A DNA stretch of 31,492 nucleotides from a virus, in IMG/VR virus record IMGVR_UViG_3300020267_000012, positions 1 to 31,492 of that record, one strand, 5' to 3'. Each line of letters opens with the position of its first letter. The first letter of the stretch is position 1. The notes beneath the pieces are model-generated. The model was not told where the DNA came from and made no database searches. It saw nothing but the letters and a program-made list of their open reading frames with translations. Of the stretch, positions 1 through 31,492 are shown in pieces. The translations under genes and the position numbers were made by a program.

Positions 1-590
1 TATTGTGTAAACAATGGTCCAGGTGTAAAGTAAAGTAATTCTACAGGTTCACTAAACAATAGTTTATAAAATGGTTCACCTTTAATAAAATGTGCTTCAT
101 CATCATTTACAAATGACCATGCACTACTTAATGGTCTAGCCATTTTACTAATTTCTAATACAGCTTCTATATATCTAAGACTATTAATTTTACTTCTAGT
201 TTCGCTTGGTTGTAATCCTATAATATTCATCTTAATATCTTGCTCACTCATAAAAACATAAGGACTTACAATTTGAAACTGTGGTTGATTAGGATTAGTC
301 CAAGTATCAGGATGTGTATCTATCAATGTATCAAAACTCCATAAGTGATCGTCAATTAAATCTTTACTACTTATGTCATAACCATTAAATATTCTGCGTT
401 CCTCTACCTGATTGTAAATCCATTGTGGTTTAATTTTTATTTCGTACGGTGTATTAATATATCTTGTATGTTGTGCAAACTTACCTACAACAGGACATTT
501 AGCTAACATAGGATATTTAATTGGATTATCGTATAAAGCATTTGGTACAGTTCCTAACGGACTTATCGTCCAATAAACTCTAGTTTTCAT
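1..590 (-). CDS. Partial late protein, DUF6065-like, runs off the left edge
   Basis: An open frame starts at the ATG at 590-588 and stays open to the left edge, giving at least 196 residues; the C-terminus is outside the window. The start overlaps the stop of the upstream gene by 11 nt, which supports translational coupling. The protein begins MKTRVYWTISPLGTVPNALY and has Trp/Pro/Tyr-rich patches. Near the visible end it carries a 'GEPFYKLLF' stretch that matches in position and type the 'RGTPISQIVPF' stretch of the gene just upstream, so the two look like diverged paralogues. The layout (PPGW-type motif, then a Gly-x-Pro-x-x-x-x-hydrophobic strand) recalls DUF6065 proteins, whose role is unknown. 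Lying after the fibres, it may be a virion accessory protein. The family call is from memory and tentative. Confidence 0.7.
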   Translation of the reverse strand, partial: MKTRVYWTISPLGTVPNALYDNPIKYPMLAKCPVVGKFAQHTRYINTPYEIKIKPQWIYNQVEERRIFNGYDISSKDLIDDHLWSFDTLIDTHPDTWTNPNQPQFQIVSPYVFMSEQDIKMNIIGLQPSETRSKINSLRYIEAVLEISKMARPLSSAWSFVNDDEAHFIKGEPFYKLLFSEPVELLYFTPGPLFTQ

Positions 591-1272
591 TGTCTCTCCT
601 TATTTTGTAACTTCCTGTAAATAAAGATTTACCACCGTATTGACTTTTGTTTAATCTATCTTTTGTCTGTTTGCTTATTTGATTATAGTGTTTGTTTTCT
701 GCTTTTAAACTACCTCTTTTAAATGGTACTATTTGTGATATAGGTGTACCTCTTGGTATAAATATTTCCTCTTTATCACCAAACAAACATATCGTTGTAT
801 TCCACTCGTGAAAAGTATCAGTTCCATTTATACCTGCCATTACTTGCCAATCATTATTATAATCAAATAACAATGGTAATTCATAACATGACCAACCAGG
901 TGGTGTAACAACTTTTAATGGACTACTTGCTTTGTATACAATGTTAACTTTATCGTGTGGTAAAAAATCCTCAAACTGATTAGCAGGATGTCTATCCCAT
1001 GCAAACAAATGATCAGGTGTATGCCACTCCCAATATTTACTATCATTTTTAAAAACTACATCTGACCACATTTTTAAAATATAACCTTGTCCGAACCACT
1101 CTATAAAACTAGGACAACGTTTAACTGTGCCACCTCTGTTATATTTTTTCATACCATTAGTTAATAATGGCATATTTTTAAACCATTGTGGATATTCTGA
1201 TCGTGATGGTTGTGGATATAGATCATCAGGCATGCCCTCAATCATAGAAATAAACTCTATTTTATTATTCAT
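580..1272 (-). CDS. DUF6065-like late protein
   Basis: This encodes 230 residues. A 'TPPGWSCYELPLLF' segment near residue 120 and a later 'EEIFIPRGTPISQIVPFKR' strand resemble the cupin-like beta core recalled for DUF6065 proteins (PPGW followed by a G-x-P-x-x-x-hydrophobic strand). The C-terminal 30 residues are basic and Asn/Lys rich. No signal peptide or membrane segment is seen. It follows the 133-residue gene after 12 nt and overlaps the next gene by 11 nt. The downstream partial gene has the same overall plan, which suggests duplication. In a late operon after fibre genes it could be a host-recognition accessory or a metabolic protein; the sequence does not decide. The reading frame is secure, the function is not. 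Confidence 0.75.
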   Translation of the reverse strand: MNNKIEFISMIEGMPDDLYPQPSRSEYPQWFKNMPLLTNGMKKYNRGGTVKRCPSFIEWFGQGYILKMWSDVVFKNDSKYWEWHTPDHLFAWDRHPANQFEDFLPHDKVNIVYKASSPLKVVTPPGWSCYELPLLFDYNNDWQVMAGINGTDTFHEWNTTICLFGDKEEIFIPRGTPISQIVPFKRGSLKAENKHYNQISKQTKDRLNKSQYGGKSLFTGSYKIRRDNEN

Positions 1273-1284
1273 GTACTGATTGTA

Positions 1285-1686
1285 CTATTTATCTAAGTAT
1301 ATTTCAGGTATTGTTGGTAAAAAATTATCAGGTACTGTCTCTGTTGTTCCTGTCGGTTCAGCTACAGGTCCAGGCATGTTGTCTAAAGTATCGTTAATCC
1401 ATGCAGTAACTGCTGCTTTATTTTCAAAATAATATATTCCTAAGTGTGCGTCTACGTTTATACTTACAGTTTGTTCCCCTAGTTCCTCACCTGTTACAGG
1501 ATTAATCCACTCAGGTACTACTTCATCAAAACTTTTTTCAGGTATTGTTACTTCAACAGTTGGATAATTTTTATTAGAAACAAATGTATCTACTTTGTTG
1601 TCTTTGACTATATCATCTTCAGTTGTGCCAAAATTTGCCAACCACTCTCTATGAGATTCTATATCCTGATTGCACCATAATATCAT
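1285..1686 (-). CDS. Hypothetical late protein downstream of the adhesin
   Basis: This gene encodes 133 residues, acidic, with no cysteine cluster and no membrane segment. The start ATG overlaps the stop of the glycine-rich adhesin (TAATG at 1684-1688), so translation is probably coupled. Visible features are a 'WINPVTGEELG' turn near residue 60 and a Pro/Thr-rich C-terminus (PGPVAEPTGTTETVPDN). Short proteins with an 'xNPxTGE' element are common among phage fibre-tip and structural accessory proteins, but I do not recognise a named family. The position directly after the adhesin suggests a fibre chaperone or tip component (inference only). Confidence 0.7.
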   Translation of the reverse strand: MILWCNQDIESHREWLANFGTTEDDIVKDNKVDTFVSNKNYPTVEVTIPEKSFDEVVPEWINPVTGEELGEQTVSINVDAHLGIYYFENKAAVTAWINDTLDNMPGPVAEPTGTTETVPDNFLPTIPEIYLDK

Positions 1687-2807
1687 TACGCATATCCTCC
1701 ACCTGTTAGTGTTCCACCATTACCTGCTGCAGATCCGCTTCCTCTACCTGATCCTGTAGATCCACCTGTAGTAGCTATTGTACCATTATTTGTAAATGTA
1801 CCACCACATACTGCTACAAGTATTCCTCCGCCTGTGCCTCCACCTCCACCTGCAGATAATCTTGATGTACCACCTGTATTACCACCACGACCTATTGTTT
1901 GAATTGTTCCACCTGAAGCAACTGTTAAATTTCCTGTAGCATAAATTGCAAGTGAAGCTGATACAGAACTGCTATGACCACCAAATCCTGCACGGCTATC
2001 ACTACCATTACGTGAGTTATTTGCACCCCCACCGCCTGCAGGATTCCCATTTCCACCTGTACCCCCTGCGTCTGCTGTCCAATATCCCCATTTTGTATAA
2101 CCTGAAGCGCCTCCATTTCCTCCATTACGTGATAGCGTAGTTGCACCTCCACCACCACCGCCTCCACCTTGATAGTGATTGTAGTACGCTACGCCTCCGC
2201 CACCGCCCCCACCTGAACCACCTGCAAATGTATGACCTGTAGCACCACTACCATTACCGTACGATCCATATCCACCCTGTCCACCTCCACCAACTGACAT
2301 AGCATTAGCAGTAGAACTACCATTGTTATGTCCTGTTGCACTACCGTTCCATGTTATTTCAGTAGAACCTAAAGTTTCATTTGTAGATGAGTTTAAAGTT
2401 ACAGAACCAGGATTAGAAGTTAATGCCTGACCTAATTGATAAGTTGATATACTTCCATCTACTGTAAGATTACCGTCAATAAACATAAACAAACCTAGTG
2501 AATCAGCACTAGGTGATAAAGTGAAACCTGAACTTATTGTGCAATTACCCTCTACTCTTGCAAATGTTAATTTATCTGCAGCAGCAGAAATACTACCTGA
2601 TCCAAATGTTGTATCACCCAAGTATGCTGTAATTCTTGCGTCTCTATTTGTTCCACCAATATCAAATGTTACGTCCTCAGCAGAAGCATAAGAAGATACT
2701 TCGTATCTTTTTAAATGCCAAAAAAGATCTGCACCTGTTGTTGGACCATCATACGGAATCCCACTTGATGAAGTTAATAATGCACGACCTATCCCTAGAG
2801 GTGCCAT
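1686..2807 (-). CDS. Polyglycine-rich tail adhesin / receptor-binding protein
   Basis: This encodes 373 residues with a conventional N-terminal third and then about 200 residues dominated by glycine runs (up to eight Gly in a row) broken by short Asn/Ser/Tyr segments, ending 'TLTGGGYA'. This is the architecture of phage adhesins that fold as polyglycine-helix sandwiches, as in gp38 of T4-like phages, where the loops between the Gly runs contact the host receptor. The N-terminal part likely attaches to the preceding fibre, whose stop lies 1 nt from this start (TAACATG). Small Asn/Tyr-rich loops such as 'YYNHYQ' and 'WGYWTADAG' are candidate receptor contacts. The assignment rests on composition and position; structural Gly-rich tail proteins without a host-range role are the alternative. 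Confidence 0.8.
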   Translation of the reverse strand: MAPLGIGRALLTSSSGIPYDGPTTGADLFWHLKRYEVSSYASAEDVTFDIGGTNRDARITAYLGDTTFGSGSISAAADKLTFARVEGNCTISSGFTLSPSADSLGLFMFIDGNLTVDGSISTYQLGQALTSNPGSVTLNSSTNETLGSTEITWNGSATGHNNGSSTANAMSVGGGGQGGYGSYGNGSGATGHTFAGGSGGGGGGGVAYYNHYQGGGGGGGGATTLSRNGGNGGASGYTKWGYWTADAGGTGGNGNPAGGGGANNSRNGSDSRAGFGGHSSSVSASLAIYATGNLTVASGGTIQTIGRGGNTGGTSRLSAGGGGGTGGGILVAVCGGTFTNNGTIATTGGSTGSGRGSGSAAGNGGTLTGGGYA

Positions 2808-2808
2808 G

Positions 2809-4149
2809 TTATGCGAACGCTTGTTGAACTAATAAAAAAGGTGTGCCTGCGTCTTTAAAAATAAATGTAATTATATCTATTGCACCTGAACCTGTAGACA
2901 TAGTGTAACCTGCAGCACCAGGAGTCTTAGCGTTAGCACCACCTGCACCATTTACTGCGCATGTCAAACCTACAGTTCTATCTGAGCTGTCTTGTGTAAT
3001 TATTAATGTAAATGTAGATACACCGTCTTTTGGTACATTTTTTATAGTAAATTGTGTAACGTTTTCAGATAATGTTATGCTACCTGAGTTACCTTGTGAT
3101 AAATCTAAAGTTACAACACCTGAAGAAGATGTAATTGTATCTTGATGTACTTCTGTAAAGTTTTGTAATCTATTATCTGATAAAGTTATTTGTCCGTCTC
3201 CACCCATGCCTCCGTGATGTGAACAGTAATAATATAATTTGTTTGCTACTATGACTTCTGCAGTTACTTCTATTTCTGTATAAGAATTAGCAGATCCAGG
3301 TGTTCCTGAAACTGTAACGTTAGTAGTATATTCTGAACCACCATTGTGTGATCCGTCTTGTACTGTAGAAAATTTAAAATTGTGTCCTGACAAACTGCTG
3401 TCTGACGTATCAAATTTAACTTTAGTGTTTGTTTGTAAATCCCAATTTATTGATTTTACACCGCTACCTGTATCAGAACCTGTTAAGAAATAAAATACGT
3501 TTTGAGATCCTGATCCATCATCTGCAACTTTTACAGTTACATCAATTATTTGATCTGCTGTAACGCTGTCAAATGTAACATCATCTGTTGTACCAACAGC
3601 TTGACCTATAGCAAGTTGTCCTGACGTAGCAGTTATTCCTGTGCCTGCAATTGCTGTAGCAAAATCAGCAATAGATTCTCTTTTAGTAATATTGTTTCCG
3701 TCTGCATCTCTAAAAAATAATGAGTCATTAGCAACGTTTACTGCTGTATCTGTTACGTTAAATACTACTTCTCCTGCTTGTGCGCTGCTATAATCACCAT
3801 CTACAACTTTTCCTACAGCATCCCAAATATCTTCAAACATTTGAGCCATTGGAGATACACGAACTTTTGTTCCAGAAGCATGTGATAAACCTGATCCTGC
3901 TGCAGATCCTGTTAAATATCTATTGTCTACAGTTGATGTAGCTGCTGAAGATGCATTGATAGTTCCATCAATAAAAATATATTCTCTTGATGATGCACTA
4001 TCTGGATCTATAACTAAATATATTGGTGAAGTTAATCCGCTTGTTGATGTTAAATTTAATGTTGTGTCGGTAGCTCCAAGTGTACCTGACAATGTTGTTT
4101 CAAAAGCATTACGTAAATTAGTTTCTGCTGCTTTTCTTGTGTTTGCCAT
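2809..4149 (-). CDS. Tail fibre protein with cupredoxin-like domain
   Basis: This encodes 446 residues rich in Thr, Ser and Gly. The N-terminal ~110 residues resemble attachment domains of phage fibres ('TTLNLTSTSG', 'YLTGSAAGSGLSHASG', then 'MAQMFEDIWDAVG'). Around residues 215-320 is a beta-rich segment with His256 in 'GHNF' and a C-x2-H-x2-M cluster at Cys309, His312, Met315 in 'YYYCSHHGGMGG'. That His ... Cys-His-Met order matches the ligand order of blue-copper (cupredoxin) sites. The remainder is a short beta-rich C-terminal domain. It lies next to the polyglycine adhesin and probably carries it. A start at the ATG at 4149-4147 is supported by an upstream AGGA. Whether metal is bound is not shown by the sequence. 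Confidence 0.8.
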   Translation of the reverse strand: MANTRKAAETNLRNAFETTLSGTLGATDTTLNLTSTSGLTSPIYLVIDPDSASSREYIFIDGTINASSAATSTVDNRYLTGSAAGSGLSHASGTKVRVSPMAQMFEDIWDAVGKVVDGDYSSAQAGEVVFNVTDTAVNVANDSLFFRDADGNNITKRESIADFATAIAGTGITATSGQLAIGQAVGTTDDVTFDSVTADQIIDVTVKVADDGSGSQNVFYFLTGSDTGSGVKSINWDLQTNTKVKFDTSDSSLSGHNFKFSTVQDGSHNGGSEYTTNVTVSGTPGSANSYTEIEVTAEVIVANKLYYYCSHHGGMGGDGQITLSDNRLQNFTEVHQDTITSSSGVVTLDLSQGNSGSITLSENVTQFTIKNVPKDGVSTFTLIITQDSSDRTVGLTCAVNGAGGANAKTPGAAGYTMSTGSGAIDIITFIFKDAGTPFLLVQQAFA

Positions 4150-4200
4150 AACGTCCTGTCCATAGCACCACCTCTATTTTATTTCTATCCTTTCGTGTCT

Positions 4201-4209
4201 ATTATATCA
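4201..4209 (-). promoter_or_regulatory. Candidate extended -10 promoter for the fibre genes
   Basis: On the minus strand the sequence reads TGATATAAT, a perfect -10 hexamer with the TG extension. The TG is part of the TGA stop of the upstream tail-tube gene. Transcription would start near 4194, leaving about 45 nt before the fibre ATG. No convincing -35 hexamer is seen 17 nt upstream, which is usual for extended -10 promoters. The same kind of element precedes other units in this window. Confidence 0.45.
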
Positions 4210-6183
4210 AGTACCAAATTCGTATATGCCCAAATTACCGACTCCGAGCGCACTTAATGATGTAACTTCTTGAGACGCTGTATCTTGTAGTTGACCTCTT
4301 ACAGTAAGAAAACAAAAAACCATTGTAGATCCTTGTTTTGATATTTCAGATACAGGTAATGTAACATTTTCTACAATACCTCTAACTGTTTCTTCTGGTT
4401 TAAATACATTTAATGTAACTGATTTACCCTCTAATCTTTGTATTTGATCAAATATTTTTTGTCCTATTCCTGGTACATTTTTAGCTAATTTACCTGGTCT
4501 TTCAATCCTATCAGAAACATTAATAGGTAATTTTACAATAACATCTTCTGGTTCTGGAAATGCACGAATTGAAAAAGAATACACATGAGGACTATACGCA
4601 TTAGCATTACCAGATTGTATAACAATTTTAGTAACAAGCCATCTGCTTACAACATTGACTAATGGTTTCTCATCTCCATCTCCTACTATTTGTACATTAT
4701 CTATAGTTGTCCAGGAAGAAGCATTTGGATTTTGCATATCTTCTAAAGTTGTTGTAAAAAAAGTATTTACTTCTGAACCACCAGACATTTCATTGGTGTA
4801 AATTCTTGATCCAATCCATTGTTTAGCAGAAGCTGTAAAAAAATCTGCTGCTGACAATATTACATAACCATCAGAAACATAATTAGACGTATCTTCTTTT
4901 ATTACACCAATTTCTTTTAATGAAAAAAACAATACATCATTTGCTACAGCTATTCCTTGCACCTCTTTACTATTTGCACTCCAATATATATTTCTAGCTA
5001 TACCCAATGTAGGTAAAAATACAGACCATAAGTGTGTTTCATTTGAATCTTCTATAACTCCCATGTAAATTTGTTCTCTTGTTTTTGCAAATTTCATAGG
5101 TCCTCTGTCAACAGTAGTGTCATCATCTCCCCATTCTTTCATAACTTGTTTGTTACTAACAATGTAAAGATTGTCTGATGCAATTACTTGTGCCATATAC
5201 AATCTACCAATATAACCATTTGTTTGTTTATTTTTTTGTTTAGCACCAACAAAAACAATACCGTTAGATTCTATAACATCTGTCAACTCTTCTCCCTCAA
5301 AAAATGTTTGACCTTTAATAGTTAAACCTGAATCATCTTTAATAGAATAAATATATCCATTACTAGCAGCAGCTAATATAACTGCTCCTGCATCTGTCAT
5401 ACCTACCCAGGTAGTGTTATCTGGTAAATCTTTTACTATTGACGGTGTGCCTGATCCTGCTGTTACATTAAGTAAATTTCCGTTATCACCATCTACACCG
5501 AATATAAAATCTTTTACTGCAAATACATTTGTATAATTTTTACTTACTGTATTCCAATCAGACCAAGAATCAGCAGACACATCATATTTACGAATAGTTC
5601 CATCAGTATTATCACTCATAGCAACATATAAATCTCCACCATATACTGCCAAGTCTCTTACTGTACGTCCTGCATTACCTGAATCAGGTGTCAACTCTGT
5701 CCAGTTTGCTCCATTGTCTGTAGATTTGTATATTTTATTACCATCTCCTACAAATAAAATATTACTAACAGATACTAAATGTTGATTTGTAGCGGTATCG
5801 CTTCTTGATATTGATGTATTATATAGCAGCTCTATTTTATATTGTTCCCCTTTTTCACCAGCATATTTAAATACATCTACGCCTTTGCTATCAAAAAATT
5901 TTCTGAAATCATTTTTGCCTTGTGTTCTTTGATGTGCTTGGTCTAGCCCTTGTCCTCCAGAAAAGTCTGATCTACCATAACTTTGACCAAACTCTGATCT
6001 AAATTCTTCTGGCGTTTGAGAAGTGTTAATTTGTTGAGCAGCTAATGGAGCAGTAGTTAAACTAAATTCTCTACCTGGTGCAGTAGCTAATCGTAACAAT
6101 ACGTCTGTAATACCATCACTAATTGATGCTTCATATCCCCAAGCAAGAGGTCTAGTTACTGCAGAACTTGTAGGTACAGGCAT
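4207..6183 (-). CDS. Tail-tube/nozzle-like protein with beta-propeller repeats (gp12-type, tentative)
   Basis: This encodes 658 residues. After an N-terminal arm comes a long beta-rich region with an Asp-box (BNR) signature near residues 151-160 ('KSTDNGANWTEL', S-x-D-x-G-x-x-W) and further propeller-like strands ('YGGDLYVAMSDNTDGTIRKYD', 'WVGMTDAGAVILAAASNGYIY'). The C-terminal ~150 residues form a separate beta domain. Large beta-propeller proteins encoded directly after a ~300-residue connector are typical of the podovirus tail nozzle (tail tubular protein B, T7 gp12), so I infer that role. The start overlaps the upstream stop (TAATG at 6181-6185). A fibre or spike with a propeller head is the alternative. 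Confidence 0.7.
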   Translation of the reverse strand: MPVPTSSAVTRPLAWGYEASISDGITDVLLRLATAPGREFSLTTAPLAAQQINTSQTPEEFRSEFGQSYGRSDFSGGQGLDQAHQRTQGKNDFRKFFDSKGVDVFKYAGEKGEQYKIELLYNTSISRSDTATNQHLVSVSNILFVGDGNKIYKSTDNGANWTELTPDSGNAGRTVRDLAVYGGDLYVAMSDNTDGTIRKYDVSADSWSDWNTVSKNYTNVFAVKDFIFGVDGDNGNLLNVTAGSGTPSIVKDLPDNTTWVGMTDAGAVILAAASNGYIYSIKDDSGLTIKGQTFFEGEELTDVIESNGIVFVGAKQKNKQTNGYIGRLYMAQVIASDNLYIVSNKQVMKEWGDDDTTVDRGPMKFAKTREQIYMGVIEDSNETHLWSVFLPTLGIARNIYWSANSKEVQGIAVANDVLFFSLKEIGVIKEDTSNYVSDGYVILSAADFFTASAKQWIGSRIYTNEMSGGSEVNTFFTTTLEDMQNPNASSWTTIDNVQIVGDGDEKPLVNVVSRWLVTKIVIQSGNANAYSPHVYSFSIRAFPEPEDVIVKLPINVSDRIERPGKLAKNVPGIGQKIFDQIQRLEGKSVTLNVFKPEETVRGIVENVTLPVSEISKQGSTMVFCFLTVRGQLQDTASQEVTSLSALGVGNLGIYEFGT

Positions 6184-7103
6184 TACGAAGTAAAACTAAT
6201 GCCATAAAGATCAACCCCAGCAGGAAACCTTGTTCGTTGTTCTCTTCTAGCTCTATCTAATAGTACCCCATAGTATCTAAGTAATGCATTTCTAATTCTT
6301 TCACCAGAACCTAGCGGCACTCCTCTTGTCTCTAAACTTTCTGTAATAAAATTTTGTGTAGTTGTATCTACATCTAATTCAGATAACATTTGTGCGACAG
6401 CACCAACCATAACTATTTGTTCATGAAACTCATCTAAACCACTTACAGTATTTAAATCATTTGCTTCTGCTGTAGGTCTTGTAAATTGTGCTGCGTATAC
6501 AACGTAAACTTCTTTACCACTTGTTGGACCAGTTGGAAATTGAACAGCAACATTAGTAGTGCTTGGTGTAAAATCTGTTAAAAGTTCAAGAGCAATATCT
6601 GCATAATTAGTTGTAGAACTTGTAGAGTTATTTATTCTTGCTTTCAAAATTCTTTTAGTATCTGCTGGTGCTTCTACATATTGTGTTGAGGTTGTTGTTA
6701 ATGTAGTAGTCTTGACTGCATACAATGCAGGATATAAACCTATAATTTGATCTCCTATAGCATTAGCTACGTTCATTCTTGGATAACGTGGTTTTAATAT
6801 AATATCATCATTTGCATTATGAGAATCAATAGTAGATCCTAACCTTGCACGTTCTACAGTTATAGTTCTTGTTACTGTATTAATATCTTCTACCATCATT
6901 AGCTCTTGTCCTATTTCTAATATAGATCCAGAACCAATTAAATCTTCTTCTTCAGGTGTCCATAAATTTTCTACATAAGTTATTGATGTTGTAGATGCAG
7001 AGTTATCTATACCTGAAGCTAATTGTGATAAAGGTTCTTGCTCCTCTACAGGACGTAGATATTCCCTGTATGTTCTATCTATTAATTGAGCAAGCGTTGA
7101 CAT
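6183..7103 (-). CDS. Head-tail connector / tail tubular protein A-like
   Basis: This encodes 306 residues. The N-terminus is helical ('LIDRTYREYLRPVEEQ'), residues ~30-100 are beta-rich and include 'TVERARLGSTIDSHN', and the C-terminal third is helical and ends in a basic 'RRYYG..RARREQRTRF' type segment. A connector with terminal helices around a beta sandwich, encoded between the capsid gene and a propeller-type tail protein, fits the adaptor/tail tubular A position of podoviruses. The start ATG overlaps the stop of the Lys-tail microprotein (TAATG at 7101-7105). No specific family was identified with certainty; a minor tail protein is possible. Confidence 0.65.
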   Translation of the reverse strand: MSTLAQLIDRTYREYLRPVEEQEPLSQLASGIDNSASTTSITYVENLWTPEEEDLIGSGSILEIGQELMMVEDINTVTRTITVERARLGSTIDSHNANDDIILKPRYPRMNVANAIGDQIIGLYPALYAVKTTTLTTTSTQYVEAPADTKRILKARINNSTSSTTNYADIALELLTDFTPSTTNVAVQFPTGPTSGKEVYVVYAAQFTRPTAEANDLNTVSGLDEFHEQIVMVGAVAQMLSELDVDTTTQNFITESLETRGVPLGSGERIRNALLRYYGVLLDRARREQRTRFPAGVDLYGISFTS

Positions 7104-7267
7104 TATTTTTTCTTTTTCTTTTTTTTCTTTTTCTTTTTCTTCTTAGGAAATCCTGCTTTCATATTTGCATACGCTTTAGGAGATATAGTAGAGTTCTTTT
7201 TTGATCTACTTGTTCCTGCTTTTTTTCTTTTGTTTATATTGTGATATAACCCTTTACGTTTTGCCAT
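7103..7267 (-). CDS. Lys-tail basic microprotein (54 aa)
   Basis: This reads from the ATG at 7267-7265 to TAA at 7105-7103 and gives 54 residues: MAKRKGLYHNINKRKKAGTS at the start, then 'KAYANMKAGFP' and a run of 13 lysines to the end. Codons in the run alternate AAA and AAG, which argues for selection on the lysines and not for simple slippage. Both ends overlap neighbours by TAATG. Small proteins with this 'MAKRKGLYxNINKRKKAGTSR' opening are, as I recall, widespread in marine phage head-gene clusters; their function is unknown. The charge (about half Lys/Arg) suggests DNA binding or packaging with the genome. Confidence 0.85.
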   Translation of the reverse strand: MAKRKGLYHNINKRKKAGTSRSKKNSTISPKAYANMKAGFPKKKKKKKKKKKKK

Positions 7268-7443
7268 TATTTACCTACCTTTTTTTGTGCATTTTTATGT
7301 GCTTTAGTAAATGTACTTCCTCTTTTCATAGAATTAACCATAAATTGTATATGTTTTTTTGTGTGATGTTTAGCATGTTTTTTCATACTCGCTTGTTGCC
7401 TTTTAGTTAATTTAGAAACATCAACACCTTTTACTTTTGCCAT
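7267..7443 (-). CDS. Basic His/Lys-rich microprotein (58 aa)
   Basis: This runs from the ATG at 7443-7441 to TAA at 7269-7267 and encodes 58 residues. It opens MAKVKGVDVSKLTKRQQASM and continues with 'KKHAKHHTKKHIQFM', then 'GSTFTKAHKNAQKKVGK'. It is helical and strongly basic, with a His/Lys cluster at residues 21-31. It overlaps the next gene by TAATG, so it forms a translational pair with the Lys-tail protein. Similar 'KLTKRQQxxMKxHxxHHTKKH' proteins are remembered from marine phage genomes next to head genes, without known function. A head-internal or DNA-associated role is inferred from charge and position. Confidence 0.85.
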   Translation of the reverse strand: MAKVKGVDVSKLTKRQQASMKKHAKHHTKKHIQFMVNSMKRGSTFTKAHKNAQKKVGK

Positions 7444-7614
7444 TTATTCTCCAAACATTCCTACACCTACAACTTGTATACCGAATCTTCCATCAAAATC
7501 ACTATCACTTTTAAATGAATCTGGAAATGATTTGACAAAACTATCGCTGATAACTGCAGCAGATTCTAAAACTGTAGAGGTTTTGCCCTCTTTAAGCATA
7601 ATTAGAATACCCAT
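7444..7614 (-). CDS. Hypothetical small head-cluster protein (56 aa)
   Basis: An open frame from the ATG at 7614-7612 to TAA at 7446-7444 encodes 56 residues, beginning MGILIMLKEGKTSTVLESAA and ending 'GRFGIQVVGVGMFGE'. The middle has an acidic Ser/Asp stretch. Its stop abuts the next gene's start, and it starts 8 nt after the 110-residue gene, so spacing fits the operon. There is no zinc cluster or membrane segment. I do not recognise it; the head-completion region makes a small structural protein plausible. A second in-frame ATG (residue 6) is an alternative start. Confidence 0.6.
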   Translation of the reverse strand: MGILIMLKEGKTSTVLESAAVISDSFVKSFPDSFKSDSDFDGRFGIQVVGVGMFGE

Positions 7615-7621
7615 AAGTAAC

Positions 7622-7954
7622 CTAACTTGCTCTAAATATTAATAATATTTTTCTTTCAGCACCCTCAGAACTACCTGATACTACTTGTAAGTAACCACCT
7701 GAAGCAAAAGCCCATCCTGATGGATCAATTCTTATTACATCATCAGCGCTAACTGTGTAACTTACTGCTGATCCGTCTGTTTCTTTTACATCTTTCCAAC
7801 TTGAACCGTCAGTTGAATATTTAAATGTTACGGTAGTACCTGTCATAGCTGATGGAAACAATATGCCTGACAACAACTGTGTATCAGTATTAACTGTACT
7901 ACTTTCTGTTTGTCCACTTGCTATTGTTGCTAATTTTGTTACGTTTCTTGCCAT
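7622..7954 (-). CDS. Small beta-rich head protein (110 aa), possible decoration protein
   Basis: This encodes 110 residues, Ser/Thr rich and predicted mostly beta ('TTVTFKYSTDGSSWKDV', 'VIRIDPSGWAFASGGYLQVVSG'), with no cysteine or membrane segment. The 'YSTDGSSW..V' stretch and the following pattern resemble small single-domain beta-sandwich virion proteins. It is the first gene after the major capsid gene, separated from it by a strong hairpin. Head decoration or head-fibre proteins are often encoded at this place, so that role is inferred. No family was identified. Confidence 0.65.
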   Translation of the reverse strand: MARNVTKLATIASGQTESSTVNTDTQLLSGILFPSAMTGTTVTFKYSTDGSSWKDVKETDGSAVSYTVSADDVIRIDPSGWAFASGGYLQVVSGSSEGAERKILLIFRAS

Positions 7955-7974
7955 ATTACTTTTTATTCTAACAT

Positions 7975-8015
7975 ACTCACAAGACCGCTAAGGTGGTTTA
8001 ACGGTCTTAGTGAGT
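7975..8015 (-). terminator. Strong hairpin after the capsid gene (processing or partial terminator)
   Basis: An inverted repeat pairs ACTCAC/GTGAGT (7975-7980 with 8010-8015) and AAGACCG/CGGTCTT (7981-7987 with 8002-8008), 13 bp in all with one bulged base (8009) and a 14-nt loop. It lies between capsid stop and the next gene. On the minus strand no U-run follows (the next bases are ATGTTAGAATAAAAAG), so it is not a classic intrinsic terminator. It may protect the 3' end of capsid mRNA or set a capsid-to-downstream expression ratio (inference). Confidence 0.55.
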
Positions 8016-8027
8016 AATACTTGTAGC

Positions 8028-9068
8028 TTACGCTACGCCTTTAATTTCACCGTGATACTGCTGTGGACCAAAGTCAAATCCCATTTCCATGTAGACTGCT
8101 TTAGCCATTCTTGCAAAATCATCCTGGTCTATATCTCTTACAAACATTGTTCCATGTCCTGGAATATTCAAGAACACAGGTTTAACAAAAGCTAAGTCAA
8201 CGATATACGCTTTGTTAGCTGGTAAGTAATCGGATAAAGCCATACCAATAGTTCCGAATGGTGTTACAAGTGTATCAATATCAACACCTCCAACATTACG
8301 ATCTCTTGGTAAGATACCATAATTAGTAGAACCAGAAGCTGCTGTTCCTTTAATTACTTCATTGTTTAGATCAAGTAATTGTGCTGGAGAGCAGAATAAT
8401 ACTGGATTCTTCATTGGCGATCCTGCGGTGTACATAGTTTTCATTAAGTTAGTTACTGCTGACCAAGATAGTTTTTGGTTTGAACCTGAACCATCTCCTG
8501 CAGTATCGTGATTTTCTATGTTACCGCCTGCAAGGTTAACATGAGCTGCTAATCCTCTCATTTGACGGTTTTGTCCGCTTGTGGAGCCATCATTAAAAGT
8601 ACCATTGAATGCTTGAAATTCAACTTTCTTAGCTATTGTTTCCAATAGTAAAGTCATTTGATAAGCAAGTTCATCAGTTACCTGGTTAGTACCCTCTAGT
8701 GCTAATTTATCAATTCCATTTTTGTAGTTTGCTGATAAATCAAACGGTACAATTTCACCACTAGCTGCTTGAGCTGTAAAAGATATTTGAACTGCTTCAT
8801 GGAAAATTTCCAATACACCTTGTACAGAAGATCTGGATTGACCTGAATAATTAGGTTGTCCGCCCTCTACTCCTGGTGTAACTGAAGAAACAGTTACATT
8901 ATCTTGTGTTTGAAATTGGAAAAATGTTGAGTTAGTAACAATTCCACCATTCAAACCGCCTGCTGCTGCTAATAGAGGTGTTCTTGTAGGTGTGATTTTA
9001 AACAGCTCACCAGTAAAGTTATCAACATCACTAGCTACTATAGGATTTGCACCTGATATTGCTGGCAT
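8028..9068 (-). CDS. Major capsid protein (HK97-fold type)
   Basis: This encodes 346 residues, opening MPAISGANPIVASDVDNFTG. The composition is typical of a major capsid protein: Gly/Ala/Ser/Asn rich, no cysteine in the first half, an N-terminal arm, a long central helix ('ELAYQMTLLLETIAKKVEFQAFNG', ~130-155), then 'RQMRGLAAHVN', and a C-terminal beta part ('AYIVDLAFVKPVFLNIPGHG'). It directly follows the scaffold-like gene and precedes small head proteins and the tail connector, the standard head order. No protease gene is visible, and no long N-terminal prodomain, so scaffold is probably a separate protein. The upstream region has AGAGGAAAGG as ribosome-binding signal. HK97 fold is inferred from gene order and composition. 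Confidence 0.8.
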   Translation of the reverse strand: MPAISGANPIVASDVDNFTGELFKITPTRTPLLAAAGGLNGGIVTNSTFFQFQTQDNVTVSSVTPGVEGGQPNYSGQSRSSVQGVLEIFHEAVQISFTAQAASGEIVPFDLSANYKNGIDKLALEGTNQVTDELAYQMTLLLETIAKKVEFQAFNGTFNDGSTSGQNRQMRGLAAHVNLAGGNIENHDTAGDGSGSNQKLSWSAVTNLMKTMYTAGSPMKNPVLFCSPAQLLDLNNEVIKGTAASGSTNYGILPRDRNVGGVDIDTLVTPFGTIGMALSDYLPANKAYIVDLAFVKPVFLNIPGHGTMFVRDIDQDDFARMAKAVYMEMGFDFGPQQYHGEIKGVA

Positions 9069-9108
9069 TTAAATCATTCCCTTTCCTCTAATTTACATTA
9101 GATATTAA

Positions 9109-9564
9109 TTATTTATTTTCTTTTTTTAATCGCTCAGACATATACATCTTCGCTCGTATAGCTTCCTCTGGAGTTCCTTTTTCGATAATTTCATTTAATA
9201 AAACTATTGGATCCTCTTCTCCTATAGGTGCAGAACTTTGTTGTATTTCTTGAGACTTAGCATCTGCATCAAATATTTTATCTGCTGCTACAGAATCATT
9301 TAGATTCACATTTTGATCTGCTGTAATTCCATAGTTTTCTGATAACCATGATGACAATTCAGAAGAATCTAATTTACCATTGTAAAGATCTGCTGCCATC
9401 TTTCCTGTTCCTTGTGTAGGATCAAGTCCTACCTCTTTAAACAAGTTAGATTTAGCATATCCACGTAGTTCCTTATTTTCTTTTTCTAGGCGTTTAGTGT
9501 AATCTCTAAAAGATTCCTCGCCTTTTCCGTCTGCTATTTCTGTCTCCTTAACTTCTTCTGTCAT
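9109..9564 (-). CDS. Scaffolding protein
   Basis: This encodes 151 residues, highly charged and lacking cysteine. Residues ~18-40 ('FRDYTKRLEKENKELRGYAK') form a coiled coil, the middle is acidic, and the C-terminus is a basic helix ('AIRAKMYMSERLKKENK'), the feature scaffolds use to bind capsid protein. It lies immediately upstream of the capsid gene (40 nt apart), the usual place. The start ATG at 9564-9562 follows AAAAGG. It has a long structured leader and its own candidate promoter, which would let scaffold and capsid be made in excess of the genes upstream. The assignment is by size, composition and place. Confidence 0.75.
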   Translation of the reverse strand: MTEEVKETEIADGKGEESFRDYTKRLEKENKELRGYAKSNLFKEVGLDPTQGTGKMAADLYNGKLDSSELSSWLSENYGITADQNVNLNDSVAADKIFDADAKSQEIQQSSAPIGEEDPIVLLNEIIEKGTPEEAIRAKMYMSERLKKENK

Positions 9565-9778
9565 ATCTATACCTTTTCTCTACCTTTTTGCACATTCTCT
9601 ATTAATGGTAGGATTTAATAGGTGTGGTTCTATTTGTTACTAACTTATAAGTGAAAATTCCGCCTTAGAACTAGGCATTTACACCACAACGATTTGATAC
9701 TTAATAGGTACGTTGGCACTCCTATTAGAACGGTGATCTATTTATATACTGGCGGATTCTACCTACGCCATCAAATAT
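9565..9778 (-). promoter_or_regulatory. Structured ~200-nt leader RNA of the scaffold-capsid unit
   Basis: This stretch contains no convincing gene. Read on the minus strand from the candidate start near 9772 it has several self-complementary elements: TGGCG/CGCCA (9750-9754 with 9766-9770, loop 11), TAATAGG/CCTATTA (9702-9708 with 9721-9727, 7 bp, loop 12), GCCT/AGGC (9662-9676, loop 7) and the 10-nt palindrome ACTTATAAGT (9643-9652). The motifs GTAGGT (9761-9766) and TAGGAGTGC (9716-9724) recur in order in the terminase leader. Such a long leader is unusual in a genome where most genes overlap, so an RNA function (stability, antitermination or translation control) is likely but unproven. 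Confidence 0.5.
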
Positions 9779-9787
9779 ATTATAACA
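9779..9787 (-). promoter_or_regulatory. Extended -10 promoter TGTTATAAT for scaffold-capsid unit
   Basis: The minus strand reads TGTTATAAT, a consensus -10 hexamer with TG extension. The identical 9-mer lies ahead of the terminase leader. No good -35 is seen. The predicted start near 9772 gives a leader of about 208 nt before the scaffold ATG. It sits in one of the few real gaps of the late region, which supports a true promoter. Confidence 0.6.
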
Positions 9788-9820
9788 TTTATGATATTAG
9801 GTAATTATAAAAAAACGTAC

Positions 9821-11119
9821 TTAGAGTTCTTGTAAACCTGTAACACCAGTATCAGATATAGCAGTAGTTCCTGTTGCAGAGAATGTTGCCTCTTCTTCTG
9901 CTTCTAATTGCTGTTTTAAAAATGCAGCTTCACTATCTGCAAATACTTCTGCTTCTAAAAATTCTGAAGTTCCAAATACTGCTTGACTCTCTCTATACTT
10001 TGCAGCTAATCTTCTGAGTCTTGGTAAATTTGTTTCTGCTTTTGCAGCTAATTGTTGTGCAAGTTGTGAATTAACACCAGCGTTAATTAATCTTTGTGAT
10101 TGTGATAGTGTTACATCAATTCCACGTTCTGCAAATGCACCACCTATTTGTGATATTTTAACTCTGTTTTCTATAATATCTTTACTTATATCTTCATTTA
10201 TAAAACTGGCAAATATAGCTTCGTCTGTAATCTGATCTTCAGATGTAGCAACATTAGGATAGTTTTGTACATAAAATGTTTTAACTGCATCAAACTGTGG
10301 AAACAATAAATTATAAGCTGTTGCCAATCTTTCTTCTACTTCTTTTGGCGCTACATCATTTTCAAATAATTGTACAATTTTATTTTCAAACAAATCAGGA
10401 TTTAAATTGTAATCAGCAAAGTAACTTCTATACGCTTCTACATTAGTTAAGTATTGTAGTTCTGGTGTTGCACCCTCTAACCTAAGTGTCTTACCATCTT
10501 CTCTAAAGATACCAGGAAACTCTTCTTTGTATTTTTCTGTTGTCCTTAATTCACGTATAGCATCATCCGCTTCACCACCATTTGTGTTATATATAGACAA
10601 GAATGTTTGTAATAACTCTTCGTCCATCCACGTATAATTTAATCTTGCATACTCTTCAATATCAAATTTTTCTACTGGATCTCCTAGATCTTCATCTAAC
10701 TGTGGAGCTGCTGGAGGACTTCCACCAGTATCTGCTGGACCTAAATCTTCCTCTACAGATGTTCCATCAGAATAAATTGTTAGTCTCATTCTACGTCCAT
10801 TACTAACGTACTGTCTTATAGATGTTATTGTTACTGGACCACTTGGACCTGAACCATCATCTAAACCATCATCTACAATATCATCTACAGAATCATCTAA
10901 ATTAAATTCACTACCTGAAGTTATAAAAGGTTTTTCTGCTGCATCTTCTGCTGCTTTAGATGCTATAACTGCTGGATCGCTTGCTGCTACTTCTTTTATC
11001 TGTCTAAGAGTATTACGAGTAGGTTCTTCGTATATTGCAGGTTCTCCCTGAGATTGAAAAAATTTAGCTATAAAACTATCTTCTGGTAACTCTCTTCTTA
11101 AAAATGGAAACAATATCAT
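9821..11119 (-). CDS. Virion protein, helical C-terminal half (432 aa)
   Basis: This encodes 432 residues. Residues ~1-75 are mixed, ~75-100 form a very acidic Asp/Gly linker ('DDSVDDIVDDGLDDGSG'), then a small beta unit ('QYVSNGRRMRLTIYSDGTSVEE'). From ~150 the protein is helical with 'AIRELRTTEKYKEEFPGIF', 'LTNVEAYRSYFADYNLNPDLF' and later 'LAAKAETNLPRLRRLAAKYRESQAVF'. The 'RELRTTxxYxxxFPG' and 'YxxxxADYNLxPxLF' elements are familiar from internal or minor virion proteins of actinobacterial and marine phages (recalled). It overlaps the upstream gene by 4 nt (ATGA type). A role in the internal or ejection complex is inferred from its neighbours. Confidence 0.65.
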   Translation of the reverse strand: MILFPFLRRELPEDSFIAKFFQSQGEPAIYEEPTRNTLRQIKEVAASDPAVIASKAAEDAAEKPFITSGSEFNLDDSVDDIVDDGLDDGSGPSGPVTITSIRQYVSNGRRMRLTIYSDGTSVEEDLGPADTGGSPPAAPQLDEDLGDPVEKFDIEEYARLNYTWMDEELLQTFLSIYNTNGGEADDAIRELRTTEKYKEEFPGIFREDGKTLRLEGATPELQYLTNVEAYRSYFADYNLNPDLFENKIVQLFENDVAPKEVEERLATAYNLLFPQFDAVKTFYVQNYPNVATSEDQITDEAIFASFINEDISKDIIENRVKISQIGGAFAERGIDVTLSQSQRLINAGVNSQLAQQLAAKAETNLPRLRRLAAKYRESQAVFGTSEFLEAEVFADSEAAFLKQQLEAEEEATFSATGTTAISDTGVTGLQEL

Positions 11120-12357
11120 TTAACTCTCGCATTCCACATAGTACCACCTGTAACTCTTTGTCCAGGTTGTCCAAATACTGATTGTAAATCTGCTATTGCT
11201 TTGTCTTGATATGTTTGTGTTCCAAGTTCAGAAGCTATTTCAAATGCAATATCTTCTCTTTCTTTAATATCATTAGTTGCAATAAATCTTGACCATTCAG
11301 AAGATGTTTCATCAGGATCTTGTCCTACTATATTTTTAAATTCGTATCTCCATTGCGGAGCAGCAGTAGAATATTTTCTTACATTTGTTCCTTTATATTG
11401 TGGATGAGCAGAAATAAATGAATCTTCTAATGATGGTAAATAAGTTTCTGTATACCATAGTGGATTAGCTTCTTTTTCATTAGCAATGTCTGTTAAATTT
11501 ATATTATCTGATGCACCTGGACCTAATACTGAATCTATATCATTAGCTATAGATTGTGTTGCAACAATAACATTTATATCTTCACCACTTATAGCTGCTT
11601 GTACTTCTGGAGGTAATATACCAGGTAGTCTAGGATTCTTTATTTTGTCATATATTAAATCTAAATCTTCATAACCTGGTGTACCATTTACAGAGTTAGA
11701 CACGAGTACGTTTATTAAGTCTGGATCTAAATCTTGAAAACCAGCTAACATCATATCACTTACCACTTTTTCATATTCAGCTTGGAAATTAGCATTATAT
11801 TGTGCAGGATCTTGTGCTTTTAATTTAACTGCTTTTCTTTCTGCTGCTGTATGCTCTCTATACCAAGTTGTGTTCATAAGTTCTGCATCTCTTGGAACTC
11901 TACCCTCTTGTGCTGCTTCAATGGCAACTGCTAAATAATCGTAGTTACCATCTTTGTCTGTAGATAATAACCATGGTGCTGTTTTTGCTTCTTCTTTTAT
12001 TACTTCTACAAGATAATCATAAGGTGTTGCACCATCAGGTAATTTATCATTTATGTTGTACAATTGATTTACTGTTCCAAAATTAAAGCTACTATTCCAC
12101 ATATCTGTAGTTATAAACCCATCAGATTTAACTACTTCTCCGTTTTGTATAATAGTATTAGGAGTTAACGTCTCGTTACCAGGAACTTTTTCTAATATTT
12201 CTAATGGATCTTCTATTAAATATTTCCAAGTAAACATTGTTCCGTCAGGTAATTCAATAAAAGCCATAAGCCAAAAGTTGTCATCTTGCTGCACTACCTC
12301 ATAATCAGCAGGTAGTCCACCTATTAATCTGTTCTGTTCTTTACTTTGAGTTTCCAT
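11116..12357 (-). CDS. Virion protein, probable internal/ejection component (413 aa)
   Basis: This encodes 413 residues. The N-terminal ~100 residues are beta-rich ('YEVVQQDDNFWLMAFIELPDGTMFTWKYLIEDP'); the rest is largely helical. The segment 'AELMNTTWYREHTAAERKAVKLKAQDPAQYNANFQ' near residues 155-190 matches a 'xxTxWYRxxTxxxRxxxxLxxxDPA' pattern recalled from internal structural proteins in several phage groups, and it suggests kinship with the similarly helical 432-residue neighbour. Its start lies inside the end of the upstream gene (17-nt overlap) and its stop overlaps the next start. No catalytic motif was seen. The sequence supports a real gene; the virion role comes from context. Confidence 0.65.
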   Translation of the reverse strand: METQSKEQNRLIGGLPADYEVVQQDDNFWLMAFIELPDGTMFTWKYLIEDPLEILEKVPGNETLTPNTIIQNGEVVKSDGFITTDMWNSSFNFGTVNQLYNINDKLPDGATPYDYLVEVIKEEAKTAPWLLSTDKDGNYDYLAVAIEAAQEGRVPRDAELMNTTWYREHTAAERKAVKLKAQDPAQYNANFQAEYEKVVSDMMLAGFQDLDPDLINVLVSNSVNGTPGYEDLDLIYDKIKNPRLPGILPPEVQAAISGEDINVIVATQSIANDIDSVLGPGASDNINLTDIANEKEANPLWYTETYLPSLEDSFISAHPQYKGTNVRKYSTAAPQWRYEFKNIVGQDPDETSSEWSRFIATNDIKEREDIAFEIASELGTQTYQDKAIADLQSVFGQPGQRVTGGTMWNARVK

Positions 12358-13642
12358 TTATAAACGCCTTTAATAGTCTATCAGGTTCATTTTTTGTATT
12401 TACTGGATTTTCACGCATAAATGACAATGTACCTTTTAATTTTTCACTTACATTTTTATTATCAACACCTGATGATATATAGCTGGACACATAAGGTGCA
12501 TCAGAATCATATTCTGAAACCTTATTTATTATTATATCAGTAGGAGTAATACTTTCTGCAAAGTTCATAGCTGTATTTATACGATCCCAATTTGGTTCGT
12601 ATTCTTTTGGATTGTATGCAGCTACACCATGTGATGCTGCTAAATTGTTCCAATAGTTATGTGCGTATGTATTAACAAAATTTTTAAGTTCTGGAGCAGC
12701 AGCAATTACTACAGATAAACCAAATACTGCTGTTTCATATACATCTACATAATCTATTAAACCACCTGGAGTTAATAATCTTGTTGTCAATTCTGTAATT
12801 TTTCTTTTAAATCTTTTTTTCATTGCATTTTCTACAGGCAAATTATCTACTTGATTATTTAAATTATCTACTATATCAGCAAATTCATTTGCTTCATTTG
12901 TTGTTAATCTTGATTGTGTATTTAAATCAGCTTGTTCAGCTATTTCTTCAGCAGTAAATTCTACTGTTCCCTCTGGTTCTGCTAGCTCTAAAAATTCTTG
13001 AAATCTTTGTCTATCTGCTTCATTAATTAATTCTTCTGGAACTGTGTCTGGTATTTCTATGTCTGGATCTAAACCACCTAATCTTCTTGGATCTGTAGCA
13101 TCATCTATTTGTTCTATATCATCTAATAATGCTGCTCTTTCTTCATCTGTTAAATCTAAAGAATCTCCCTCATCTAAAAATTTTTCTGTCATAGCATCAC
13201 CATCTGCAAGATCTTCAGTTATTTCTTCTTCTGCTTCACGTGCTAATCTATCTGATTCATTTATATCATCATTAATACCACTAATATCATCTGGTGCTTT
13301 TGCAGAAAACTCTTCCCAATCTTCAAGTCCTGTTTTGTTGTAACCAAATTCATTATGTTCAAGAATAAAATTTTCAACAAAAGAATCACCTTGTACAGTC
13401 GGTGTTAGTCTATCATCTAATTTATTTGATACTTTAATAAAGTTACTTAACTCATCCATTTGTTGTGATGTTAAAAAATATTTATTTCCATAATCTTCAA
13501 GATCTGTAACATTTAATAAATCATTATGTATTCTTGTAGCATTAGTTGTATTAAGACTATCACTTGCTATTTCTGATGCTTTGTAATATTCTTTTTTAAA
13601 TTCTTCAAACAATTCTTCTAAAGTTAATTTGTCATAATCCAT
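12341..13642 (-). CDS. Acidic virion-type protein (433 aa), unknown
   Basis: This encodes 433 residues. The N-terminal two thirds are strongly acidic and helical ('EEITEDLADGDAMTEKFLDEGD', 'DEERAALLDDIEQIDD'), with a short basic segment at ~275 ('MKKRFKRKITELTTRLL') followed by a hydrophobic stretch ('YVDVYETAVFGLSVVIAAAPELKNF', ~297-320) that could be membrane-active. The C-terminus is Asn/Ser rich. Helical proteins with one amphipathic or hydrophobic segment fit podovirus internal proteins that enter the envelope at ejection, but this is inferred. It begins at an ATG overlapped by the zinc-knuckle microprotein stop (TAATG at 13640-13644). No family recognised. Confidence 0.65.
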   Translation of the reverse strand: MDYDKLTLEELFEEFKKEYYKASEIASDSLNTTNATRIHNDLLNVTDLEDYGNKYFLTSQQMDELSNFIKVSNKLDDRLTPTVQGDSFVENFILEHNEFGYNKTGLEDWEEFSAKAPDDISGINDDINESDRLAREAEEEITEDLADGDAMTEKFLDEGDSLDLTDEERAALLDDIEQIDDATDPRRLGGLDPDIEIPDTVPEELINEADRQRFQEFLELAEPEGTVEFTAEEIAEQADLNTQSRLTTNEANEFADIVDNLNNQVDNLPVENAMKKRFKRKITELTTRLLTPGGLIDYVDVYETAVFGLSVVIAAAPELKNFVNTYAHNYWNNLAASHGVAAYNPKEYEPNWDRINTAMNFAESITPTDIIINKVSEYDSDAPYVSSYISSGVDNKNVSEKLKGTLSFMRENPVNTKNEPDRLLKAFINGNSK

Positions 13643-13752
13643 TATTCAATACCTCTACCAATAATATGACACCTACATTCACAAATAACTTGATGTACTT
13701 TGGTGTCATCATCAGGTAAATTAAAACCACAAAAAAAACAATTGTAATTCAT
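13642..13752 (-). CDS. Zinc-knuckle microprotein (36 aa)
   Basis: This reads from ATG at 13752-13750 to TAA at 13644-13642. The 36 residues start MNYNCFFCGFNLPDDDTKVH and continue 'QVICECRCHIIGRGIE'. Cys5-x2-Cys8 and Cys24-x-Cys26-x-Cys28 (plus His20 and His29) can form a zinc site. Both ends overlap neighbours by TAATG, which supports a real coupled gene despite the size. It sits between the transglycosylase-like gene and the acidic virion gene. Function unknown; a chaperone or a small regulator are both possible. Confidence 0.7.
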   Translation of the reverse strand: MNYNCFFCGFNLPDDDTKVHQVICECRCHIIGRGIE

Positions 13753-14546
13753 TATTTACCTTGCTTCATTTGTTCAAATCTTAATTTATCGTAACCAATA
13801 TTTTTTGGTTTATTAGAAAGTAATGTTGTTCCTGTAACAAAATCATTTAATAACTCTGTAAATTTAGCTGCTTCTTTTTCCATACTTTCTTTTACAGGTT
13901 GTCCGTATGCACGATCAAGTAATTTATTTGAAAATTTTGGTTCTTCAAAATCTCCTATAGATATAATATCTCCTCCTTTAGATCTTGCTGTTTGTATTGA
14001 TTCTGCATCCATCATAAAATCAGAATCTGGTGTAACCATTTTGTATGTTGACCAATTTTCTAAACCATTAGGTCCACCACCCTCTACATATCCAGATACA
14101 TAAATAGCTGCTACTGCATTTATAAACGGATTACTTATATTATCTACAAAATCTCTACCATTATCAAATAATTCTGGAAAATTTTTCTTTAATCTATTTT
14201 CCCAAAAATCATTTATTTGCCACAATCCATAATCTATAGAGCCATTACTATTTGGTTTACTTACTCTGTTTTGTGAATAACCTGTGCTATAACCTTTGTC
14301 ATGATGTTCTGCTAATGCTATTGCAACTAACATTTGCATTGCAGATGGATCATCTGTATTTAATACAAACTCTCTTTCATCATTTGGATTATATTCAGAT
14401 GTAGATAAATTTTTATTTTTAACATAATTATCTGCAAATACTAAAAAAGAATATAATCTTTCAGGTGTATATTTTTCTTTGTCTGGTTGATCTGGTGCAA
14501 ATGACAATCCATTAGCCATTATCAATCCTATTAACAATAGTTTCAT
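13752..14546 (-). CDS. Secreted lytic transglycosylase/lysozyme-like virion protein
   Basis: This encodes 264 residues with an N-terminal signal-like segment (MKLLLIGLIMANGLSFA). The core resembles goose-type/SLT lysozyme folds: 'MLVAIALAEHH' with candidate catalytic Glu80, then 'GSIDYGLWQIN' (Gly107-Asn112, the family G-x-x-Q-I-N element), a helix 'NPFINAVAAIYVSG' (~139-152) and 'GLENWSTYK' (Trp165). It would cut peptidoglycan glycan strands. The C-terminal ~90 residues are helical and may bind the virion. Its place inside the internal-protein block suggests a wall-opening enzyme used at entry, but the signal-like N-terminus would also fit a lysis enzyme. The start overlaps the 600-residue gene stop (TAATG). 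The usual Ser after Glu (ES) is His here. Confidence 0.7.
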   Translation of the reverse strand: MKLLLIGLIMANGLSFAPDQPDKEKYTPERLYSFLVFADNYVKNKNLSTSEYNPNDEREFVLNTDDPSAMQMLVAIALAEHHDKGYSTGYSQNRVSKPNSNGSIDYGLWQINDFWENRLKKNFPELFDNGRDFVDNISNPFINAVAAIYVSGYVEGGGPNGLENWSTYKMVTPDSDFMMDAESIQTARSKGGDIISIGDFEEPKFSNKLLDRAYGQPVKESMEKEAAKFTELLNDFVTGTTLLSNKPKNIGYDKLRFEQMKQGK

Positions 14547-16348
14547 TAACCAATAATATCACTCATCCTATCTACTGAATATGTTAAATATGAAAGATTT
14601 CTAGTTTCTTCATCAGCTTTTGCTTGTGATTGTATTTCTGGTTGTAATGTTTGTTCTATAAAATCAGCAGTTGTAGCTCCTGGTGTAGCAGGCACTTCAA
14701 GTTTACTTTCTGGCATCATTCTTCTTCGTACTAAATCTAAATTTCTTTCATATTCAACAGCAGCATTTGCATAGTCTTTTTCTGAATCTTTATAAAAATC
14801 CATAAAAGCTGCCATCTCTCCTGTAGTCATATTTGTTCTACCACCTGCTGCTGTAATTGCAGTTTGTACTGCTTCTTTAACTGCTAATGGTCCTGCTGAT
14901 GGATATATTAAAGGATAAATAATTGGTCTATTTCTATAATCTTCTATTGCTCCTTGCAAGTATGGTCCTATCTTTTCTAATTTAAAATTAGCTTCTGTCA
15001 TAGCTTCTTTCATTGCTGCTCTTGTTTGCAAACCCCAAGTTCCTGCTTCTGAATAATACGCATCTGGTGATAACATACCTGCCTGCATTAGTTGTAATTG
15101 AATAGCTTGTTGTTCATCAGGAGGTAAACTAATCCAATTAATTTTTCCCTCTGCTGGATCTCCAGCTATATGATCAAATCCTCCATACAAGTTTTCTACA
15201 CCATAATCACTTACTGTAAATTGTTCTTTAGTATCTTTTGCAAATCCCTCTACAGTAGGTTCATCTAATTCTGCTTCTATATTTTTAAATATAAAATGAT
15301 CTGCTGGCAAACTTCCAAATACATCTGTATCAGCTATATCTTCAAATATAAGTTGTTGTTTAAATTGATTAAAACTTTCTGTTCTTTCTTCTGCAGTTGT
15401 TCCCTGCAATTGAATAGGTGGTATATTTTTATCTATTAGAGCTTGTGCTTCATCTCCTGATAAAAATTCTTCTTTAAAATTTTCGAACTCACCTGTTACT
15501 GGATTTATAGAATATGTCATGTAGTAAGCGTTTCCTGTTGCAATTTCAGTTGCATTACCATATTCATCAACGTTATCTTTTAACGAAACAAATGATCCTG
15601 GTCTTGGTATATAACTATTAGAATCATCTGGTTGATAAAATTCTGGATAATAATATACTTCAGAATCATTAGAACCAAATAATTTAAGTCTTGGTAAAGT
15701 ATATTGTAATGCTATATTATCTGTTCCTCTACTAGAAAATGTATTTTGTATAGATGGTGAAGTGTAAAATAAAAATCCTGAACCACCTTTTGGTTTAGCT
15801 ATTACTGCTGCTTTGTTTGTTTCTTCAACAAATTCTTCAACTTGTTCTTTTAAAAATCCTCTATACACAGTTGATTCTTTTGAGTCTATAGAACTTACAC
15901 CAGTAGCTAAATCAATACCATTATCAACAGCTTGAACAAAATCTACAGGTAAAGTATATTTGTACCTAGATCCTTGAAAAGAATAACTGTTATATTGATT
16001 TGCAAAAATAACTTCATCTCCAGGAATAAATTGTTCTAATACTCCTAAAGAATCTTCAACAACTTTAACATTGTCAGCATAAAATGAATCCATAGAAGTA
16101 TCGTTCTCATTGTTGTTTTTTGCATCATAAACTTCTAAAGTTGTAATTATTTGTGCAATAAATTGTGTATCACTTATATCTTTACTTACTAAATCATTTA
16201 AATCTTTTATTAAATCTTCATCTACACGTGATTCATTTATTATTTGAGACATTGCTCCAGCAGTTCCTCCTGCACCGTAAGGTAAATTTATAACATTTCT
16301 ATTAGCTAATACTGCTTCTATAAGCGCTTCTTTATATCCCTCTTCCAT
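14546..16348 (-). CDS. Large internal virion protein with a PG-binding-like segment (600 aa)
   Basis: This encodes 600 residues. The N-terminal ~120 residues are helical, the middle beta-rich with Asp/Asn/Tyr repeats ('YRGFLKEQVEEF', 'YYYPEFYQPDDSNSYIPRPG'). Around residues 415-450 the stretch 'AIQLQLMQAGMLSP' followed by 'GTWGLQTRAAMKEAM' resembles a peptidoglycan-binding type 1 domain (L-x-x-x-G ... G-x-W/F-G-x-x-T-x-x-A). The C-terminal third is helical with 'DLVRRRMMPESKLEVPATPG'. It lies between the giant protein and the transglycosylase, overlapping both by 1 nt (TAATG). Together the three look like a wall-traversing ejection set. The PG-binding call is weak because the motif is partial. 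Confidence 0.65.
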   Translation of the reverse strand: MEEGYKEALIEAVLANRNVINLPYGAGGTAGAMSQIINESRVDEDLIKDLNDLVSKDISDTQFIAQIITTLEVYDAKNNNENDTSMDSFYADNVKVVEDSLGVLEQFIPGDEVIFANQYNSYSFQGSRYKYTLPVDFVQAVDNGIDLATGVSSIDSKESTVYRGFLKEQVEEFVEETNKAAVIAKPKGGSGFLFYTSPSIQNTFSSRGTDNIALQYTLPRLKLFGSNDSEVYYYPEFYQPDDSNSYIPRPGSFVSLKDNVDEYGNATEIATGNAYYMTYSINPVTGEFENFKEEFLSGDEAQALIDKNIPPIQLQGTTAEERTESFNQFKQQLIFEDIADTDVFGSLPADHFIFKNIEAELDEPTVEGFAKDTKEQFTVSDYGVENLYGGFDHIAGDPAEGKINWISLPPDEQQAIQLQLMQAGMLSPDAYYSEAGTWGLQTRAAMKEAMTEANFKLEKIGPYLQGAIEDYRNRPIIYPLIYPSAGPLAVKEAVQTAITAAGGRTNMTTGEMAAFMDFYKDSEKDYANAAVEYERNLDLVRRRMMPESKLEVPATPGATTADFIEQTLQPEIQSQAKADEETRNLSYLTYSVDRMSDIIG

Positions 16349-19300
16349 TATCTCTCCATACTATTTGGTAAATACATACCATATTCTGCGTATACATTTT
16401 CATCATATATCATATCTTCTAAAAAGTCTTGTCTCTCTGCTATATATGGTAGCAATACTCTTTGTGCAACAAAGTAAAAATCATCATTACGCATAGTTAA
16501 TCTAGCAATTTCATCTCTTAAAAATTTACGCTCTTTAATGTATTTCCTAGAAGATCTCCAACCATCTTGACTGTAACCCTCTGCAAATGATTTCTTACTA
16601 AATAAATCAAATAAACTTAAGATACGTTTTAAATCTTGACCTACTTGTGTATTAGATAATTTAGGTTCATTTGCCCATTTATTTAATTCTTCTACTTGCA
16701 ATTCTACATTTACAGTTGCAGGTAAACCAACTATAGTTTGGTCATATCCAGGAAATTGTTCTTTAGCATTAATTTGTTGAAGAGCTAAATATCTATTTCT
16801 TTTTCTGTTTTGTTGTGGATCATTTATATTAAATATTTCTAATGACTGTATTCTTTGATTTTCCATATAAAACTCACCTAAAGATTGATTTCTTTTTGCT
16901 AACCATTCGTCTGCACTAAGTGGTTCTCTTGTCTCATTTATAATTGTATTTATATATGCTTCATAATTAAATGGACCACCTCCACCTTTCGGTATAGCAA
17001 ATTGTGCTGTAAATGGATATTCCTTAAATAAATCAGGATTGTCTCTTTCAAACTCTGCACCTTTTTCATCTACTGGTCTTGGCTCAATAACAATTGATTT
17101 AGGTTGTACTATATCTAAAGGATTAAATCCAAATCTTTCTATAAAGTGTTTTGTTGCTCCATAGTTATCTCCTGGAGCAAACTCTAATTGATTAGTTCCC
17201 TCTATAGTAGGAGGTGTATCTAAAATCTGTCTGTAGTAATCTGACAAAGATTGCATTGCCCATACTGTTCCATTGTTCTTTGGATCATGTATTTCGTACC
17301 TAGCATTTAACCCAGTAGGTCCAATAAATTGTGAAAATGCTTTTACCATTGTTAACCAAGCGCTAGTTGTTTTTGCTTTCTGCATTAACTCTGCTTGCTT
17401 TTCTGGTGTACTATCATCTTCTCCATTTGCTTTTAACAATCTATAAACGTCTATTTGTGAATTTATTTGTACACGTTTTATTTCATCTGTAGGTGCGTCT
17501 GTACCATCTTCTTGAAAACCTCTAATAGCTCTCCAGGCATTTCTCATCCACGCTGGAACACCTGCTGATCTAATAAAGTCTCCTGCGTTCTGTACGTCAG
17601 GTAAGCCATAAGGAAAGACAACTTTTTTAAAATTATCAAATGTAGGATTACCTCCAAGAAATGCAGAGAAAGGTATAGCTACCATAGGTCCTACACCTGG
17701 TATTACATTTAATGCTAAGTTAAGAGAGCTAGCATAACCAGGTAATCTTATGTCTGCTTTTCTATCTTCTCCTAATGCTAGATTGCTAACTAACTCACCA
17801 CTAAATGGATAATAAAATACTTCTTCACCAGTAACATCATCCTGTGCTAAAAATCCCTCTCCCTCTACAGGACTAAATGGATTTTCTCTTCTTGCTGCAT
17901 TAACTACGTTTTGTCCTTTTCTAATTACTTCTGGATTTTCTCCTATTAGTTTTGCCCAGGTAGTAATAATTTCTTTGTATGCTTGTCCGAATGGAAATAT
18001 AGCACGCATGTTATAAAAGAATTTATTATTTTTAGATAAGTCATATAGTAAATCTTCTACACCTTGTAGTGCAACTGCTTTAGCTACTGTATCTATTTGG
18101 TCAAAAGATGTTGCGTCATTTGTAAAACCTGATGCTTTATATAATTTATTTCTTTCTGCGTAATATTTATCTTTTTTTCTTTCAAATTTCTTTTCTATAT
18201 TTAATTCTAATTTATCTAATCTCTCATTTATTTGACCTCTAATTTTATCTACTTGTTCTTTCTTTTTATTTAAAGCTGCTGTGTGATCTTGTAAAACTTC
18301 ATTCGCTGCATCTATAAACTTTTGACCTTGTGCTACTTGGTCGTTATAAAATTTTACATTTTCTTCTCCTATTTTAGAAGCAATTTCATCTGCTTTTTCT
18401 TTAAATTCTTTATTTAATTTTCTCCAAGCGTTTCTCTTTTGTGCTTTTGTAGTTTCTAAAAATGCTTCTAATTCATCATTTGCATAAAAATAACCATCTT
18501 TAACATTTTGTCTTAACTCTGCAAGAGTCTTTGAATATAATTCATTCCATTTTGCTTCAGTAATTTTTATATTATCTAAGTCATCAAATAATACTGAAAT
18601 CTCCATGTCTCCAAATTTATCTTGATCTGGACTTCTTGAATATATATCTCTTAATACATCACGTTCATCTACGTATTCATTGTTTGCAATTCTTGGTTCT
18701 TCTCGTGCAACATATTTATCTACTCTATCTTGCATTTCTTTTATATTTCTATTTATTCTATTAATTGATCCTCTAAGACGATTTATAGTAGTAGGTATTT
18801 TTGGTTTTATTTTACGAGGATTATAGGTATCTATACCTGCTTTTGTTTTAGCATAACCAATTAAATCACTTTCAAACCTGTCTGCTGGATAACGAGCTTC
18901 CATATTACTTAATTTGTGTTCACGCTCACTACCAATTATTTTTAATTCTTTTTCACGTAACTCATCTATTTTTTTATCAAACGCTATTTTTCTTTGAGGA
19001 GATATTTTTCTTGATTTCTTTCCTTGTTTAATTGTCAAATCTGCATTTATATTATAATCAGCAAACATACCTAAAGAATATTTCTGACCTTTACCTAACC
19101 AATATTTATTACCTTGGAACTCTTCTAGTTCATTTAGGTATTCTCTTTTTATCTTTGTAAATTCTCTTTGTAATTTATTAATGTCTTTTTGAAAATCTAC
19201 AGATACATTACCTGCTGCTGCATCTATCTCATCCAACCTTTTAATTTCGTTTTTAAACATATCTAAATTAATAGTTGTATCTTTTTTACGTAATTGTTGA

Positions 19301-22300
19301 GGTGTAAATCTTAATCTTGCCCATAAATTTTGATCTGGAATGTTAGCTCTATTTGCTCCTTTTATGTTTACATATCTTCCCTCTGTAAGAACAGTTCCAC
19401 CATAAAGTAATCTGTGTCTCATACCAGGACTCATAAATGGCAACATATCATAAACCTGTCTCCAATACAATTGTCTAAATACTGGAGATCTTGATAATGT
19501 ATCTGTTTTAGATGCCATAAAGAAATCAAAACCTTTAGCTGTCATCTTATCCCATTTACCAGTTGCATCCATGTATGAGTCAAATGGTGCAGATATATAT
19601 TGTGGTAAATCCTCAAATACGTCATCAAATGTTTTAAGTAATGATTTAAAGTTTTCTGCTTTAACACCTGATTGTTTTTTAAATAATTTACTACCTTTAG
19701 ATACTAACTCTTTAAACACATCATCTAATTCAATGCCATTAACAGTTCCACTTTTAATCATATTAATTAAAGTATCGTTAGCTTTTAATTTAGAACTAAT
19801 AGTAAATGGATTATCACGTACTAAATCTATTTCATCTAAATTATTTATATCTATTAACTTTTCTAACAATGCTCTGTTTTCATTAAAATCTCCGCCAGCA
19901 GCACCTACAGCTCTTGCTTCTAATGCTTTAGCAAATGTGTATCTACCACCAACAGAACCTGCGGCTCTTCTAAAAGATGGACCACCCCTGTTATAAGATT
20001 TAATTATTTCTTTAGCTGCATCAGAACTACCCTCCATCCATTCTTGCAATCTTTGTTGTTGTTGTTGTTTTGTTAATAGTTCACCAGAATCACTTCTGTA
20101 TAAAAATTTAAATAAATCATCATGGTGCAATTTAGATACTTCAGATAAATAGTTTCTTAAATATTCGTTGTATTCTCCTGACCTTACTCCGCTAGTTGCT
20201 CTTCTTACAATATCTGCTTTGTTTATTACTTTATATTTAAACGGTCCAGGTTTTTTTTGTCCTTTACGTTCTCCACCAAATATATAATCATTATTATTAT
20301 TACCTGCAATTCTTGATGCAGCTTGTTGTGCTTCTATTGAATCATCAAATGCATCACCGAATAAATCATTGTATGTAACACCTTTAGAGTTCCATCTTCT
20401 AACTTTTGCTGCATCATCACTATTAGTAATAAATTGAGATACCCAGGTTAAAGGACGGCTAAATACATTATCAAAACCTCTAGCATACATTCTTAATTGT
20501 TCTTCACCAACAACACGTACTGTCCATGCACCTCTTAACAAAACCAATGGTTTCCAAACATTTGACATGTAGTAATCTGCAAGTTTTGAACTAACTCCTT
20601 GAACTGATTTTTTATCGCCAAGTAATTTGTATAATTTACCTGTGTCTAATGCTTCATCTGGTCCTTTAAATAAATCAGGAACCATAGCACGTAATACACC
20701 CATACTGTTAAATGCTTTTGTTAAACCAGCAGCGTCAGGTAACGGTATGCTTCTGTTTATAAACTCTGTCATTAATTGTGGTCCTGGAGTCATTGTTGGT
20801 TTGCCATCTATAATTGTTGGCACAAAGTTTGTACCAGTTGCTACTTCTTCTCCAGTTACTGCATTAATCCAAAATTTTCTATACTCTGGTAACTCTTCAT
20901 CAAATATTCTTGTTATAGCTTCTGCATCTCTACGGTTAACACCAGCACTATCTACTAAATCTTCTACAGATCTAGCTAACATATCTTTAGTTATGTCAAA
21001 CAAAGCTGCTTCATCCCCATCATCTATTCGTATCATTTGGTCTAATATTTCTGATTTATCTTTTGATGCCATAGTTGTTTGGTCCATCCATAATTTTGCT
21101 TGACCTATTGTTTGATCCATTTGATCTACATCTAAAAATCTATAAGGTAAATCAGATGCGTAAGAAGCAATAATTCTACCTACTCTTGAATTTTCCATCA
21201 TGCTTGCTTTAATAATTTTTCTTGCTCCAAATAATTTTCCTGCACCCTGTAATCCTGGATCTAATCCTCTACCAAGTAATGTTTCTGCTAATCCACCTGC
21301 TGCTCTTCCTATAGCACCAACTGTAGGTCTTTCTATTCCAAAACTATCTGGACCTCTAAATGGATTTCCTAAATATTTATCATTTAATAATTTACGTACA
21401 GCTTTCTTTTTATTTTCTAATGGTCTTTTTGATACTTGTATTTTTCTAAAATCTGCTAATACTTCTTTGTCATTAATACCAGTTAAAGTAATAAATCTAT
21501 CTGTACTATCATTAGTTGCTAAAAAATTTATAAACTCTTCTCCAGCATCATCATTGTCTAAAAAATCATTTACTTGTTTTCTGTTTAAAAAATTAAACTT
21601 ACCTGTTTCGTATATGCCTAAAGTTTTCTTTTGTGCTTGTGTAAATTCACCAGAACCTTTTTTACCTTTTATACCTTTTTGTTTTAATGATGCAATTAAT
21701 TCCTCTGATGGTGCTAACAATCTTTTTGATTTAGTTAAATGCTTAAGACCTAATCCAAAATAGTTTGCAGGATCTAAAAACATTATCTTACCCATATCTA
21801 TTAGTCCTGATACTGCATTAAAACTTCTACTTCCTGGTTCTAGGACTAAGTTTGCAGTAGCACGACCAAGTGATATAGGCATAGCTACATTTCTACCATC
21901 TGATCCTCTAGTTGTTATAGTAAATTGTCCTGATTCTTCTTGTGATCTTTGGTCTATATCTGTTATAGGATCTCCAAGATAATCATTTATTTGTTGTGCT
22001 GCTCTATCAGGTGCCATACCTTTTTGCACCATGTATTGATATTCTTCATAAAATTTAGAGTTAGGATTTTGTGCATCAAACTCATCACTATCAGGTAAAA
22101 ATCCCTCACCTAAATTAACACGTTTACCTTGTCTTAAATTATTAATTGCTTGTCTTACTGTTGATTTACCTGACAATGCGTATGCATCTGAAAATGTTAA
22201 ATTGTCCGCTTGATCGCCAAATGTCGAAGCTATAAAAGAGTTTATAGGTCTATCTATCCAACTTCTATATGCATCTTCTAATCCAAGTAAACCTAATCTA

Positions 22301-22593
22301 ATTCCTGCTTTGAAACCATTACCTACTTTAGATAATATACCTCTTTGATTATGTTCAGCAATACGTGCTGATACTTCTCCTAATACTTCTGCTTCTGGTT
22401 TTACTTGCAGTAATGTTAAAGCTGATACTACATCAGGAGAAAAATTTGGATATAATCTTGATATTTGTGTAGCACGTGTAGCATCATTTAAACTTACACG
22501 GTCTCTTGTTTGTTTATATTGATTTTGTCTATTATAAATTTCTTCGTATAAATCTCGCTCTTGAGCAGGATTGTCAAAATAATATACACCCAT
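16348..22593 (-). CDS. Giant internal/ejection protein (2081 aa)
   Basis: This is the largest gene, 2081 residues, about a fifth of the window. The N-terminal ~800 residues are mixed; a Gln run sits near residue 844 ('KQQQQQRLQEW'). Residues ~1260-1480 form a long charged coiled coil ('INRLRGSINRINRNIKEMQD', 'QVDKIRGQINERLDKLELN'). After it come hydrophobic Gly/Pro-rich parts ('LNVIPGVGPMVAIPFSAFLGG', ~1630) that might insert in membrane, then a helical C-terminus. Giant virion proteins of podoviruses (T7 gp16 or N4 vRNAP type) act in ejection; no polymerase or transglycosylase motif was found here. A tape-measure protein is the alternative, but the propeller-type tail-tube gene and absence of a tail-tube/chaperone set argue against a long tail. 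Confidence 0.7.
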   Translation of the reverse strand: MGVYYFDNPAQERDLYEEIYNRQNQYKQTRDRVSLNDATRATQISRLYPNFSPDVVSALTLLQVKPEAEVLGEVSARIAEHNQRGILSKVGNGFKAGIRLGLLGLEDAYRSWIDRPINSFIASTFGDQADNLTFSDAYALSGKSTVRQAINNLRQGKRVNLGEGFLPDSDEFDAQNPNSKFYEEYQYMVQKGMAPDRAAQQINDYLGDPITDIDQRSQEESGQFTITTRGSDGRNVAMPISLGRATANLVLEPGSRSFNAVSGLIDMGKIMFLDPANYFGLGLKHLTKSKRLLAPSEELIASLKQKGIKGKKGSGEFTQAQKKTLGIYETGKFNFLNRKQVNDFLDNDDAGEEFINFLATNDSTDRFITLTGINDKEVLADFRKIQVSKRPLENKKKAVRKLLNDKYLGNPFRGPDSFGIERPTVGAIGRAAGGLAETLLGRGLDPGLQGAGKLFGARKIIKASMMENSRVGRIIASYASDLPYRFLDVDQMDQTIGQAKLWMDQTTMASKDKSEILDQMIRIDDGDEAALFDITKDMLARSVEDLVDSAGVNRRDAEAITRIFDEELPEYRKFWINAVTGEEVATGTNFVPTIIDGKPTMTPGPQLMTEFINRSIPLPDAAGLTKAFNSMGVLRAMVPDLFKGPDEALDTGKLYKLLGDKKSVQGVSSKLADYYMSNVWKPLVLLRGAWTVRVVGEEQLRMYARGFDNVFSRPLTWVSQFITNSDDAAKVRRWNSKGVTYNDLFGDAFDDSIEAQQAASRIAGNNNNDYIFGGERKGQKKPGPFKYKVINKADIVRRATSGVRSGEYNEYLRNYLSEVSKLHHDDLFKFLYRSDSGELLTKQQQQQRLQEWMEGSSDAAKEIIKSYNRGGPSFRRAAGSVGGRYTFAKALEARAVGAAGGDFNENRALLEKLIDINNLDEIDLVRDNPFTISSKLKANDTLINMIKSGTVNGIELDDVFKELVSKGSKLFKKQSGVKAENFKSLLKTFDDVFEDLPQYISAPFDSYMDATGKWDKMTAKGFDFFMASKTDTLSRSPVFRQLYWRQVYDMLPFMSPGMRHRLLYGGTVLTEGRYVNIKGANRANIPDQNLWARLRFTPQQLRKKDTTINLDMFKNEIKRLDEIDAAAGNVSVDFQKDINKLQREFTKIKREYLNELEEFQGNKYWLGKGQKYSLGMFADYNINADLTIKQGKKSRKISPQRKIAFDKKIDELREKELKIIGSEREHKLSNMEARYPADRFESDLIGYAKTKAGIDTYNPRKIKPKIPTTINRLRGSINRINRNIKEMQDRVDKYVAREEPRIANNEYVDERDVLRDIYSRSPDQDKFGDMEISVLFDDLDNIKITEAKWNELYSKTLAELRQNVKDGYFYANDELEAFLETTKAQKRNAWRKLNKEFKEKADEIASKIGEENVKFYNDQVAQGQKFIDAANEVLQDHTAALNKKKEQVDKIRGQINERLDKLELNIEKKFERKKDKYYAERNKLYKASGFTNDATSFDQIDTVAKAVALQGVEDLLYDLSKNNKFFYNMRAIFPFGQAYKEIITTWAKLIGENPEVIRKGQNVVNAARRENPFSPVEGEGFLAQDDVTGEEVFYYPFSGELVSNLALGEDRKADIRLPGYASSLNLALNVIPGVGPMVAIPFSAFLGGNPTFDNFKKVVFPYGLPDVQNAGDFIRSAGVPAWMRNAWRAIRGFQEDGTDAPTDEIKRVQINSQIDVYRLLKANGEDDSTPEKQAELMQKAKTTSAWLTMVKAFSQFIGPTGLNARYEIHDPKNNGTVWAMQSLSDYYRQILDTPPTIEGTNQLEFAPGDNYGATKHFIERFGFNPLDIVQPKSIVIEPRPVDEKGAEFERDNPDLFKEYPFTAQFAIPKGGGGPFNYEAYINTIINETREPLSADEWLAKRNQSLGEFYMENQRIQSLEIFNINDPQQNRKRNRYLALQQINAKEQFPGYDQTIVGLPATVNVELQVEELNKWANEPKLSNTQVGQDLKRILSLFDLFSKKSFAEGYSQDGWRSSRKYIKERKFLRDEIARLTMRNDDFYFVAQRVLLPYIAERQDFLEDMIYDENVYAEYGMYLPNSMER

Positions 22594-23048
22594 TATGTCG
22601 GTATAATATCATCAGGACTTTGTTTATAAGCAGAACCTTGACTCATTAACAATGACAACAATTCATCAGTTGGAAATATATCTGCCATAGCTCTTATAAG
22701 CATCATAGAATCATCTTCTAAATATGATTGTTTAGGTATACCAGTATCAGTAACTGGCATGTCTGGATAGTTAGTAGGTGCTGTTAAATCAAAATCTTCT
22801 ACTGGTTTTATAGCAACAGGTGCATTATTTGATGGCACTATTTGATTTGTATTAGCTGTTTCTGCTGCAACATTTCCTTGTTTTACTTGATTTACTAATG
22901 CTTGTTCTTCACCAAAAGGTGCTTCACTTAACATTTTTCTTGCATCTGTAGCAGTAACGTTTAAATCAGTTCTCTTTGATAAAGCTCCTGGTCCACTTAC
23001 GGCACCACCTCTTCTACCTCTAGCTCTGCTAGAATATCCATTCGCCAT
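22593..23048 (-). CDS. Small virion protein with basic Arg/Gly N-terminus (151 aa)
   Basis: I take the ATG at 23048-23046 as start because GAGGGAGA lies just upstream; an in-frame ATG 18 nt earlier has no such signal. The 151 residues open MANGYSSRARGRRGGAVSGP, basic and flexible, then turn acidic and helical ('DSMMLIRAMADIFPTDELLSLLMSQG'). The stop overlaps the giant gene start (TAATG at 22591-22595). Similar short proteins directly after the portal are recalled from marine phages. A portal- or core-associated adaptor is inferred from position; no family is known to me. Confidence 0.65.
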   Translation of the reverse strand: MANGYSSRARGRRGGAVSGPGALSKRTDLNVTATDARKMLSEAPFGEEQALVNQVKQGNVAAETANTNQIVPSNNAPVAIKPVEDFDLTAPTNYPDMPVTDTGIPKQSYLEDDSMMLIRAMADIFPTDELLSLLMSQGSAYKQSPDDIIPT

Positions 23049-23214
23049 TGTCGTCTCCCTCTTCATTTACAATTGGTTTAAAAAATAATATAAATCCTGG
23101 TATAGGTATTACATCTGGTTCGGAACCAAAAGCATTTAAATTATTCATCCATACATCACTTAATGTACTTTTAACCATGCTATCAAATTCTACTTCAACA
23201 AACTCGTTATCCAA
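23029..23214 (-). CDS. Hypothetical 61-aa protein, probable TTG start
   Basis: The frame is open from far inside the portal gene, so the start must be chosen. I favour TTG at 23214-23212, which follows the GGAGGTGG within the last portal codons by 8 nt and gives 61 residues ending 'GEWIF'. The first ATG with a clear separation from portal is 48 nt further in. The protein is acidic and hydrophobic ('DVIPIPGFILFFKPIVNEEG'). It overlaps the portal stop (23207-23209) and the next gene start (20 nt). No family seen. The coupled spacing supports it as a gene. Confidence 0.55.
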   Translation of the reverse strand: MDNEFVEVEFDSMVKSTLSDVWMNNLNAFGSEPDVIPIPGFILFFKPIVNEEGDDNGEWIF

Positions 23215-25000
23215 GAGGACCACCTCCACCTGGTAATGGATTGCCACCACCTTGTAATAATAACGATCTAATATCTGGTGTAGGTCCTTGTGGTAATGGT
23301 GGTTGTCCTGGTATCTGTGCTTGACCTAATTCATCAAGTAGTGCTTGCTCATCAGCAGTTACTTCTTCTTCTGGTGTATAAAATTTATCTAATATACTTG
23401 ACATTTCTGATGGATTCTTTCTTATTTGTACTAATGCCATTGTAGCTTTAGGATCTCCTTGTGTCGCCTGAACTTTCAATGTTTCAAACAATACTTGTTC
23501 TGCTTCGTCTTTAGTAATTCTATTATTAATTTTTTGTAGATTTTCTAGTCCATCCATATTTTCTTGTAAAGTTTCTTTATCTATAATTCCTGCTTGTAAC
23601 AATTGTAAGCCAGAAACAATCTTAGTTGGCTCATCAAATCCTGCCATAACACCGTATACTCTACGTGTTGCATATTGACCACCTATATCTGTGCTTGGTT
23701 CATACTGTTCTGAAAAAGCAGCTCCATTTGCATAACCACTTAATGGCTTCTTTTTATTTTTATTTAAAACTTCATCCATTTCTAAACGTTTAGAATCTAT
23801 TTCTTCCATTGCTGTTTTTAGTGATAATTGATATTCTCTAACGTTTAAATCAACGGATGACATTAACTCTTGCAAACCTCTACCAGTAACAAATGAGTTA
23901 GGAGATTGTGCATCATCTGTAACTGGATAACTTGCACCTAATCTTAATTGTCTTTCTAACCTATCTATTTGTTGAAACATTTGATACGGCAAGTTATTAG
24001 TTGGTTTTGCAACTTGGCTACCTGGAGATAAATAGTTTATAGCAAATCTACCTCTTTTATAATTACCAGATTCTATTTCTCCTACAATATTTGTTTCTGT
24101 AAATACTGCATCTTCCATAGCTATAATTGATAAAACATTTATTTTTGCCATAGCTGACATAAGTCCTAATACATGATCGTATTGTCCTTGTAATCTGTCA
24201 AAACTAAATCTTTTAGCAATTACAAATCTTGGTCCTGTTTGTAATGGATTAGGTGTAAAATCTAATATTTGTTTAGTAGCTGGTAAATATATATACGTAC
24301 CCTCTTCGTTGTAATACTCTATTAACTCTTCGCCATCAGAAGTATTGTTCTCCCAGTTTCTTGAATGAGCATCTTTATATAATCCACCTTGCCAAGTACC
24401 TCCATACGGTGTAGTACCCATATCGTACTCTAGTTTTGCATTAGGATATAATTTTTTAATTACACCAGCAGGCACAACTCTAACAAGAGCTAATTCTTTT
24501 GGTTGTTGGTCTGGTCCGTAATAACCAGGAAAGCAATCATAAGGATCTCTTAATTCTGCATGTGGATAAAAATTTCCAAATTGATCTTTCTTATTTCTTA
24601 TAATCCATACACAGAATCCATAACCAGGCAACCATCTAGCTGCTTGTGGTAACTGCATATCGATTTTACTTTTTTTATCATAGGAATGTACAATTCGTTC
24701 TAATTTTTCTGATTTCTTTTTAGCTCTTTCGCTATCTTTGTTATTGTATGGATCAACTTTTAAATCTGGAACTCTACCTAATTTTTGTGCCAGGTGTTCT
24801 AATCCTGATTCAATCATATTAGGTATTGGTAAATCTTCGTTATAATTTTCTGAGTTAGAACCAAGTAGTGCAGCTACACCTTGTGAACCACCATTAATTA
24901 TTTTTCTAATTCTACTTCTGTATTCCCAATGACCAGTATGTTCGTGTAATCCACGTAAATCATCCACCCTGTGTGCTAACTGATCTGATGTTAACGGCAT
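23207..25000 (-). CDS. Portal protein
   Basis: This encodes 597 residues and begins at the ATG at 25000-24998, one nucleotide after the terminase stop. Portal-like features are the helical N-terminus, 'NMIESGLEHLAQKLGRVPDLKVDPY', then 'AARWLPGYGFCVWIIRNKKDQFGNFYPHAELRDPYDCFPGY' in shortened form (residues ~120-165; an aromatic-rich clip/wing region), a long helix ('VNVREYQLSLKTAMEEIDSKRLEMDE'), and a Pro/Gly/Gln-rich C-terminal tail ('IPGQPPLPQGPTP'). Portal directly downstream of terminase large subunit is the universal packaging order. It would form the dodecameric vertex for DNA entry and exit. The family is by context and overall pattern, with high confidence for the role. Confidence 0.8.
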   Translation of the reverse strand: MPLTSDQLAHRVDDLRGLHEHTGHWEYRSRIRKIINGGSQGVAALLGSNSENYNEDLPIPNMIESGLEHLAQKLGRVPDLKVDPYNNKDSERAKKKSEKLERIVHSYDKKSKIDMQLPQAARWLPGYGFCVWIIRNKKDQFGNFYPHAELRDPYDCFPGYYGPDQQPKELALVRVVPAGVIKKLYPNAKLEYDMGTTPYGGTWQGGLYKDAHSRNWENNTSDGEELIEYYNEEGTYIYLPATKQILDFTPNPLQTGPRFVIAKRFSFDRLQGQYDHVLGLMSAMAKINVLSIIAMEDAVFTETNIVGEIESGNYKRGRFAINYLSPGSQVAKPTNNLPYQMFQQIDRLERQLRLGASYPVTDDAQSPNSFVTGRGLQELMSSVDLNVREYQLSLKTAMEEIDSKRLEMDEVLNKNKKKPLSGYANGAAFSEQYEPSTDIGGQYATRRVYGVMAGFDEPTKIVSGLQLLQAGIIDKETLQENMDGLENLQKINNRITKDEAEQVLFETLKVQATQGDPKATMALVQIRKNPSEMSSILDKFYTPEEEVTADEQALLDELGQAQIPGQPPLPQGPTPDIRSLLLQGGGNPLPGGGGPLG

Positions 25001-26923
25001 TTATCTATCCCACATTCTTTCGTCATAAGTTGTCATTTTATAATTGCTATATGATGGATTATAGTCATTGTCTACTTCTGATAGCACCAATTTAACGGTC
25101 TGGCGTACCCTCTTCATAGGAAACCAACTTGCCATAACTAAGTCTGTTTTACTACTAACTGATTTAGAATTGCTACTACTAGCACTACTAAAATATATTA
25201 ACTGTTGTCTTAGTGTATTTACTTTACGTTGTGTTTGTGGATTTCCCCATGGTAAATTTATTTTTTGCTGTTCATACATAGGAACCATAGCAGTAACACC
25301 AAATACAGGATCCCATTTGTTTTTATATGTTTGATGTCCCTCTATCCTTACACCATTTGCTCCTGCCCAATTTTTAATTTCTTTATCTTGTCCTATAGCT
25401 TTTTGAAATCCGTTTTCTTCTACAATCCAATGTGATAAAAAATATTGTTGATGCCACTCTTGCATAACTTTTAACGCTTTTGATATACCACCGCCTAAGT
25501 CATTACGTAAATCTACTAACCATAATTGTCCAGTTTTTTGATTGTATGCCCACAATACAGCAGCTTGGTAACCTGTAGATGCTGGATCTAATCCTGCAAT
25601 TAATGCAGTATGTGGTGGTATGTCTCCTAAATTTCTGGACCTATCTAAACATCCATCAATCATTTCTGCACTAAACAATTCCATACCTGCTGGCACAGCT
25701 TTATTTAAATACACCATTTCGAATATAGCTCTACCACCTGTAGTTTCTGCTGATGCTAATTGTTCCATTAACCATTTATGAGTACGTTTACCTTTCCATA
25801 ACATGTGTTCATCTTGTTCATCTGACTCCTGGTCTAAAGGTATTTCTAAATCGTGCGCACGCTCTACTATTGTTTCCCAGGCATCATTGTTCAGCAATGC
25901 GTTATACAAGTCATCTGGATGCTGTCTGGAGCCAATTACGACCATTCCTGTGTGTTCTTCTTTTCTTGACTGCAATGTTGTGGTCCACCAGTTTTTAGTA
26001 TTTTCTCTAGCACTTGGTTGTACTGTACTACCATGATCTTCAATGTCATCAGATATTATTAAGTCTGCATCCCTGGACAATATTTTTCCGCCTTTACCTA
26101 CAGCTACTAATGTAGGACTTTTTATACCAGCTACCGTTCTTGTAGCTACAGTAAACTGACTTGTACTCCAGGACTTTCCTGATTTGTTCATAGGTCTAAA
26201 TCCCTCGTATGATGCAAAATCTTGTATAAGTTCTTCGTTATTTTCTAAATGGTCTAATACAGCACCTACTGCATTCTTAGCTATATCTTCATTACCTCCT
26301 ACCCACATTATTCTCATGTTTGGATTTTTACATATCATGTATACGCAGAAGTGTGTTAACAAGTCTGTTTTGCCATGACGTGGCGGAGACAGTACCATAA
26401 GTCTCTTTCCGTTTTCTATTGCATCTAATATTGCCTCTATCCATCTTTTTTGGAAACCTGGTGTCTCATACGGTATACCTTGCTCTGTCAAAAAATATTT
26501 GTCCCTGAAAGCTACAAAGTCCTCTAGCTTGACAGCACTATCCCCCCCATTTTTTTGTAAGGACTCGTGATTTACTCGTAGTGCTTCGTCTTTTATCCAT
26601 GCAGACAATGATCTAGTTACAGTAGCTAGTGAGCATCCTAGTATGTCAGCTATCTCTTGTTTAGTCTTAGTACCGTTTAAAAGGTCGGCAAAAAAATTTT
26701 TTTTCTCCATAATGGCATAGTAATTACCTCTACGTTTCTGTATGTTTGTATCTACTACTTTCTCTACGTGGTACGTGTCTGTTGTTTTATTAGCTCTGTA
26801 AGCTCTCTTTTTAATTCTATTAGCACACTTGTCTGAACAGTATTTTCTTCTACCGTCTGGTAAAAGGCGGTTGCAATCGTTAGCTACACAGAACTTGTTT
26901 TTTTCTTGATTAGATTTAGTCAT
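25001..26923 (-). CDS. terL: Terminase large subunit with N-terminal zinc ribbon and HTH
   Basis: This encodes 640 residues. An unusual N-terminal module has Cys12-x4-Cys17-x11-Cys29-x3-Cys33 (zinc ribbon) within a basic stretch. Residues ~77-113 ('KTKQEIADILGCSLATVTRSL') are a helix-turn-helix. The packaging ATPase follows: Walker A 'SPPRHGKT' (179-186), Walker B 'DLIISDDIED' (287-296) and a coupling segment 'MVVIGSRQHPDDLY'. The C-terminal part is an RNase H-fold nuclease beginning with 'IAGLDPAST' (~447) as the acidic motif. It translocates and cuts phage DNA at the portal. The small terminase gene was not found; the fused DNA-binding modules might replace part of its job. There is no clear Shine-Dalgarno before the ATG, which lies after a ~260-nt structured leader. 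Confidence 0.92.
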   Translation of the reverse strand: MTKSNQEKNKFCVANDCNRLLPDGRRKYCSDKCANRIKKRAYRANKTTDTYHVEKVVDTNIQKRRGNYYAIMEKKNFFADLLNGTKTKQEIADILGCSLATVTRSLSAWIKDEALRVNHESLQKNGGDSAVKLEDFVAFRDKYFLTEQGIPYETPGFQKRWIEAILDAIENGKRLMVLSPPRHGKTDLLTHFCVYMICKNPNMRIMWVGGNEDIAKNAVGAVLDHLENNEELIQDFASYEGFRPMNKSGKSWSTSQFTVATRTVAGIKSPTLVAVGKGGKILSRDADLIISDDIEDHGSTVQPSARENTKNWWTTTLQSRKEEHTGMVVIGSRQHPDDLYNALLNNDAWETIVERAHDLEIPLDQESDEQDEHMLWKGKRTHKWLMEQLASAETTGGRAIFEMVYLNKAVPAGMELFSAEMIDGCLDRSRNLGDIPPHTALIAGLDPASTGYQAAVLWAYNQKTGQLWLVDLRNDLGGGISKALKVMQEWHQQYFLSHWIVEENGFQKAIGQDKEIKNWAGANGVRIEGHQTYKNKWDPVFGVTAMVPMYEQQKINLPWGNPQTQRKVNTLRQQLIYFSSASSSNSKSVSSKTDLVMASWFPMKRVRQTVKLVLSEVDNDYNPSYSNYKMTTYDERMWDR

Positions 26924-27188
26924 CTGTTATAGTTTATCATACAAATACTTTGATTTAGATGGTTAAAGCAACCTAACATGTGTACAAGTAAGAGAGATCG
27001 AGACTCAGAAAGTTCCGAATCGGTAGTACGATAAACTAGAAAGGCAAACGGAATACTCAAGGCACCTGACTAAATCTTAGTCAAAAGCTCTTTTTATATA
27101 GCTCGCTACGACTTGAATGGCGGTAGTCCCTACTAGCACTCCTAGTCCGTTGTATTTGTCCTGTACTAGCAGGAACTGACCTACTTTA
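26924..27188 (-). promoter_or_regulatory. Structured ~260-nt leader RNA of the terminase unit
   Basis: No convincing gene is seen here on either strand. From a start near 27182 the minus-strand RNA has hairpins TCCTG/CAGGA (27159-27174, loop CTAGTA), ACTAG/CTAGT (27132-27146, loop GAGTG), overlapping GTAG/CTAC just after it, GACTAA/TTAGTC (27068-27082, loop 3) and CCGA/TCGG. GTAGGT (27179-27184) and TAGGAGTGC (27136-27144) match the scaffold leader in order and spacing (49 versus 51 nt end to end). A 19-codon frame opening MLGCFNHLNQ overlaps the terminase ATG by ATGA but lacks a ribosome-binding site. The leader likely acts as RNA; how is unknown. Confidence 0.5.
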
Positions 27189-27197
27189 ATTATAACA
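27189..27197 (-). promoter_or_regulatory. Extended -10 promoter TGTTATAAT for the terminase/late unit
   Basis: The minus strand reads TGTTATAAT, identical to the element at 9779-9787. Upstream is a T-run and TTTATA 17 nt away, not a consensus -35. Transcription would begin near 27182, about 260 nt before the terminase ATG, and would feed the whole late region. Confidence 0.6.
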
Positions 27198-27275
27198 GAC
27201 TAATTACTGACTATAAAAAAGATACTAAATATAGTATATATTTCTTTAAATACTACATGTAGTGTACACAATATA

Positions 27276-27284
27276 TGGTATACT
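27276..27284 (+). promoter_or_regulatory. Extended -10 promoter for the tRNA-like RNA
   Basis: The plus strand reads TGGTATACT. The hexamer ends at 27284, seven bases before G27292, the first base of the tRNA-like RNA. Transcription would therefore begin at or within one base of the mature 5' end. No clear -35 is present. The element is on the opposite strand to all flanking genes and points away from the terminase promoter about 80 nt to its left, so the two are divergent. Confidence 0.55.
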
Positions 27285-27291
27285 GTCTACT

Positions 27292-27383
27292 GGGGATGAT
27301 TGGTAAGTAAAGCTAACAATCAAGTAACAGATTGCCTTTGTACACAGTAGCTTTAAACCTAGGTTCGACTCCTAGCATCTCCA
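27292..27383 (+). ncRNA. tRNA-like RNA resembling the tRNA-like domain of tmRNA, lacking a normal cloverleaf
   Basis: The 92-nt element has a perfect 7-bp acceptor stem, GGGGATG (27292-27298) with CATCTCC (27376-27382), discriminator A27383, and a perfect 5-bp T-arm, CTAGG (27359-27363) with CCTAG (27371-27375), loop TTCGACT. Pair 3:70 is G:U and position 73 is A, the alanyl-tRNA synthetase identity set shared by tRNA-Ala and tmRNA. The 5' end GGGGATGATTGG follows the tmRNA pattern GGGGnUGAnnGG. In place of D and anticodon arms, AAAGCTA (27309-27315) pairs perfectly with TAGCTTT (27348-27354), like helix P2 of tmRNA. It encloses only 32 nt with one hairpin, CAATC/GATTG (27317-27321, 27330-27334). 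No 7-nt anticodon loop with T33 forms. CCA is not encoded (ACT follows). A degenerate tRNA is the alternative. Confidence 0.6.
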
Positions 27384-27625
27384 CTATATATAGTAGGTTT
27401 ATACAAAATACCTAGTTACCACCTATACTTTTGGTGATACATATACATTTACGCAGACGCCAGATTTAATTGTGGGGGTTGCTAAATTTTGTCCTAGGTT
27501 TTATAGGTTTTAAACTTGTCCAGGACAGCTTTGGATCTCTATAAATGCATTTGTCTACTGCATAACACCACACGCACGCACGACCGCCCTTAATTTAATA
27601 CAGAAGATACCCCACTTGTTTAAAA
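27384..27625. other. Gene-free spacer between the tRNA-like RNA and the small-gene operon
   Basis: I see no supported gene on either strand. Small inverted repeats occur: TAGGT/ACCTA (27394-27398 with 27410-27414, loop 11) and CACC/GGTG (27420-27423 with 27433-27436), either of which may end transcription of the RNA upstream, though no T-run follows. The segment near 27566-27590 has CACGCACGCACGACCGCCC, related to the CGCACGAC part of the 13-mer repeated at 29768 and 31052. The role is unknown. Confidence 0.4.
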
Positions 27626-27655
27626 GACAAAAAGAAAGAGGAGCCGAAGCCCCTC
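27626..27655 (-). terminator. Intrinsic terminator with UUCG tetraloop for the small-gene operon
   Basis: On the minus strand a 7-bp stem (27649-27655 with 27638-27644, one G-U pair) closes the tetraloop UUCG with a C-G closing pair, and is followed by TTTCTTTTTGTC. It lies 22 nt beyond the stop of the last gene of the minus-strand small-gene operon, so it separates that operon from the RNA and terminase region. Confidence 0.85.
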
Positions 27656-27677
27656 CATCTTCCGTACGTTATACGAT

Positions 27678-28067
27678 TTATATTATGGATTCAATTTCAT
27701 AATAACGTTGACAATAGTCCAACAATGCTTCTTCCTCCTCGTTGGTTAGCTGAGCAGGAACCCAAGGAAGAAACCAATTTTGGAACTGATACTCCGCCCT
27801 GTCCTCATCAGGAAAATAAACAATACGCATTGCAGGACCGCCCCCTCCTAACGTAATGATAATTGTTCTTTGCATTTCTACACCGTAGTTGGCTCGTAAT
27901 GAATCGTCTAACTCGTCTCGTCTTTCAAGTTGTTCTTCAGTCATTACAGGATTTTTAGTTATATCCTCCAACTCGTCTAATTCATCAATCTCCATAGTTG
28001 TGGATTTAATAAATTGTTTACCGTAGTTGTTAGCGTCTTGTTGGTGCTTTTGCATCTCATCAGACAT
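27678..28067 (-). CDS. Hypothetical acidic protein, last gene of the small-gene operon (129 aa)
   Basis: This encodes 129 residues. The first half is helical and very acidic ('MEIDELDELEDITKNPVMTEEQLERRDELDD'), the middle has a beta pair around a glycine loop ('RTIIITLGGGGPAMRIVYFPDEDRAEYQF'), and the end is helical ('LTNEEEEALLDYCQRYYEIES'). The start overlaps the upstream zinc-ribbon gene by 8 nt and follows AGGAGGT by 10 nt. The fold hints at a small alpha/beta protein with 'GGGGPAMRI'; I know no family. The operon terminator lies just downstream. Confidence 0.7.
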   Translation of the reverse strand: MSDEMQKHQQDANNYGKQFIKSTTMEIDELDELEDITKNPVMTEEQLERRDELDDSLRANYGVEMQRTIIITLGGGGPAMRIVYFPDEDRAEYQFQNWFLPWVPAQLTNEEEEALLDYCQRYYEIESII

Positions 28068-28197
28068 AGTACCTATGACCTCCTCTTGTATTTGTTTTAT
28101 ATTTCATATTTGTACAATCTCCACAGACTTGATGCTTTGAGAAATTAACATATAAATCCTCATCACTTCCGCATTCTGTACAACTTTTATACTTCAT
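28060..28197 (-). CDS. Zinc-ribbon microprotein (45 aa)
   Basis: This reads from ATG at 28197-28195 to TGA at 28062-28060. The 45 residues start MKYKSCTECGSDEDLYVNFS and have Cys6-x2-Cys9 and Cys25-x2-Cys28, a four-Cys zinc ribbon. The start is coupled to the upstream stop (ATGA) behind AGGAGG, and the stop overlaps the next gene by 8 nt. Phage zinc ribbons of this size often bind RNA polymerase, nucleic acid or ribosomes, but nothing here selects one. It could also be a host-takeover factor given its place in the small-gene operon. Confidence 0.75.
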   Translation of the reverse strand: MKYKSCTECGSDEDLYVNFSKHQVCGDCTNMKYKTNTRGGHRYYV

Positions 28198-28709
28198 CTA
28201 TATACCTCCTGCATATATTCTATCGGCTTGTTTAACGTTTGTCCAGAGAGCAGATTATCTAATATAAGCATTACGGATTTTTTAGCGTCCGACAGTTCCT
28301 TAAATTCTCCCCAATGGCTAACCGGTTCAATGGTCCTGCCGTTATCCTTTGGAGTTAGTATCGTGTATCTATAACCCTGCTCATACTCTTTATATGAATA
28401 ATTTATATTTAAGTGGTCTGTGTCCTCTTTCATAAATCTCATATAATTTTCATTATTTGCGATCTCCATTAAGTACTTATGTCTCATTACAAATAATCTT
28501 GCACCCGACAACCGAAATAATTTAAACGCATGATTATCAACTTGTTCAATTGAATCTATTTCATGAAGCGGAAGCATCCATGCCATGCCTATACCGAAGA
28601 TTTTACCCTCTGCATAGACATTATTATGATGACTAAACCAACGTCCGTTAAGTCTCTTTAACTGCTCTAAATAATTTTTATTGTTTGAGTAATGACTAAA
28701 TAAAAGCAT
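28194..28709 (-). CDS. Hypothetical protein (171 aa) in small-gene operon
   Basis: This encodes 171 residues, the largest of this operon. It is rich in Tyr, His and Met ('YSNNKNYLEQLKRLNGRWFSHHNNVYAEG', 'MAWMLPLHEIDS', 'ARLFVMRHKYLMEIANN'), with a C-terminal helix ('DAKKSVMLILDNLLSG'). No zinc cluster, nuclease or ATPase motif is evident. The ATG overlaps the upstream gene stop (TAATG) behind GAGGAGGAA, and the stop TGA overlaps the zinc-ribbon ATG. I do not recognise it. Neighbours suggest an early, host-interacting function. Confidence 0.75.
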   Translation of the reverse strand: MLLFSHYSNNKNYLEQLKRLNGRWFSHHNNVYAEGKIFGIGMAWMLPLHEIDSIEQVDNHAFKLFRLSGARLFVMRHKYLMEIANNENYMRFMKEDTDHLNINYSYKEYEQGYRYTILTPKDNGRTIEPVSHWGEFKELSDAKKSVMLILDNLLSGQTLNKPIEYMQEVYR

Positions 28710-28840
28710 TATTCCTCCTCCTCTTTTAATTTATGTAATTTATATTCAAGTAGTCCCTGTAATTCAATTAACCAATTATCGTTTTTAGCATTTGATATTT
28801 TCGTAGCAATATCTATATATTGACTCTCTGTTAACGACAT
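28709..28840 (-). CDS. Microprotein ending EEEE (43 aa)
   Basis: Two adjacent ATGs occur; I choose the second (28840-28838) because it keeps the usual AGGAGG-4 nt-ATG spacing used along this operon. The 43 residues start MSLTESQYIDIATKISNAKN and are helical, ending 'LHKLKEEEE'. The final Glu codons are the ribosome-binding site of the next gene, and TAA overlaps its ATG (28707-28711). It overlaps the 23-residue gene by TGATG. Function unknown. Confidence 0.65.
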   Translation of the reverse strand: MSLTESQYIDIATKISNAKNDNWLIELQGLLEYKLHKLKEEEE

Positions 28841-28911
28841 CATTCCTCCTCTTCAGTTGGATAAATACCGACTACCTCTTCATTACTTGTAATTAACAAA
28901 TATTCTTCCAT
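28840..28911 (-). CDS. Microprotein ending EEEE (23 aa)
   Basis: A 23-residue frame from ATG at 28911-28909 to TGA at 28842-28840 encodes MEEYLLITSNEEVVGIYPTE followed by EEE. It has its own GAGGAGGAA site, encoded by the end of the gene upstream, and provides one for the gene downstream. The size is extreme, but coupling at both ends in the same pattern as its neighbours favours translation. It is a short acidic peptide with a beta-type centre; function unknown. Confidence 0.55.
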   Translation of the reverse strand: MEEYLLITSNEEVVGIYPTEEEE

Positions 28912-29024
28912 TATTCCTCCTCTAACTTTCCTACTTCAAAAGCAAACGTCATTACGTCTCCGTCATCTCTTGTTTGTGTAAATGGAACAGGACAAGCACT
29001 CAACCACTCGTCAAATTCATACAT
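28911..29024 (-). CDS. Microprotein ending EEE (37 aa)
   Basis: The frame runs from ATG at 29024-29022 to TAA at 28913-28911, 37 residues starting MYEFDEWLSACPVPFTQTRD and ending 'EVGKLEEE'. It is acidic, with one Cys and aromatic residues near the N-terminus. Start and stop both overlap neighbours through TAATG, with GAGGAGGAA before the start. An upstream in-frame Met is not present. Function unknown; it is one link in the coupled chain. Confidence 0.6.
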   Translation of the reverse strand: MYEFDEWLSACPVPFTQTRDDGDVMTFAFEVGKLEEE

Positions 29025-29242
29025 TATTCCTCCTCTTTAATAAATACTTTGCTATCTTCTGTAAGTAATTCGTACTCACCGGAAGTTTCTATATCAAGGT
29101 TTCTTATCATTGGTTCTCCAAAAACAATATCAAGAAAATCAAACTCAATTAAATTTCTATTTTGATAATCTATTGCTGTTTCGAATACTTCAGAATTTGT
29201 GCCGTCTATGTCGAAATAGACTTCCATTTTTACTCTGTACAT
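29024..29242 (-). CDS. Hypothetical protein ending EEE (72 aa)
   Basis: I start this at the ATG at 29242-29240, which overlaps the upstream stop (TAATG) at the correct distance from GAGGAGGAA; an in-frame ATG 15 nt earlier lies upstream of that site and is unlikely. The 72 residues open MYRVKMEVYFDIDGTNSEVF and are beta-rich ('NRNLIEFDFLDIVFGEPMIRNLDIE'), ending 'KVFIKEEE'. Acidic, single domain, no recognised motif. Function unknown. Confidence 0.65.
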   Translation of the reverse strand: MYRVKMEVYFDIDGTNSEVFETAIDYQNRNLIEFDFLDIVFGEPMIRNLDIETSGEYELLTEDSKVFIKEEE

Positions 29243-29442
29243 TATTCCTCCTCGCATATATCACAGGTATCGTTATCCCACGATTTCTCTACTTTGTTTA
29301 TTGTTAACATGTTTCTAATTTCAGGACCACTTGGGAAACCCCAACTTAATGCGTCTACGATAGCTTCCTCTTTGTTTATACCGATACCGATAAGACTAAA
29401 GTTAAGAACAATTTCGTATCTGTGTGGGCATAAGTTTTTCAT
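29242..29442 (-). CDS. Hypothetical protein ending EEE (66 aa)
   Basis: This encodes 66 residues starting MKNLCPHRYEIVLNFSLIGI, with 'NKEEAIVDALSWGFPSGPEIR' helix and 'NDTCDICEEE' end. Three Cys (5, 60, 63) and His7 could bind a metal. The start is coupled to the upstream gene by TAATG (29440-29444). The beta-alpha arrangement ('YEIVLNFSLIGIGINKEEAIVDAL') is like small ferredoxin-fold or DUF-type phage proteins, but no family is clear. Confidence 0.65.
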   Translation of the reverse strand: MKNLCPHRYEIVLNFSLIGIGINKEEAIVDALSWGFPSGPEIRNMLTINKVEKSWDNDTCDICEEE

Positions 29443-29645
29443 TATTCCTCCTCCAAAGATAGATTAATTTCTGATGCTAATTCACGGAGTCTAAAATATA
29501 TGGCTCTATAACCTGCTTTATTTCTACTTCCTATGCCTAGCATTTGGTTTGGTTTAGTCATATCTGCACCAATTCTGATGCCGAAACGTTCTATGTCGCT
29601 CCATGCTTCATACCGGAGCTTATTTAACTCCTCTAAATTATCCAT
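29442..29645 (-). CDS. Hypothetical helical protein ending EEE (67 aa)
   Basis: This encodes 67 residues starting MDNLEELNKLRYEAWSDIER and ending 'ELASEINLSLEEE'. It is helical with a central Gly/Lys stretch ('KPNQMLGIGSRNKAGYRAI'). It is the first gene of a sub-unit with its own candidate promoter at 29680-29707 and a strong AGGAGGT site 5 nt before the ATG. Acidic and basic patches alternate. No named family; the role is unknown. Confidence 0.7.
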   Translation of the reverse strand: MDNLEELNKLRYEAWSDIERFGIRIGADMTKPNQMLGIGSRNKAGYRAIYFRLRELASEINLSLEEE

Positions 29646-29679
29646 TTTGTACCTCCTAATTTTCTAAATAGATAACTTT

Positions 29680-29707
29680 ATTTTACCTACACCATTAGAA
29701 GAATCAA
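29680..29707 (-). promoter_or_regulatory. Candidate -35/-10 promoter for the 29442-27678 genes
   Basis: The minus strand shows TTGATT (29702-29707), a 16-nt spacer, and TAAAAT (29680-29685), followed by the start region near 29673 and then AGGAGGT before the 67-residue gene. A separate promoter fits a position just after the hairpins that follow the previous gene. The match is good but not perfect. Confidence 0.45.
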
Positions 29708-29767
29708 GGATTTAATTTCTTTCCTGGATCACTAATAACTTTTACTTTTAATTTTGGCAAACATTAT

Positions 29768-29780
29768 CGCACGACACACA
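29768..29780 (+). repeat. 13-nt repeat CGCACGACACACA, copy 1
   Basis: The exact 13-mer is also found at 31052-31064, 1.3 kb away, upstream of the plus-strand unit; a shorter relative (CGCACGAC) occurs near 27572. This copy abuts the hairpin at 29777-29818. It may be a protein-binding site. The other copy is preceded by a palindrome, this one is not. Confidence 0.5.
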
Positions 29781-29818
29781 AAAGCCGTAGGTAAATCGGT
29801 AAATCCTACGGCTTTGTG
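29777..29818 (-). terminator. Long hairpin, probable intrinsic terminator
   Basis: CACAAAAGCCGTAGG (29777-29791) pairs with CCTACGGCTTTGTG (29805-29818), 14 bp with one bulged A and a 13-nt loop. On the minus strand the stem core GCCGTAGG/CCTACGGC is followed by TTTTGTGTGT, acceptable for a terminator after the 124-residue gene. It could also work in the plus direction, where TTTGTG follows. Confidence 0.6.
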
Positions 29819-29828
29819 CGTTAAGCAA

Positions 29829-29849
29829 GGTTATGTGCGGAGCATAACC
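29829..29849. other. Second hairpin GGTTATG/CATAACC between the operon halves
   Basis: A perfect 7-bp inverted repeat (29829-29835 with 29843-29849) closes a 7-nt loop TGCGGAG. In the plus direction a run of seven T follows after ~12 nt; in the minus direction it precedes the long hairpin by ~11 nt. Two hairpins in a row between genes suggest a processed or regulated 3' end. Confidence 0.5.
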
Positions 29850-29857
29850 AAGTTAAT

Positions 29858-30232
29858 CTATTTTTTTAGTGGGGTACTATTCTCCTCATAATAAGAATCA
29901 ATTTGTTTTTTCATTTCTCTTTCTGCCATTTTCAACTCAACAATAAATGCTCTTATCTTATCTCTGTTACTTATGTATCTAACTATGAGCGGAGTATCAT
30001 CTGATAAAGAAAAACTGCTTTCAAAAATCAATGAACCATATCCAAAAGATACACCGTTTGTATTAACATATACTCTTGTACTCACGTTCTTTGTACTTTG
30101 CAACGTAGTAGTGTTATCAGTTTCTATAACTGATTTTTCTACTAACTCATTGTAAGCATCAATTCTTTCACGTTCAGTTGTATTATGCTTGTCGCTAAGA
30201 ATATCTAATAGTGTTTGCTTAATATCTAACAT
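29858..30232 (-). CDS. Hypothetical protein (124 aa) in small-gene operon
   Basis: This encodes 124 residues. The N-terminus is helical ('MLDIKQTLLDILSDKHNTTERERIDAYNELVEKS'), the middle beta-rich ('RVYVNTNGVSFGYGSLIFESSFSLSDDTPLIVRYI'), and the C-terminus a basic helix ('RAFIVELKMAEREMKKQID'). Its ATG overlaps the end of the upstream gene through GTAAATG, and GGAGG lies 9 nt upstream. It is the last gene before the paired hairpins. I recognise no family or catalytic motif. Host-takeover or regulatory roles are possible but not shown. Confidence 0.7.
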   Translation of the reverse strand: MLDIKQTLLDILSDKHNTTERERIDAYNELVEKSVIETDNTTTLQSTKNVSTRVYVNTNGVSFGYGSLIFESSFSLSDDTPLIVRYISNRDKIRAFIVELKMAEREMKKQIDSYYEENSTPLKK

Positions 30233-30421
30233 TTACTTTACCTCCATGTTTGTTTGTGTTTCTAATAGTTTCTTTAGGATAGTATTTAATACTGTGTCTA
30301 AATTATTATTATTATTTATAGCATCATTTATATTATCTGTTGCATGATGCAAATCAGCATCAAGACTTTCTACTGACTCGATTACTTCTTCTAATTTTTT
30401 AACTAGCTCTGTTATTTTCAC
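30233..30421 (-). CDS. Coiled-coil microprotein (62 aa), GTG start
   Basis: The start is GTG at 30421-30419, placed by AAAGGAGG upstream. The 62 residues (reading Met at the start) run 'MKITELVKKLEEVIESVESL', then 'DNINDAINNNNNLDTVLNTILKKLLETQTNMEVK'. Heptad Leu/Ile/Val spacing indicates a coiled coil. The last codons ATGGAGGTAAAG serve as ribosome-binding site for the next gene. An oligomerising regulator is possible; function unknown. Confidence 0.7.
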   Translation of the reverse strand: MKITELVKKLEEVIESVESLDADLHHATDNINDAINNNNNLDTVLNTILKKLLETQTNMEVK

Positions 30422-30631
30422 TTATCCTCCTTTAACAACTTCTACTACTGTTTTTTTAACTGTACTTTGTCCGTTTAACCATGCTTTAATATGTATCTTT
30501 GCTTCTTCATGGGTATATCCTTTATCCAAGCAGTACCATAATTGCATGATAATAGCTTCGCTTCTTTTATATTTTTCAAGAAGCATATCGTATTTTGTTT
30601 GTTCTACAAATACATTTGTTCTTTCACTCAT
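30422..30631 (-). CDS. Hypothetical helical protein (69 aa)
   Basis: The ATG at 30631-30629 is chosen over the GTG 12 nt earlier because GGAGGA stands between them and serves the ATG. The 69 residues open MSERTNVFVEQTKYDMLLEK and continue 'EAIIMQLWYCLDKGYTHEEAKIHIKAW', a helical domain, ending 'VVEVVKGG', where the last codons form the AAGGAGG of the next gene. It overlaps the upstream gene by ATGA. Function unknown. Confidence 0.65.
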   Translation of the reverse strand: MSERTNVFVEQTKYDMLLEKYKRSEAIIMQLWYCLDKGYTHEEAKIHIKAWLNGQSTVKKTVVEVVKGG

Positions 30632-30930
30632 TCTTCCTCCCACTTATCCATTTCGTTGGACCATTCATTTACTTCTCTATCTGAAAGTAATTCAAGTGCA
30701 ACGTCTAATCCTTTACGTAAATATTTTTCATCAGACATTGCATCTAAAGACACGACTTTAATTCTTAAGTCATTTAACCAAGAATATATTTCGTTAGTTA
30801 ATGAGCTATACAATTCCAAGTCTGTTGGAATTTCATCTTTCCAATCGTCTGAATGTGCATTGAGAAAACTTGTCCCCATCCACGTTTTATCCACTTCAAT
30901 ATCTAAAGCGAATCGTTTTCTATATTTCAT
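30628..30930 (-). CDS. Hypothetical protein ending EEE, first gene of the small-gene operon (100 aa)
   Basis: This encodes 100 residues starting MKYRKRFALDIEVDKTWMGT and ending 'NEWSNEMDKWEEE'. It is helical in the second half ('YLRKGLDVALELLSDREVNEW'). AGGAGGT lies 5 nt upstream, and the candidate promoter at 30952-30960 is close, so it heads the operon. It overlaps the next gene by ATGA. The first ~25 residues are basic, then acidic. No known family; its place at the promoter suggests early expression. Confidence 0.7.
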   Translation of the reverse strand: MKYRKRFALDIEVDKTWMGTSFLNAHSDDWKDEIPTDLELYSSLTNEIYSWLNDLRIKVVSLDAMSDEKYLRKGLDVALELLSDREVNEWSNEMDKWEEE

Positions 30931-30951
30931 TTAGTACCTCCTATATACTTA

Positions 30952-30979
30952 AAGATAACATACTTTGTGAAATAAACAA
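30952..30979 (-). promoter_or_regulatory. Promoter of the minus-strand small-gene operon
   Basis: The minus strand has TTGTTT (30974-30979), 16 nt, then TATCTT with a TG extension (TGTTATCTT, 30952-30960). The start near 30945 leaves about 15 nt before the first gene. An inverted repeat CTTTGT-7-ACAAAG (30963-30981) overlaps the -35 and could be an operator. Confidence 0.5.
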
Positions 30980-30995
30980 AGAATCTATTTACATA

Positions 30996-31025
30996 TTGGA
31001 CAACTCCAGGGATCTAAATTAGTAT
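30996..31025 (+). promoter_or_regulatory. Weak candidate promoter for the plus-strand unit
   Basis: TTGGAC (30996-31001) and TAGTAT (31020-31025) are spaced by 18 nt on the plus strand, upstream of the palindrome and the 31081 gene. The match to consensus is modest; an alternative -10 (TAAAAT, 31042-31047) lies inside the palindrome. Confidence 0.25.
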
Positions 31026-31037
31026 AAAAATTAGAAA

Positions 31038-31055
31038 TGCGTAAAATAATACGCA
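31038..31055. promoter_or_regulatory. Perfect inverted repeat TGCGTA-6-TACGCA, operator-like
   Basis: Half sites TGCGTA (31038-31043) and TACGCA (31050-31055) flank AAATAA. It lies in the divergent region, just before the 13-mer copy and 26 nt before the start at 31081. Such a short dyad fits a dimeric repressor or activator site, or a small hairpin in the 5' leader of the plus-strand mRNA. Confidence 0.4.
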
Positions 31056-31064
31056 CGACACACA
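31052..31064 (+). repeat. 13-nt repeat CGCACGACACACA, copy 2
   Basis: This matches 29768-29780 exactly and overlaps the right half of the palindrome. It precedes AGGAGGT (31070-31076) of the plus-strand gene. Confidence 0.5.
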
Positions 31065-31080
31065 TAAATAGGAGGTACAT

Positions 31081-31491
31081 GTGAGTAGGAATATTGCAAA
31101 AGTATTGGATGCTTATTTGTTTGACAAAAATAATGTTGAAAAAGATATAGAAATAAGTATGAAAGAATGGAAAAAAAAGTACAAGCCAATTCAAAATAGT
31201 AATCATAAGTATCGTAATTATTACAATGTTGATGGACATATTATTTATGGTTGGTTTGATGTTTATAACGAAGAGGATAGGGAACATCTAAAATCTATAC
31301 CGGCAAATAGAGTATGGACCGAAGTACATTCAAGTGGTAGTTTTGAGGGTATTGTTGCAGGTGCAGTAGCAGTAGATAGATTAGAATACTACATCACAGA
31401 AATACCATGGGAGAATAGTGGCATAGTAGTTGACTATCATTTTGAATGTAAAGAAGAATATCCTGATTGTTGTCAGGACGAGGAGGAATAA
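31081..31491 (+). CDS. Hypothetical protein ending EEE, first gene of a plus-strand unit (136 aa)
   Basis: The start is GTG at 31081-31083; the overlapping ATG at 31079 is followed at once by TGA. AGGAGGT lies 4 nt upstream. The 136 residues open MSRNIAKVLDAYLFDKNNVE and have a basic 'KEWKKKYKPI' patch, a Tyr/His/Gly beta core ('YRNYYNVDGHIIYGWFDVYNEED', 'SGSFEGIVAGAVAVDRLEYYITEIPW') and a Cys-bearing acidic end ('FECKEEYPDCCQDEEE'). The final codons GAGGAGGAA and TAA followed by T at the window end would give TAATG for a further gene, so the unit continues. No family recognised. It is divergent from the minus-strand operon and probably early. Confidence 0.75.
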   Translation: MSRNIAKVLDAYLFDKNNVEKDIEISMKEWKKKYKPIQNSNHKYRNYYNVDGHIIYGWFDVYNEEDREHLKSIPANRVWTEVHSSGSFEGIVAGAVAVDRLEYYITEIPWENSGIVVDYHFECKEEYPDCCQDEEE

Positions 31492-31492
31492 T

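Follow-up and report, generated by a model that had tools for sequence, protein, structure and literature searches.

To our knowledge, tmRNAs devoid of an mRNA-like domain have been seen previously only in jakobid mitochondria and as engineered fragments. The jakobid form, lacking the mRNA-like region, goes back to Jacob et al. (2004), as described in PMC3985003, and the first-pass annotation of the locus presented here had already drawn the parallel with such mitochondrial tmRNAs, which that description supports. The engineered form is the tRNA-like domain (TLD). TLD fragments bind SmpB, work on ribosomes, and make poly-alanine in vitro without a template, and the alanylated TLD together with SmpB imitates a whole tRNA through the ribosome (PMC3929946). 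In E. coli tmRNA, G19 packs on SmpB and its mutation to C prevents binding (PMC8363625). The phage tmRNAs found in the literature carry tags and occur in one or two pieces (PMC9004378). In the open-access full texts searched, there is no account of phage tmRNAs without an mRNA-like domain, and an earlier description is possible. The annotation held that known phage tmRNAs carry an insert of more than 200 nt; over a hundred phage sequences described below do not.

The window, i.e., the whole stretch of DNA analyzed (31,492 nucleotides), is a 31.5-kb virus record of a tailed marine phage with an SU10-type capsid protein, a terminase, and a portal. A gene for a 92-nt RNA lies at 27292–27383 (+), in the intergenic space preceding the terminase gene, which is on the opposite strand, and the structural elements claimed for it are all present at the annotated positions (Table 1). 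The terminase large subunit (25001–26923, −) has an N-terminal CGNR zinc-finger match (residues 11–45) and a weak Crp-type HTH match. At 27656–27637 (−), a strong intrinsic-terminator-like hairpin, GGAGGGGCTTCGGCTCCTCT with a T-tail, ends the small-gene operon facing the RNA gene.

Table 1. Features of the 92-nt RNA gene and of its upstream region (window numbering)
Feature	Positions	Strand	Basis
Extended -10 promoter element TGG-TATACT (TGGTATACT)	27276..27284	+	Sequence; ends 7 nt before G1
Acceptor stem, 5′ strand GGGGAUG, with G3 of G3:U70	27292..27298	+	Sequence, Rfam match, class covariation
A8, then a degenerate D-loop of the tmRNA type, AUUGGUAAG (GG and, further downstream, a G equivalent to G19)	27299..27307	+	Sequence; class pattern
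P2 helix, 5′ strand UAAAGCUA	27308..27315	+	Sequence, core shuffling, class covariation
P2 interior, 32 nt, replacing the mRNA-like domain	27316..27347	+	Sequence
P2 helix, 3′ strand UAGCUUUA	27348..27355	+	Sequence, core shuffling, class covariation
Linker AAC before the T-stem	27356..27358	+	93/107 clusters end AC here
T-arm CUAGG-UUCGACU-CCUAG	27359..27375	+	5/5 pairs; Rfam match, class covariation
Acceptor stem, 3′ strand CAUCUCC, with U70 at 27380	27376..27382	+	Sequence, Rfam match, class covariation
A73 discriminator	27383..27383	+	Sequence; CTA comes next

The acceptor strands GGGGATG (27292–27298) and CATCTCC (27376–27382) pair 7/7, G3:U70 included, and the T-arm with its TTCGACT loop pairs 5/5, so that the perfect acceptor (with A73) and the perfect T-arm of the annotation are both there. 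The P2-like stem was given as 7 bp around a 32-nt interior (AAAGCTA at 27309–27315 with TAGCTTT at 27348–27354); it is present, and one more T-A pair (27308/27355) lengthens it. This interior compares with 10–19 nt in most of the class described below. It contains no tag reading frame and no frame with a tag-like end. No pseudoknots (PK1–PK4) are found in it either: 32 nt leaves no room for them, and the insert is deleted in the Rfam alignment. The 8-mer TGTACACA occurs at 27263–27270, upstream of the promoter box, and again at 27339–27346 in the interior. An inner hairpin CAAUC/GAUUG of the window is not claimed, since it is absent in one relative (L023). Most of the class has GAC or AAC as the linker before the T-stem, where tmRNA has GGAC. 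Because CTA follows A73, CCA is not encoded in the window and must be added by the host. The extended -10 box is kept in all relatives of the window family and in a more distant family (L117, L187, and L191), where the box TATACTGTAGACT directly precedes the family's own element (TATACTGTAGACT-GGGGG). An automatic promoter scan, which requires a -35 hexamer, does not list the box of the window. With the box ending 7 nt before G1, the predicted transcript probably starts with the first base of the RNA or very close to it.

The Rfam tmRNA model (RF00023) matches 27292–27386 over model positions 1–374 with the whole insert deleted (E 9.1e-13, 801 bases searched), as expected from the claim of tmRNA-type ends with almost no insert, yet at 36.1 bits the element stays under the gathering cut-off of 47. 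ARAGORN finds 0 genes in the element: it reports no tRNA, in line with the annotated lack of a normal cloverleaf (the relatives, too, show no cloverleaf with a conserved anticodon), and it calls no tmRNA. A covariance model built from other families only (R2) finds 27292–27383 at 49.9 bits (E 1.8e-7, 196 kb) and, in the same search, ranks the element above fragments of full tmRNAs and above tRNAs. As for folding, the acceptor, T-arm, and P2 do form the lowest-energy structure (−22.6 kcal/mol), but the energy itself is unremarkable (z = −1.5 only); the case for the RNA rests on comparison. When the core between acceptor and T-arm is shuffled, an equally good P2 appears in 0.4% of trials. It is confirmed that the element is not there by chance.

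About twenty IMG/VR contigs, with terminases 81–100% identical to that of the window, have the element at the same place. In this family, both strands of the T-stem vary (CUAGG/CCUAG, CCAGG/CCUGG, UCCGG/CCGGA), with compensatory changes of the T-arm in L013 and L023, and in the P2 of L023 UAUAGCUA/UAGCUAUA replaces UAAAGCUA/UAGCUUUA, again with both sides changed. Compensation in P2 and T-arm is thus found within the window's own family. The A-rich loop shows free variation. Beside L187, of the more distant family, the terminase groups with those of the window family and has the same divergent arrangement. Among terminase relatives at 51–55% identity (L029–L052), no such RNA is detected within the stretches examined. 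Seven relatives (L013, L014, L015, L019, L020, L022, and L027) have C70 instead of U70, hence G3:C70, and no other member seen in the class lacks the alanine determinant. In two subgroups of the family (L013, L015, and L019 types), G3:C70 should abolish alanylation, and charging may therefore not be essential there.

Similar RNAs, called minis in what follows, were gathered by pattern scans and covariance models. A pattern requiring the conserved ends only returns unrelated phages with the same architecture. With a broader pattern, there are at least 120 matches, and among the matches listed some 85–90 score at least 45 bits with a covariance model. One acceptor subtype was scanned completely and occurs in 71 contigs (14 of which are also among the matches listed for the broader pattern); from that scan, a rough estimate is about 600 pattern matches across the whole collection. 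The minis comprise at least 147 distinct sequences in at least 107 clusters (80% core identity), from diverse phages and a few prophages. Their length is 75–80 nt in 85/107 clusters, a sharp peak, and a complete scan for longer forms (about 99–129 nt) finds no more than 24 contigs, and in 21 of these the ends pair fully. With such a peak and so few longer forms, the minis constitute a discrete size class and not random deletions. Two different mini-like genes apparently occur in one phage (L122, at 1298–1374 and 3208–3288), and tandem tmRNA-model matches of about 78 nt, which may include tRNAs, are present in G345 (43134–43382) and G343.

Across 85 distinct sequences, 95.6% of cells are paired and each of the eight P2 pairs has changes in both strands; covariation scores 0.678 (0.142 in shuffled alignments and at most 0.10 in slid structures). 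In reading these values, acceptor and T pairing are partly search criteria, and selection by models favors sequences with P2. The covariation picture is the same in a smaller alignment made blind to structure, and in a set selected without P2 the helix is found at p ≤ 0.05 in 35/52 sequences (median score 6.5 vs. 3.4). The strong covariation of acceptor, T, and P2 stems across the class is what the annotation proposed to look for in related phages. G3:U70 is kept in 84/85 sequences, and U70 was not forced in the pattern supplying most of them (C or U allowed). Position 8, a U in tRNAs, is A in 102/107 clusters. The D-loop motif GG-N3/4-G-[AC] occurs in 80/107 clusters, against 19 in shuffles. 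About a third of the members encode CCA. Insert-less members score 49–74 bits with the Rfam tmRNA model (cut-off 47); the cut-off is exceeded in 7 of 17 carrier records, in 18 of 27 records (17 of these through the mini), and also by the minis of phiPsal1, L445, L153, L122, and L089. These comparisons support the view that the RNA belongs to a phage class of tmRNA in which the mRNA-like domain is absent and the tRNA-like domain is kept, and the alignments show the predicted determinants of alanine charging and SmpB binding to be conserved in the class. It is apparently a large class, widespread in unrelated phages and unrecognized, and its genes are missed by ARAGORN.

The genes flanking minis are those for terminase, portal, head protease, capsid, replication, and WhiB. 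A recurring site is directly after the stop codon of a protease or terminase gene and before a capsid or portal gene, on the same strand. The flanking genes shared by the carriers are common structural and replication genes, and no dedicated partner protein is found among them. One class member is found in a deposited named phage genome, that of the Pontimonas phage phiPsal1 (MG835450): an unannotated mini at 5569–5647, between the protease and capsid genes, which closely follows a small ORF and precedes the gene for the major capsid protein. This phage is reported as no longer available (PMC6106888). In isolated phages, blastn with complete minis gives, among the matches listed, T-arm matches to full tmRNAs, and with the T-arms cut off no match. 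The pattern scan of genome contigs was set aside, since most of what it returned were false positives resembling tRNAs and the 3′ ends of full tmRNAs. Minis are present in 2 of 247 actinomycete genomes (one adjoining a phrog_38 terminase, the other on a 3.5-kb contig) and, among head genes, in one Chloroflexota MAG. None is found at E ≤ 1e-4 in 289 alphaproteobacterial genomes, which, the filters being strict, is weak evidence of absence. A full-length tmRNA accompanies the mini in 1 of 27 records, the 340-kb jumbo phage IMGVR_UViG_3300036772_000425 (G317; tmRNA at 309390–309751, mini at 117191–117270). SmpB is encoded in 0 of 39 carrier virus records; therefore, host SmpB would be used.

The explanation we favor, with some confidence, is a phage tmRNA reduced to its tRNA-like domain and a short P2 hairpin, acting as a charged competitor of the host tmRNA. 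The host CCA-adding enzyme would complete the mini and AlaRS would charge it; host SmpB and EF-Tu would then deliver it to stalled ribosomes whose A site is empty of mRNA, and the nascent chain would be transferred onto its alanine. In the absence of a resume codon and of a tag, the mini cannot add a degradation tag. By competing with host tmRNA, it may keep the tag-and-destroy route away from phage proteins and ribosomes. The ribosome could be freed by drop-off, by further alanine addition, or by release at a stop codon of the P2-loop. That the stand-alone alanine-charged domain performs a tag-free rescue, with template-free alanine addition or release at the P2-loop stop, is a tentative proposal to which we give less than even chances. 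The conserved G3:U70 indicates that charging is selected, so the mini should accept the nascent chain and not merely bind SmpB. This role is inferred from conserved sequence determinants; alanylation, SmpB binding, and expression are predictions. The G3:C70 subgroups, the score of the window below the Rfam cut-off, and its larger interior point against it. So does H. pylori, whose trans-translation depends on an intact resume codon (PMC2584231); a mini, lacking one, may jam rather than rescue.

The main rival is an uncharged decoy, in which the mini only ties up SmpB (or EF-Tu, RNase P, or the CCA enzyme) and blocks host trans-translation without peptide transfer. The G3:C70 of the L013 and L019 subgroups, the missing mRNA-like domain, and the retained SmpB-binding D-loop would all fit, but for a mere sponge the alanine determinant, kept in 84/85 sequences, would be superfluous, and we consider a decoy unlikely.

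A mini could be a tRNA-like punctuation of late operons, its cleavage by RNase P separating or stabilizing the messages around capsid genes. Many minis indeed follow a stop codon by a few nucleotides and share the strand of their neighbors, which are protease and capsid genes or terminase and portal genes on either side. Members in structural operons would suit such mRNA processing too, which counts against the charged competitor. However, RNase P requires an acceptor and a T-stem only, so that the conserved G3:U70, A8, D-loop motif, and P2 are left unexplained by punctuation, and the copy in the window lies outside any operon, behind a promoter-like box of its own; this role appears quite improbable.

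The same low standing applies to the possibility that the mRNA-like domain has shrunk to UAA, UAG, or UGA at the P2/loop junction, read by a release factor once a single alanine has been added. In 46/107 clusters, that junction has one of these three stops, and U exceeds C before the purine run (47:23, p = 0.006), counts behind which the sequences are not independent; UAA and UAG are also swapped between relatives (L153/L159 and L105/L135). On the other hand, more than half of the clusters have no stop, L368 and L344 have a bare hairpin, and, the loop being A-rich, a U produces stops cheaply. Moreover, a stop in place of the resume codon is lethal in H. pylori (PMC2584231). The junction stop codon is a suggestive lead only.

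A remnant of an attachment site in ssrA, or one piece of a permuted two-piece tmRNA, is highly improbable: phages do integrate in ssrA and RF04321 gives a weak match at 27359–27481, but decay is ruled out by the strong covariation and the narrow peak of sizes, both acceptor strands lie within 92 nt in the non-permuted order (5′ then 3′), and the RF04321 match, partial at 22.3 bits and dependent on a mismatched GGGGUUG strand, was rejected. An ordinary tRNA-Ala(UGC) with an odd cloverleaf, drawable in the window with a 4-bp arm (ACAG-AUUGCCU-UUGU) presenting UGC, is practically untenable and refuted by the relatives, in which the anticodon arm is not conserved (broken in L001 and L013, loop CUACCC with UAC in place of UGC in L023), besides ARAGORN finding none and the class having no anticodon.

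That a large class of phage RNAs retains exactly the parts serving alanine, EF-Tu, and SmpB while the tag is lost implies a manipulation of ribosome rescue by phages, and it suggests that viruses interfere with, or re-route, the bacterial rescue of stalled ribosomes. The minis are a natural test of whether rescue and tagging are separable, a possible counter to host responses relying on trans-translation, and ready-made 75-nt tools for studies of SmpB and stalled ribosomes. If tag-free rescue were true, it would be a virus-made variant of trans-translation, with ribosomes freed and viral proteins unmarked for degradation.

With bacterial and phage tmRNA (ssrA, RF00023), the minis share the acceptor with G3:U70 and A73, the T-arm, the degenerate D-loop GG..UCGAC, the GAC linker, and a P2 (H2) helix that joins the 5′ and 3′ parts in place of an anticodon arm; they differ in having neither tag reading frame nor pseudoknots and in their length (75–92 nt vs. 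about 350). With tRNA-Ala, they share G3:U70, A73, and the T-arm, but there is no anticodon arm and no D-stem, and position 8 is A instead of U. The two-piece tmRNA of Melnitz (PMC9004378) is likewise phage-encoded and from marine phages; unlike the minis, it is permuted and has an mRNA-like domain with a tag. The jakobid mitochondrial tmRNA, likened here by its description in PMC3985003, also keeps the tRNA-like domain without tag and pseudoknots; it is organellar, with no mitochondrial SmpB reported in that description, whereas the minis belong to phages of bacteria, which have SmpB. The engineered TLD (T. thermophilus TLD–SmpB, PDB 2CZJ; PMC3929946), made of 25 residues from the 5′ end and 34 from the 3′ end with a short loop, has nearly the same architecture; such fragments are man-made, whereas the phage minis are natural, with an evolved P2 and loop.
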